Source of the DNA: Nannobrachium achirus
Lineage: Eukaryota; Chordata; Actinopteri; Myctophiformes; Myctophidae
Assembly (NCBI GenBank): GCA_963921795.1
Contig: OY997653.1
Span: forward strand, 6,182,104 to 6,246,103
Direction: 5' to 3'
DNA length: 64,000 nucleotides
Shown here: in pieces, positions 1 to 64,000 of the stretch
Layout: each line of letters begins with the position of its first letter
How positions within the stretch are numbered: position 1 is the stretch's first letter
Position numbers and translations under genes: made by a program
Notes under the pieces: generated by a model
What the model saw: the letters and a program-made list of their open reading frames with translations, nothing else
What the model was told of the DNA's origin: nothing
Databases searched by the model: none

Positions 1-75
1 CTCTCCCAGAAGACAGAAGGTGTTCTTCTCAACCAGAGTGAAACGTGTCTTCTTCTTCATCTTCTTCTTGATGTC
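1..75 (-). CDS. FIIND exon 18, UPA subdomain, runs off the window
   Basis: Acceptor GTGCGTGGCAG, phase 0, encoding a Lys-rich start and then [16 protein letters not shown], which continues UPA. Any terminal CARD would lie before position 1. Confidence 0.8.
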
Positions 76-2070
76 CTGCCACGCACAAGGACACCACACG
101 GACACGGTGATGAGAGGAGATGAGAAGTAGGGAAGACAAAAAGAGACAACATTTAGTTTTTATGCACCACATATCTGGTGATACAAACGCCCAGAAAACT
201 GTAGTCTGTTGCCACTCATATTTCTTTAACACACTGGTGTCTAAGCCATCATTTTGACCAATTTTGAGATTTAGAAGTTTTAAGACATTTCTGTTTGATG
301 CTGCCTTTGATGAGCTTATTTATATTGCTCTTTTGCACTGTAATTACATGTGTTATTATTTTACTTCTTTAGTTGTATGCATCCTAAAGTAATTTTTATT
401 ATTGCGTTGCCTTGTCTATGATCATAATTTATTCTTGGCCCAATGCTAGATGTGTCTGTCTCCATCTTGGTGCCCTACTCACTTTAATGCATGATTTGTG
501 GCCGGGAGTGAGGAAGATGCGGAAGGTGTGCGTGTCGATGCCACTCCCCAGATCCTCGTAGACCAGCACCGCTCCGTGGTGTTCCTTCTGGGTGGCGATG
601 GTGCCCACAGGGCACAGGGAGGACACCGGCCACTTCACATGACTGCCAGAGCACTGGACTCTCTCAATGACCACACCCTTGCCAGTGAAGTGTAGAACAG
701 CAAATTCATTCTCCTCCTTTTCCTGGCCTAGGTGAAGGTAATAAGGATGGAGGGAAAATGCATGGAAGACAAAAAAGGTTGAATACAGAAACATGGATAC
801 GGTCAGGGCAGGAATTTCACAGGGCAACGACAGCCGTGGCCGTGTGCCCCTCGAAAAATTACATGCCTATACGGCCACAGTGGCCGTGGTGCCCCTGTGC
901 CCCGACCGGTGCCCACAGCAGTTTTTACAGTTTTTCCTCTGCGCGATTTCCAGTCATTACGGTAACATCAGTGCCTGGTCGGTTGAGCTGCTCACATGAC
1001 CAGTGATAGATTCAATTTCAAACCTCCTATGAGCCGTCGGAGTCCCACGACAGAGTGTCACAAATGCATCACCAGTCCAAACAGGAGTTAAATCTAACGC
1101 ATCCGGATGTGCGAACGAATGCCTCTAAACTGAGCTCTGCCGAGCTGAGGGCAACAACCACAATGCAACGATAAGCAAACCAAAAGCTATTTTCCCAAAG
1201 AATTATTAAAAATAAATGAAAAAAATGGCCTGCTCACGTATTAGGAGGGTAGTCACCAGAAAAGATAATGGGTGTTTTTAATGAATCTATCATGGTTAAA
1301 ATGGAGTTTGAAGTTACAATGGGTGTGTATGGGGAGGCGTCCTGCAGGAGGAGGGCCTGGTAACATTTACATTAAATATCTAAATATTGAATCAAGCTAA
1401 TTAAAAACTGTTCAGGGTGTTCATAAAAGCCTGATTAGACGATAAAATGACCAAAAGTTGTTTTGAAAGTGAAATATCCCTTTAAGTCTCAATACTGCAA
1501 TGTAGTAATACTCCCGTTGCAAGTAAAAGCCGTTGGTATCAAAATGTACTTAAAGTAGGCCTACCAAAAGTAAAAGTACGAAATGTTTGAAAATAGCAGA
1601 TCTACAAGCTCACAACGTGTCGCTATGTGACACATTTTGAGCTTGTAGATCTGCTTTTTTTCTACAAGCTTGTATAAAATAGGGCCAAAATGTTCATGTA
1701 TGTTTTATAATATTATAATTTATTATAAATATTATAATTTGTTTATTATAACTCGCTCTGGATCAAGAGCGTCTGCTAAATGCCTAAATTGTATATTAGT
1801 CATTATTAAAAATGATGTCAGAGGCATATCTTCTCACCAGCCAGGCACAGGGAGTGAGGAAGCTTGATGAACTTCAGGGCAGATGCATCCTTGTCGAGCG
1901 TCTGGACGTTGAATATGGAACCAGCGATCATCCAGGGGTTCTGGAGGAACCTGCTGAACTTGGACCAGGAAAGGATGGAATAACGCACCTTAACTTGCTC
2001 CGACGCCTCAAATATCAAGCCTGTGAACGGACACTCATAGGAACCCTCTCCTTTCAGCTTAGCCCTAGAA

Positions 2071-2158
<88 letters not shown>

Positions 2159-5100
2159 GAACGTCTTATATAGAATAAGAACGGTATTAAACCAGATAAG
2201 CAGATGATGTCAGAGTGATGTCCAGACTCACTCCCATCGTCCTCTGGAGAGCTTCTCAGGAATCATCCTCTCGTTTCCGTAGCACTATCAAACAAACAAA
2301 CAAACAAACACAGCAGATCATTTAGGATCACCAGCGGCCACACATGCTTTTTATCAAGAAGAGTTTCTGCTTTGAACAACTCAACCTGCTCGACGTCTTT
2401 GCATTTTTCACAGCAAGATCTTGGGTCTGCCTCATCTGGGGGAACAAAAAACAACAACAGATACATATTATATTTGTAATTTAGGATAGTTTCTATCAAA
2501 GGTGTTGGTTGATCTATGCTGTGTTCATACTGGCATACAAAGCTAAAGGCTACCATTCATTTTCAATGGAAGCCAGCGACACAGAGATACAATAATTTGG
2601 ATTTGTAGATTTATATTCATTTATTCATCTCTACCATTATCAGAATCATCCAGGTATGTTTTCTTGAGCTCTGCAGGAAGACAATAAAGAGAAAAGATTT
2701 AGTTGTGTGTAATCCTTGTTGTGTTCACACCAACACACAGCTCATCATAAGAGTGTTTTTCTTTTTTGTTACCTTCCTCTCCACTTTCTATCTCCAACGT
2801 CTTCATCATCTGCATCATCCAGTCTTCTGTAGAGAGTAAAGACAGCGGTTAGTGGATCACAGGCAGCATGGAGGCTTATCGTGTAAAATAACGATATTAT
2901 GATCGATTTCTCTCACCAGAATCCTCCTCCTTCTGCTCCTTCTCCTCCTCCTCTTCCTCTGATGACACATTTACAGGTGCTTCCTAAGAATGAAGAGGCA
3001 AACATAATGAACAAAACTTTCAGACAGATTCAGCCAGTCTAAGGGCGTTTTGCACCAACACAGATTACCGATGTTTCTGGTTGACATTGGCACATTTCAC
3101 TCAAGTTTTTTCATCAGTCACTTTGTCTGCTGACATCACTCAGCAACGAAATAAAAATAAAACAAACAGAAATAAAAAATAAAACAATTCACAGGAGGCA
3201 AGCAGTGATCACCCCATGATGTGCACTGCAATGTAGTTTCAAATGCACTACATTGCAGGCACTACATTTTTGAGAGTAAAAAACTAAAAAAGAAGAAGAA
3301 GACGTGTGTCTGGGCAGATTGCCCCAGGAAATGTGCCAATCTTAAAGTGATCCCTGACTAATACGACAAATATGCCTTAATACATTATAATTGTCCTCTA
3401 TAACTACAATGTAAAATTAAAAACACCTTCATTATTTTATTTCTTCAAGAAATAGCTAATCTTTCACTCAACAGGAGAAATGCCTGTTGCAAGTTGATGA
3501 TGTCATAAATGTCATGTGTGATCTAACCATATGGAATTTTTGCATGCATAAAAACACATTTGAAATATTTAGTTGATGCTCATATTAACCCTTAAGTGCT
3601 GTTCGGGTCATTTTGACCCGTTTTACATTTTCATTTGGAAAAAAAAGGTAGAAGTTAAAAATGTTTCCACCTGAAACTCACTGGCCTTAAAGATTCTTCT
3701 GAGATGAACATGTAAAAAAAAATATTTTTGCACTACACCCATGCTACACCCCCCTCATATTTTTTGAACCTTAAGTGCTGTTCGGGTCATTTTGACCCGG
3801 AAGCACAGAAATACACAGTATTATGCCAAAACACAGACACACAGTCACCCCCACTTCTAACACCCCCCTTCCGAAGCCCCATTCCGAACCCTCCCCCCCT
3901 TCCTATAAGCATGAGCAATATTGCCCAGTATTAAATGAAGTAGTTTTTTTTACATGGATTTCAGCTAAATCAGTAAAAACGCCTAGCTCTTTCAGTGTTT
4001 AATGTGATATAGCAAAGCAGAAATGCAAACATTTACCAAATATATCATATGAATTGTTTGGTATTGAGTCAAAGTCAATGTATCATGATGATTTGTTAAG
4101 TTAAAATTTATATTAGTGTTGTGTTTTTTAAACCAAATATCCACCGGGTCAAAATGACCCGAACAGAACGAAGGTGTAGTGAATCTGAACAGAACTTAAG
4201 GGTTAACCATATGAAGTATTAAGTTTGTTTTTATTTGCACACGCATGCCATAAATTCCATAGGGATATATCACACATGACATTTATGACATCATCAACTT
4301 GCGACGGGCATTTCCCCTGTTGAGTGAAAGAATAGCTATTTCTAGAAGAAATAAAATAATTAAGGTGTAATATAATTGTAGTTATAGAGGACAATTATAA
4401 TGTATTAAGGCATATTTGTCGTATTAGTCAGGGATCACTTTAACCCAAAACAACAGTAAATAAAGCTTAGTTTAGGTTTAATCATGGATTTGTTGATCTA
4501 GGATTTTTTATTTTAATTCGAGGTGTGTTGCACCACTTAATTTTAAGCATTGTTTAACAAATCGGTGATTAAAGGCTTAACCTGTGATTAAATCCGCCAT
4601 GTTGGATTTGCCATGTAAACAAACAGGAATAACCAACTCTCTTTAGCCTAATATCATATGGGTTACTTTTTTATTCACTTTTGAGAGAAGGTGGGCAGGC
4701 CTATGTTAAAAATAGCACATGCAGCAAAAAATATATATAATTATATAACGTTCGTTAAACGACGGTGACAATCAAGCTCACAGCGCGACTAAGCGCGTCA
4801 CTCCGTGTTGCGTAGTGGATAGCGCTGTGGGTTATCAACCCCCCTCACCACTCTAACCTAACGCGGTCCTGTTTGTGTAGGCAGATGGGCGGGCGCGGTG
4901 AATCTCTCCGCGAGCCTCTGGCCAATAGCATGTGTTCTCCTCCCCCTCCCCCCTCTGCTCCGCTGCTCAGCGCAGAGAATGCTTCTGCGTCATGACGTCA
5001 ACACATTCGGTGTGATGTTCTCTGCACTCTGATTGGTTAGGGAAATTCTACACTTCCTCCAACAGTGATCATAACGCGATCGCCCAGGCTTCTTTTTCTT

Positions 5101-8100
5101 CCGATCGCCAAAAGATGCCTGGGTTTCCGAGGCTACCCTCACACTAACTACATCGCTCTAATAATTTCCTGCAGTTTACCAAACAAGCAGAGAACATGTC
5201 GCGGCGTGCATGGGGTTCAAACTTTACAGGCCAGCCACGAAAAACAGATATCTTTTTCTTTTTTTTGCTGTGATGAGTTCTTTTCAATGGCTCTGCGGTA
5301 AGGATAAACAAGATGTCCGCAGCTTTCAGTTGCAAGCCTGCTGGACAGACACTGCCAGCTTGGGAAAGGAGGGAGACTTTTCTCACAGGAGGGGGATCCC
5401 CATTCATGTCAATGGCATGTTTGCATTTAAACCATCTCTACAGCAAGTTTAAAATTAATCCCTTACTGGTGTTTAAATCAAAGTTTAAAGTAGGGGTGCA
5501 ACAGGATTAACATTAATCCAGGTTTACAGTGAAATTTAAACCAAGATTAAAAAGATGGTTTAAAACTAAACCCGATTAATGAAAACTAGGTTTGGTGCAA
5601 CTGGATTTAAATATAAACCTTGATTTAAACCAGGTTAAGGCTTAATCCCTGTTGGTGCAAACCGCCCTAAGACATTTAACTCATTTGCCGCCACAGCCCG
5701 AGGAACTCGAAAAAAAAAATGTTTTCACGGCATGATCGGAAAGCGTGCACGATCCGTGAACTGTTGTGCATGATGGACACGCACACGCCCATGTTGGCGG
5801 ACAACACCGAAAGTCAATGTTTTTTAATGGCGTTAAATGAGAAAAATGCATAATGCTACAGCACCTTGAACCCAGTTCAACTGTTCTATTGATTCTTGAT
5901 TATTGGGAAATCAATTCACTCACTTATGATGTCCATTGTCCAAGGACAGATACCGTGTCTGATTGGTCTTTTATGGACATATACAGGGTGGACATAATAG
6001 TAGTGGATGCAAAGCACCCACGATGACCAATATACGATGCATCCTTGCACTTGAGACAAAGGTGCAAATATTTCCCTTTGAGAAATAACTACATTTAATC
6101 TATGAAACATCTTCATATCTCACACTCATCATGTCAGTGTCTGCCTGGGTTGGAGCTTCACTCATGGTCCCAGTCTCATATCCTGAAGAGGACGCAGGGT
6201 GAGCCTTCAGCAGCCAGTCATTGACCATCTCACTCTCTACAGAAGACAACAAAATTATTAGTGTGTTTGCAATTCGGTCCAAGACATTTTTTTCTGCAAA
6301 GGGAACCTGTGTTTTGTAAACTTTCAGAGGAGTAAAAAAATATATTTTTTTTTTGTTTTGTTTTTTGTTAACTTTTTTTGTACCAACTCTACAACTGCGG
6401 TACAGATCTCTCACTCTCACTCACACTCTCTCTCTATCCCTCCCTACCTCCCTCCCTCCAGGAGAGGCAAGCTGATCGTTTTTGCAGATACTGTGCATTG
6501 TGAATGTGCAGCCAACTGACAATTACACCTTGTAACAAAATAATATCTATCTAGTAATATACTCAGGATCAGAAGTGTTGCTTTCCAAAAACGAATTGTA
6601 TAAAGTCGGTGCGAGTGAACTACTTGCCTTGCACGACGCAGTCGCACAGTAGCCTAAAAACGTATGATTTGGGCTTTACATCGGGCATGTTTCTGAAACT
6701 CACCAATAGGCTTAGGGCCGGGCTCAGAACCATGCTCGGAACATTTCGCGTTCGGCGCCTCAGTGTGCGCATAGTTAGAATGGAGGGGGGGTGTGGGAGG
6801 CAGAACTCTAGGCTATGGTTTCTTTCACATATCTATAGCAACACTGCTCTCATTGGTCATGACATGAATACTTTAGCCGCCGGCCGCAACAAGCCGAGGG
6901 TTTTTCTTCTAGACTCAGACTGTGACTGTCACACACTTACACAAACGTGTGTGTCTGCGTACACAGCGAGACGCGAAAAGTAGGAGCAATACTGTAGAAT
7001 CAACGTAATTTCTCAAATAAATAACCTTGTAATTCATATTGATTCCCCGACCTCCCGTATCAGTTCATTACGTATGCATCTTTAGTAAACTAGAAGATAT
7101 TTCATGAGATGGTTTGTTACCATGGCAAGCCGACAATTATCATTGTCTGCTGTGAGGATATACAGTAACATAAAAAACAGAGGGTGGAGGAAGATTTCCT
7201 ACTTGTGTTGTGATGTGTGTGTTGCTGTGCTGTTGACTTCTTCTTTGTTTTATTCAAAGCGCAAGTCAAGAGCACAGCTAAAGGGCTGTACTAGGGGTGT
7301 AACGATACATTTTAATAGCGATTCGATACATATCACGATACATGGTTGACGATACGAAACATGGACGATATTGGTTAATTCATGGTGATACGATACGATT
7401 CGATTCAATGATTTAAAATCGATATAGTAACTATTTAGCAAAGAAATAAAATCTGTCTCAAAGGTGTGGATGGTGCAGGTTTTTAAGAGAAACTTGCATT
7501 ATTATGGATATAAATAAGTAAACACAGTGATTATCTGGCAAATACATGGACATTGTATATTGAAAAACCTGCACCTTGACATGAGCACAGAGATTACACA
7601 CATTTTTCAACAGACCAGTGTAGCTATATGGAAAGGAAAAGTAATTAAACCCCTCCTTTTCATTTTTTCTTCTTAAAAACAATAAATACAATGCACAAGT
7701 AGGTAGTATCGATACAATCGATTCTTTGCACTGCCGATTCGATACGATACAAAATAAAACGATACGATTCGATTTTAGCTGTTTTCTTTTCGATATACTT
7801 AGATTTTTTAAGTAAAAAACTATATTTCGATACAGTTACTATATCGTTACACCCCTAGGCTGTACCTACTGTCTCCGACAACCATGTTTTCATCAGAAAG
7901 CTTTCTGATGTGCTTCTGATGTGCGTGCAGCTTTCCGACCTAACATTTTTTGAGTAAAAAACATTTTTTGAGAAAAAAAAATGTTTTGAGAAAAAAAAAT
8001 GTTTTGAGAAAAAAAATAATTTTGAGAAAAAAAAATTTGAGAAAAAATTTTTTTTTTGAGAAAAAACATTTTTGAGAAAAAAAAAATTTGAGAAAAAAAA

Positions 8101-11100
8101 TGTTTTTGAGAAAAAAAAATTGAGAAAAAAAAAATTGAGATAAAAAAAAATTGAGAAAAAAGAGAAAAAAAAAAATATGACACCAGCCGCGAGTCTGTAC
8201 GACAAACGGTTCATGAGTTATAGAGGCACTTCCTGTTTGGCGAAGGACACTTCCTGTTACAGAGGGGGCAGGGCTTAATCAATTACAGCTCATCCCTATT
8301 GGCCGGAAAAAGACCAAAGTTGTGTGTGCATTTTAAAGTTTAAATCACGTTGCTAGGCAAAAGTATGGCAGAGTTATGTGGCGCCAAAGTTTCTGTTTTT
8401 TTTTCGGAGTACCCCATTCTAAGTCAATGGGGTTTTTGGGCGTCGTTTTTTGCGAATTACATCGCAATCGTATCGCGGATCGGAAAGAAAAGTAATAGCA
8501 CACCATTCCCGGCCGAGCCGCACATTTTGATGTATATATTGCGGGGGTGGCGTAAATCGTGCGGCAGTTATTACGCGCCGAAGTTTCCCCCATTCTAAGT
8601 CAATGGGGTTTTTTGGCGTCGTTTTTTGAGAATTACGTCGCAATGGTAACGCGGATCGGAAAGAAAAGTAATAGCACACCATTCCCGGCCGAGCCGCACG
8701 TTTTGATGTATATATTGCGGCGGTGGCGTAAATCGTGCGGCACTTAATACGTGCCGAAATTTGCAAGAACATTACTTACTTACTTAAGTATGGCGGATTA
8801 CAATAAGTGTTCTGCTATTGCATAGCAGGCACACTTAATGATAGGTTGCACACACTTAGCGAGCTGCAGGCACACTTAAAATTTCGTAGACATTTTCTTT
8901 TCTAGTTAATTAAGTGTGCCTGCCATGCAATGCAATGGCAAAACACTTATTGTAATCCGCCATACTTAAGTAAGTCATGTTCTTGCAAATTTCGGCACGT
9001 AATAACTGCCGCACAATTTACGCCAACCACGCAATATATACATCAAAACGTGTGGCTTGGCCGGGAATGGTGTGCTATTACTTTTCTTTCCGATCCGCGC
9101 TACCATGGCGACGTCATTCGCAAAAAACGACGCCCAAAAACCCCTTTGACTTAGAATAGGGGAAATTTCGGCACGTAATAACTGCCGCACGATTTATGCC
9201 ACCGCCGCAATATATATATCAAAATGTGCGGCTCGGCCGGGAATGGTGTGCTATTACTTTTCTTTCCGATCCGCGTTACCATGGCAACGTAATTCGTAAA
9301 AAACTACGCGCAAAAACCCCCATTGACTTTGAATGGGGGACTCGGAAAAAACCCAGAAACTTTGGTGCCACATAACTCTGCCATACTTTTGCCTAGCAAC
9401 GTCATTTAAACTTTAAAATGCACACACAACTTTGGTCTTTTTCCGGCCAATAGGGATGAGCTGTAATTGATTAAGCCCCGCCCCCTCTGTATTCCTATTG
9501 GCTGGGATTTAAACAGCCACTACTACAGTTCACAGTATGGTACCGTCTTGAAACTTGGTGTCTGGACTTAAACAGCCAATAGGGACTTATTACTTAAGTC
9601 CCGCCCACTCTTAAGCCCCGCCCCTATCTTCCCATTGGCTTAGCTTTAAACAGCTATATCTCCAGTTTGCAGCATGGTACCGTCTCAAAACTCGCTGTGT
9701 GTACTTACATGGCAAATAGGAATTATCTGTAATTGCTTAAGCCCCGCCCCCTCTGCCTTCCTATTGGCTGGGCTTTAAACAGCCATGTCTCCACTTCCCA
9801 ACACGTTACTGGTCTCAAACTCTGTGGGTGGTCCCACAGTCCCAACGGCTAACCGCTAATGCTAACAAATGCTAATGCTAACAAATGCTAATGCTAACAC
9901 ATGCTAATGCTAACAATTGCTAATGCTAAAACTGCTAATGCTAATGCTAAAAATGCTAATGCTAATACATGCTAATGCTAACAAAAGCTAATGCTAATGT
10001 TAACAGATGCTAATGCTAACAAATGCTAATGCTAACACATGCTAATGCTAACAAATGCTAATGCTAATAAATGCTAATGCTAACACATGCTAATGCTAAT
10101 GTTAACAAATAATGTTAATGCAAAAATGCTAATGCTAACACCAACTGCTATACAAGGTTGCACACACTTAGCGAGCTGCAGGCACACTTAACATTTCTTA
10201 GAAATGTTCTTTTCTAGTTAAGTAATTATTTCGCCACAAATTTCTGCACGTAATAACTGCCGCACAATTTACGCCACCCACGCAATATATACATCAAAAT
10301 GTGCGGCTCGGCCGGGAATAGGTTGCTATTACTTTTCTTTCCGATCCGCGTTACCATGGCAACGTAATTCGCAAAAAAACGACGCCCAAAAACCCCATTG
10401 ACTTAAAATGGGGGAAATTTCGGCACATAATAACTGCCGCAAGATTTACGCCACCCCCGCAATATATACATCAAAATGTGTGGCTCGGCCGGGAATGGTG
10501 TGTTATTACTTCTTTCTTTCCGATCCGCGTTACCATGGCAACGTAATTCGTAAAAAACTACGCTCTAAAACCCCCGTTGACTTTGAATGGGGGACCTGGC
10601 CCCACATTAGTCAACTTTGGCCCCACATTAGTCTGACATACTTTTGCCTAGCAACGTCACTTAAACTTTAAAATGCACACACAACTTTGGTCTTTTTCCC
10701 GCCAATAGGGATGAGCTTTAATTGATTAAGCCCCACCCCCTCTGTAACAGGAAGTGCCCTTCGCCAAACAGGAAGTGCCTCTACATCTCATGAACCGTTT
10801 GTCGTACAGACGCGTGGGTGGCGTCATATGACTTGATTAAGAGTCCTTAACCTTAATTGAGGCCTATTTTGCCAAACAGGAAGTGCCCCTCACCAAAGAG
10901 GAAGTGACCCTTTATCTCATGAACCATTTGTCGTACAGACTCGTGGGTGGTGTCATATGACTTTATTAAGAGTCCTTAACCTTAATTGGGCCTATTTCGA
11001 CAAACAGGAAGTTCCCCTCCCCAAACAGGAAGTGAACCTTTATCTCATGAACCGTTTGTCGTACAGACTCGTGGGTGGCGTCAAATGACTTGATTAAGAG

Positions 11101-14100
11101 TCCTTAACCTTAATTAGGCCTATTTCGCCAAACAGGAAGTGCCCCTTACCAAACAGGAAGTGACCCTATATCTCATGAACCGTTTGTCGTACAGACGCGT
11201 GGGTGGCGTCAAATGACTTGATTAAGAGTCCTTAACCTTAATTGGGGCCTATTTCGACAAACAGGAAGTGCCCCTCACCAAACAGGAAGTGACCCTATAT
11301 CTCATGAACCGTTTGTCGTACAGACGCGTGGGTGGTGTCATATGACTTGATTAAGAGTCCTTAACCTTAATTGATGCTTCCTTCACCAAACAGGAAGTGC
11401 CCTTCGCCAAACAGGTAGTGCCTCTATATCTCATGAACCGTTTGTCGTACAGTCGATAATGTTAAAGCTAATGCAAAAAATGCTAATGTTAAAAATCTAG
11501 CGCTAATCTAACGCTAATGCTAATACCAACCGCTACACAAGGTTGCACACACTTGCGAGCTGCAGGCACACTTAAAATTTCTTAGAAATGTTCTTTTCTA
11601 GTTGTATTTTTTTCTCCACCAGCCGAAGGCATGGGGAGAGTAGGTTTTCGCCCCTGTTCATGCATCCGTCAGTCTGTCTGTTACCAGCTAATCTACCCCG
11701 CTGTTGGCCCCATTTCGACCAAACTGCACACACACTCCCTGGATGCCAATTCAGAACCTCTGCCCCATATCTTTCACATGGCCCTTTTCTAGTGCCACCA
11801 TGAGGTGGATTTTCACGCAAATCGGTACACAGCATCTCTATATAGCCATTAAACGAAAAAAGTCTTTCAGATTTTTCATATTCCATCCACAAATCATGAA
11901 CGCAGCGTGCAATTTTGGTGAAATTGTGCACACACGTTCCCTCTAGGCAGAGGAAGAAATGCGACTTCAAATCTGCCTCATGGTGGCTGTAAAATGTATT
12001 CTTGAAGGTAATGATTGAAACTGCTGTACTGGCCTGCTGAAATCTGGCCTAATGTCCGGTTAGAGAAATGCAGCTACTCCCATGAATTTCCACTTGACAA
12101 TTTGTATTTGTACATGTGCGTATAATAGGTGTGGTTCCTATACAATGCAGAAGGAACTTTAATCAGAAATGGCACTAAATGTCAAACAACAGAACTTGGC
12201 ACTATAGTAGAATAATCACTACATTGTAACAATGCAAAATGCACCGTCAAACAGTGGATAAAGTAAAACATTTACAGCAGTCTAAAAGCAGTCTACAGAT
12301 ATCAGTGTATCACCATAAATCTGAAGATTTGGTTATCATGCAGTATAAACAACATATAGATGTAGCAAACGTTGTTGTATGTTCCATAAAACTACTTAAA
12401 CATAGCCTGACACTCAGCCTGAATTGACATTTCGTTTCACTCCATTATTCAGTCTGAAATTGCTTTCATCCAAGGCAGTTTCTGGGATGGGTGTTGCCAA
12501 AGAGGCAGTCTTCTGTGTTTGGTTCACCGTCTGACCAACACAACAGTAGCAAAGCAGATGACGCAGTGTTGTTATGTGGCTGGCTAGTGGCTAGCCTGTT
12601 GCTTGCTACTTGCTAACCAAAGAAACAGGCAGAATAGGAGCGCTACAAACTAGTAATAAAACACAGTAAAACATGTCTGCTACTGATGTTTCATAGAGAG
12701 ATCGATACGATCGCATATTACCATGACGGACGACACAATGTTTGTTTGGGAATGTGTGGTACGGTCCGGCGGCGGCGATAGGTTATTTGGAATCGCACTG
12801 AGTTCTTGGAAAAGCTCTCCCACGCTGATCACAAGCCCCGAGAAGCGACGCTGATTCGCCGGACGGATTTCCAAACGAGGAAAACCTCTTCAGTGAGAGC
12901 AACACCAGACTCCCTAAATCGCTAAAACAAAAATTTAAAGGGGTGTGGCTAGCGATTCAGCGAGTCTGGAACCAGGCAAACTTAAACAGTGAAAATCAAC
13001 AGAAAGGAAAACGTACATGGGTCAGAGACTCACACTGTCTGCAACACAGAAATGGCAGAATGAAACTCAGAAGGTGAAACACTAGTAAGACGCCTTAGGG
13101 CGACATGTGACGTGCCAATTCTTGGCCATCTGGCTAGTGATGGATATCGGACCAGTTACCCATATATGGAGATATATATATAGATATATAGTACATCCCT
13201 TTTATGCCCATACATGGAGATCCCTGTCTGAACCAGCCGCACAGTTATGGGTTGTCTTCCTCCATATATGGGCATTCCCATATGAAGATATAAAAAAGAT
13301 ATAAAAAAATCTAAACCAGATCCGCCCCGCCTGTTAAAGAAAGGACCCGTCGCCCGCCCCGCTACCCGTGATTACACATAGTAAAGTAATAGCCTACAGC
13401 TGTGTGTGCGTGCTTCCAAAATGCATCGCCCCCGCACGCCATCCTCAGTGTTTGCGATGCAATATACAGTATTTACATAAACGCCAGGTCAGCTAACACT
13501 CTAGATTAGCCTTTTAAACCACCCTTGCTATGATGAGAACATGAGGTAACGTGCTGGTGTGTGCTGTGGTTGTCTGTCTGTGTGTTATATGCGTCCTGCT
13601 GTCCAGTGCCACTTCCCGCTGTGTGCGTTCCACGTTGTTACGGTGGAAACAGTGCTGTATGCATGCCGTGGTTCTGTCCTGCTGCTCAATGTGTGCGCTC
13701 CTGTGACATTCTTTAGGCGGAAACAGTTGTCTGATTTTCACAATAAAATGTCACCCGCGCACCGCCCGTCCCCGTCGCCAATTTATAATAGTATATATAC
13801 CGCCCGTTTCCACCCGTCAAACACGGGTACCTGTCGGGTACCCACAGGGCCCCGACCCGTTTGCAGGACTCTGATCTGAACCAGCCACACAGATATGGGC
13901 CATCTGGCTAGTGATATATATCGATGACATCAGGGATCTTCATATATGGGCATAAAAGGGTTCTGGGGAATACCCATATATGGACTTAGATGACGTACAT
14001 AGATGACGTCACCTGTGATATCACCTGTGATGTCACAGTGATCAAGGGAACCAAAACATAGACTGTAAAAATTGTACACACAGAGACAAGCTGTGACATT

Positions 14101-17100
14101 TCTCATGGTAAACTACAACGTTTGGTCGCAATAATTACCTTGCTTCCCTAATTGCAAAAATTTGGCACCTGGGCCACTGACTGATACTCTTATCAGACAC
14201 AGTGCACCGCAGGGAATTTTCCACACATTCATATTAGGAATGTGCAATAAACAAAAACTCCTCTGGCATCTTAGGCAACCGGATGAGTTTAGTCACTGGG
14301 CGAGTATAATAGACTGTCCCTTTAATGTCTATGTCTGCTGATCGGATTCTACGTCAGCACTCGGATGAACATTTCATACAATGCCAATGGGCCAGCGTCC
14401 TCTGACAGCTGGTGATCAATGACCATAAAGACTTGACCCAAAGCAAGATCTGGAGTGACCGCATGCCACTTGGCTCAGAGCTGAAGGCTAGGCAGGTACT
14501 GGCGGATAAACTGCATGCAGAATTGATCAGCCAACTCTTGGCTGTGCCTCCAGCGTCGGCGACCAAGGAGCTCGCCAGGGCCGTACACAACCTGTGGTAG
14601 GGATGAATCCAGCCGCCCCATCAGCAGTAGGTTTGGAGTTATGGGGTCTGGATCAGCAACATCAGATGAGGTGTAACCCAATGATTTGGAGTTCAGTATG
14701 CCCTCCACTACTGTCAGCACTGTCATTAGAACTTCTTCGGTTACAACCTGATCCTTTAGCACCACCTGCAGTGAGACCTTTGCAGACTTGATCTCCCATG
14801 CTCCTCTGAAGTGTGGTGCATATGGTGGGTTGTACTAGAAGGTGATGCTCTGCTCAGCCAGCTTCTTGTGCGGGGATGGTTCCAGAGCATCCAGTGCCTC
14901 CTGCAACTCAAGTTGCAATGAAGCGCTGGAGGGCCAATAAGAAAGAGTCCATACTAGACAGCAGGTTGAGGTGGACACATCTGGTGGTGAGACATTTAAA
15001 GATTATGCCCCATAATTTCTCCTGCCTGCGGCCAATCTTGATGACATATAGTCTGAAACAGTCAACACCAGTGGACCAAAAGGGGGGCTGGTGGATTCGG
15101 AGACGTGCATTGGGAAGATCGGACATTTTAGGTGTCACTGGTTTACTGCTCCAAGGTCTGTTGACGAAGCTCTTCTGGCACTACGTTGTGTTCTGTGGGA
15201 CTAACAGGCCACTGGACAGAGGAAGGATACAGGAAGGAAGGGCAGTTGCTCCAGCGGTTTGGCATAGAAAGCTCAGTCAGTGATTTCCCCCGGGTGGTCA
15301 TCAGCAGGGCTCTGTTCAAGAGTTGATCTCCAGGGGCGCCTGGTGGCCTAGTGGACCAGGCACATACCATATAGGCATTGCCATTTCGGCATCAATGCCT
15401 GTCGGCGTCGCCGGTTCGATTCCCGATCCGGGCGACCTTTGCCGCATGTCACTCCCTGTCTCTCCCCCATGTCCTGTCAGTCTACTGTCCTATCCAATAA
15501 AGGCAAAAAGCCCAAAAACAAAAATCTTTAAAAAGAGTTGATCTCCAGCTCTCCGCTGCAGTGAGTGAATAATTTAAACCTTTTTTTGGGATAAAATACA
15601 GATGTTGTGATACTGCAACAGTGGTCTTACAGGGTTAAGGACTTGCCTTCATATACTGCGTTGCGCGTGGTATCGCTCATGTTGTTATTTTTGGTGCGCA
15701 ACACCATGCTCAATTAAGCTCAAATAAGTATAACAAGTAAGACGCCCTAATGGCGAGAAGCGACCGCCCACGGAAAGTGCAAGCTGCGTTCATGATTTCA
15801 GGGATTTTGTTCAAAATGGACCAATCCTGCAAAGTTTGGAGGTCAATCAGGATGGAATATGTAATATCGGACAGATCCGTCTTGATCACATGACTGTGTG
15901 ATCTGAAAGACCCGTTTCGTTTAAAGTCTATGGAGATACTGTGTAACGATTTGCATGATTTTTTGACAAAATCTGTAGTACTGTCAAAAAATTAGTTTGA
16001 AAGAAATCGGCCTCATGGTGGCGCTATAAAAGGCCCACACTCTGCACTATTAGGTTGTGTTGTAGTATTGAGTATTGTTGCTTGTGTTTGACATGGTGGT
16101 GAGATACTTGTAGCACTGACTAGCACTGACTGTTATGGACACTTTTGTTCAGGCACTGTATTGTATTGATACGTTGTGCTTAAGGATTGCTTTTTACACT
16201 TTATGTATGTATGTATATGTGTCCCAGCACGCCTGGCGGCTAGTCATTGAATTTTTTTTCATTTTCATTTTTTCATTTCATTTGAAAGCTGGGGATCATA
16301 GCTACAAAATGATATATTGGTTGTGGAGATTGACCCAACAGTTTTGAAGATATGGCTTATAGAATGATGCCATGCTGAAATAGGACTTTTGAGATATTCA
16401 AGTTTTAAAGAAATTTCTAACCTGCAATGACCTGACTCCGCCACATGGGGAGCAATCTTCAATTCAATCTTCAATTCAAAGAAGCTTTATTGGCATGAGA
16501 ACACAAACGTTTACACAGTGGTGGAAAAAGTACCTACATTTTATAATTAAGTAAAAGTATCAATTCTGCAATGTAGAATCACTCTGTTACAAGTAAAAGT
16601 CCAGAATTAAAAATGTACTTGAGTAAAAGTACAAAAGTATTGGTATTCAAATGTACTTAAAGACAAAGTACCAAAAGTAAAAGTACAAAATGTTTGAAAG
16701 TAGCAGATCTACAAGCTCACAACGCGTCGCACCGCAATGCGCTGTGAGCTTGTAGATCGGCTATGTTTAAATAGCCTTGGTATAACATAGGGCTAAAGTG
16801 GTTTATGTATGTTTTAAACTTTAGTTCTTGCTTTGTAGATTTTTATTTTAACAGTCCAAATTGTAGCCTATAAACATTTTGGCCATTTGAAAATAGCTCA
16901 CATTGTGAGCTTGTAGATCTGCTATTTTAAAATATATATTTATTTAATACCGGACTTCTACTTGTAACAGAGTATAAATTGCAGTAGGCAACTGCCTATA
17001 GTACTGATACTTTTATGAGAAAAGGAAAGTTTTCTTCCTATAGAGGCACAAAGTTCTATGGGGCACAGTTTTTGTCTACTCTACGTTGCTCTACGGCAGG

Positions 17101-19130
17101 GGTCCTCAACCTTTTCTGGCCGCGACCCCCAAAATAATCACATTTTGACTCGCGACCCCCGGCCCTTACGGACCCCCCCCCCCCCCCGCCCCGCCCCGCC
17201 TCACCGCGCCGCATTGTGAGCTTGTAGATCGGCTCTTTTCACTACTAGGCTACGTCTTAAAGTTATGCAGAGAAAACAACACTGACACGTGATATGAATA
17301 ATGACGCATTTATTTTCTTATTGCTGCATTAATTATGCTCTTAACGTTTTTAGCCACATGAAACTGTCCAGCAATAAAAGAAAAAAAAGGGAGAAACAAT
17401 ATATCATTTAACTGGATCTGACGGCTGCATTAATTATGCTCGTAACGTTACATGAAACTGTCCAGCAAACAAAGGGGAAACAAATATGGGAAACTATGCA
17501 CTGGTTTCCAAACAATATAATGTAACCGTATCTGAGAGCACTGACAGCTGCATTCATATGCTCTTAACATTTTTCGTTTTGCAGCAATGTTTGCAGAACA
17601 ACATGCCGGCTCATCTTCATCTTTATCTGTTGTAGGTGGCTCCTCCTGAGACGCTTGTTCTTGGCCTGTTTCAGGGTGCGGACGTTTTCTGATAACCCAC
17701 TTGTCCATGACTTTTATATCGTGGTCATACAATGTTTTATTTATTTTCTACCTGGGTGCATTTCGCTCATGTGCGTGGCTGTCCAGTTAAATTGAGATTA
17801 GTGAGTTTCCGGGTTAAGGGAGGAGGAGGATCACGTGCTGCTACACACAATGCATGTATACATAGCCAGGCCCAGGACACACTGTCACACACACATCCAT
17901 TCCACTTTGTCGACTTTTCGCTATGAAATGTTTTTATAAAAATGTTTTCCAGGCATTTTTCTTTTTCTTTTTTTTTTTTCTTTTTTTCAACATTTTTTTT
18001 TTTTTTTTTTTTTTTTACCAAAAAATCTGGCGACCCCCCCAAATTTTTTGGCGACCCCCCTGGGGGTCGCGACCCACAGGTTGAGAACCACTGCTCTACG
18101 GGAATGCACGTGCGCAACACCAGAACTCGTGCCCTATCGAAATTGGGCTCGGCTAACTGTGCTAACTGTGCTTTATATAACATCGTCGAGTGTTTGTGTA
18201 ACTTCAGTCAGATTGAAGGATCATCTGACTCTGATAATGAACCACAATCTACAGGCTACGCTTAACCGCCTCGCGTTGTGAGCTTGTAGAAGAGCAAAAA
18301 TAGAGTTTGGTCGCGTTTTATACAACCGATGCCTACGTTAGCCTGCAGCTAGCGCTAGCTAACGTTAGCGTTAGCCTAGCCACTCATTAGCCAGTCATCC
18401 AGAATAGTCTAATAAGTCAATTTTCCAACGTCGAGTGAACGATTGCATTCTGTGTCCTTCATGGATTTCTTTCCCCTGGCTGTCAATGTTTTTATTGTCC
18501 AAAAAGAAAATGCTCTGAACGTTAAAACTAGATAGTTTACGACGACATGTTCTATTCAATGCTAAGCTAACTCAGTGACAAAGGAAGGCTTCACGGAAGA
18601 CAAACTCATACGTCACAGACGCCTCCAGGCAGGAACGGATCATTTTCACCCGCGTAGAAGAAGAAACAGCGGAAGTGAACGGCGGAAGAATAATAAATAA
18701 AATAATACACTAAATCATTATAACAACATTACGTGGTTAATAATCGTTCATTTGGAACACACGTGGCATTAAATTAATGGGATAAATACTGTGGGTTGCA
18801 TCGCTAAGTAATGGAGTCCCGATATTACCGCATTTGGCTACAAACGGCTAACAAAGGCTGGCTAGTTAGCATTTTAGCTAATATCAACAGGGAGGACTAA
18901 CAGAATTATGTACCCATCTCTCACATTAATTAAAAAAAGTCTTATAATAAGACTTTTTTTTGTAAATAAGTTATTTACATGCAGAGTTAAGCTCTGGCGT
19001 TTAAGTGAAATGTAGCCTAGATATTATGAGATGCTGTTGTGGCATTATCTTTTTAGAGAAAAAAAAACGTCATATAGGCTGTAGGGAATAATGACAATTC
19101 CCGAGATGACTGAATCTCAGCCAAATTGAG

Positions 19131-19197
<67 letters not shown>

Positions 19198-19338
19198 TAT
19201 TCCCTTTCTTTGGTGTACCTTGCTCTTTACTGTACTGTTATTATAATTTTTTTCATACTTACTCTGTAACTTTGTAAATATCCTTATACTGCTGTGCCGA
19301 CTCTGGGCGACTGATTTCCCCCCTTGGGATAATAAAGG

Positions 19339-19399
<61 letters not shown>

Positions 19400-21045
19400 G
19401 AAAAATGTGGTTCTGAATTGGCATCCAGGGACTGTGTGTGCACACTTTGGCTGAGACCGGGCCAATGGCGCCAGAGATTAGCTGGTAACAGACGGACGCA
19501 CGCACACACAGACGACCCAGGGGGTCCCCAGACCCTACTTTGAGAACCAATGATCTAAATAGCTGGATGTGAGGCTGCTTTTATTGAATGAATAAAAAAG
19601 AATAGACACTTACTTAGAATGATCTTCCTCAAACCTGGTTTTAGCAACCACTCTCCACAATCGTCCACACTAGAGTTGGAGGAGAGACAAAGTCAGGTAT
19701 TGGACATCAAGGCTGTGGATGAAAGCTCATACTGTTCAGTCTAATCATATGAGGGGATTTCAGTATTTATCTATATTAAAATTGGCTTAAGGGTTGGACC
19801 GGTGGACCTACACAAAAGTCCACACATATCCACACATATGGGGTAACATATAACCATACCAGTAAGAAGCCCTAAGGGCGAGAGGGGCTAGATCACGCTG
19901 AAACAACAGAGACTGACACAATATGTCCATATACGAGGGTCCCCAACATCATCACACTAGTACTGTAAAATCACATGTGTGTCAAATACGACACACGTGT
20001 GATTTTAACATGGTATGTGACTTGTTCGTCTTTGTCTCACACACACAGCCTCCCACCGCCAGAGTTGAATTGTCTACTTATTTCTATGTGAAGCTTGTAG
20101 ACTAGATACTATGAACATTCACACACAGGTAAGTGCTGTTACTGACTAAAAACTATAAAAATACTAAAATTGCTAAAATACAATAATTAATGTTCATAAA
20201 TTCATAGGGCATAAATAATCTTATAAATTCATGGTATAAATAAATATTTGGGTTCATAATTGATTTCATGTAAGGTTAAAATGCATAATATTAAGATGTG
20301 GTTAAAAACATTATGGGATGGAACAATGATTCCCTGCCTGTCTATTAGCTGCACACCGGGACCTCTTTGATGTGGGCTTGATTACATGTCATGGCTCACA
20401 GGTGTTACAAACAGACCTGCACTCTGCCTAGGAGCACAAGCGGAGCTCTGCGTCTTGCAGTCAATAAGATGCACCTCTAAAGTTTATTTTACGTTAAAAA
20501 GGGTAAAGAAAGACGGTGAAAAGAAAGACTACAAGAACTGTATGCAACCTCCGTTGCATACCGAAGAACCTCCGTTCACAATATCGGCCACCGAGGTATT
20601 CTATAATTAGATTTGACTTTGATGTGGACACTGTTTGATGGACACTGCGCGTGGCGCATTTTCTTCATGTTCTGTATTTTCATTTCATGTACTGTATGTT
20701 TGTGAGTACTGTACAAGTTTATTGATTATCGTTTATTATTTGTGTGAACCCAGTTCTCACGGCATGTTTGAAGGAGAAGAGAGGAGGAGAAATAAAACTG
20801 CCTGTTTTCATAAAGAACCGACGCCGACCTGTGTTTGTTGTGAAGGGAGCTACAGGCCAAGTCTGTCATACCTCACAGTGTCCAGTCTATAGTATGGATC
20901 CGCCACAACACCAGAGAGCATCGCTTCTCCTGATTCTCCAGTTTGATTGTAGCTCAAGTTCAACTCTCTCAAATGGGAAGGGTTGGAGCGCAGAGCTGAG
21001 GTCAGAGAAGAACAGCCTTTCTCTGTGACCAGACATCCTGACAAA

Positions 21046-21130
<85 letters not shown>

Positions 21131-21418
21131 GAACATTTTCTTTCTTTTAATTTAGACAAAGTTTAACACAGTTTCAGGCATACTGACTTCAGAGTCTCCA
21201 GCATGCAGTGTGGACTCCCCAGTCCCACAGCCAAAAGGTTTACGCCAGAATCCAGCAGGTCATTGTTGCTCAAGTCCACTTCTCTCAGACTAGAGCTGGA
21301 GCTGAGAGCTGAGGACAACTCCTGACAGCAACTCTCTGACAGCTTACAGCCACGCAGCCTGAAGAAGCATTAGTAATATAGCATTTATTCATCATTCGAT
21401 TTCTGTATAATAAATATC

Positions 21419-21491
<73 letters not shown>

Positions 21492-24400
21492 AGCATGCAT
21501 GCACGCAAGCGTGCACACACACGCGCGCATGCACACACACACACACACACCCGCGCGCAAACAATGTTACATTCAGTTCCATTGAATTTAGAAACATATT
21601 TGGTTTCATTTAAACACAGTTATACTGACTTGAGTGTCTCCAACATGCAGTGTGGACTCCCCAGTCCCACAGCCAGAAGGTTTACACCAGAATCCAGCAG
21701 GTCATTGTTGCTGAGGTCTAGTTCTCTCAGACTAGAGCTGGAGCTGAGAGCTGAGGACAACTCCTGACAGCAACTCTCTGACAGGTTACAGCCACTCAGC
21801 CTGAAGGAGGATTAGTGATAAAACATTTATTTATTTGATTTTCTGTTAAAGAAAGATCATATAATATATGAAATATATCTAGTTATCAGTGAACCTACAG
21901 CGCTTTATTAGAAGCTTTAAGCACGGGCAGCAGCCCCTGAAGCGCCTCCTCTGAAGCAGAGTATTTCTTCAGGTCAAACACGTCCAGCTCCTTTCCTGAA
22001 GACAGCAACGTGAAGACCAGAGCTGACCACTGAGCAGGAGAGAGCTTGTCTGTAGAGAGACGTCCTGACATCATGTACTGTTGGATGTCCTCCTCTTGAG
22101 AATGATCATTCAGCTCATTCAGACAGTAGAACAGATTGATGCTTCTCTCTGGAGATGGATTCTCTCTGATCTTCTCCTTGATGTATTCGACTGTGGGCTT
22201 GGTCTTGAAGCGTTTTCCTTTCTGTGTCAGCAGTCTCTCTAGGAGTTTCTGATTGGTGTCCAAAGAGAAGCCCAGCAGGAAACGCAGGAACAGATACAGA
22301 TGTCCATTTGGACTCATTAAGGCCAGGTCTACAGCGCTTTTGAAGAGGAGATGAATCCTGGATTTGTAAATCCTTCCAAATAACTTGTACCGCTTGGAGG
22401 TTGAGAGTAGGTTTTCACCAGTGTTGATGAAAGTGATGAAGACGTGGAGGGCAGCCAGAAACTCCTGAATGCTCGGATGGACAAAGGAGAACACCTTGTC
22501 CTTGTACGTTCCACACACCTTTTTAAATACCTGTCTGAACACTTCTGAGTACACTGCGGCGTCTCCGATATCAATGCCAGACGCTGTCAGGTCTTCTTCA
22601 TAGAAGATCAGCTGGTCTTTCTTCAGCTGTTCAAAAGCCAGTTTCCCCAGAGACAGAATGGCATCATTTGGATTCCTGTCGGGATGTTTCTGAATTAGGT
22701 CTTGATACTTCTCATTCTTCTGTATGGACTGAATCAGCAAGTAATGGATGTACATGGTAGTCTGGGTCTTTGGCAGTGCTTCTTTCTCCTCTGTGCTCAA
22801 CAGTTCCTCCAGAACTCTAGCAGTGATCCAACAGAATACTGGGATGTGGCACAAGATGTGGAGGCTTGGCGATGTCTGGATGTGTGAGTAGATTGCACCG
22901 GCCTGCTGTTCATCACTGAATCTCTTGAAGAAGTACTGCCTCTTCTGCATTTCATTAAACCCTTTAACTTCTGTATACCTGTCAACATAATCAGAAGGGA
23001 TCTGGTCGGCTGCTGCAGGTCGTGTGGTTATCCAGATTTTAGCTTTTGGAAGAAGATTTCCCTTGATGAGGTTTGTCAAGAGCACGTCCAATGTGGTTGA
23101 CGTTTTGGGGTCCGTCCACATCACAGTGTTAGGGAAGCGTAGAGGTGGCCGAAGTTCATCTAACCCATCAAAGATGAACACAACGTTGGGATTGTTGAAG
23201 ATGCAGATTCCTACATTCTTGGTTTCACTAAAGAATGTATGAAGAAGTTCCTCCAAGCTGTACTCCTTCTTCTCCAAATTCAGCTCTCGGAAAGTGAATG
23301 GAAACACAAAGTGGATATCCTGGTTGGCTTTATCTTCTGCCCAGTCCAGAGCATACTTCTGAGTTTGAACCGTTTTACCAGTTCCAGCCACTCCCTTCGT
23401 CATCACTGTTCTGACTGGTTTTGCGTCTCCAGGTAATGCTTTAAAGATGTTTTCACTTTTGATTGATGTTTCTGGATAGGCTGGTGTCCTGGAGGCTGTT
23501 TCAATCTGTCTGATCTCATATTCTTTATTGACGTCTCCACTGCCTCCCTTTGTGATGTAGACTTCAGTATAGATCTGATGCAGAAGTGTGTTTTGTCCTT
23601 CGGTTGCAATCCACTCAGACAAAAGCAAAAGCCTCGTTGTCAGATTAGACTTCAGTTGTCGTTTGCATAGAGCTTCTGAAAGACCAAAGAACACATCATT
23701 GAGAAATATGGTCCTCAAATGGGAGGTCTGCAAATGTTGAATTGTGTTCTTTGTTTAATCTTTTTTTTTAAATTAATGTACTGTATTAACTCATTCTGAG
23801 CCCCAGACATTAACGGATTATAATGTCCAAAGTGCCTCCTTCAGGTCCCATTCACTTGCGTTGTCTTATTTTGGAGGCCAGAAGTCCACCGCGCAATCAC
23901 TTCCGGTCTGACGTCATCGGATCGTGCGCCGGAACCGATCCGTGTCCACGTGGAGTTGGCTGTAATGGCCGACCGGGAGCTTTTATAACTGTGTAACATA
24001 AGCGAGCATCTGCCTCCATCCTAGCTTCTAAAGTGTAGTTTTGAGATAATGGACATTAAAGATGAGATCCCCCGTCCACCTCAATGTTATGGATGGGACT
24101 ATTTTGTGCTCGTGGAGCCGTGATGATGCGAAATCAGCGACGGATTTCGTCTCCGGACCGCCGGCCATTCTTCTCGGCAATGTACTCGCCGTTACAGTAA
24201 TAGATTACTTTTCCCGAGATATCCCGTGAATGGCACTACAGATACTCGAGTACATTTCGCGAGACATCTCGGGAATGGCACTAGATGAGTTAATGTACTG
24301 TGTGTTTTTTTTTATTTAATAATGTTTGGGAACAAAATCTGTATTTTGAGGCCAAAACTTAATGAAGGTGTGCACACAAGTTATAATTAGGGCTGGGACG

Positions 24401-27400
24401 CAATAAAAAAAAAACATTAATCTAATTAATTACAGGCTTTGTAATTAATTAATTTAATTTTCAATTTTTAATGGATTTTGGTATACGAGGGAATCAATTA
24501 ATAACAAATACAAGCTTAAGCAACAAAACAATGCTTATTTTGTAACCAAGGTTGTACTTAAAGCTATACTGTGTAAGTTGCTCAACTGGTGGTCTGTAGC
24601 AGTATAGCAAACCGCGGTCGCGTTTGCTTTTTTCGTCCGTTTTTCGCTCGCGGACCGGGCCGTCAGACCACCGCGTCCGCCTCGCCTCGCCGAGACGCTT
24701 TCAATGAGGTCTCCCGTGTCCTTCTACGAACAGCGGTTGGAGAGTTACATGCTAGACTCCTCCAGTGTAAACACTGCAGTGTACTTCCTGAAGGCGTGTT
24801 TCCTAAACCCACCAGAGAGCCCGGCAGTGTATGTTCTGCGCTGTGATTGGCCGGCAGTGTATAACCCTTGCTGTGATTGGCCGGTAGTGTGATGACGCAA
24901 TTTTTCCGCGAAAACCGGTCCCGGGCAGGGATCATAGAAAACATATAAAGAGAAGGCTTTAGAAGCTGAAAATAACGGAGTGGGGGTTCTAAAACTTTAG
25001 CGATTTAACAGCTAGGACCATTTTAAGATTTGTTTTATAAAAAAATGTACATGGTACAACTTTAAACAAGATCAACAGATCAGTGCAATTTTAGGAACAT
25101 AGTGTACATTTGCGTTTCAGGTAACCTGTATAAATTAAACACTTAAACTTATATTATCCCCACATCTCAGGGGTCTTCAATGTTTTCCAGGTCAAGGACC
25201 CCTTAGCTGAGGGAGAGATGAAGCAGGGACCCCCACTACATATTATACAATTTGTGTTGCAGATTAAACCTTTTCATATTGCTTCTAGTCCGGGGCCCAA
25301 GGGATATTTTGGTTCAGATTCTTGCAAATTCGCCAAATTTGGCACACAGATGTTGTCCATACCATACTTAATAATTTTAAGATGGGTGCCAAGATGAGCG
25401 CCCCATGGTACTGCCATATTGCGCAATCCAATATGGCTGCCACCCGAAAAAATCATAGAATCTGATTCTGGTGTTATTTCAATGATTTGCGATCTAGATT
25501 ACCCCTCAAATCAAGTTTACTCATCAAAGTTAGTATATAAAGATAATATCGGGGTAAAATCCAGTATTTCTAGTGTGCCACGCCAGATTCTACCCCCCCC
25601 CCCCCCAAAAAAAAGAAAAAAAAGAAAAATCTCATTATAAGCTATACTTGTATAATGTAGCAATGTTTCACAATTCAAAACAATATTGTCAAAACAGCTG
25701 ATAGTTTATTATAAACAATAAAACAATACAAACAATTTTTAATTAAAACTGATATGTGCCAACAAAATCAAAAAAGAAAAAGAAAAAAATGTATCTAGGG
25801 ACACACAGCACCAAAATGTCCACAAGTCCAACTTCAACTGTAAGTAAACAACTGACGGTAGGGGACAATGTAATCAGAATTGTTATCAGTCTGTTTTCCC
25901 GTAAAACAGTGACAGCTTAACAGGATGTGACACAACTTCCCAGTTTCTCGGATGTGGCAAGAAGACAGCTTGGGCAGCCTGGAGAAGCATACCAGACCTC
26001 ACCAACACAATAGTGGCTCTCACACACACCCCTGACCTCTTCAGTCTTCAGTCTGTGCATATGCAGAACATTGAAAGTTTCGTCATGCTCATGTACATCA
26101 AGGGGTGTGGTGCAGCTGGTGTCAATGAGGCCAGACATCGCCTCTTCACCACTGGAAGTAGATCACTGGAAACCATCCCACCTACCCAAGCTGCACTGTT
26201 CCAGCATGTCAAGCGAGCGCTACTGCAGGCAAGTTTCTACTGGAATCAGGCAACCTCGGTCCAGCAGGAAATTCCTGACTTCAGTGAGTGGGGCTGGCAC
26301 AAAGATGGCACTGGCACATGGCAACCACTGTGGACCACTCTTAGTGATGCATCAGCAGCACGTGACCTTCTTGTGCGCTGCGGCTGCCTCAAGGGATGCA
26401 TGGGAAGTTGCAAATACAACTGTATCGGTGTCCGATGCACAATCCTCTGCAAATACGAAGGTGGGTGCCTTAATAACGGAGATGACAGCCAGTAACTCCA
26501 CACCTTGCAAGGTGTTTCATGTGTATGAAAGATCCTATCCTCAATGAGACCTGCAGCATAGTGAGTGGTCGCCTCAAAGCCACACCTACACACTGCCTTT
26601 ATGGCCTCTCTGGCATCCTCCCCCCTGACCTCCGCAGAACAGTCACCACAGAAGTTGAACGCACAAAGCAGGCCATCGTCACCCAGCATCTACTCCATAG
26701 ATACTCTTCTGCCCAGAAACAGCTCCATTCTAGGAGCAGTTTCCTGGACACCAGTGTGGCTCTGGAGACCACCCCACCCGCCCCAGACAAATGCCTCGCC
26801 ACCGGTCATGACCAACCTTGGGCTGTCTGGAAGACACTGAACCGACTTCGCGTCAGTGAAGGAAGGTGCAAGGCTTCCATGAAGAAATGGAACTTAACCT
26901 CCGATGTGTGTGCGTGTGGGGAACCCCAGACAATGGAACACCTCATGAACCTAGCCCAGGCTACACGGAACCAACTGCTTGTGCTGTGTGTCCCTAGACA
27001 CATTTTTTTTTTCTTTTTCGATTTTGTTGGCACATATCAGTTTTAATTGAAAATTGTTTGTATTAGTTTATTGTTTATAATAAACAATCAACAGTTTTGA
27101 TTGTGAAACATTGCTACAAGTATAGCTTATAATGAGAAAAAACTTTTTGGGGGGTAGAATCTGCCATGGCGCACTAGAAATACTGGATTTTACCCCGATA
27201 TTACCTTTATTTACTAACTTTGATGGGTAATCTTGACCTCAAATCATTGAAATAACACCAGAATCAGATTCTACGACCCAGAAAACCCCTAAAAGGTGGT
27301 ATCATTTATGATTCTAGGCCTTTTCGTTTCTTTACGGGTGGCAGCCATATTGGATTGCGCGATATAGCAGTACCATGGGGCGCCCATCTTGGCACCCATC

Positions 27401-30400
27401 TTAAAATGATTAAGTATGGTATGGACAACATCTGTGCCAAATTTGGCGAATTTGCGAGAATCTGAACAAAACGGTCCTTTTATTGCCCTGGGGCCCTAGA
27501 CTATTCTTAGCCAGACATGTAAAAGTCTCAGCATGCTACTTAGTAAATTTGACCCTAGGCTCTGTACTTGGTCCGGTCCACCCTCTTCCCCTCAGAATAA
27601 AGGCCTATTAGGGTTTAAGTGGTTAATGTAAAAAAAGGGCCCCATCACACATTGAGACCCCCTGTAGTTACTCTGAGGACCTTGGGGGTACCAGACCCCC
27701 TGTTGAAGACCCCTGCCTATATTATTATTTAATAAGACATGTTTTCTCTTCTGGCTAAAAAGTATATTTTAGACGTGAGGTGGGGGCTACTACTAGTGAA
27801 GGTGTATTTTTTATTTTTCCTTTTTTTTTATTACATGTGAGGCTGAGCACAACTTGCACAAGGTCTCGTCAGTACCATAAAGTTAATGAGAACTCTAATG
27901 CTATATGGACCAGAGCCAGATTGGGTAAAGAGGCTAATGTGGAAGCCAAGCTATGCTAATTGGCTAACAACAACACGTTTCGCATAGCGGTGCTTGAGGC
28001 TTGATGTGCTGCGGTGAATTTGTCCACGCTTCCATCCAATTGCTTTTAAAATGTAAATGTCCCATCTACTAATCTTAACGTGCACTGGGGGAGATTGTTG
28101 TGGTCTCCGCTCTGCCTGCCCTGCAGCGGCAGCAGCAGCCATCTATGGCAGCAGCCTTGCAGGTTGGTGCGCCGCTAGATATGACATGGCTCAAACACGT
28201 CCAGTGAGAAAGGTTCCGCGGTGCAAAAATATGTGCGATTAAAATGCGTTATTTCTTTAACACGATAATTATTCTGTAGTTAATTCATCGAAATTAACGC
28301 ATTAAAGTCCTGGCCTTAGTTATAAAAAAATATACATTAATTCAGTGTGCATCATCTTGTGAATTAAGTGTTAAGTTTGAGTTTATATCATTGTTTAGAT
28401 CGTATTATGGTTCTTGGTTGTTTGCTTGAGACTTTAGGCTCAATTTGAATCTACAGACATAATGTATAACTTTCACAATCTGTAGTTGCAATTTTGGGCA
28501 AGTAGGGGAATATCGTGATCAACTGTATTTGTATTTTGAAAAAAGCCAATACAAATAAGAGCAAAAATAACAACACAACATTGTCATACTAGTAGAGACT
28601 GGCTTACTAGCTTGTCTTGACTAGTTTAACTGGCTTTTGTTCTGTTTAAGATCAACAGTTGGACAACAACAGCTGCCCCCTGCGGTAACTAATTGCTTTT
28701 TAGTAGATTCTCACTAAATACCACCATTTATAATTATTTCATGTTTAATACATCTTTCTTTGGAATTCACATTGTACACCAAGGGACAGTAGTTTTCTTT
28801 CAACAGGCTAAATGATGGAACACATATTTCACAAGTGGTGAAACAGAATGCACAGTACGTATAGCAAAATGCTATCACAGCTACAGCTAGTCCTAAGGGC
28901 TGTTTATGCATTTATTTCATGTATGCATGCCAATTTAAGCTCTGACATTTAGGTGAAGGTTAGTCTGCTATTCCTGGATTGTGAGTGTGGCATGTAGTGT
29001 TAGATAAAGAGTAGCTGAGATGTTATATCTAAGACTCACTCTGTGACCCGCTATGGGCAGTGTTGGGAAAGTTCACTTTCTATAAACTAGTTCAAAGTTC
29101 AGTTCACCATTTCTAAAACAAACTACATCAGTTCATCGTTCATAATTCAGATTTTTGAACTAAAAGTTCATGGTTCCAAAACTGAACTATTTTAGTTATT
29201 TTTCCCCTTTTTTCTTTATTTTATTTTTTTCAATACGTTGCTGCGAGCTATTATTTGGCAAAATTATTTCATCCAGTTTAACATTGAGGTGCCCACAATG
29301 TTTAAATATGTGCCCACTGCACACTCTTCCTGCACCCCTTTGTCATTGTCTAAGCTCACAACACGGAAAGTGACGCGTTGTGAGCTTGTAGATCTGCTAT
29401 TTTAGTCAGCCTTTACTTGGAAGTGTGTTACTGTTGGACGAGGAGGAGAAAGAGACGATGGCACGGCCAGGCGTTAAATAAACATTTGCTGTAAAGCCAA
29501 GGTGCGTTCGAGCGGCGCGATTACATACAAAGTGAATACAAAGACGAGGCGACCGTGGGCGCGGCATGAACAAGCCAACGAGCGCCGTTCATGAATGCCA
29601 GAATGAGCACGTTCAAACGGAAATAAAGAACGGTCCGTTCACGTTCGCCCAAAATATGAACGAGTTTGTGAACGATCATTCATTGAACACGTTCGGGTAC
29701 ATCACTGGCTATGGAGAGTGCCCTCTGGCGGGAACAAAGAAGCTTTACCTTGACCAGCGAAGGTCCTGCCCTCTGTCCATAGTCCTGTGTCAGGGGCGGT
29801 CAGTTCAAATTTGTTTCTTGAGCTAAGCACACGCATTACAACTCTTTTTCCATTCGTATAGCCAACATAGTCTCACCAAGGACAGGCTTGATAACCTTTG
29901 CCACGAGGCACTTACGATTGTAGACATAGACGCGTACGAAACATACACGTTGTTACCATATTGTTTTCCCACTACATCGAGGCCAAGTCTCCTAGCCCTG
30001 TAGTCTCGCACTAGGATAGCCCGCTAGTCAGTGTTCTGCACGCTACGTAAGCCAGGTTCATTCCCTGTCTATTTTGACACAGATACACTAGCTGCCATGT
30101 GTTCCAACCACAAAGAAAGCTAGCTGCATCATCTGTAGCCACATGCTAGTATCAAGCTTGATAGGCCAATACCTAGCCCTCGATGACCGGAGTTTGACTC
30201 CCACAGCATAAGTGCCTTATCAGCCCCCACCCCGGACTAGCTTGACTCGCTTCTCCCAGGACGCTACGGCAGGCCTGCCCCCAACAATGTTGATGACGAC
30301 AAGGATACAGAGCCGCAGAGCAGAGCGGAGTAGGAGGATATCCTTGAAATCGTTGACACTTTTGTATATCCTGGTAATATTATAGACGTTAGTAGCTATA

Positions 30401-33400
30401 ATCATCATGTACGCCTGCTTCCTGATTTATCTGTGTCCGTTAGCTGTGTTCTCCAGCAAGGCTCCGATGTTTATTTGTTCCATAATTCGGACTACAATGT
30501 CTTTTATATATGTAAAGACAGTAGGAAAATGGTAGAATGACTGTGGCGAATTGGGCTTCACCCTTGACCTTTGCCAGGTTATACAATCTGGACGTGACGG
30601 TGCCACCAGTAGTGCACACGGTCGTAGGTGTAGCTTCCTGACGGGAACGGACCCCCTAGGGATGGCTATGGAGTTTATTCCATTAGCGAGTCATGGAGTG
30701 AGTCTTAGATATAAAACTATACGTTACTAAAGTAAACCCGGTTTTATAAGACAAGCTAGGTGAAACACCGTCCATGAATGTGTACGAGAAGAAATTGATG
30801 CACTTACAATATATGAAGGTTACTGCGTGTGTTGGGCTTGTTTTGTTTAAAGTTATACCATGTAACTTTTTTATAAAACAAATCTTAAAATTGTCCTAAC
30901 TGTTAAATCGCTAAAGTTTTAGAACCCCCACTCTTACACACCTACAGTTACACTTACAGCAACTTACACAATATAGCTTTAAAATAAAGTCATAGCTCTT
31001 TTGAAGGAAAGAACATTATGTAAAGAAGAAGATGTAGGGTCATTTAGCAGTACATGTGATCTTACCAGGCTTCTCTGTGGTTGACAGCTGTGGTTGGTGT
31101 TGTTTAATAGCATTGTAAAACGCTGCTCTGACGGCTGTTCCACCAGGATCTAGCAGACTTACAAACACTAGTCGCATTTGTTGTCTAGTCTTCTCAGCTT
31201 CAATCTCGATATAGATCTCAGGGTGGACCATGGACCCTAGACTGTCTACTAGAGCCATGACTGTGGTCACACTTTGGATCAGCCGTGCCCTGTTCTGCAT
31301 CACAAACTGAGCTGCTTCAAGAGAGAGAAAGGAAAAAAAGAGTGGTTGAGATAAATGCATCAGAGAATCATAATAGAATTTATTTATCATTATATTTTGT
31401 GCATCTCTATATCCTCTCATGATTAGTAGTGTAAACACTGACACATTTATAGTTTTGTGATAAGATGCTGAGGTTGTACTGTACAACCTGGTAAACACAA
31501 GATGAAACCACTAAAAAACCTCCTCTCTGGTTCAACACTGAACTGTAACACTGAACTGCAATAAAGATAAGAACTCACCTTTTTCTGCATCATTTAGTTC
31601 TGAAGTCTCGTCACCAGCATCCTGTTGTACACCAAACAGCGTGTTAGTTCAATCATAATAGTCTAACAACACGAAAGAACAATGGGCCTTATGCAACATT
31701 CATTTATATGATTTATTGAACAATACATACATAACAATGGGCCTTATGAAACATTCTGTTATCGTTCCTGCAGAAATGCAGGCATGCCTATATTCACAAT
31801 AACACACACACTCTCTTGTGTAATATTACTTAATAATATTCATTCCATTAATTAAGCTCTGGTTTTGTGATAAATAAGGTCTGAGGACCAACATAGCCTA
31901 CGGTGTGACTTTGGTCCTATGTATCCTGATTAAGCACACAAGATACACATGCTGTTCTTTTATAACTAACAGTTTATCAGATTGATATTCATATTATGTG
32001 TTATACCTTTGCATAATTAAATTTAGCCAATATGCCTACCGTTAATTCCAATTTCCATTGGCGTTGATTTGTGATTTATGAGAGTGCCTTCAGGGTTTCT
32101 TGCCTGCTGTATGGTGTATACAGTAGGCCTACTAGTGGTGCCAACAAGTTACCCGCGGACCCCGCAGGTTGACCCACAGTGGAGAGGGTCAGTCAAGATT
32201 TCAGACTCAATGGTTGACTCGCAACTCCACCCCTCCAAATGCTGTCTCCGCCTCGACGTCCGACTACTGTCACAGCGCGCCTCCATTAGCTTCATTCACT
32301 TCAATGGAAATACCGCGGATTTTTACACATATTTTACACATTAAATACTAATTCAGTGTTGGACCCAGAGCTTCAAAATCTCTTCCTGGTCCGTCGGCAG
32401 GGCCTGGCATCAGTGGCATGCGTTGGAGGAAGGTGTAGTAGCCTACACGGCTATTGGAACAAAACCGCAAAGGCATATTTGGAAACGACAGAGAAATGAG
32501 GAAGCTCGTGGCTGCTGGACCACAGATTGCCCTTTTTTATATTAAAAAAATGATTTAAATATGAATACACTGTATTGGCTAAAAGGCCATGACCCATGAC
32601 TCAAACACCTTATTTGTTATGTTAAATAGCTACTGATAAAGTCGCCTAATGAATTAACAATGCGAAGTGTTGTATTTCTGCATTGCTATGCAGTAGACAC
32701 AGGCTGTGTGCAGGGCCTTCATTATTTCATACTTTAGCTATAGCAGATATATAAGCTCACATAGTGCCGCGCTGAGAGCTTGTAGATCTGCTGTTTTTGA
32801 AATCCCCAGATGAAGAACGTTCATGTGGGCCCGCAGTGAATCCTTAGCCTAGCCTACATTTGAAGCAGTTTATTGCCAGTGCTGCTATTTGTTGTCTTTC
32901 TTACTTTGTGTTGTGGCACACATAACACCATCATCACAGATCAAATACATACATTAACACACCGTTTGGGTGTTAAATTCAGTTGTATATTCATTAAGTG
33001 CTGCTATTTGTTGTCTTTCTTACCTTGTGTTGTGGTATACATAACTGTCCAGTCCAGTGATAAAAGTTGGCTTATTTTAGATGAAGTAGCCTATTCCTTG
33101 GTGCTTCTTGATAAACACATATACTGTAGAATGTGTTGGTATAAAATGGATCATACACTTATTGTCTCAGTTCATATGACAAGACTTGATGAAACTCACA
33201 TGCTGCCCAGGTCAATAACACTAATCATTATAATGGCATGAATCGAAGTCTGTGTTGATAATGTTGGCAATGCATGCTTATGGCTGATGCTTATGGCTTA
33301 ATCAGTAGCTATTCATTCTCTCGAGACAGAGTAGTAGCAAGCGACCAAACTTTCCTTGACGATGGCTAGCCAGATTGGTAGCTATTTAACATAACAAATA

Positions 33401-36400
33401 AGGTGTTGGGTGTTATAGTCATGGGGCATTTTAGCCAACATGTATTCATATTTAAATCGATCTGAGTCAGTTAAAACGGCTCTATAGATCCAGTAGCCAG
33501 AGAGCGATTTCCTTATACAGTATTCCTCTGATGTTAATAGTCAAATAGTGTAATATTTTTCCAATGCATGCTAGGCCTAGCTTGTTAACGGATTTGTAAG
33601 AGATTTGGAAGTTCTGATTCCAAAACACGATGGGCAGTGTGTTGACATACATCCTCCATGCTGACAGTGAATGACTGAGTGACGGGCTCTGACAGAAGTC
33701 AGCTTCAAAGCTTGTACGTAGCAACAGTAACGAGGGCGGAGAGGTGGGGGCGCAGCCCCCGGGAATCATGGATTGCATAATAATCATGTATACAAGCTAT
33801 TCAAAAGAGACAGAATCGTTTTTTTATATTTAAAGACAAATTACATTTTGGCTTTCTTTTTTAATAAACAATAAAAATAAAACTTTTATTATTTTTTTTC
33901 AACAATTTCAGGAACCCTATGTAGTATACCCGCGGACCCCCTAGGGGTCTCCGCCCCCCTGTTGAAGACCCCTGGTATAGACAGTATAGACACACGCCCC
34001 CACATCACAGAGGCGGGTCGTGCTGGAATTGAAACGCAGTGGCCAGATTTGAAAGGACAGGCCCAGGCGGTTCAATATCCGGGGGAAGAGGCTGTTTGCG
34101 GGCACACCGGGCCACGCTGGCGTGCCCCGGCTGTTTTTCCCGGGCTTGGGGCGCCACTGGCCCAGGGTGGGGGGGGGGGGGGGGGGGGCGGCAAAAGCGA
34201 GCACCCGGAGGCCCCCGGGGGGCCATGCGGGGGCAGGGGTCAAAAGCCCCAAGAACAAGCACTTCATTATCATTATACCTCCAGGATGACCCCCCTATGG
34301 GAACATCGCCCTCTAGCGATGCAACAGAGTAAACTCATGCACTCCCGTATGTCGAAGTGATTCGTCGGAAGGGCTGTCGCTCAAAAACGGAGGCACCGCC
34401 CCGAGAGCATAAAAGCGACTCCAGCCAACATGGCGTCCTCTTTTTGCTTCTCCGCGACTGAAACAAACTCAGCCATTCCAGTATTATATATTTATATTTA
34501 GCCTGAAGCGGCGTATAGGAAGGCGCCCATCGGTTTTACTTGGAAGTTTCCGTACGTTAACTAGACGAAGGTTCCTGCTACGTTCCAGTTCGACGGTTTC
34601 TCACCTGTTTCTCCGAAGAAGTTCTCCTCACCGATCCCTCGGGCCTGCATCGTGCTTTGAGTGTTTGTAGCATAGCCGTTAGCTTGTTAGCTCGCTCCAC
34701 CACGATGACTACTAATCAACGTCCCACTGTTGGCATGCTGCTAGCTAGTGTTCCGAAGCCCTGTGGTGTCGGTGGATGTAAGAACATTATTGTTGGCGAC
34801 GACCACCATCCGTATTGTATTGTCTGCCTGGGTGTGATGCATGCTATCTCCAGATCCTCCTGCCTCTGGGGCTAGCGGCGCTGAACACCCCAGCGCTGCT
34901 CCCCGCCCCAGAGTGCAGCCTGCAGCTGCCTCGCCTGTTGGGGGGAACCAGTGGCCCTGGTGCTCGCCAGGCCTCGACTGCAGCTCAGCGGGACCAAGCT
35001 ACTCCGGTTACCGCCCTCTCTCCCACTGGTTCGGCTGCCGCTGTTCCAAGGAAAAGAGCACATGTAAGTTTACCCCAGCTGCTTCCACGCCGGGAGCGGC
35101 TGGCCAGTCGGTGGCTAACTTCACCCCCTTCAATCCATTGTTTGTGGGTGATATTCCTCTCTTCGCCTCGGTGGAGGCTACGGTTTCAGCCATGCAGGCT
35201 GATTCCGAGCACTCCTGGCACCCGAGCGACGGTGATCTCCAGGACGACGACGCCCTGGAGGACCAGGAGATGAGCTGTGAGGAATTTGACGACGAAGAGG
35301 AGGATGAGGAAGAAGGACAAGAGCTGACCTTCTTCCAACAGCCCTCCAGTCAGGCAGGGGAGACTATTGTGGTGGTTCCTCGTGCCGTGGAGCCCACCCC
35401 CTCCCCCCGCCCCCACCTCCTCTCTTCCCTCCACCATGCCGGCGGAGGAAGAGGGTGCGGTGGCCCCTAGTGTTGAGTCACTGAACTTCGATGAGCTGAC
35501 CATCTTCGAGCGTGCTGCTGCTAGATGTGGCATCGAGGTGCTTCTCGGTGACAATCCTGCTGGACAAGAAGCGGAGATGCCGGTCCTTGGCCAAGAACCC
35601 GCTCCCTCCCCTCCCCCACGCATGGTCAAGCTCACTGTTGTTCCTGGTTTCCAGAATGCGCTACATTCTACCTGGGGAGACCACAAGGACCCAAAGAAGC
35701 TCGACTTTCTCATTGACTGTGTTGATGCAGAAAAGATCGGCATCCCCCTCTGCCCCAACATGGATAGCCTCCTGGCCCAGTCCTTCATAGCCAGTGTGAA
35801 GCCTGACCTGAGGAAGAGTGGCCCCAACGGTAGAGCCCCCTTCACCCTGGGCAACGTCAAGAAGCCTCCGGGATTTGCCATCTCAGAGGACGACAGCCAC
35901 TCTGCCAAGACCAGGAATGCATATAGGTGTGCTGCGCTCGCCACGCACAACCTTAATGCCACACAGCTTCTTCTCACTTCCGCTAAGCACCTCGTTGAAA
36001 GCCTCGACAAGGTGCCAGCTGGACCAGCCGCGGAATTACAGAAGACCTTCAAAATGTTGATTGACATTAATGTGCATGCTATCAGGTGGTTGGGACATGG
36101 TAATGGACTATTGCATCCAGTCTGAGCGAGCCAGATGGCGAGACAAAGTCGACCTGGTTGGCTCCAGCGATACGATAGGGAAACCAACAAGGTCATGCTG
36201 GCCTTGCCCGGGCATCCCACTACTCTAATGGGTGGCGGTCTGGAGCTCCTCCGTGGCACGGTGGAGTCCAGAAAGCCCACCAAGGAAATCCTCGAGGCTA
36301 CCACAGAGCCCAAGCCTGAAAAGGAGGATTGTGGACGTTCCTCCCGCCAGACAGAGAGGGGGCGCTCTTCCTCCGCCAGAGGAAAATCTTCCTCCTCCTC

Positions 36401-39400
36401 CAGGGCTCCCTCCTTCACAGCGGGCAGCAAACCCAGCAGCAAAGTGACAGTGGTTAGCCGTGATGATAGCCGTCCTCCTCCCAAGGACGCCAAGCCAAAC
36501 TCCTCCCACAAGGCCCGTTTTTTCCTACACTAGCACAGACGACCGCATTTTGCATGCAGACAGTCAGTGTAATGAAACCCATGCAGGGTTCTCTAGTCAC
36601 TCACAATTTAAAAGACAGCTTTAGTTTTTTACAACAAGGGTTCATATTTTAGATTGTAATTAAAGAATATAAAAGATGAGTGCTAAAAGTATTTCATTTA
36701 CTTCTTTCTATTGTTTTAGAGATTCTTATTTCAGTGGTTGGGGGCATGCGTACAAGTGGCTAAATATGGCATTTTACACAGAATAAGCCCATTCCCAAGA
36801 TACAACACAACCTTTCATGGTTGGATGTGACTTATGGGGGCTAGAAGTGTTACTGTAATTAGCAATAAAGAAACTGTTGGCTTATTGTGTCTAAAAAGAC
36901 ATATTTAGCCACTTGTACGCATGCCCCCATGTGTACGCATGCCCCATATTTTAGCACGGTAAACGCGATAAAACAATAGAACGAAGCATATGAAAACATT
37001 TTAACACTCACTTTTTCTTTTCTCCAATTACAATCCAATCTGGGAACCCATCGTCAAAGAAGAAAGGGCGACACCTATCGGTCGGCCTCTCTTCCTTTGA
37101 CTCTGGGACCAACATAGAAAGGGGCGGGGATACATGGAATTCCCCGGTTGAGAACGAATTTTAAAACTAGTTCCGCTTTGAAGCCTGGTCCGCCCCTTGG
37201 TTTGGTTCCCTCCCGAAACTACTATAGCGGAACTGCTACTCTACACACGGAACACAAGTTACACAACAGACAACCACAACAACGACGACGCAACATGGAT
37301 GCTACTGTGTGGACGAGGAACTGTTTTCTAGCGTGCTTACAAGTGTTTCTCAGTTACACAATATTGAACAATTAAAACCTCTTCAGCCCATTTGTTTTAA
37401 GTACTTGATAGATCGGCGACGACGGCGAGATGTTTGGCATGTTTGGCCGCCTGGATCCTGTTATCCTGCTTTCCCAGAGAGAAGGAACAAGGACCCCATC
37501 GTTTTTACCCCATATGCTGCGCTGAATGAAGCTGGATGATCTGCTGATGATCTGCTGCAGACCAGTGACCAAGACACAACGAATTTACCCACAATAAGCA
37601 AACGTTTATATAGCCTCGGATGTCATGGTGTGTTGCAATACAGTGGATTGATGTTTTAAATCAATATGGGATGTTATGATAATGTATAACTGCTTTAACC
37701 TCGCCTACCAGGCTTTCTCCCGGCTGGCTAACTGCAGTAAGCTAGCGTGTTAGCATACGGCCGTCATGTTTTCAGCTCGTCTTTTTAAACATTTACAGTT
37801 GCCTTATATTACTCTATAAATCTATCTGTGATGTGTGCTTTTACTAATACTGGCGTGCTTAGGAAGCAGAAAGTAGTACCATTGTGCAGAATGTAACCAA
37901 GGTGTTTAAATAAGTGTAGATTGTACGCTATTTCAATATCTTGTCCTGTCTCACAAAATATGATGTTATGCTATGAAACAGTTCGTTTTTATTTATAGAA
38001 TAATCTCTCAATAACAGACTATTTTTTCCCTTTTATTTGATGATGGTTAGCCGTATTGTTTATAGAATAAACCCTAAAGTTATGTTGCATTTATGTAGGC
38101 CTACTGTATACTAGTTTACAATGTGTATGATTATCTGTATAATAAACAGTTTGTTTGATTAACAAATGTATCGTTCTATGCACAGATAATGTTGCTTAAT
38201 GTGTATGCCTATGGTACTGTTAATATTTAATGTTAATGTTAGTATGAAGCTAATTATAAAGCTTACATGAATGATGATGGACTGAAAAGCTAATGAGAAG
38301 TTGTGACTGTATTAGCATACAAGCGATCTGCATTTAAATAAGCTGTTGAAATGTGTCAAACTGTCAACAATGGCTTGTGAAATCAAAGAATGCCACTTTC
38401 AATATGAAACCCATTTAGATTGAAATGGTTCACTTATTTATATGAATGATGGATCTGCTGCAGACCAGTGACCAAGACACAACGAATTTACCCACAATAA
38501 GCAAACGTTTATATAGCCTCGGATGTCATGGTGTGTTGCAATACAGTGGATTGATGTTTTAAATCAATATGGGATGTTATGATAATGTATAACTGCTTTA
38601 ACCTCGCCTACCAGGCTTTCTCCCGGCTGGCTAACTGCAGTAAGCTAGCGTGTTAGCATACGGCCGTCATGTTTTCAGCTCGTCTTTTTAAACATTTACA
38701 GTTGCCTTATATTACTCTATAAATCTATCTGTGATGTGTGCTTTTACTAATACTGGCGTGCTTAGGAAGCAGAAAGTAGTACCATTGTGCAGAATGTAAC
38801 CAAGGTGTTTAAATAAGTGTAGATTGTACGCTATTTCAATATCTTGTCCTGTCTCACAAAATATGATGTTATGCTATGAAACAGTTCGTTTTTATTTATA
38901 GAATAATCTCTCAATAACAGACTATTTTTTCCCTTTTATTTGATGATGGTTAGCCGTATTGTTTATAGAATAAACCCTAAAGTTATGTTGCATTTATGTA
39001 GGCCTACTGTATACTAGTTTACAATGTGTATGATTATCTGTATAATAAACAGTTTGTTTGATTAACAAATGTATCGTTCTATGCACAGATAATGTTGCTT
39101 AATGTGTATGCCTATGGTACTGTTAATATTTAATGTTAATGTTAGTATGAAGCTAATTATAAAGCTTACATGAATGATGATGGACTGAAAAGCTAATGAG
39201 AAGTTGTGACTGTATTAGCATACAAGCGATCTGCATTTAAATAAGCTGTTGAAATGTGTCAAACTGTCAACAATGGCTTGTGAAATCAAAGAATGCCACT
39301 TTCAATATGAAACCCATTTAGATTGAAATGGTTCACTTATTTATATGAATGATGGATCTGCTGCAGACCAGTGACCAAGACACAACGAATTTACCCACAA

Positions 39401-42400
39401 TAAGCAAACGTTTATATAGTCTCGGATGTCATGGTGTGTTGCAATACAGTGGATTGATGTTTTAAATCAATATGGGATGTTATGATAATGTATAACTGCT
39501 TTAACCTCGCCTACCAGGCTTTCTCCCGGCTGGCTAACTGCAGTAAGCTAGCGTGTTAGCATACGGCCGTCAGGTTTTCACTTTTCAGGTCGTCTTTTTA
39601 AACATTTACAGTTGCCTTATATTACTCTATAAATCTATCTGTGATGTGTGCTTTTACTAATACTGGCGTGCTTAGGCAATGTAGTGGGAAAAGTACTCGC
39701 ATTCTTTACTTAAGTATCATGCACAAGTCTTGTATTCAAAATGTAGCCCTTGAGTAAAAGTATAAAAGTATTGCAAAAGCAGAAAGTAGTAGGTCTACTC
39801 AAAGTACCCATTGTGCAGAATGTAACCACAATGCGACGTTGTTGTGAGCTTGTAGATCAGCTATTTTTAAATAGCCTGTCTAGGAATAAAATAGGGCTAG
39901 TTGATTAATGTATGTTTTATAATATAATAATTTAATACATGAGTCTTTTAGACTAGAAGTTGCAACGTTTACATTTACTCTATACTAATAATAATACACT
40001 AAAATCTAAATTCATATAGGCATATTGCTGCACTTTACTGTGTAGACTAACACATGTAGTTTGTTATTGTAGGCCATTCTTCCTTCCATTTAATTCTATT
40101 GTTATGCACAACTATTTCCAAAAGCATTCTTTGATTGTGCAAATAGTGGCAATGTGAAACCCATACATTGTGTGGAAAACCGGGTGGGTCAATGAATATT
40201 TAAATGGAGCAATTCGCTTGTCTATATAGACTACAGAGGGATTTATTTAGCTGCACAAAGAATATGTACAGTTCAGAGCCCTAGAATGGAGAGTTGCGTC
40301 ACTCCCGTTCACTTCATGGGGCCAGGTCTTCTACGCACACATCTATTGGCGTATAGTGACAAACGGCGAACCGGAAGTTTACAAAATGCATTGAAGTCTA
40401 TGAGATATAAAGTGACAATGAACCACGTGACCAGCGCCGTTTCTGACCCCGCGGTGACACCACTCTCTGATTATACTGCTCTGGTACAGTTGAAAGATGG
40501 TTTGTTTCCACCCGTGAGGGGGAATGCATAGTCGACGCACACATTAGATACCGCCCACTATGTTTGATTGGTCAAAAGCGCTGCCTGTCACCAGACTTGG
40601 GTACCGCCCAAAATCCCTTCCGTGAGTTTGGTGTGTGACAGACTCAGTAGCGTAGCGTTCTCTGAGGCTGTTCTTGAGAGACTAATTACAATCTAAAATA
40701 TGAACCCTTGTTGTAAAAAAACTAAAGTTGTCCTTTAACAGATTATCCAGTCATGCAGACAGGGTACAATCAAGAAATGTTTCTGACATGCAAAGGGTTC
40801 CCATCAATGATAACAGACAGTTACAGTGGTATGGTTTCTCTTCTGTGCAATTCTCCTCTGTCTCCACTGAGCGGCACTGCCGTGCCGAGTTTAGTTCAGG
40901 ACAGGAGTTTAGTGTCAGCTTCCGAGAAGAAAGCAGTGTCGGTGAGTTTGGGTGTGAGTCGGCCTCTGTTTCCTCGTTGGAAACGAATAAAGGCCTCAGA
41001 GCAGGTATTAAACGTAGACACGTTTCCCCGTGCCGGGGAAAATGTATGTTTTGTAGTGAACCATGTCTTACAGGCTGCACGTTCTGCATGTCCTGTTCCC
41101 CCACCGATCAACATGATGACGTCACGCCTGTCGGCGGGGCCATCACCGGATACGGGAGGGAGCCTCCCGGATACGGAAGCGCTAATCCCCGATGTTCCGT
41201 CCCCCCCCTTCTCTCAGCATGCTAGTCCCGCGATGCCAGCGGTACAAGCAAACGGTTTCTCCCTAGTTTCACAACACGTTAGCACAATGTGCGAAACAGT
41301 GGAGACTTTGCAATCCAAATCAATGGGTGTTGCGGACAGTAACACAAGGTTACAGATTGCAGTTCGCGGACCAATCCCCGCTGTCCAGCAGAGTTATTTA
41401 CACTCGAGCCCGCGGCTTGAAAGCAGATGCTCTGAGAGAGGAAATAAGCTCACTACTGCACACAGGTGCTATAGTGGAGCTCTCGCGAGACCAGAGCCGG
41501 TTAGGCTTCTGGAGTTGATATTTCCGGTTTCAGAAGAAAGGGGGGGCTGCGTCTCATTCTGGACTTGAGGTGTCTGAACAAGCACCTGAAAAAGTTCAAA
41601 TTCAAGATGCTGACGTCAGAGGCTCTGATGCGTTCAGTGAGGCAGGGAGATTTCCACTATTCTGTGGATCTGAAGGACGCTTATCAGCATGTCCAGATTT
41701 AGCCTCCCCACAGGAAGTTCCTGCGCTTCGCCTTCGAGGGGCGCCTGTACGAGTACACGGTCCTCCCCTTCGGTCGGTCACTGAGCCCTCGGGTTTTTGT
41801 GAAAGTGACCGAGGCGGCCATTGCTCCACTGAGGCAGCAGGGCATCAGACTCACGAACTAAATCGTTGATTGGTTAATTTCCTCGGGCTCCAGCCTGGAG
41901 GCTTCGTTCCACACTCAGTCAGTGCTGGCTCACCTGAAGGCTCTGGGTTTCAACATCAACTTCGAGAAGAGTATGTTGATTCCCGCCCAACGGATTTCCT
42001 TTAAAGGAATTTTGTTAGATTCGACCGATTTGTCCGCCTGTCTCTCCCCGGAGAGGGTGGACAGGTTTCTGACATGACTGAATTCCTTCCAGTTGAACCA
42101 GGTGGTCCCCTACAAGGAATGTATGAAGTTGTCAGGTCTGATGGCATCAGCTGTTCAACTTCTACGTCTAGGCAGGTTTCATATGAGACCGTTCCAGCGC
42201 TGGGCGCTGTCTCTCAGACTTTCTTCCCTTCAGGGGTACAAGAAAGTGGTGGTTTCTCAGAGCTGCTTGGACACGCTGGTCCCTTGGTGGGATGTAGCGT
42301 TCCTACTAACGAGCGGTATCACGATGGGCGAGGTGGTGTCGCGCAAGGTGATCACCACCGATGCCAGTCGTCTGGGATGGGAAGCCACCCACATGGGGCG

Positions 42401-45400
42401 CTCGGCTCGGGGACTTTGGGCCCTGGAGATGCTCAAGCATCACATCAACTTTGATGGCAGTGTTCTTGGCGCTCAAGAATTTCGAGCCTTTGATTCTGGG
42501 CTGCCATGTTCTGGTAAGAATGGACAACACGACGGCCCCGTTTTACATTTTCATTTGAAAAAAGAAATGTAGAAGTTTAATTTGTTTCCACCTGAAACTC
42601 ACTGGCCTTAACACATCGGGTGCCCACATGGTGTCTACACGCCAATCTCTTTGATGTCTCTGGAGGCCCAGCCCCAGTGCCCACGACGGCGCGTTTGACG
42701 CGTTTTACAATACTGTAGTTACTGTACATTGCTACCGCAATGAAGGCTCTACCACGGTGATCAAACGCCAACAATATGGGAAAAACACTACATTTCCCAA
42801 AATGCAGCGCGGTACATGTGACCTGGATGTGCAGTCTCCCTGCAGCCAATCACAAGCTTCTGTTCCTATCCTGCACTGCAGGCTCGCACGACCCGTATGT
42901 ATCATGGATACTAGTATTTTCCCAGTAACGGAGTCTCGGCGGAGATACACGTAACATGGCGGATTCTTCTCCTAGTCTAGCTTTTTCAATCACCATGTTC
43001 AATGCGCAGTCCTTTCTACCTACCGTGACACAAACGCTGTGGCCCAGGTTTGATAAAAAGATGTCCTGACTGAAAGAAAACTTTATCGTAAAAATAAACA
43101 GGACATCCGTGGATTACATTTACTCGTATAATGGATACTATTTTCCCAGTGACGCTGCGGAGGTAACGTAACATGGCGGATTCCTCTCCTGGTCTAGCTT
43201 TTTCAATCACCATGTTCAAAACGCGACCCTTTCTACCGCCCGTGATACACACGCTGTGGCCCAAGATTGGTAAAAAGCTGTCCTGACTGAAAGAAAAGAT
43301 CATCGTGAAAATAAACTGGACATACTTGGATTACATTTACTCAACGTATTACGGATACTTTTTCCACAACGCGAAGGTACGTAAATTACGTGTTGCCATG
43401 GAGACGATGGGCCCCTGTGAGGGTAAACCCTGAATTAACGTGGGCATCCGATGTGTTAAAGATTCTTCTGAGATGAACATGTGAAAAAAATATTTTTGCA
43501 CTACACCCATGCTACACCCCCCTCATATTTTTTGAACCTTTAGTGCTGTTCGGGTCATTTTGACCCGGAAGCACAGATGCACAGAAATACACAGTATTAT
43601 GCCAAAACACAGACACACAGTCACCCCCACTTCTAACACCCCCCTTCCGAAGCCCCATTCCGAACCCCCCGGAACCTCAACACTAAACAACACTCTTACC
43701 CTCTTTTCAATACTGTATCAAAGAATGCCTTTTTCCTCTGGTACATAGCAAGCCAACTGTACTGTAAGCCAGGCACAAACTAAGGCATAAAGGGCGAGCT
43801 GGAAAAGTGGCATTTGACATGTGTCAGGCATGTGCCTGTTGCCAAAGTGGCATATGCTGTTGCCAAAGTGGCATATGCTGTTGCCAAAGTGGCATATGCT
43901 GTTGCCAAAGTGGCATATGCTCTCAACTAAGGCACAACAACAACTCTTACCCTCTTTTCAAAATCAATACTGCATCAAAGTCAAGACCTAGTGTCTCATT
44001 GTGGATAGACTGTTCCAGATAGACAAGTCCCTGACTTTCTAACTCACCATTTATATTGACTGTGTCAATTCTTGTTTTCAGTAGAAACGTTGTTTCCACA
44101 TTGTTGGGGGGGTTAGACGTTGATGTTAGGCGTTGGTCGAATCGCGATTCGTTTTTTAAAATATCGATTTTTACCGTCCCCCAATTAAATCGATTTGCTG
44201 CTTGTTGGTGTGTTGTCGTCGCTCTCGACTCGCGCTGCTCAGTGACGCGGACATTCCCAGCATTCCTTCTGTAGAGGTGGCCTGACGTCACCACTCACCA
44301 CAGCTGCTTGCAATGGAATGCACACAGCTAATGCGCGCTGATGAGACCCGTTAAGAGAATCGGACCGGCAAAAATTATTGACCCGGTTCTGGACCCGCTA
44401 TCATGGAACCGGTTCCTAAAAAGAACCGGTTTCGGGTCCCAACCCTAAACCCAACCCCACCTCCCTCCCATCACCCCCCTCCCCCCACCACCCCAGATGC
44501 ACAGAAACAAAAGAAAGCATGTATACTAATACAGACACAGTCACCTCCTCCCCCCCTCCACCCCCCTCCTATCGCCCTCACCCCCCCCCCCCCCACACAC
44601 ACACACACACACCCTTCACCCCCTCTCCTCCTCACCCCTCCCCTCCTCACCCTCACCCTCACCCTCACCCCTCACTTATCTGAAGTTTTCCTTGTGACTG
44701 TACTGTATCTTAGGGGAAATTTTACATTATTTTACATAAACATAAGGTGCTGTAAAGTAACACTGTAATTCAGGGGTGCTGTGGATGAAAATGTTGTTTA
44801 CAGGGTGCCCTGAGACCAAAGTGTTTGAAAACCTGTCCTAGTGTATACGTTCAAGTTTATATTCATATGTGACGTTCATGTGTGTTCACATGTGTGTTCA
44901 GCTCTATGTGAGAATGATGTCCTGTTCTTGAACCACAAGCCCTAACCCTAACCCTTTTTTCCTATAAGCATGAGCAATATTGCCCAGTATTAAATAAAGT
45001 AGTTTTTTTACATGAATTTCAGCTAAATCAGTAAAAAGGCCTAGCTCTTTTAGTGTTTAATGTGATATAGCAAAGCAGAAATGCAAACATTTACCATATA
45101 TATCATATGAATTGTTTGGTATTGAGTCAAAGTCAATGTATCATGATGATTTGTTAGGTTACAATTTATATTAGTGTTGTTTTTTTTAAACCAAATATCC
45201 CCCGGGTCAAAATGACCCGAACAGAACGAAGGTGTAGTGAATCTGAACAGAACTTAAGGGTTAAACCGCATTTGCAGTTTATTCCTAAGGTGGTTCCTAA
45301 GGAACCGGTCGTTCTGACAGCTTTTCATCCTCCTCCGTGTCTCTCGGAAGAGGATAGGCGTCTGCACTGTCTTTGTCCTGTTAGGGCTTTGAAAGCCTAA

Positions 45401-48400
45401 TGTGACAAAACAGCGAGCTGCAAGTCTACTTCCCAGCTTTTCGTAGTTATGGGCAGGGCCCGTCAACGGAAAGCGGTGTCCAAGCCCACCTTGTCAAGGT
45501 GGATTGTGGACGCTATTAGGTTGGCATATGCTAGTGCGGGGTCTGTGGTGCCGGAGGCACTAAAGGCCTATAGCACTAGAGGTGTGTCGACCTCTTGGGC
45601 TTTGACCAAAGGGGTATTTGTTGTGGAGATTTGTTTGGCGGCAAATTGGTCTTCGCCGTCTAACTTTGCAGCTTATTACCACCTGGTCATTGCGCCATCT
45701 GCCCTGGCGCACTCGGTGCTGGGTGTGGCTGCCTCTTCTACGGTGTAGAGTGGCAGTTCTCCCCTTCCTGGTCTTAGCATGCTGCTGGCCTTTGGAATGA
45801 GTGGGGGGACCCTGGGTTCCCTTATAATTACTGTGTTTTTATAAGGCAGACCTGTGTCTGCTCCTTAGTGCATAAGGCAGATTTCGGTCTGTCAGGGTCT
45901 CTCTTTCTCTCTCTCTTACACCCAGGCCCGGTGGGTCTGGGACCTTCTGGTTGGTGAGGGGTCATGTCCGTTCGGACCTTGTCCCCTCATCGGTGGGGGG
46001 TGTGTATGAGATGGAACGTTGGTTATGGCTTTCTCGGGGAGTTTATGTATCCCATAGGGGTGTCATCCTGGAGGTATTATAATGAACGGTTAGGTTCCGT
46101 ACGTTCCGTTCCTTGTTCATTTAATACCGGATGACCCCCCGGCTTAAACCCCTCTCTTCGTAAGTCACGATCAGAGAAGCGGTTTTAGAGGACGCCATGT
46201 TGGCTGGAGTCGCTTTTATGCTCTCGGGGCGGTGCCTCCGTTTTTGAGCGACAGTCCTTCCGACGAATCACTTCGACGTACGGGAGTGCATGAGTTTACT
46301 CTGTTGCATCGCTAGAGGGCGATGTTCCCATAGGGGGGTCATCCTGGAGGTATTAAATGAACAAGGGTTCCGTACGGAACCTAACCGTTTCTAACCGTTT
46401 TAACTTTAAAAAAAGAAAAATACCACTTTAAAAATGGTACCTTGTATGCACCTATGCATGGGTTCATGGGTTTTTGCCCCAGGACCTCAGTGGGAGATTG
46501 ACAGGTTTATTTAATTGGAGATAAGTAACCACACCAGCCATAATGTGTATACATCGGCATTCAGCATCTTTCCTAAACGTTCAGATTATGGCAGCATTGC
46601 TAGCTATCTCTCATACTGTACATGCAGGTGTCATGGCACAGGCTCACGACACACATGTAATCATTATGCAAAACAGTGATAATGGCTAATGGGTTAAATT
46701 AACCTAATATACAAACACATTCATGTAGGCTACACACACACACACCATACACTGAAAAATCTGAATTAATAACGGTATGCTAAATAGAATATGCAACGGT
46801 ATAAAACATATGGTATAAAGTTGTATAAGATAGGGTGCAGCTCAATAGACTGGTTTATAGGCTTGTACTCCGATTAGGCCATAGGTTGGATTTTCCCACA
46901 ATGCTTTGAGCAAAGTGGGCGGTGTCACTGCAGACCAGAGGCTCTGATGTAGACTACAAGTGTCCTATTGGTTGGCGGTTGAACCCCACCCTTTGGTCTC
47001 ATCACGGCTTGTTTTAAGCCAAGATTTCCTCGCAACATAATCGCTAACATATATGCTATAAATATAAGGTGCACATTTCTAAATGACAATTTAAGGACTT
47101 TTTAATACCTCTAACATGATAAATTAAACATTGGAAAGATTTTCAAATATTGGAGGCAGAAATTGTGGCTATAGGGAATGAATTGGACGACACCCTCCCC
47201 CCTCATCCCTCAAGGACAAGTAGAGGGCAGGTGATTCTACTGTGTAGGTGGCCATAGACAACAGACAAAAATTGCAGATTTTACATTTTGGTCGTACTGT
47301 TACGACTGGGGTCGTATTTGTATAACTATTGTAGGTACTGTATTGCTTTGGTCCTAGTGTGGTGTGGTGTATGACAGAGCTGAGAGTGTCTGGGAGTGTA
47401 TGCAAAACCGGGGTATCACTCCCAGACAGAGTGAGTGTGTGAGAGCATGTAAAAACAGGTGTGCCGCTCCCAGCAGCTGATTGGTGGGGAAACGACCAGG
47501 ATGGCTGGGATTGGTGGGGAAGTGTTCCTGGAGTTCTGTCTGCTGACTGGCTGACAAGGGTGGAGATTGGGGATAAAAGGAGCAGCAGACCTCGGCCAGC
47601 CACGCAGGGGAGCAGACCTTGTCCTCCTCCTCTCCCAACTGGCACACAACATGTCCTTATGTTTTCTTATGAGTTGATATGAGTTCTGGGTTAAGTTGAG
47701 TTAAGTTGCTTTGAGCCTTTGACTAATGTTTATGTTAAGGAGGTAAGATACTGTTTGTTCTTTTGGTAGGCAAGTGATTTTCTTTGGAGTGAGTTTTCTT
47801 TTGATTTGAGTTTTGAGTTGTCCTTCAGTTATTCCTAAGTGATTCTTCAGTTACTACTGAGTTCTTAAGTTTTTCAGTAGGTTTTCATTAGTTCTAGTTA
47901 TTCATAGACCCCTATGTATTATGTTTCACTTCTATTAACTGTTCTAGTTTGTTATTACCACTTTGTAAATAAACCGCACTTTATGTTGCATTTATAACCC
48001 GTTGTTGGTGTGGCTACTTGGGAGCTGGGGAAGACAAGGGTTAATTTCATGTTGTGTCTCAGGACCCCTAGACTGGGGCATAACATGAATTGGGGGCTCG
48101 TCCACTAGTTTTCTCGTGTGCTTGGTAAGTTACATATTTTCTCTCCTCTTCTGGTTGGCAGTTTGATTAGGTTGGTAAAAATGAGTTTTTCGCTAGATGA
48201 CTTTGTGGCAGATCCTTCTTGGGCAAAAATTGAGAAATGTAAGAAAGAAGAGTTAAAATTGGTGGCTGATGCTTATGAACTTGCTGTGTCTCCTACATTC
48301 TCTAAGGCTGAACTCCGACATCAGGTGTGCTCGCAGCTTGTCGACAAAGGGGTGATACCCCCAGTGACCGGTCTACCTGTGACTGTGAATGGTGAGAAGG

Positions 48401-51400
48401 AGGAGGGGACCTTGCCCGTGGAGGTTACTGATGCGGAGGTACCGGGAACGTCCACAAATGGTGTGGGGTCCACTCCTCGCTCACTACAGACAGGTATGAA
48501 CACGGTCGATCTCCAGCTGACATTACAGATAAGACAGGAAGAGACCAGAAGTAAAGAGCTGGAGATCCAAGCATTACAGCTGCGTTTAAGAGCACTTGAA
48601 CTTGAAAACCCAGCAGCCGGAGGAAGGGCAGGTACACAAAGTGCAGTCGGTGTCAGTAATTCAAGTATGGACATTAGTACATATATCATTGATGCCACAA
48701 TTTAGAGAATCCGAGGTGGACTCATATTTTGGCGCTTTTGAACGGATTGCTGTGGCATTGAAATGGCCTAAGGAATCCTGGGCAATATTAATACAATGTA
48801 AATTAGTAGGAAGAGCCCAAGAAGTATGCGCTACATTGTCAATTGAGCAGAGCCTTGATTACGAGGTAATAAAACAGAGGGTGTTGCAAGCGTATGAGCT
48901 TGTCCCTGAAGCATATAGACAAAATTTCAGAAAAAAAGAAAAAACTGCCAGCCAGAGTTACGTGGAGTTTGCACGCGAGAAAAGCACGTTATTCGATAAG
49001 TGGTGCCAGGCCTCTAAAGTTAGCACATTAGCTGATATGCGGGAACTGATTCTACTGGAAGAGTTTAAAAGATGCTTGCCGGAGAGGATCATAGTTTATA
49101 TTAACGAGCAAAAAGTGTTAAAATTGACAAAGGCTGTGGTCCTGGCTGATGAGTTTGTTTTGACTCACAAGAGTGTATTCACTTCCCCAGCAGCTCATGG
49201 GTTTGCTGTAGGCCCAGAGAAGTGGTCTCCCAAATCTGTGCGTAAAACCACGGCACCGTTATTGGGCGAGAGCCGTGAGTGTTTTTATTGTCGAGAGCCT
49301 GGGCATTTGATTGCCTGTTGTCCTGCTAACCCTAAGAGAAAAGGACAGTCTGATAATTTTCCTGCGGGAATTGGCCTGATTAAGTCAGTTTCTGTGCCTC
49401 ATATCCAATCTGAACGCTGTTCGATGTCTGATGTAGAGGTGGACCCTCGCTTTAAACCTTTTGTATTTGATGGATTTGTTTCCGTGACTGGTAATGAGAA
49501 CGATAAAGTGCCAATAAAAATCTTGCGAGATACGGGTGCTTATCATTCTATCATGCTGGAGTCGGTCCAGCCTCTGTCAAATGAGACTTCATGTAATGCT
49601 GATTTGCTTGTGTGGGGAATTAAAATGAGCGTGATTAAAGCACCATTACACATGGTACATTTTGGCTCACCGCTTGTGTCTGGACATTTTAAAGTAGCGG
49701 TGCGGCCTCAGTTACCAATCGGCGGTGTTGCGTTTATTTTGGGGAACGATATAGCTGGAGGGCAGGTTTTTCCTCCACCCGAGGTCGTTGAATGTCTCAT
49801 TTTGCCTTGTGACTCCCCTGCGTCAACCATACCAAATGTACTCCCTGTGTGCGCAGTTACGCGCGCACAGACTCGTAAAATGGGTCAAATTGTTGAGTTG
49901 TCTGATTCATTTATGGCTACTGTGGATGAAAATGAGCATGATGATGAAGCTGTTACCACCACTAAGATTGAAGGTGTGTTAAAAATGTCAAATGTGTCTG
50001 TATTTCCTGTTGAATCTGAGTTGAGTCTAAAAGTAACCAGAGAAATGTTAATGGCGGCTCAGAAAAATGACCCGTCATTAACAATGTGTTTTTCCTCTGC
50101 CATAGCCAGTGAGGGAGGCCAAAATCCAGTTGGGTTTTTTTTGGAGAACGGGGTCCTGATGAGGAGCTGGAGTCCTGGTGACAGCGAGGTGGTCACTGTT
50201 AATCAGGTAGTGGTGCCAGATAAATATTGGCCACAAGTGCTTAGTATTGCTCATGATTCCAGTTTAGCTGGACATCTTGGTATTAAAAAAACATACCATC
50301 GGGTGCTGCGAAATTTTTATTGGCCAGGCTTAAAAGCTGACATAACTAAATATTGCCGTTCATGTCACACCTGTCAAATTGTAGGGAAGCCGAACCAACC
50401 TGTTCCACCGGCCCCTCTGCATCCGATTCCTGTGCTTGGGGAACCGTTTGAGGACGTAATTATAGATGGTGTGGGCCCTCTACCAAAAACAGTTCCAAGC
50501 ACCAGCGCATGGAGCTCTCCTTGTTTGTTAGTTCCTAAACTCCTGGCGCTCCTTGCTCTGTTGTTTGCCCTACAGTAATTTGAAGTGTACATTGGGTCTA
50601 CTCTCCAGCCTGTAAAGGTTTTTACAGAACATAACCCATTGGTGTTTTTAGCGCAGATGCGTAATGCTAATCAAAGACTAATGCGCTGGTCCATTGCTTT
50701 GCAGGATTTCAATCTGGAGATGTGTCACAAAAAGGGTATTGAAAATGTAATGGCTGACGCGTTATCCAGAGTGTTTTAAAGTGTTAACCGTACAAGGGTT
50801 GAGCACCATAGGGGGGTGCTTAATTCTTGGGAAGGGGGGTGTTACGACTGGGGTCGTATTTGTATAACTATTGTAGGTACTGTATTGCTTTGGTCCTAGT
50901 GTGGTGTGGTGTATGACAGAGCTGAGAGTGTCTGGGAGTGTATGCAAAACCGGGGTATCACTCCCAGACAGAGTGAGTGTGTGAGAGCATGTAAAAACAG
51001 GTGTGCCGCTCCCAGCAGCTGATTGGTGGGGAAACGACCAGGATGGCTGGGATTGGTGGGGAAGTGTTCCTGGAGTTCTGTCTGCTGACTGGCTGACAAG
51101 GGTGGAGATTGGGGATAAAAGGAGCAGCAGACCTCGGCCAGCCACGCAGGGGAGCAGACCTTGTCCTCCTCCTCTCCCAACTGGCACACAACATGTCCTT
51201 ATGTTTTCTTATGAGTTGATATGAGTTCTGGGTTAAGTTGAGTTAAGTTGCTTTGAGCCTTTGACTAATGTTTATGTTAAGGAGGTAAGATACTGTTTGT
51301 TCTTTTGGTAGGCAAGTGATTTTCTTTGGAGTGAGTTTTCTTTTGATTTGAGTTTTGAGTTGTCCTTCAGTTATTCCTAAGTGATTCTTCAGTTACTACT

Positions 51401-54400
51401 GAGTTCTTAAGTTTTTCAGTAGGTTTTCATTAGTTCTAGTTATTCATAGACCCCTATGTATTATGTTTCACTTCTATTAACTGTTCTAGTTTGTTATTAC
51501 CACTTTGTAAATAAACCGCACTTTATGTTGCATTTATAACCCGTTGTTGGTGTGGCTACTTGGGAGCTGGGGAAGACAAGGGTTAATTTCATGTTGTGTC
51601 TCAGGACCCCTAGACTGGGGCATAACACGTACAGTGACGTGCTTTCCAGGAGTTGCGTAGTCGAAATGAGCATATTGAACTGAGCTGTCTGCGACTCTGC
51701 GTCACAGTATTTACGACACTGTGGTCTTTCGGGGGGCGTGTTCTCTCCTCCACATCATCAGCGCCCACACCCTAGGTGGGGTTGGCAAAATAGTAATGTG
51801 TAGGTCTAACGTTGCGCTATACTTTCTGTAATATAATAATGTGTAGGCCTAATGTGATGCTATAATGGCCGCGTTTCCCAAAGCGATTTTGAGTGCTCGT
51901 AAGCTCAGGCATGGTCGTAGAGACCAAAAAAAACGTTTCAAGAACGCCTTCGTAGCCTGCGCAATCAAGAGCAATGAGGGCTTTCAGGAAACCGGTCGAG
52001 AGTGTACAATGGAACCAAATGGCTGTGATGACGGTTGAATGCACACCTTACGAATGGCCATCGTAAGGAGGATTTTAGAAGCAAACACCTTTCCCGCAAG
52101 ATTCCCACGGGTGCTGCAGACCTGTCTTACAATGGCTATTTTAATGGTGCGCCTGGGGCGCCCGTAAGCACCCTTCTAGAAAACTGAGCACATATATAAC
52201 TAAGTATAACTATGAAAGTATAATTAAAAAAAAACTATCTAAGTAACTGTGGATGGTAGAGTAGGCTATTCTACACACCTGCTATACAAAATAAACAAGT
52301 GAACTATATTTTCATATTTATATAATAAATAAATAAAAATACAAAGGTGAACTATATGCTTTATGTAATGCGTGTCGCTTGCTTTGATATATACCGGTAG
52401 GCTACTGAGAAATAGCGCACCACAACATACACACTTACATAAAAAAGAACAAGCTTATAGGCTGCCTCAAGTGGGTCCGTGGACCAGTGGGGTTCCCCTG
52501 TCCCCAGCTAAAAGGCATGCAGTGATGCGTGGAAGCGGTGATAGAACTTGGATCATCCAGTCGCTAGTCCAACACACAACCCCTCACGCCAACACGACTC
52601 AGCGAGAACCAGTGGTTCCTAACTTGCAAACTTCCAAACTAAAATATAACAGCCCTGCGCCTCTTTAGCCCCTCGTGCCAACACGACTCAGCGAGAACCA
52701 GTCCGCTCAGACAGTGGGCTGGAGCCAGGCACTCATCATCCTACACTCTGAGTTAGCCTACATTTTGGAACCATTAGTTCCTAACTTGCAAACTTCCAAA
52801 ATATAACAGCCCTGCGCCTCTTTAGCCCCTCGTGCCAACACAACACTGAGCTAAAGAGGCAGGACGGTTATATTTTAGTTTGGACGTTTGGAAGTTAGGA
52901 ACCAAATGGTTCCAAAATGCAACTCACATTTTGAGAGTGTAGGATGATGATCGCCTGGATCCAGCCCACTCACTGAGCGGACTGGTTCTCCAGCGCTGAG
53001 TCTGAAATCAGGCTAGGATGATGAGGGTCCATTGGTTCATATAACTAATTATAGTCCTATAATTATTACAGCCAAGACGGGGCGGACAACAGCCTTAGTA
53101 GCTGAACACAGCTTATTAGCATGACGAGTTGTGAATTGGACTAAGCACTGAGAGCCTTGGGTTCGACTCCCGCTTCAGCAGATTGATATAAACGATACAG
53201 AGAGTCCCCGAGTCTCCTTTTGAGAACCAATACTCTAGTCTACAATACTGTCATAGTAGGCCTAGCCTATAAAATACAAAAATAAATATTTAAGACGGGC
53301 AGTTAAAGGTATATTCAGTGATTGTATTTCATTCAAATAAAAATATAATTGGTACATTTTCCATTCATTCTCCTCACTAGAATGTGTGGTGACCATATAA
53401 GGACTGCCACCATGGCCCGTGTTACGAGCATAGCTAGATTCCGTTTTCAGAGGTTGCCAGCCAGTCCTCGACCAATCAGGGTAGAGTATGGCCGTAGTTA
53501 TGTTATGATGTTTAGTTATGATGGTCAAAATAAATGTTTTGAGAACCACAGTCGCTCTAAATTAAGAACGTCTGCTAAATGTCTAGATTGTAAACTACTG
53601 AATTCATAAAATGTCACAGTCTAGTAGTAAATCAGTATCATACATATCCTGAAGCTGGAGACGTAGGCCTACCGATATTCAGTGATTGGGTCTAATGATC
53701 AAAACGAGAACATTATAATGGTGTAGACAATCTATACAAAAATAAACATTTCCATGCTGTAAGGCCATGTGACCCCCGGCCACTTTCATTGTATGAAAGT
53801 GTATTTTCACTGAATACACCTTTAAGTCACTTTGTGCAGTCAGTTATAGGCCTACCAACAGGCAACAGCGATTAAAGCTTTGCATGTAGTTTCAAATTAA
53901 AACAAGGGGTTTGTACAGTCAGTTTAGCTGCTAAAAGTTTGTTAATTTTCAGCGTTGTATGTTTTATTGATGGGCCGAGTACAATCACACAAACCAACAG
54001 CTGAAATTCATTTGGGAGCGCAGCTGCTGACGTCCTATCAATCGAAGCCCAGAGCCATTCAAGGAGAGTTTCAGGGAGAGTTGCATCATATCCGTTCACA
54101 TGGGGCCAGAGTTTGCAGAACTCTCTAGTACAAGGCTCTGGCCAGCCCAAGGACATGCGTAGGCTGTTTTGAGAGGGGGGGGGCGTTTGAGAAACGCCGT
54201 CACCGTAAGGACCGCAGCCTTACGAAGGGCTTTGTACGACCTGTGCTTTGGGAAATGCAGCCAATGTCTGTTATATAATAATTTGTAGGTCTAATGTGAT
54301 GCTACAGTATAATGACTAATATAATAATGTGAAACCTAATATAATGCTATAATGTCTGTAATATAATAATGTGTAGCCTAGATGCACGAAGACATCCTGA

Positions 54401-54675
54401 CGTTATGGTACATACAGTATGTTTGTGATATAATGTTTAGTAAGATGCAAAAGTCATGATGCCATTTTTGAATGTTTCCTTAAATTACTTTGTAAAAGCA
54501 GTCTGCTCACGCATGCAGCGCAAACATGTCAAGTCCTTCTTCCTTCTTCATTTTATTTGCAGATGAAGTAAAGGTGTACCTTGACATACCTTAGATGTTG
54601 AGTCCTGCTCTGTTTGATGTTCCTGAGCTGACTGACCACTGGAACCCTGAGATATCTGCTGCTGGTCACTGTGGA

Positions 54676-54768
<93 letters not shown>

Positions 54769-56480
54769 GCAGAGGGTAATGTAAAAACAGGAACTGTTCA
54801 CTTTTTCACTCCAGCTTGAGGTTCTCAACATTTTCAGAAATGGAGCCATGACAAAAATGCCTTGGGGTGATGATGGTGCCCATTGGTATCTTATTACCCT
54901 GTGAAGGCTAGTGAAGGAACACTCAAATTCAACTGGGTTTTTGCCCAAAATATCCCCCAGTGGTCTGGCTAAGGGCTATCCTTCCTACACAGGCTATCAT
55001 TCCTACCTAGAATTGACTTACATGATGTATAATGTAATTTTTGCATACTTTTATTTAGATTATACTTTTAAATGGTCAAATTTGAGCAGATTTTAGCATT
55101 TAATTCAATTGACTTTTTCTGTAACATTTTCTGAACCCAAAAGGTCATTTGCATCAGTTTAATGGAAGAAAATCCCAGTGTCTGGCAAGTTCCATCCAAT
55201 AGTTCTTGGTTGGCTACCGAACGCTGAAGCTCGCCTTCCCTAAAATGGCTCCTAGATCCAGATGCCCCTCGCCCCAGAGCCGTCTACCTTTTTATGCCTA
55301 TGGCATGCAGGTCCTCCTGCCCTACTAGGGCAGGGTGCTGGGGAGTAGCTAGGTGGGGCTGTCATTGTAGCTGTTCTGAAATAATAATCAAATTACAAAA
55401 CCAAACCCGAGTGGCTCCGTAACGGTCTCGTCCGATTCCGGCCCGTTCCGACTTTCTTTTTTTTCACGTCCCGAAATCCGTTTGTTTCCAAGGTTCCGAA
55501 AGACCTGACCAGTTAATGATCATTAAAGCCTCTTTCATGTACCGAGATCCCTCACTCACTGCAGCTATGCGGTGTGCGCCGTTAACTGATTGACAGGCAG
55601 AAAAAGGCTGCCAAGGAATCTATTATTAACATAGAAACAAAAGCCAGGGATAAAGGAATACTTTTAGGCTATTTTCTAACTACAGAGGTAAGTCATTTTC
55701 GGTTTGTTTGTCATGTTGTACGCGGGTGCTTTCTCATCATCCTGGCAGCAGGAGTAGCTACGCATCACGCATGCATTACGCACGCACCAAGCTCTTTTAG
55801 CTGTTAATCTGATCCTAGAGCATTATCATCTCACAGTTACACAGCCATTCTTCATGTCGCTGCCTCACGGCTTTTAACGTACCTGAATCTGAACCTGGGT
55901 CAGCCTAAACACAGCACAGCGCACACTTTAAACAGAACTCCAGTTTGTTCCTTATCCTGATCAGAGAACAGCAGCGCACACCAGCGCACACATTGATTGA
56001 TTGCTTTACAGTTTGCATTTGATTACAGTCCCGTGTTCTGAGGGAAATGCGGCCATTCCTACCCGGCTCAGAGTGACCTAACCCTGTACGGGTCTCTCGG
56101 GTAATTTCGGGGTCGGGGCCCCCGTGAAGACCTCCATTTCCCGCTCCTTTTACCATTATTATATTTTGTATTATTATATTTAGTGGTGGGGCTTCATTTG
56201 TTCATCAATCACCGATTGTGCCTTTATAGTATAGTTACTGTAGATGTACAGTATGAGTGTGTTGAAAAAAATGAATGTAAAAGATAAAGATAACTATAAT
56301 GAACACTGAATTATTTTTGAATTGAACAAGTGTAGGAAAGACATTGTGATAGTTTTCCATCCTGACCTCTGGTCAGTAGAGTGGTGTCCATCTTTGTAGT
56401 CCAATTGTCCTCCTTTGGACTGGTCACTCTTCATGAGGACACAGCTGGGCACAGGAGACTCTGCCCTCTGCTGGTCAACC
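1..56480 (-). CDS. NLRP1-like NLR gene (CARD-FISNA-NACHT-LRR-FIIND), partial, 18 exons
   Basis: Overall gene model; exons are listed separately. Members of this family are cytosolic sensors: NACHT binds ATP and oligomerises, LRRs regulate, FIIND self-cleaves in mammalian NLRP1 and CARD8, and CARDs recruit caspase-1-type effectors. I read exons at 56367-56480, 54590-54668, 31579-31621, 31066-31311, 21899-23675, 21630-21800, 21188-21358, 20872-21045, 19614-19669, 6124-6236, 2917-2983, 2773-2826, 2635-2670, 2332-2435, 2232-2284, 1838-2064, 483-727 and 1-75. Each has AG/GT borders. Phases across the junctions run 2,0,1,1,2,2,2,2,1,0,1,1,1,0,2,1,0 with no clash, which strongly supports one transcript. 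The sum is about 3.8 kb of coding sequence in more than 56 kb, the rest being repeat-filled introns. The start exon (upstream of 56480) and the 3' end (before position 1) are not seen. Whether all small exons are used is inference; cDNA would decide. Confidence 0.82.
483..727 (-). CDS. FIIND exon 17, ZU5/UPA boundary with predicted self-cleavage site
   Basis: 245 bp; acceptor TTCACCTAG, donor AAA|GTGAGT. It encodes [14 protein letters not shown] (with the catalytic-type His at 690-692), then [12 protein letters not shown], then the start of UPA ([12 protein letters not shown]). In human NLRP1 cleavage occurs in SF|S-P. Here the matching tetrapeptide is SL|C-P with Cys at 612-614, so the nucleophile position is Cys rather than Ser. 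Phase fits on both sides. Confidence 0.9.
728..1837 (-). other. Intron 16 with an aagtac-type repeat and a SINE/LINE tail
   Basis: No exon seen. About 1480-1700 is a diverged copy of the fish AAGTAAAAGTAC-rich repeat seen again at 16.5 and 39.7 kb. 1591-1660 is a hairpin built on ACAAGCTCACAAC and its inverse. 1751-1795 matches the common fish repeat tail with GAGCGTCTGCTAAATG, also present at 53545-53600. 828-1479 shows nothing I can name. Confidence 0.5.
1838..2064 (-). CDS. FIIND exon 16, ZU5 subdomain
   Basis: 227 bp; acceptor GTTCTAG, donor GCTG|GTGAGA. It carries the conserved FIIND core: [20 protein letters not shown], then [14 protein letters not shown] and LPHSLCLA. In NLRP1 and CARD8 the ZU5 half stays bound to the UPA half after self-cleavage. 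An 83-bp (CA)n array sits 9 nt upstream of the acceptor on the sense strand. Confidence 0.9.
2074..2156. repeat. (CA)n microsatellite at FIIND exon 16 acceptor
   Basis: An 83-bp pure array, (TG)n on the gene's sense strand, 9 nt from the 3' splice site. Confidence 0.97.
2232..2284 (-). CDS. FIIND exon 15, start of ZU5 subdomain
   Basis: 53 bp; acceptor TTTGATAG, donor GGGA|GTGAGT. It encodes [17 protein letters not shown], a segment that opens the fish NLRP1-like FIIND module. Phase 0 in, 2 out. Confidence 0.75.
2332..2435 (-). CDS. Linker / pre-FIIND exon 14
   Basis: 104 bp; acceptor CCCCCAG, donor CTG|GTGATC (a weaker donor). It encodes [19 protein letters not shown] and KHVWPL, the lead-in to the fish FIIND module. 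Leaves in phase 0 into the next exon. Confidence 0.7.
2635..2670 (-). CDS. Linker mini-exon 13
   Basis: 36 bp, phase 1 to 1, acceptor TTCCTGCAG, donor AATG|GTAGAG. It encodes [11 protein letters not shown]. Symmetric and skippable. It is small, so confidence rests on the borders and phase. Confidence 0.58.
2773..2826 (-). CDS. Linker mini-exon 12
   Basis: 54 bp, phase 1 to 1, acceptor TCTACAG, donor GAAG|GTAACA. It encodes [17 protein letters not shown]. Symmetric, so it can be skipped in frame. Confidence 0.62.
2917..2983 (-). CDS. Acidic linker exon 11
   Basis: 67 bp; acceptor ATTCTTAG, donor TCTG|GTGAGA. It encodes EAPVNVSS followed by a Glu/Lys run, a strongly charged disordered linker between LRR and FIIND. 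The other frames are less plausible: one hits a stop and one would break the phase chain. Confidence 0.65.
3342..4443. mobile_element. TTAA-flanked palindromic element, interrupted
   Basis: Ends read TTAAAGTGATCCC and its exact inverse GGGATCACTTTAA. The two arms (3342-3584 and 4207-4443) are inverted repeats along most of their length, with small indels. TTAA at both borders suggests a piggyBac-type mechanism. The middle is occupied by another element at 3585-4206. Confidence 0.75.
3585..4206. mobile_element. piggyBac-like MITE, copy 1
   Basis: Flanked by TTAA on both sides. The left TIR is CCCTTAAGTGCTGTTCGGGT and the right end is the inverse (GAACAGAAC..TTAAGGG). An extra internal copy of the left TIR lies at about 3771-3802. 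No coding capacity. Inserted in the centre of the 3342-4443 palindrome. Confidence 0.8.
4444..6123 (-). other. Intron 10 remainder, no gene seen
   Basis: 4444-5667 is the internal and right part of the PIF/Harbinger-like element, including a TTTAAACC/GGATTAA-rich stretch at 5430-5650. 5668-6123 holds nothing recognisable before exon 10. Confidence 0.5.
6124..6236 (-). CDS. Linker exon 10
   Basis: 113 bp; acceptor TCTTCTGTAG, donor AGT|GTGAGA. It encodes a Ser/Thr/Glu-rich linker beginning [16 protein letters not shown]. Enters in phase 1, leaves in phase 0. No known domain; supported by splice sites, phase and resemblance in layout to the next linker exons. Confidence 0.65.
7292..7857. mobile_element. 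hAT-type MITE
   Basis: TIRs TAGGGGTGTAACGATA and the inverse TATCGTTACACCCCTA. Perfect 8-bp target duplication GGCTGTAC at 7284-7291 and 7858-7865. Internal sequence is rich in CGATAC. No transposase. Recent enough to keep an exact duplication. Confidence 0.88.
7945..8175. repeat. A-rich minisatellite
   Basis: Imperfect repeats of a TTTTGAGAAAAAAAATG-like unit of about 15-18 bp. Apparent Phe-rich minus-strand frames here are low-complexity artefacts. Confidence 0.85.
8258..9490. repeat. Giant imperfect palindrome: two 580-bp arms
   Basis: Left arm 8258-8837 and right arm 8911-9490 are inverted copies read colinearly, separated by a 73-bp loop. Each arm itself contains two copies (about 176 bp apart) of a block with CGGATCGGAAAGAAAAGTAA and TTTTGATGTATATATTG. 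No frame of interest. Probably a foldback-type non-autonomous element. Confidence 0.88.
9420..9850. repeat. Diverged tandem repeats with CCTATTGGCTGGG
   Basis: Several imperfect copies of a block with TTAAGCCCCGCCCC, CTATTGGCTGGG and TTTAAACAGCC, each about 110-130 bp, continuing from the right palindrome arm. Confidence 0.65.
9850..10140. repeat. GCTAATGCTAACAAAT minisatellite
   Basis: About 16-bp unit AAATGCTAATGCTAAC repeated with small changes for about 290 bp. A second short patch is at 11455-11530. Confidence 0.9.
10150..10745. repeat. Third copy of the palindrome arm
   Basis: Same orientation and order as the 8911-9490 arm (CACTTAAC, two TTTCGGCACGTAATAACTGC blocks, then CTTTGCCTAGCAACGTCA and TGGTCTTTTTCCCGCCAATA), with some local rearrangement near 10600. 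Confidence 0.8.
10745..11455. repeat. 128-129-bp satellite, about 5.5 units
   Basis: The anchor TCTCATGAACCGTTTGTCG recurs at 10786, 10915, 11043, 11171, 11300 and 11429, i.e. every 128-129 bp. Each unit also has CCAAACAGGAAGTG and GATTAAGAGTCCTTAACC. An inverted partial unit is at 8180-8262, left of the palindrome. Confidence 0.92.
11590..14350 (-). other. Intron 9, central part, no gene seen
   Basis: 11590-11960 resembles, in inverse orientation, a segment at 19395-19510 (both contain the TGGCATCCAGGGA and CAGCTAATCT-type words). 13107-14010 carries several CCATATATGG palindromes. The rest shows no ORF, splice pair in the right phase, or recognisable repeat. Confidence 0.4.
14350..15333 (-). 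pseudogene. BEL/Pao retrotransposon integrase remnant
   Basis: Minus-strand frames read as BEL/Pao pol: [20 protein letters not shown] and [10 protein letters not shown] (integrase core start, 14908-15138), then YNPPYAPHF, then [18 protein letters not shown] and [14 protein letters not shown] with [12 protein letters not shown] (14475-14765). The frames differ and stops intervene, so it is dead. It is interrupted at its 5' side by a SINE. Confidence 0.88.
15334..15532 (+). mobile_element. tRNA-derived SINE with perfect 16-bp target duplication
   Basis: Pol III promoter words TGGCCTAGTGG (A box, 15344-15354) and GGTTCGATTCC (B box, 15413-15423), then a body with GCCGCATGTCACTCCC and an AATAAAGGCAAAAAGCCC tail common in spiny-rayed fish SINEs. 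The flanks AAGAGTTGATCTCCAG at 15318-15333 and 15533-15548 are identical, marking a recent LINE-mediated insertion. Confidence 0.92.
15549..16515 (-). other. Intron 9, no gene seen
   Basis: Contains the word CTCATGGTGGCGCTATAAAA at about 16013, related to words at 11968 and 57623, suggesting an old dispersed repeat. Nothing else supported. Confidence 0.35.
16516..17013. mobile_element. aagtac-type MITE
   Basis: Begins CAGTGGTGGAAAAAGTAC, a common fish hAT-like terminus, with many AAGTAAAAGTAC words and an internal palindrome of ACAAGCTCACAACGCG type. The right end is less clear. Related copies lie at 1480-1700 and 39676-39990. Confidence 0.6.
17097..18093. mobile_element. hAT element with perfect 8-bp duplication
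   Basis: Starts CAGGGGTCCTCAACC and ends GGTTGAGAACCACTG; flanked by CTCTACGG at 17089-17096 and 18094-18101. GC-rich ends (GCGACCCCC), a poly-C run near 17170 and a poly-T/A run near 17990. No transposase frame. Contains a copy of the TGTGAGCTTGTAGATC word at 17216. Confidence 0.93.
18102..19138 (-). other. Intron 9, no gene seen
   Basis: Unnamed sequence with a TGTGAGCTTGTAGA word at 18276 and GCTAACGTTAGC palindromes near 18355. No exon or repeat family supported. Confidence 0.35.
19137..19190. repeat. (AT)n microsatellite
   Basis: Pure TA dinucleotide run. Confidence 0.95.
19337..19399. repeat. (TATC)n microsatellite
   Basis: About 15 tandem tetranucleotide units following AATAAAGG, a pattern typical of a LINE/SINE tail. 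Confidence 0.95.
19614..19669 (-). CDS. Post-LRR junction exon
   Basis: 56 bp; acceptor CAACTCTAG, donor CTAA|GTAAGT. It encodes [18 protein letters not shown], which matches the GGEWRLKPGLRKY segment that follows the LRRs in fish NLRs before B30.2. Here it is joined to linker and FIIND exons instead. Incoming phase 2 and outgoing phase 1 are exactly what the neighbouring exons need. Confidence 0.75.
19670..20871 (-). other. Intron 8, no gene seen
   Basis: No ORF or repeat I can name, apart from short ACACACAC patches. No extra in-phase exon found between LRR exon 3 and the 19.6-kb exon, and none is required by phase. Confidence 0.45.
20872..21045 (-). CDS. LRR exon 3
   Basis: 174 bp encoding the [14 protein letters not shown] and [15 protein letters not shown] repeats, the usual last LRR exon of fish NLRs. 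The acceptor TGTGTAG is formed at the very edge of an 81-bp (CA)n array (2-3 nt away), so there is no ordinary pyrimidine tract. Donor GTGAG|GTATGA. Confidence 0.92.
21048..21128. repeat. (CA)n microsatellite at LRR exon 3 acceptor
   Basis: An 81-bp pure array; (TG)n on the gene's sense strand, abutting the 3' splice site of the 20872-21045 exon. Confidence 0.97.
21188..21358 (-). CDS. LRR exon 2, near-duplicate of LRR exon 1
   Basis: 171 bp with the same two-LRR layout, splice borders and phase as the preceding exon, differing at scattered positions only (for example GCKLSE in place of GCNLSE). Likely a tandem exon duplication. Confidence 0.95.
21423..21490. repeat. (AT)n microsatellite between LRR exons
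   Basis: Long TA dinucleotide run, followed at 21515-21560 by a short CA/CG array. Confidence 0.95.
21630..21800 (-). CDS. LRR exon 1
   Basis: 171 bp encoding two leucine-rich repeats ([17 protein letters not shown], then [19 protein letters not shown]). Acceptor CCTTCAG, donor TCAA|GTCAGT. The 171-bp size and the phase 2 to phase 2 pattern are typical of fish NLR LRR exons. Confidence 0.95.
21899..23675 (-). CDS. FISNA-NACHT exon of NLRP1-like gene
   Basis: 1,777 bp, 591 whole codons, open throughout. Residues about 1-80 of the exon are FISNA, the fish-specific NACHT-associated domain ([12 protein letters not shown] and [10 protein letters not shown] motifs). The Walker A motif GVAGTGKT is at 23371-23394, the Walker B motif [10 protein letters not shown] at 23155-23184, and a TTRP sensor segment follows; winged-helix and helical NLR segments fill the rest. 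Key ATPase residues are present, so nucleotide binding is expected. Acceptor GTCTTTCAG, donor CGCT|GTAGGT. Length and single-exon layout are normal for fish NLRs. Confidence 0.97.
23676..24379 (-). other. Intron 4 start, no gene seen
   Basis: Contains CTCGAGTACATTTCGCGAGA and related words near 24200-24280 but no recognisable repeat or exon. Confidence 0.35.
24558..25065. mobile_element. TTAA-flanked MITE, copy 1
   Basis: Borders TTAAAGCTATACTGTGTAAG and the inverse-type GTACAACTTTAA, TTAA on both sides. A deleted copy lies at 30847-30982 in inverse orientation. Confidence 0.7.
26013..26495 (+). pseudogene. CXC-type Cys-rich fragment within the long-TIR element
   Basis: Frame with [52 protein letters not shown], then a CXC-like Cys cluster ([17 protein letters not shown]). 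This matches a recurrent uncharacterised fish protein segment that ends in a tesmin-like CXC motif. No start or catalytic domain; probably a captured or transposon-derived fragment. Confidence 0.6.
26519..26995 (+). pseudogene. LINE ORF2 C-terminal fragment
   Basis: Reads [54 protein letters not shown] and [12 protein letters not shown]. This is the conserved end of a fish non-LTR retrotransposon ORF2, with its Cys/His zinc-type motif. It lies directly after the CXC-like fragment, in another frame. No reverse transcriptase is present. Confidence 0.72.
28327..29049 (-). other. Intron 4, no gene seen
   Basis: AT-rich sequence without a supported exon or named repeat. Confidence 0.4.
29058..29707. 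mobile_element. hAT-type MITE with near-perfect 8-bp duplication
   Basis: Starts CAGTGTTGGGAAAGTTCAC and ends GGGTACATCACTG; flanks GCTATGGG (29050-29057) and GCTATGGA (29708-29715). Rich in GAACGTTC-type words. Contains the AAGCTCACAAC...TGTGAGCTTGTAGATCTGC hairpin at 29350-29406. Confidence 0.85.
29716..30846 (-). other. Intron 4, no gene seen
   Basis: No ORF, exon or repeat that I can support. Confidence 0.4.
30847..30982. mobile_element. TTAA-flanked MITE, copy 2 (deleted)
   Basis: A 136-bp deletion derivative of the 24558-25065 element, inverse orientation: AAAGTTATACCATGTAAC, GATTTAACAG-type words reversed, and ACACAATATAGCTTTAA at the other end, with TTAA at both borders. Confidence 0.7.
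31066..31311 (-). CDS. CARD exon of NLRP1-like gene
   Basis: 246 bp, 82 residues; acceptor follows a long pyrimidine tract ending GAAGCAG, donor CCTG|GTAAGA. The sequence has the pattern of a fish-[23 protein letters not shown] at the start, then [13 protein letters not shown], then [19 protein letters not shown]. CARDs mediate homotypic binding to ASC or caspase adaptors. Phase 1 in and phase 1 out, so it could be skipped without a frameshift. Alternative reading: a terminal exon running 8 codons past the donor to a stop, making this the C-terminal CARD of an upstream paralogue. The good donor and the phase fit with the NACHT exon favour an internal exon. Confidence 0.83.
31579..31621 (-). 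CDS. Mini-exon before CARD
   Basis: 43 bp; acceptor TACAACAG, donor AAAAAG|GTGAGT. It encodes [14 protein letters not shown], an acidic linker, entering in phase 0 (as exon B leaves) and leaving in phase 1 (as the CARD exon needs). Support comes from splice sites and phase only. Confidence 0.65.
31622..34274 (-). other. Intron 2, proximal part, no gene seen
   Basis: 32.75-32.80 kb has a GAGCTTGTAGATCTGCTG hairpin. Two 60-bp direct repeats with GTGCTGCTATTTGTTGTC lie at 32878 and 32999. About 33900-33975 ends with a hAT-like terminus (TTGAAGACCCCTGG) whose partner I could not find. 34016-34260 is GC-rich with an 18-20-bp poly-G run at 34168. No exon supported. Confidence 0.4.
34275..34440 (+). 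repeat. DIRS left inverted terminal repeat
   Basis: Inverse copy of 46188-46355. In the roughly 120 bp compared by eye only about two substitutions differ, which argues for a fairly young insertion. Confidence 0.93.
34705..36533 (+). pseudogene. DIRS gag-like ORF, frameshifted
   Basis: Starts with the DIRS N-terminal Cys/His motif (CGVGGC...[10 protein letters not shown]). It continues after a frameshift near 34850 and another near 35380 into an acidic region, and then a domain with [38 protein letters not shown] and [24 protein letters not shown] at 36123-36125 interrupts it before the basic, Ser/Arg-rich C terminus. The long minus-strand frame opposite (35186-36511) is an antisense artefact. 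Confidence 0.82.
37309..37539 (+). pseudogene. Weak RecQ/DEAD-helicase-like N-terminal fragment
   Basis: The words [20 protein letters not shown] and [20 protein letters not shown] resemble the region just before and into motif I of RecQ-type helicases, but the GKS/T is absent and no further motifs follow. It could be a decayed transposon helicase; low certainty. Confidence 0.3.
37549..39675. repeat. 903-bp tandem repeat, 2.4 copies
   Basis: GATCTGCTGCAGACCAGTGA starts at 37549, 38452 and 39355, exactly 903 bp apart. Copies 1 and 2 look identical on reading; copy 3 has a few changes near 39418 and 39570 and stops at about 39675, where an aagtac-type repeat follows. Non-coding. Confidence 0.95.
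39676..39990. repeat. aagtac-type repeat, third copy
   Basis: Begins CAATGTAGTGGGAAAAGTAC and includes GCAGAAAGTAGT and CATTGTGCAGAATGTAACCA, words also present inside the 903-bp units. So the 903-bp unit appears to contain a deleted version of this repeat. Confidence 0.6.
41327..42540 (+). pseudogene. DIRS reverse transcriptase / RNase H remnant
   Basis: Plus-strand pieces in shifting frames: [15 protein letters not shown] and [17 protein letters not shown] (41327-41518), then [20 protein letters not shown] and [14 protein letters not shown] stop plus IVDWLI stands where YLDDWL is expected (about 41862), so the catalytic pair is lost. Then [13 protein letters not shown], and RNase H words [17 protein letters not shown]. 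It ends abruptly in RMDNTTA at about 42537, where a MITE begins. Confidence 0.87.
42608..43459. mobile_element. TTAA-flanked TIR element inside MITE copy 2
   Basis: Ends TTAACACATCGGGTGCCCAC and GTGGGCATCCGATGTGTTAA, with TTAA on both sides. Internally a roughly 228-bp segment is tandemly duplicated (about 42895-43110 and 43125-43340; shared word TAGCTTTTTCAATCACCATG). No ORF. Confidence 0.82.
43838..43921. repeat. 21-bp tandem repeat, four copies
   Basis: TGTTGCCAAAGTGGCATATGC repeated four times without change, inside the second insertion of MITE copy 2. Confidence 0.95.
43922..44957. other. Unnamed insertion with C-rich low complexity
   Basis: Includes a direct repeat of CAACTCTTACCCTCTTTTC (also near 43690), CGATTT/GAACCGG-rich stretches at 44150-44450, and a C/A-rich low-complexity tract 44450-44670. 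No gene. Confidence 0.4.
45264..45748 (+). pseudogene. DIRS tyrosine recombinase remnant
   Basis: Pieces in two frames: [15 protein letters not shown] and [12 protein letters not shown], a stop, then [37 protein letters not shown] and [19 protein letters not shown]. This is the C-terminal half of the DIRS recombinase. The usual HSTR motif reads YSTR, so the His position is changed; the Arg, Trp and a candidate nucleophile Tyr remain. Confidence 0.85.
46188..46355 (-). repeat. DIRS right inverted terminal repeat
   Basis: Inverse of the left repeat; preceded at 46017-46140 by the internal complementary region. Confidence 0.93.
46356..47292 (-). other. Gap between DIRS and LTR element, no gene seen
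   Basis: AT-rich host sequence, intron 2 of the NLR gene. No repeat recognised. Confidence 0.4.
47298..48085 (+). repeat. 5' LTR of Gmr1-like element
   Basis: 788 bp, TGTTACGACTGGGG to GGGGCATAACA. TATA-like GGATAAAAGG at 47571-47580, polyadenylation signal AATAAA at 47968-47973. No difference from the 3' LTR noticed on reading. Confidence 0.95.
48091..48103 (+). other. Primer-binding site, tRNA-Pro type
   Basis: TGGGGGCTCGTCC begins 5 bp after the LTR and equals the first 13 bases of the tRNA-Pro primer site used by many vertebrate retroelements; the following bases diverge. Confidence 0.75.
48181..48705 (+). CDS. Gag, N-terminal part, Gmr1-like element
   Basis: Starts [20 protein letters not shown] (first ATG after the primer site) and runs into a coiled-coil-like region ([20 protein letters not shown]) before a stop at 48703. 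The following gag portion is in another frame from about 48690, so either a one-base change or a frameshift site separates them. Virion-like capsid protein of a retrotransposon. Confidence 0.8.
   Translation: MSFSLDDFVADPSWAKIEKCKKEELKLVADAYELAVSPTFSKAELRHQVCSQLVDKGVIPPVTGLPVTVNGEKEEGTLPVEVTDAEVPGTSTNGVGSTPRSLQTGMNTVDLQLTLQIRQEETRSKELEIQALQLRLRALELENPAAGGRAGTQSAVGVSNSSMDISTYIIDATI
48690..50578 (+). pseudogene. Gag C-terminus, protease and truncated integrase, Gmr1-like element
   Basis: In order: SCAN/capsid-like region ([36 protein letters not shown]), a CCHC zinc knuckle ([14 protein letters not shown]), an aspartic protease active site ([11 protein letters not shown]), an integrase HHCC zinc-binding domain ([27 protein letters not shown]), and the beginning of the integrase core ([12 protein letters not shown]). 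This is fused directly to the first residues of reverse transcriptase ([13 protein letters not shown]), and the frame then stops at 50578. The junctions mark internal deletions. Confidence 0.88.
50579..50779 (+). pseudogene. RNase H C-terminal end, Gmr1-like element
   Basis: [34 protein letters not shown] and [12 protein letters not shown] are the end of the gypsy RNase H domain. The deletion removed everything between reverse transcriptase motif 1 and here. Confidence 0.85.
50830..50839 (+). other. Polypurine tract of Gmr1-like element
   Basis: GGAAGGGGGG immediately before the 3' LTR; the expected plus-strand priming site. Confidence 0.7.
50840..51627 (+). repeat. 3' LTR of Gmr1-like element
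   Basis: 788 bp, same length and, as far as read, same sequence as 47298-48085, ending at the CGTAC duplication. Confidence 0.95.
52600..53010. repeat. Small foldback repeat
   Basis: GGTTCCTAACTTGCAAACTT occurs in direct copies at about 52613 and 52778 and as an inverse near 52890. CCTCTTTAGCCCCTCGTGCC is repeated alongside, and a flanking inverted pair (ACTGGTTCTC and GAGAACCAGT) surrounds it. Confidence 0.65.
53545..53600 (+). repeat. Dispersed SINE/LINE tail
   Basis: GTCGCTCTAAATTAAGAACGTCTGCTAAATG-type sequence matches 1751-1795 and a tail widespread in ray-finned fish repeats. No Pol III head seen, so probably a 5'-truncated copy. Confidence 0.5.
54590..54668 (-). CDS. Exon B of NLRP1-like gene: N-terminal linker
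   Basis: 79 bp; acceptor CCTCCACAG, donor AAG|GTATGT. It encodes 26 codons with [13 protein letters not shown], the linker that precedes FISNA in fish NLR proteins. The phase fits exon A (2) and the next exon (0). An 88-bp (CA)n array begins 10 bp from the acceptor, so the pre-mRNA carries a long (UG)n tract at this 3' splice site. Confidence 0.75.
54679..54766. repeat. (CA)n microsatellite next to exon B acceptor
   Basis: Uninterrupted AC/CA dinucleotide array of 88 bp. On the sense strand of the NLRP1-like gene it reads (TG)n and lies 10 nt upstream of the exon B splice acceptor. Confidence 0.97.
54767..56366 (-). other. Intron 1, no gene seen
   Basis: No ORF or repeat that I can name between exons A and B. 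Confidence 0.4.
56367..56480 (-). CDS. Exon A of NLRP1-like gene: N-terminal linker
   Basis: 114 bp; acceptor GTGTCAG, donor AG|GTCAGG. It encodes 37 codons containing the [16 protein letters not shown] segment, which is the conserved N-terminal linker of fish FISNA-NACHT NLRs. Incoming phase 2 and outgoing phase 2. Because it needs two bases from an upstream exon, it is not the start exon. Confidence 0.75.
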
Positions 56481-59000
56481 CTGACACCATGACAACCAAC
56501 AACATTTATTAGAGCCTAAACAAACCCCTCCAAATCAAGCTACAGTCAGCTCCCCAGCTCAGAGTCCTCCAATCTCCAAGCCCCATTTCCAGTTCATCAT
56601 CATCAGTAATACAACGCAATACAATAAAACAAGAAAGATATATAAAAAGCATATCCAGTTCTGTACACAAACAAAATAATATAGGCACTCAAACTCAAAC
56701 ACAGCCATATGAAGCATTAAACATTAAATTCCCAATTTCACCCTATCCCAGCAGGGATTCTGGCCCACTGGGCACTGACATTTCAGGAGAATCCAGGAAA
56801 TTTCATGCGTAAATAATTTAGCATTGGGATTTGGGGTCCATAACTTTTGAAAGGAAGCTTCATTGCTTCTGTACACTGCACATCATCTCTCGAGGGGTAG
56901 CACAGCAAAGATCTCCCTATAGCCTACCAGAGTTGTATGGTCGGGGGTTTATATTTTATCCATTTAATCAAAATACATTTCAGGGTGAAAGTAAGAGTTT
57001 ATCAAATAACTTAAATTGTAGTGGTATAAAGTTGATCTCTTTTGATGGGAGTCCCAAGATGAAGCTCACGTACCACCTGGCTCAAAACATGGTTATCCAC
57101 TTACATTCCCAACAATAGTGATAGTAAGTTCTACAGTAAGATCAGTAAGACATTTCAATCGCAGCAGTGATATTGAATGATCTATTTTGTTTAGTATCAC
57201 GGTGTAATGTGCAATCTATGGAGAACGTTGTATTGTTTTTCTCTTAGTTGCAGGTATAACCTTCTCTTAGTTGCAGGTATAACCTTTATAACTGAGTCGA
57301 TGGCCTTTTGCCAATCGTCCTCTATATATATTCATTGTTAAAATCCCTCTCCCACTTGCAGAACAACCTCCAGGGAGTCCAGACCAGTACAACATAGAGT
57401 AAAATGAAGAGATAATGTGTGATAAATTACTGCATTAATATAAAAAGTCATTTACTTTTCTATAAAGGGAGCCATGTGGCAGTGGCAATTGTAGTGAATT
57501 AATAAAGTGACATATTTGCAGACAACTGAAAATAAATCCCTAAGGAGATTAAATTATGTCTGCAGCTGCTGAAAAGACATCAGGACTCCTTCACTAAAGA
57601 CTGTAATCTAAAAAATCGGCCTGATGGTGGCTCTAAAGGGGACAGATCCATGTTGATGACATACTGTGTACCGCTTTGTGTACACCAGGCCCATTTCAAG
57701 ATGCTGTCATCTACATCTACTCTGTCATCTACTTTGAGTCAACCCACACATGAAAAGTAATTAGTGGTGAGGTGAGTCTGAGAAAGGTCAAGCAGCACCC
57801 TAATGAGTTTGTTTTAGGCTGTTTGGAGCCTTGTTTTAGGGTCTTTGAGGCGTTGTGATACCATAAGTGGACTCTATAGTCAAAGAGGGGTTGAATGGGT
57901 GCACTCGCTAGAGTCTCCCGTGTATTGTTATCGACCAGCGGTGTTATTACATTGTCACCCACTTTGACTGTGAAGTTATCAACCTAATAAATATATTTTA
58001 AAAAGTCCACAGACGCCACCATTGTTTATGGGTGAAGGCATGCTACTTTACCCTACGTTAACACAAATGAAATCCGCGAAGTCTTAAAACAGACGATAGA
58101 ACTAACGACAGTGTGTTTTAAATCCACCGACGCCATTTTGTGCGCCCATGCATGGTCACAGAATTCAATGGGTGCCTGAGTTTTAGCGTAGCACCGGGCC
58201 GCTCTCTGACCATAGTGGCACAGCGTGTTAAGGTGATACACCAAAAAGGGTTCCCCCACAGAACAAGGCACGGCGCAGAAACGTGACGTCTCTACACTGC
58301 AGCGACATGCGCATTGGCAACGAGCGGTCTCCGAAAAGAATTGCTTTAGTAAACTTGCGTAGTTGCGTTACTGTGAAAATGTCCCACAACTGAAAACATC
58401 CGACAATAGCCAATGATGTTATTATGATGATCCAACGGCTATGATCTCCGGTTGGAACTTGTGACAGCGTGAGCATTGATCGTCGTCACCTCTCCTCTCC
58501 CCACCCCAGTCCCCGCGCTACGCTGTGGACCAGAGCTACTCTTCCCCATAGCCTCTCCCCCGCTCCGCTCGCTGCTCTGTCTGCAGGCAGCAAAAGGACT
58601 GTCACCCTTCCGTGAAAGCCTTTTTCTGTGTCGTATTAAAAAAAGAATACAATCCCGGGAGAGATGTGTAGTATGGTACATGTGTCTTTAGTTCCGACCG
58701 CTTAGAAAAGGTAATTGATCGGTTGAAAGAAACTTTATAAGCGTGTTTGAGTTTGTTTCGCCAGCACAGCCACCCTGCCTCTGTGTCTGTCTGTAACTCC
58801 ATGCTGCGCGTTCATGTATGCAGTAGATGCGAACGCGCATTCACGTTCACTGTAGTTGCATTCAACAAATTGCAAATTGTTGATGTGAGGTTTAAGAATA
58901 AAGAGAAGCAAGGTCTTATTGTCACTACTCTACAGGGACAAGAAGCAAAATGCAATGTTGTGATCGAGGTGATAATAATAATAAGAAAAACTAAGATAAG
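56481..59000. other. Upstream of the last exon seen, no gene supported
   Basis: The first exon of the NLR gene should lie here or beyond the window, but I found no ATG-bearing exon in the right phase. 58450-58680 is GC-rich and pyrimidine-rich (CCCCACCCCAGTCCCCGCGC) and could be a promoter or first exon, without further support. Confidence 0.3.
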
Positions 59001-59052
59001 GGATGATGATGATGATGATGATGATAATAACAATAATAATAAAATAAAATAG
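59001..59052. repeat. (GAT)n/(AAT)n microsatellite
   Basis: Trinucleotide run GATGATGATGAT passing into AATAATAAT. Confidence 0.9.
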
Positions 59053-59503
59053 AAACGTCAACAGTATAGCCATAGAATAGCTGTATAAAGAATGTGTTCT
59101 ATTGCAGACATATGTATATATGTATATAAAATAGCAGCCATAGTAACAGTAATAGTAGTTCCATCAACTAACAGTAAGCCTACTACTTGACATGACAATA
59201 GCTGAACCACTTTAGACGGCCTTAATAACCTATTGTGGTGTGTAAAATAGCATATAGAAAAAAGTTAATAATAATCTATCTATAAATGCGACAAATCTCT
59301 GTCTGTCTGCGTGTATGTAATCCGCGTATCTCGAGAACCGTTCGTCCCACCGGCTTCAGATTCGGCAGGCACGTTCTCCGCCGCGGCGCGGAGTGCAGTG
59401 CCGGGCCTCGACCCGACCCGACGCACGTTTTTTCCGAACCGGCGCAAAACGTTCGGAATCTCCTTATGCGGAGCTGATTGTTGACATCAGGCTGTTCCGG
59501 AGG

Positions 59504-59695
59504 AAATCGGCGCAAGCGCTGACTCATTGTGACATCACTTCATAAAAGGCTCTGACATCACGTACGCCACATGAGTCAACAAAAAATCTCTGTAAATGTA
59601 AATCGGCGCAAGCGCTGACTCATTGTGACATCACTTCATAAAAGGCTCTGACATCACGTACGCCACATGAGTCAACAAAAAATATCTGTGAATGT
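59504..59695. repeat. 96-bp tandem duplication
   Basis: AAATCGGCGCAAGCGCTGAC starts at 59504 and 59600. The two 96-bp copies are almost identical, including TGACATCACGTACGCCACAT. They follow a GC-rich stretch (59320-59460) with CTCGAGAACCGTTCGTCCCA, a word pattern common in a dispersed fish repeat. Confidence 0.88.
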
Positions 59696-60656
59696 GTATG
59701 TATGTGTGGCCAGGTCAGGGTACACTGGGGTTGATGACGAGTATTGTGGGTGGGCTCCCAGCGGACAGTTGGAACACACTTCCGTGAGAGGCGGCAGCAA
59801 CAAACTGTTCCCGAGGGACACACGTCTCGAATGCGTGCGGAATTGATATTACGCTGGTGAGTTGGAATTGCAGTTTACTCCCGCACTATCGCTAAAAGAC
59901 GTGTAGGTTGCCTGTCATCTTTCGCCTAGTTTGACATGTTGATTGCGTCGTATTCTCTAGGGAGAAAAGCCGCCAGCCGATACAGGGACGGGAGAAACGG
60001 CTGTGAGAGCTGTGTGTAAAAGACAGCGTGCCGTGGCCCATGGTGGCGTGTCGTAACGCCGGGCGTTAAGTCATTTATTGAAACGTAAGTCTCTGTTTTG
60101 CTATATGGCTGTGTGGCTACTGGGCTATGGTAACGATATGTACTGTTATTCTGAGTAACTAAATGGGACAACATGTTTGTGGTTCTGTCTAGTGCACAGC
60201 ACAAGGAAGCGTGAAGCCACGTTGAGTTTCGAGTGTGAATCAGTCAGCTGTTGTGTCTCGGGGAGTCCGTGGCTAATTCATATGCATGTGCTGTGTAACA
60301 TATGATAATGAGGGTTCATAAATGGTCATTGTGCTCATGTGCTGTGATGTTTATTATGTTTATTTCTGTGCCATTACAGGTGGTGATCATCCGTGGTCAC
60401 TGCTTTTAGTTTTGCTTTATTAGATCAGAAACAGGGGTTTGTTAGGTTGAAGTTGATTTATTGTAAAGTTCCATTTGTCTCTATTATTATTGTTGGTATT
60501 GTGAATTGTGATTACTGCACTGTGCTTAATCTTATTGTTTAAGAACATATTCTTGACTCTATATTTTTATATCTTACTATCATTAATAAAGATTATATAT
60601 TTTAATATAAAGTTGTTGTATTGCCTGTTACATGTCCGACACCTCTTGTCACAGTT

Positions 60657-60673
60657 TGGCGCTGTGAGCAGGG
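60657..60673 (+). other. Probable primer-binding site of the gypsy element
   Basis: TGGCGCTGTGAGCAGGG lies 3 bp after the presumed LTR end, in the position and general form (TGGCGC...) of a retroelement primer site. The priming tRNA is not identified. Confidence 0.55.
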
Positions 60674-60909
60674 TATTTTAAGTTTTTTTGTGACTTAGGC
60701 TAAGGGCATATAACAGTGCATAGAGACAGATGGAACTGGCATTTAGGGTGAGTTTAGTTATAGCATAAAAAGCAGTGACCACGCAGCGTCCACGAAGGAA
60801 GGCCGGGGAATCAGCCACCAGAAATCTGCTATCACAGTTTCCTGCCAGGCCGGGTGGACGAAGACCGTTGGTGAAGAGATCCATGTACTAAGGTGGAATT
60901 GAGACACAC

Positions 60910-61022
60910 AAAAAGAAAAAAACAAGAATTGACACAGTCAATATAAACTCTGGTGTTCTGCCGCTTCCACGCATCGAAAAAGGAAAAAAACAAGAATTGA
61001 CACAGTCAATATAAACTCTGGT
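60910..61022 (+). repeat. Duplicated leader segment with a short pol patch
   Basis: CAAGAATTGACACAGTCAAT and flanks occur twice, 68 bp apart. The spacer contains CCGCTTCCACGCATCGAA (60961-60978), which also occurs in sense orientation in the reverse transcriptase frame at 63511-63528. Confidence 0.85.
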
Positions 61023-61038
61023 GGATTGGTGTAAAAAC

Positions 61039-62219
61039 ATGAGTTTGGTGGACTTGCAACAGGAAGTGGCTACGCTTAAAGCCAGAGTGCAGGCTGATAA
61101 AGAGACTATAAGTCAGTTGAGAGATGAGAATGAAGCCTTATCGCAGAGAGCTGAGTCTGACTCAAGTAAACCTCCTGAGACTGCTCAGTCCTCCACTAAT
61201 CAGGGGTTGGTGGGGGGGCAGGGTGGGACAGCGGGGGGTGAGAGCTTAGCTGGGGGCGCCAGAGAGCGCATTGTATATTTGCCAAAAGAGAAAAAATGTA
61301 CAGTGTTCACTGGTGGGTCCAGTGCTATGTTTTATGATTGGCTGGATGAACTTAATGCCACTTTGATTTATCGTTCTTATACTGAAGCTGAAAAAGCCGC
61401 CTACATTTACGAGCAGTTGGGAGGTGAAGCAAGGCAAGAGATAAAGTATCGCCCTCATGGTGAACGGTCAAACCCAGTGTGTGTGTGTGTGTGTTGAATA
61501 TTCTCAAAGAGATATATGGGCAGCCCCAGTCCCTCACTAAGTTGCAAAAACAGTTCTTTGATAGAAGACAGCGAGAGGGGGAGTCTGTCCGGGAATATTC
61601 ACATGCATTAATGGCTATTATGGAAGAGATAAATCATTGTAATGTGAAAAACGCATGGTGTGGCGATTTTGCTTTGCGTGACCAATTTGCAGAAAACGTG
61701 GGTGAGGTTGGCCTACGTCGAGAGCTAAAGAAAACAATCCGTCAGAAACCAACCATTTCGTTTTTCGAGCTCCGCAGGGAGGCTTTCCAGTGGGGGGAGG
61801 AAGCTGATTGTGGGGTGGAACGTAGAAGGCGGGTGGGGGGTTCCTGTGAAGAAGCTGGGGCCACATCGGTTGAAACAAGTGTGGTTACTGCAGCAATGAA
61901 GCCTGACCCGACGCTTGCCAAGGTTTTTGAGATGTTACAAAAACAACAGGGTCTAATTGATGACCTATCACAAAAAATGGCCGCTACAATGTCGGTATCG
62001 GGACCCAAGCGAACAGAGAACCGTAAATGGCAACCTCGGTAAGACGCGTCGGGTCAGCCGATTTGCTTTAAGTGCCAAACAGCTGGCCATATTGCGCGGA
62101 ATTGTGTGGCGCCGCGGCCTAACCAGAGTCGTGAGCGTTCAGCGCATGCAGTGCCCGCCGGGCATGACGGAGCAGTGCAGATGTTAGAGCATCAGGGAAA
62201 CTGTCCCCCCCTGTGGTGA
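61039..62219 (+). pseudogene. Gypsy gag, broken
   Basis: First part (61039-61497): MSLVDLQQEVATLKARVQAD coiled coil, a linker, then capsid words VFTGGSSAMFYDWLDELNAT. A (GT)n run at 61479-61496 shifts the frame. Second part (61500-62042): LTKLQKQFFDRRQREGESVR and ISFFELRREAFQWG, ending at a TAA (62041-62043) just before a CCHC zinc knuckle (CFKCQTAGHIARNC) that continues to a TGA at 62219. So it carries one frameshift and one in-frame stop. Confidence 0.85.
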
Positions 62220-62337
62220 AGAGTCAAACCACAGGTGGGGTGCAGCCAGGCTCAGTAACTGTCCCTCACATTGACCCACAAGTGTACGAGTGTTTGGTGG
62301 GGAAGTGTGACACTGTGGAAGTTTCAATGGGGGGGTG

Positions 62338-64000
62338 AAGTTTCATTGCTTAATCGATTCTGGATCAAATGTCTCGTCAGTTACTGAGAGTTTTTTCTTT
62401 AAGCATTTACTGCCAAAATGGGGAAAAAGGTTGTCTGAATGCGGGTGGTTAACATTGAGTGGGGCTCATGGGTTGAATATTCCATACCTGGGCTACTTTA
62501 CAACCGATGTGGAGGCGGTAGCGCTGGGTAGGACCATACCGCAGAGAGGTATATTAGTGGTGAAAGACCCAATTGGACAAGCTGCAAAAGAGCGTAAACA
62601 AGCAGTGCCGGGCTTGCTCGGGATGAATGTCATTAAGACATGTTATCAGCTATTGTGTCCTGCGCAGGGTCCTAGCCCACCGCTGCCCCTCCCAGACGCT
62701 CCTGGTTGGCAGACTGCCTTGGCAGCCTGTCAAAACGAACAAGCCGTTACATTGAAAAGTAAAATGTTTGCTGCAGCCGCCTCTCCTTTTACGGTGCCTG
62801 CGGGCTCTGTGTGTTTTGTTCCAGCGACCGGACCTAATAGTCTGTGCCTGTCGAGGGCATCAGTGTTAGTAGAGCCGTTAGGGTTGGAGGAGGGTAGCTT
62901 GCCAGGGGGGTTGCTGGTCTCCAACACGTATGTGGAGGCGAGCAATGGACATTTGGCTGTCCCGGTAATCAATGTGGGCTCCTCAGACATTAGGTTAGAG
63001 CCACAGACACGCCTCGCATCGCTGCATCTAGCTGAGGTGGTGGCTGGGGAGGTTGGCGCTGTTCATTTTGAACGGGTGGGTCCACAGGAAGAGCAGGTTA
63101 TGATTAGGGAGCAGCATGGTTCACAAGGAGACGGGGAGCTGTCCCTTGAGATCGCTGCACTGCGCTTCCCGGGTTTCTCGGAGGATCAGGCAAGACAGGC
63201 AAGGCAACTGTTGGGCAAATTCTCTCACGTATTTGCATCCTCAGACAGTGATCTAGGATGCACAAACCTTATTTCTCATGGGATCCCAGTTGTTGATGAC
63301 GTCCCTGTGAGCCAGAGGTACCGAAGGATCCCGCCCAGCCAGTATGAGGAAGTTAAAAACCACATTAAGAAGTTGTTGGAGCAGAAAGTGATTAGGGAGA
63401 GCAGTAGCCCGTACTCTTCCCCATTGGTGATTGTTCGAAAGAAGGATGGCTCGATGCGATTGTGTGTAGATTATAGGCGGTTGAACGCAAAGACCCGCAA
63501 GGATGCATTTCCGCTTCCACGCATCGAAGAGTCTTTAGATTCACTGAGTGGCGCAAGGTGGTTCTCTACGTTGGACTTGGCGAGCGGGTATAATCAGGTG
63601 GAGATGGTCGAGGGTGACCGGTCGAAGACGGCTTTCTGTACGCCTTTTGGGTTGTACGATTTCAACCGAATGCCATTTGGGTTGTGCAACGCACCGGGAA
63701 CTTTTCAAAGGCTTATGGAGCGCATCTTGGGTGATCAGCGATTTCAATCCTTGTTGCTTTACCTGGACAATGTCGTGGTCTTTTCTTCCACCTTTGAAGA
63801 GCACCTACGTCGGTTGGAGCTGGTCTTGTTACGGTTCGAGCAGTGTAACCTGAAAGTGAAATTCAGTAAATGCTCGTTTTTCAAGTCAGAGGTGTCATAT
63901 CTTGGGCATGTCATCTCCTCGCAAGGGGTGTCGACTGACCCGGCTAAGATACGTGCAGTGGCAGAGTGGAAGAGTCCCCGGAACGGGGCGGAATTGGCCT
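62338..64000 (+). CDS. Gypsy pol: protease and reverse transcriptase, open to the window end
   Basis: No stop in 554 codons. The aspartic protease motif LIDSGSNVSS is at 62350-62379. A linker follows, then reverse transcriptase: ESSSPYSSPLVIVRKKDGSM, LCVDYRRLNAKT, FPLPRIEESLD, LDLASGYNQVEM, TAFCTPFGLYDFNRMPFGL, and the catalytic box at 63760-63771 reading YLDN where YLDD is expected. SYLGHVISSQGV and a thumb follow. Loss of the second Asp should abolish polymerase activity although the frame is intact. RNase H and integrase would lie beyond the window. Confidence 0.92.

What the first reader, a model, noticed from the sequence alone, without database searches (positions are those of the whole stretch)
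47293..51632. Recent Gmr1-like insertion with integrase before reverse transcriptase
The protein order is protease, integrase zinc finger and core start, then reverse transcriptase start and RNase H end, which is the inverted pol order of the Gmr1 group. The two 788-bp LTRs look identical and the CGTAC duplication is exact, yet integrase core and polymerase are deleted. So an internally deleted derivative was mobilised in trans very recently inside an immune gene intron.
Basis: partly seen in the sequence, partly recalled or inferred. Interest (0 to 1): 0.74.

Follow-up and report, generated by a model that had tools for sequence, protein, structure and literature searches.

The report
Shortened jumping gene borrowing missing enzymes
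This is a recent insertion of a shortened fish jumping gene that keeps its particle-protein genes but has lost most of its copying and cutting enzymes, so it, and the three sister copies found in the same genome, were most likely spread with enzymes borrowed from intact relatives.

Summary
In detail: 47298-51627 has two identical 788-bp LTRs, an exact CGTAC duplication, and remnants ordered Gag-protease-integrase-RT-RNase H. Relatives in the same genome carry SCAN Gag and integrase before RT before RNase H; 47 of 65 match rows run from integrase core to RNase H in one stretch. The window copy is one of four near-identical internal regions found, all with the same two in-frame deletions (about 2.05 kb). 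Flanks are unrelated, three copies have exact and different TSDs, LTR pairs differ by 0-1 bases, insides by 2-4%. A deletion lineage was thus copied repeatedly and recently without full RT or integrase: trans-mobilisation is well supported. No full-length element with this LTR was found (40 of 55 candidates scored); the nearest families are ~70% identical in DNA but share LTR tips and primer site in the two examined. Gag-protease differences look constrained (39 N/37 S), the later part not (42 N/14 S), suggesting self-made Gag-protease; four sequences only. The window copy's own Gag frame is broken. Placement in an immune intron is unproven. New family of a known kind (compare mouse IAP 1-delta-1, plant TR-GAG).

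The parts
47293..47297 (.). Target-site duplication CGTAC, left copy
47298..48085 (+). 5' LTR, 788 bp, TGTTA...TAACA
   Evidence: identical to the 3' LTR
48091..48103 (+). Primer-binding site TGGGGGCTCGTCC, 5 nt after the LTR; resembles the 3' end of tRNA-Pro (recalled; not confirmed here)
   Evidence: exact in this copy and L009, one base different in L010 and L016; first 12 bases shared by two relatives
48109..48705 (+). Gag N-terminal frame (first ATG 48181, read by eye); ends at a stop before the capsid, frame broken in this copy
   Evidence: a single open frame runs on through Gag in L009 and L016
48590..50578 (+). Second frame: capsid, zinc knuckle, protease, integrase zinc finger and core start, RT start, start of RNase H remnant; stop at 50576-50578
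48905..49171 (+). SCAN-type capsid domain
   Evidence: Pfam PF02023 E 4.2e-14
49277..49324 (+). CCHC zinc knuckle (weak)
   Evidence: Pfam zf-CCHC E 0.32, below cut-off
49487..49753 (+). Aspartic protease with L-R-D-T-G-A motif (weak by profile)
   Evidence: Pfam RVP E 0.11, below cut-off; motif read from sequence
50213..50383 (+). Integrase H2C2 zinc-binding domain
   Evidence: Pfam PF17921 E 1.5e-22; Ty3 and PFV integrase in PDB
50384..50491 (+). Start of integrase core, through the first catalytic Asp region; ends at deletion join 1
50492..50539 (+). 16-residue RT start between deletion joins 1 and 2
   Evidence: 88-94% identical to RT start of L025, L026, L027
50540..50776 (+). Later part of RNase H, interrupted by the stop at 50576-50578
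   Evidence: Pfam RT_RNaseH E 2e-6; 70-73% identical to relatives
50829..50839 (+). Polypurine tract next to the 3' LTR
   Evidence: read beside the C233 and C470 elements
50840..51627 (+). 3' LTR, 788 bp
51628..51632 (.). Target-site duplication CGTAC, right copy

Best explanation
A non-autonomous deletion-derivative family of a Gmr1-like (Ty3/Gypsy) LTR retrotransposon in a fish. An ancestral full-length element (Gag-protease-integrase-RT-RNase H in one frame) lost two in-frame stretches, about 1.18 kb from integrase core to RT start and about 0.89 kb from RT body into RNase H. The shortened RNA keeps LTRs, primer site, polypurine tract and Gag-protease, so it can be transcribed, packaged and copied, but RT and integrase must come in trans from full-length Gmr1-like elements. 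Shown: shared deletions in four insertions, near-identical LTR pairs, clade order, open-frame relatives, matching LTR tips and primer site in two of them. Inferred: that the lineage's own Gag-protease still serves it (purifying-selection signal), that trans supply is the route, and which kind of family helps. The window copy is a recent product with a broken Gag frame.
For: Internal-region search of the genome: 4 copies at 96-100% (40 of 40 candidates scored); next best are short fragments, then families at ~66-71%. All four align across both joins, and the join regions are nearly identical. LTR pairs differ 0/788, 1/783, 0/795, 1/420; insides differ 2.2-3.8% between copies. TSDs CGTAC, GTTGA, GTGCT; 1-kb flanks unrelated. 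Stop-free frame of 887 aa (L016) and 912 aa (L009, to the end of the internal region) through Gag to RNase H end. Relatives L025 and L026: H2C2-rve-integrase C-term-RT-RNase H, SCAN Gag pieces; of the 47 spanning rows, 31 lie in frames of 1509-1693 aa with no stop in the match. C233 and C470 share the LTR start TGTTACGA and primer site. Site-wise changes: Gag-protease 39 N/37 S, omega about 0.42, binomial P 1.8e-4 against the neutral synonymous share from simulation; after protease 42 N/14 S, omega about 1.18; Fisher P 0.007.
Against: No full-length element with this LTR was found (40 of 55 candidates scored), and the nearest families are ~70% identical in DNA, so the helper is unproven; for C20:7.05 Mb no LTR pair or primer site was seen in the stretches fetched. 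The selection test rests on four sequences and limits set after a first look: putting the protease-integrase spacer with Gag gives Fisher P 0.16-0.17, and the Gag N-terminus alone is 9 N/4 S. Private changes of L016 and L009 are unevenly spread (KS P 0.047, 0.022), which may mean recombination. Two of four copies are damaged (the window copy; L010 has one stop in Gag). L009 has no TSD.
Confidence: 0.82

Rival explanations
1. Purely passive parasite: the derivative RNA is packaged by Gag from full-length relatives and its own Gag-protease is dispensable; the open frames are leftovers.
For: The window copy has a broken Gag frame and a stop yet inserted recently; two of four copies have lesions.
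Against: Gag-protease omega about 0.42 versus about 1.18 after protease; the direction holds when the private changes of any one copy are left out. The lesions may postdate insertion or come from the last round of copying.
Confidence: 0.3
2. The synonymous-rich differences in Gag-protease were imported by template switching with full-length elements rather than selected in the derivative.
For: Uneven spread of private changes in L016 and L009; the contrast comes partly from more synonymous changes, 33 in 346 codons of capsid-knuckle-protease against 14 in 333 codons after it.
Against: No full-length element near enough to donate patches differing by a few per cent was found; the nearest families differ by about 30%. 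Change densities of the three regions do not differ significantly (chi-square P 0.14).
Confidence: 0.15
3. The deletions happened in place, after insertion of a full-length element, by host DNA repair.
For: The window copy alone could look like that.
Against: The same joins in four insertions with unrelated flanks.
Confidence: 0.02
4. The missing stretches are spliced introns of a retro-copied transcript.
For: Two precise in-frame losses.
Against: The two relatives read at the joins show no GT...AG there (by eye), and the lost parts encode integrase core and RT.
Confidence: 0.02

Closest known systems
Gmr1-like clade of Ty3/Gypsy elements (Atlantic cod Gmr1; Gmr1-Gmr4 of pufferfishes)
   Same: Integrase upstream of RT; SCAN-type Gag; single Gag-Pol frame of similar length in relatives (published 1506-1634 aa; here; passages)
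   Different: Two in-frame deletions remove most of integrase and RT; LTR of 788 bp is longer than the 337-518 bp listed for pufferfish Gmr elements
Mouse IAP 1-delta-1 proviruses
   Same: Multi-copy deletion derivative with a Gag-Pol fusion frame, non-autonomous yet recently mobile; 1.9-kb deletion versus about 2.05 kb here (review passages)
   Different: Endogenous retrovirus; part of gag also deleted; the fusion protein was reported to act in cis. Here Gag-protease is kept and only a selection signal suggests a cis role
Plant TR-GAG elements
   Same: LTR element with a Gag-encoding frame and a potentially autonomous relative; transposition observed in Arabidopsis (passages)
   Different: Plant Copia example encoding Gag only; here animal Gmr1-like with protease and fused Pol remnants, and no close helper found
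Mouse ETn/MusD pair
   Same: Most germ-line mutations of the pair come from the non-autonomous ETn (passages)
   Different: ETn carries no useful coding frame (recalled); this family keeps Gag-protease

Membership tests
Gmr1-like clade (Ty3/Gypsy) | Integrase upstream of RT and RNase H | tested here: met
   Remnant order in the element plus full order in relatives L025, L026 and 47 of 65 rows; 16 further rows form 8 same-strand pairs in that order, 2 start further in
Gmr1-like clade (Ty3/Gypsy) | SCAN-type Gag capsid | tested here: met
   E 4.2e-14 here; 1.4e-14 and 1.3e-14 in two relatives
Gmr1-like clade (Ty3/Gypsy) | Grouping with named Gmr1 in an RT or integrase tree | not testable with these tools
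   The derivative lacks most of RT and integrase; no named Gmr1 sequence was at hand
LTR retrotransposon | Two LTRs with TG...CA ends, TSD, primer site, polypurine tract | tested here: met
   the primer tRNA itself was not identified
Non-autonomous deletion-derivative family | Several independent insertions sharing the same deletion | tested here: met
   Four copies
Non-autonomous deletion-derivative family | A coding partner able to act in trans | tested here: inconclusive
   Many open Gmr1-like frames, two examined share LTR start and primer site, but none found with this LTR
TR-GAG / IAP 1-delta-1-like (own Gag serves the derivative) | Gag under purifying selection after the deletion, or shown cis effect | tested here: inconclusive
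   Contrast significant with the split at the end of protease, not with another split; four copies; cis effect not testable
Insertion in an immune-gene intron | Exons of one gene on both sides of the element | tested here: inconclusive
   NLR exons found on one side only

The most novel reading that the evidence does not exclude
A vertebrate retrotransposon lineage that has become a stable half-parasite: it keeps a selected Gag-protease of its own, while RT and integrase come from families about 30% different in DNA that merely share LTR tips and primer site, so that its original full-length parent could die out without stopping it.
Probability: 0.35. Interest if true: 0.62.

Novelty: new member of a known kind. 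Interest (0 to 1): 0.45.

Why it matters
It gives a natural test of how much of itself a retrotransposon must encode. Most of integrase and RT is gone in every copy found, yet four copies inserted with LTR pairs that differ by at most one base. If the selection contrast holds, Gag and protease are needed in cis while RT and integrase are shared goods. That no same-LTR full-length element was found also raises the question of whether helpers may come from a diverged family.

Tried and rejected
In-place deletion was rejected because four insertions share the joins. Intron splicing was rejected: no GT...AG at the joins in the two relatives read. RT-before-integrase order was rejected. Possible close partners from partial LTR hits were read and look like old fragments: L020 and L022 (ORF lists only); L036 and L037 (no Pol match by tblastn); L035 (LTR and Gag-end matches only). 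L028 is a decayed RT piece whose first 37 bp match the element's RT start at 95%. IMG/VR gave no relative for a 192-aa integrase query (11 pattern matches, none confirmed). The primer tRNA was not identified: no tRNA in the window; an 18-base tRNA-Pro-type pattern gave 0 window matches with up to 3 mismatches; an 11-base pattern gave 740 genome matches against 240 for the reversed control, and the 6 loci cut from it held no tRNA. Rfam found nothing in the window. A first N/S pass used rough segment limits whose labels did not match the domains (pooled pN/pS 0.62, 0.22, 0.35, 0.40, 0.70, 1.25; whole frame 0.40-0.58 per pair); one search supersedes its segments. Papers PMC3209298 and PMC4350172 are not held. 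Eight literature searches showed, by titles and starts of abstracts, no Gmr1-like deletion family; passages of eight papers were read, no paper in full.
Full report
Observation. The element is real and at the stated place. The LTRs (47298-48085, 50840-51627) are 788 bp and identical, with TGTTA/TAACA tips, and CGTAC lies on both sides. With 0 differences over 1576 LTR sites, the 95% upper age is about 0.19 to 0.95 million years for assumed rates of 1e-8 to 2e-9 per site per year (the rates are recalled, and gene conversion could mimic youth).

Coding anatomy. One frame (48590-50578) holds a SCAN-type capsid (E 4.2e-14), a zinc knuckle and a protease below the profile cut-offs (0.32, 0.11; the protease with an L-R-D-T-G-A motif), an integrase H2C2 domain (1.5e-22) and the start of the integrase core, then a 16-residue RT start; the later part of RNase H (2e-6) follows. 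The first Gag part is in another frame (48109-48705), so Gag is broken in this copy, and a stop lies at 50576-50578.

Clade. Relative L025 has, in one open frame, H2C2, integrase core, integrase C-terminus, RT and RNase H in that order; L026 likewise. Two relatives' Gag pieces carry SCAN domains (1.4e-14, 1.3e-14). A search with the integrase-core-to-RNase-H protein scored 57 of 4391 candidates and gave 65 match rows (counted by hand). 47 rows run from query position 57 or earlier to 743 or later in one stretch; 31 of those lie in frames of 1509-1693 aa with no stop in the match. Of the other 18 rows, 16 form 8 same-strand pairs in the same order and 2 start further in but keep it. Published accounts give integrase upstream of RT as the Gmr1 hallmark (PMC8220671, PMC6238403; passages), SCAN domains in over half of frog Gmr elements (PMC4131045; passages), and SCAN as derived from a Gmr1-like Gag (PMC3424704; passages).

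Deletions. Against L026, the element lacks residues 144-536 and 553-848, both in frame, about 2.05 kb in all. L025 and L026 show no splice signals at the joins.

A family, not an accident. The internal region was found in four near-identical copies (96-100%; 40 of 40 candidates scored, 53 matches): the window, L010 (C5:55.2 Mb), L016 (C1:71.5 Mb) and L009 (C5:14.1 Mb). All carry both deletions. Three have exact, different TSDs; L009 has a truncated 5' LTR and no TSD. The 1-kb flanks share nothing by BLAST. LTR pairs differ 0/788, 1/783, 0/795 and 1/420, while insides differ 2.2-3.8% between copies. Changes private to the window copy are about as dense in its LTR (8 of 788) as inside (28 of 2754); since its two LTRs agree, the LTR ones arose before insertion and most inner ones probably did too. 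Six further single LTRs were aligned: five with intact ends and repeated flanks (one lies in a CA repeat, hence uninformative) and one with a damaged end; a seventh LTR is split. Copies lacking most of RT and integrase therefore inserted repeatedly and recently, which requires those enzymes in trans (inference).

Helper. No full-length element with this LTR was found (52 matches, 40 of 55 candidates scored). The nearest families are about 70% identical in DNA. One (C233; LTR 605 bp, GGGGG on both sides) shares the LTR start TGTTACGAC, the TAACA end, the TGAAT spacer and the start of the primer site; another (C470) shares TGTTACGA, the primer site and a similar polypurine tract but ends in TTACA without the spacer. 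For C20:7.05 Mb the LTR start was read next to Pol, but no LTR pair or primer site was seen in the stretches fetched. Help is not shown.

Does the lineage use its own Gag? L016 and L009 have stop-free frames of 887 and 912 aa; L010 has one stop; the window copy is broken. Site-wise changes from start of Gag to end of protease are 39 N and 37 S (plus one stop), omega about 0.42, binomial P 1.8e-4 against the neutral synonymous share from simulation. After protease they are 42 N and 14 S (plus one stop), omega about 1.18; Fisher P 0.007. Within Gag-protease the signal is in capsid-knuckle-protease (30 N/33 S; per-segment simulation P 0.017, 0.038, 0.007); the N-terminus (9 N/4 S, P 0.52) looks neutral. 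A split that counts the protease-integrase spacer with Gag gave Fisher P 0.16-0.17, so the boundary matters; the end of protease is the natural one but was chosen after a first look. With slightly different limits and two-state sites only, one search gives 14/4, 30/33 and 40/14 for Gag N-terminus, capsid-protease and the rest, and the contrast keeps its direction when the private changes of any one copy are left out. Four sequences and possible recombination limit this.

Setting. A minus-strand NLR gene lies in the window: CARD exon 31043-31510, FISNA-NACHT exon 21898-23754, weak LRR 20853-21146. The element is about 16 kb upstream of the CARD exon. None of 8 tested ORFs beyond it gave an immune domain; not every ORF was tested, so 'in an intron' is open.

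Comparison. Mouse IAP 1-delta-1 (1.9-kb deletion, Gag-Pol fusion, non-autonomous, reported cis effect; PMC6466679 passages) and plant TR-GAG (PMC8704663 passages) seem to work alike. This appears to be a new family of that kind in the Gmr1 clade; the searches behind that statement are (titles and starts of abstracts; open-licence papers only).

Mended against the calls: row and frame counts, the kind of test behind the P value, the primer-site differences between copies, the C20 negative, and the boundary-dependent test.

Noticed in passing
window 20853-31510 (minus strand): An NLR gene with CARD, FISNA-NACHT-winged helix-HD2 and a weak LRR exon; the fish-specific FISNA domain suggests that the host is a fish.
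   Followed up: partly
window 61015-62042 (plus strand): Two overlapping frames; the second has weak PNMA and Retrotrans_gag matches below cut-off, perhaps another LTR element's Gag.
   Followed up: no
G000, many contigs: Dozens of Gmr1-like matches in long open frames, several with near-equal scores: this clade looks recently active in this genome (57 of 4391 candidates scored).
   Followed up: partly
L028 (C10:23671497) and C10:23686808: 37-bp matches at 95% to the derivative's RT start; at the first place a decayed RT piece follows, perhaps a trace of the lost full-length parent.
   Followed up: partly
L020, L022 (C4) and L035 (C20): Fragments similar (77-92%) to the LTR-Gag end of the element, with no Pol seen.
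   Followed up: partly
G000 C23:5.20-5.24 Mb and C1:52.98-53.00 Mb: Repeated partial matches to the last 130 bp of the LTR at 81-84%, several at near-regular spacing.
   Followed up: no
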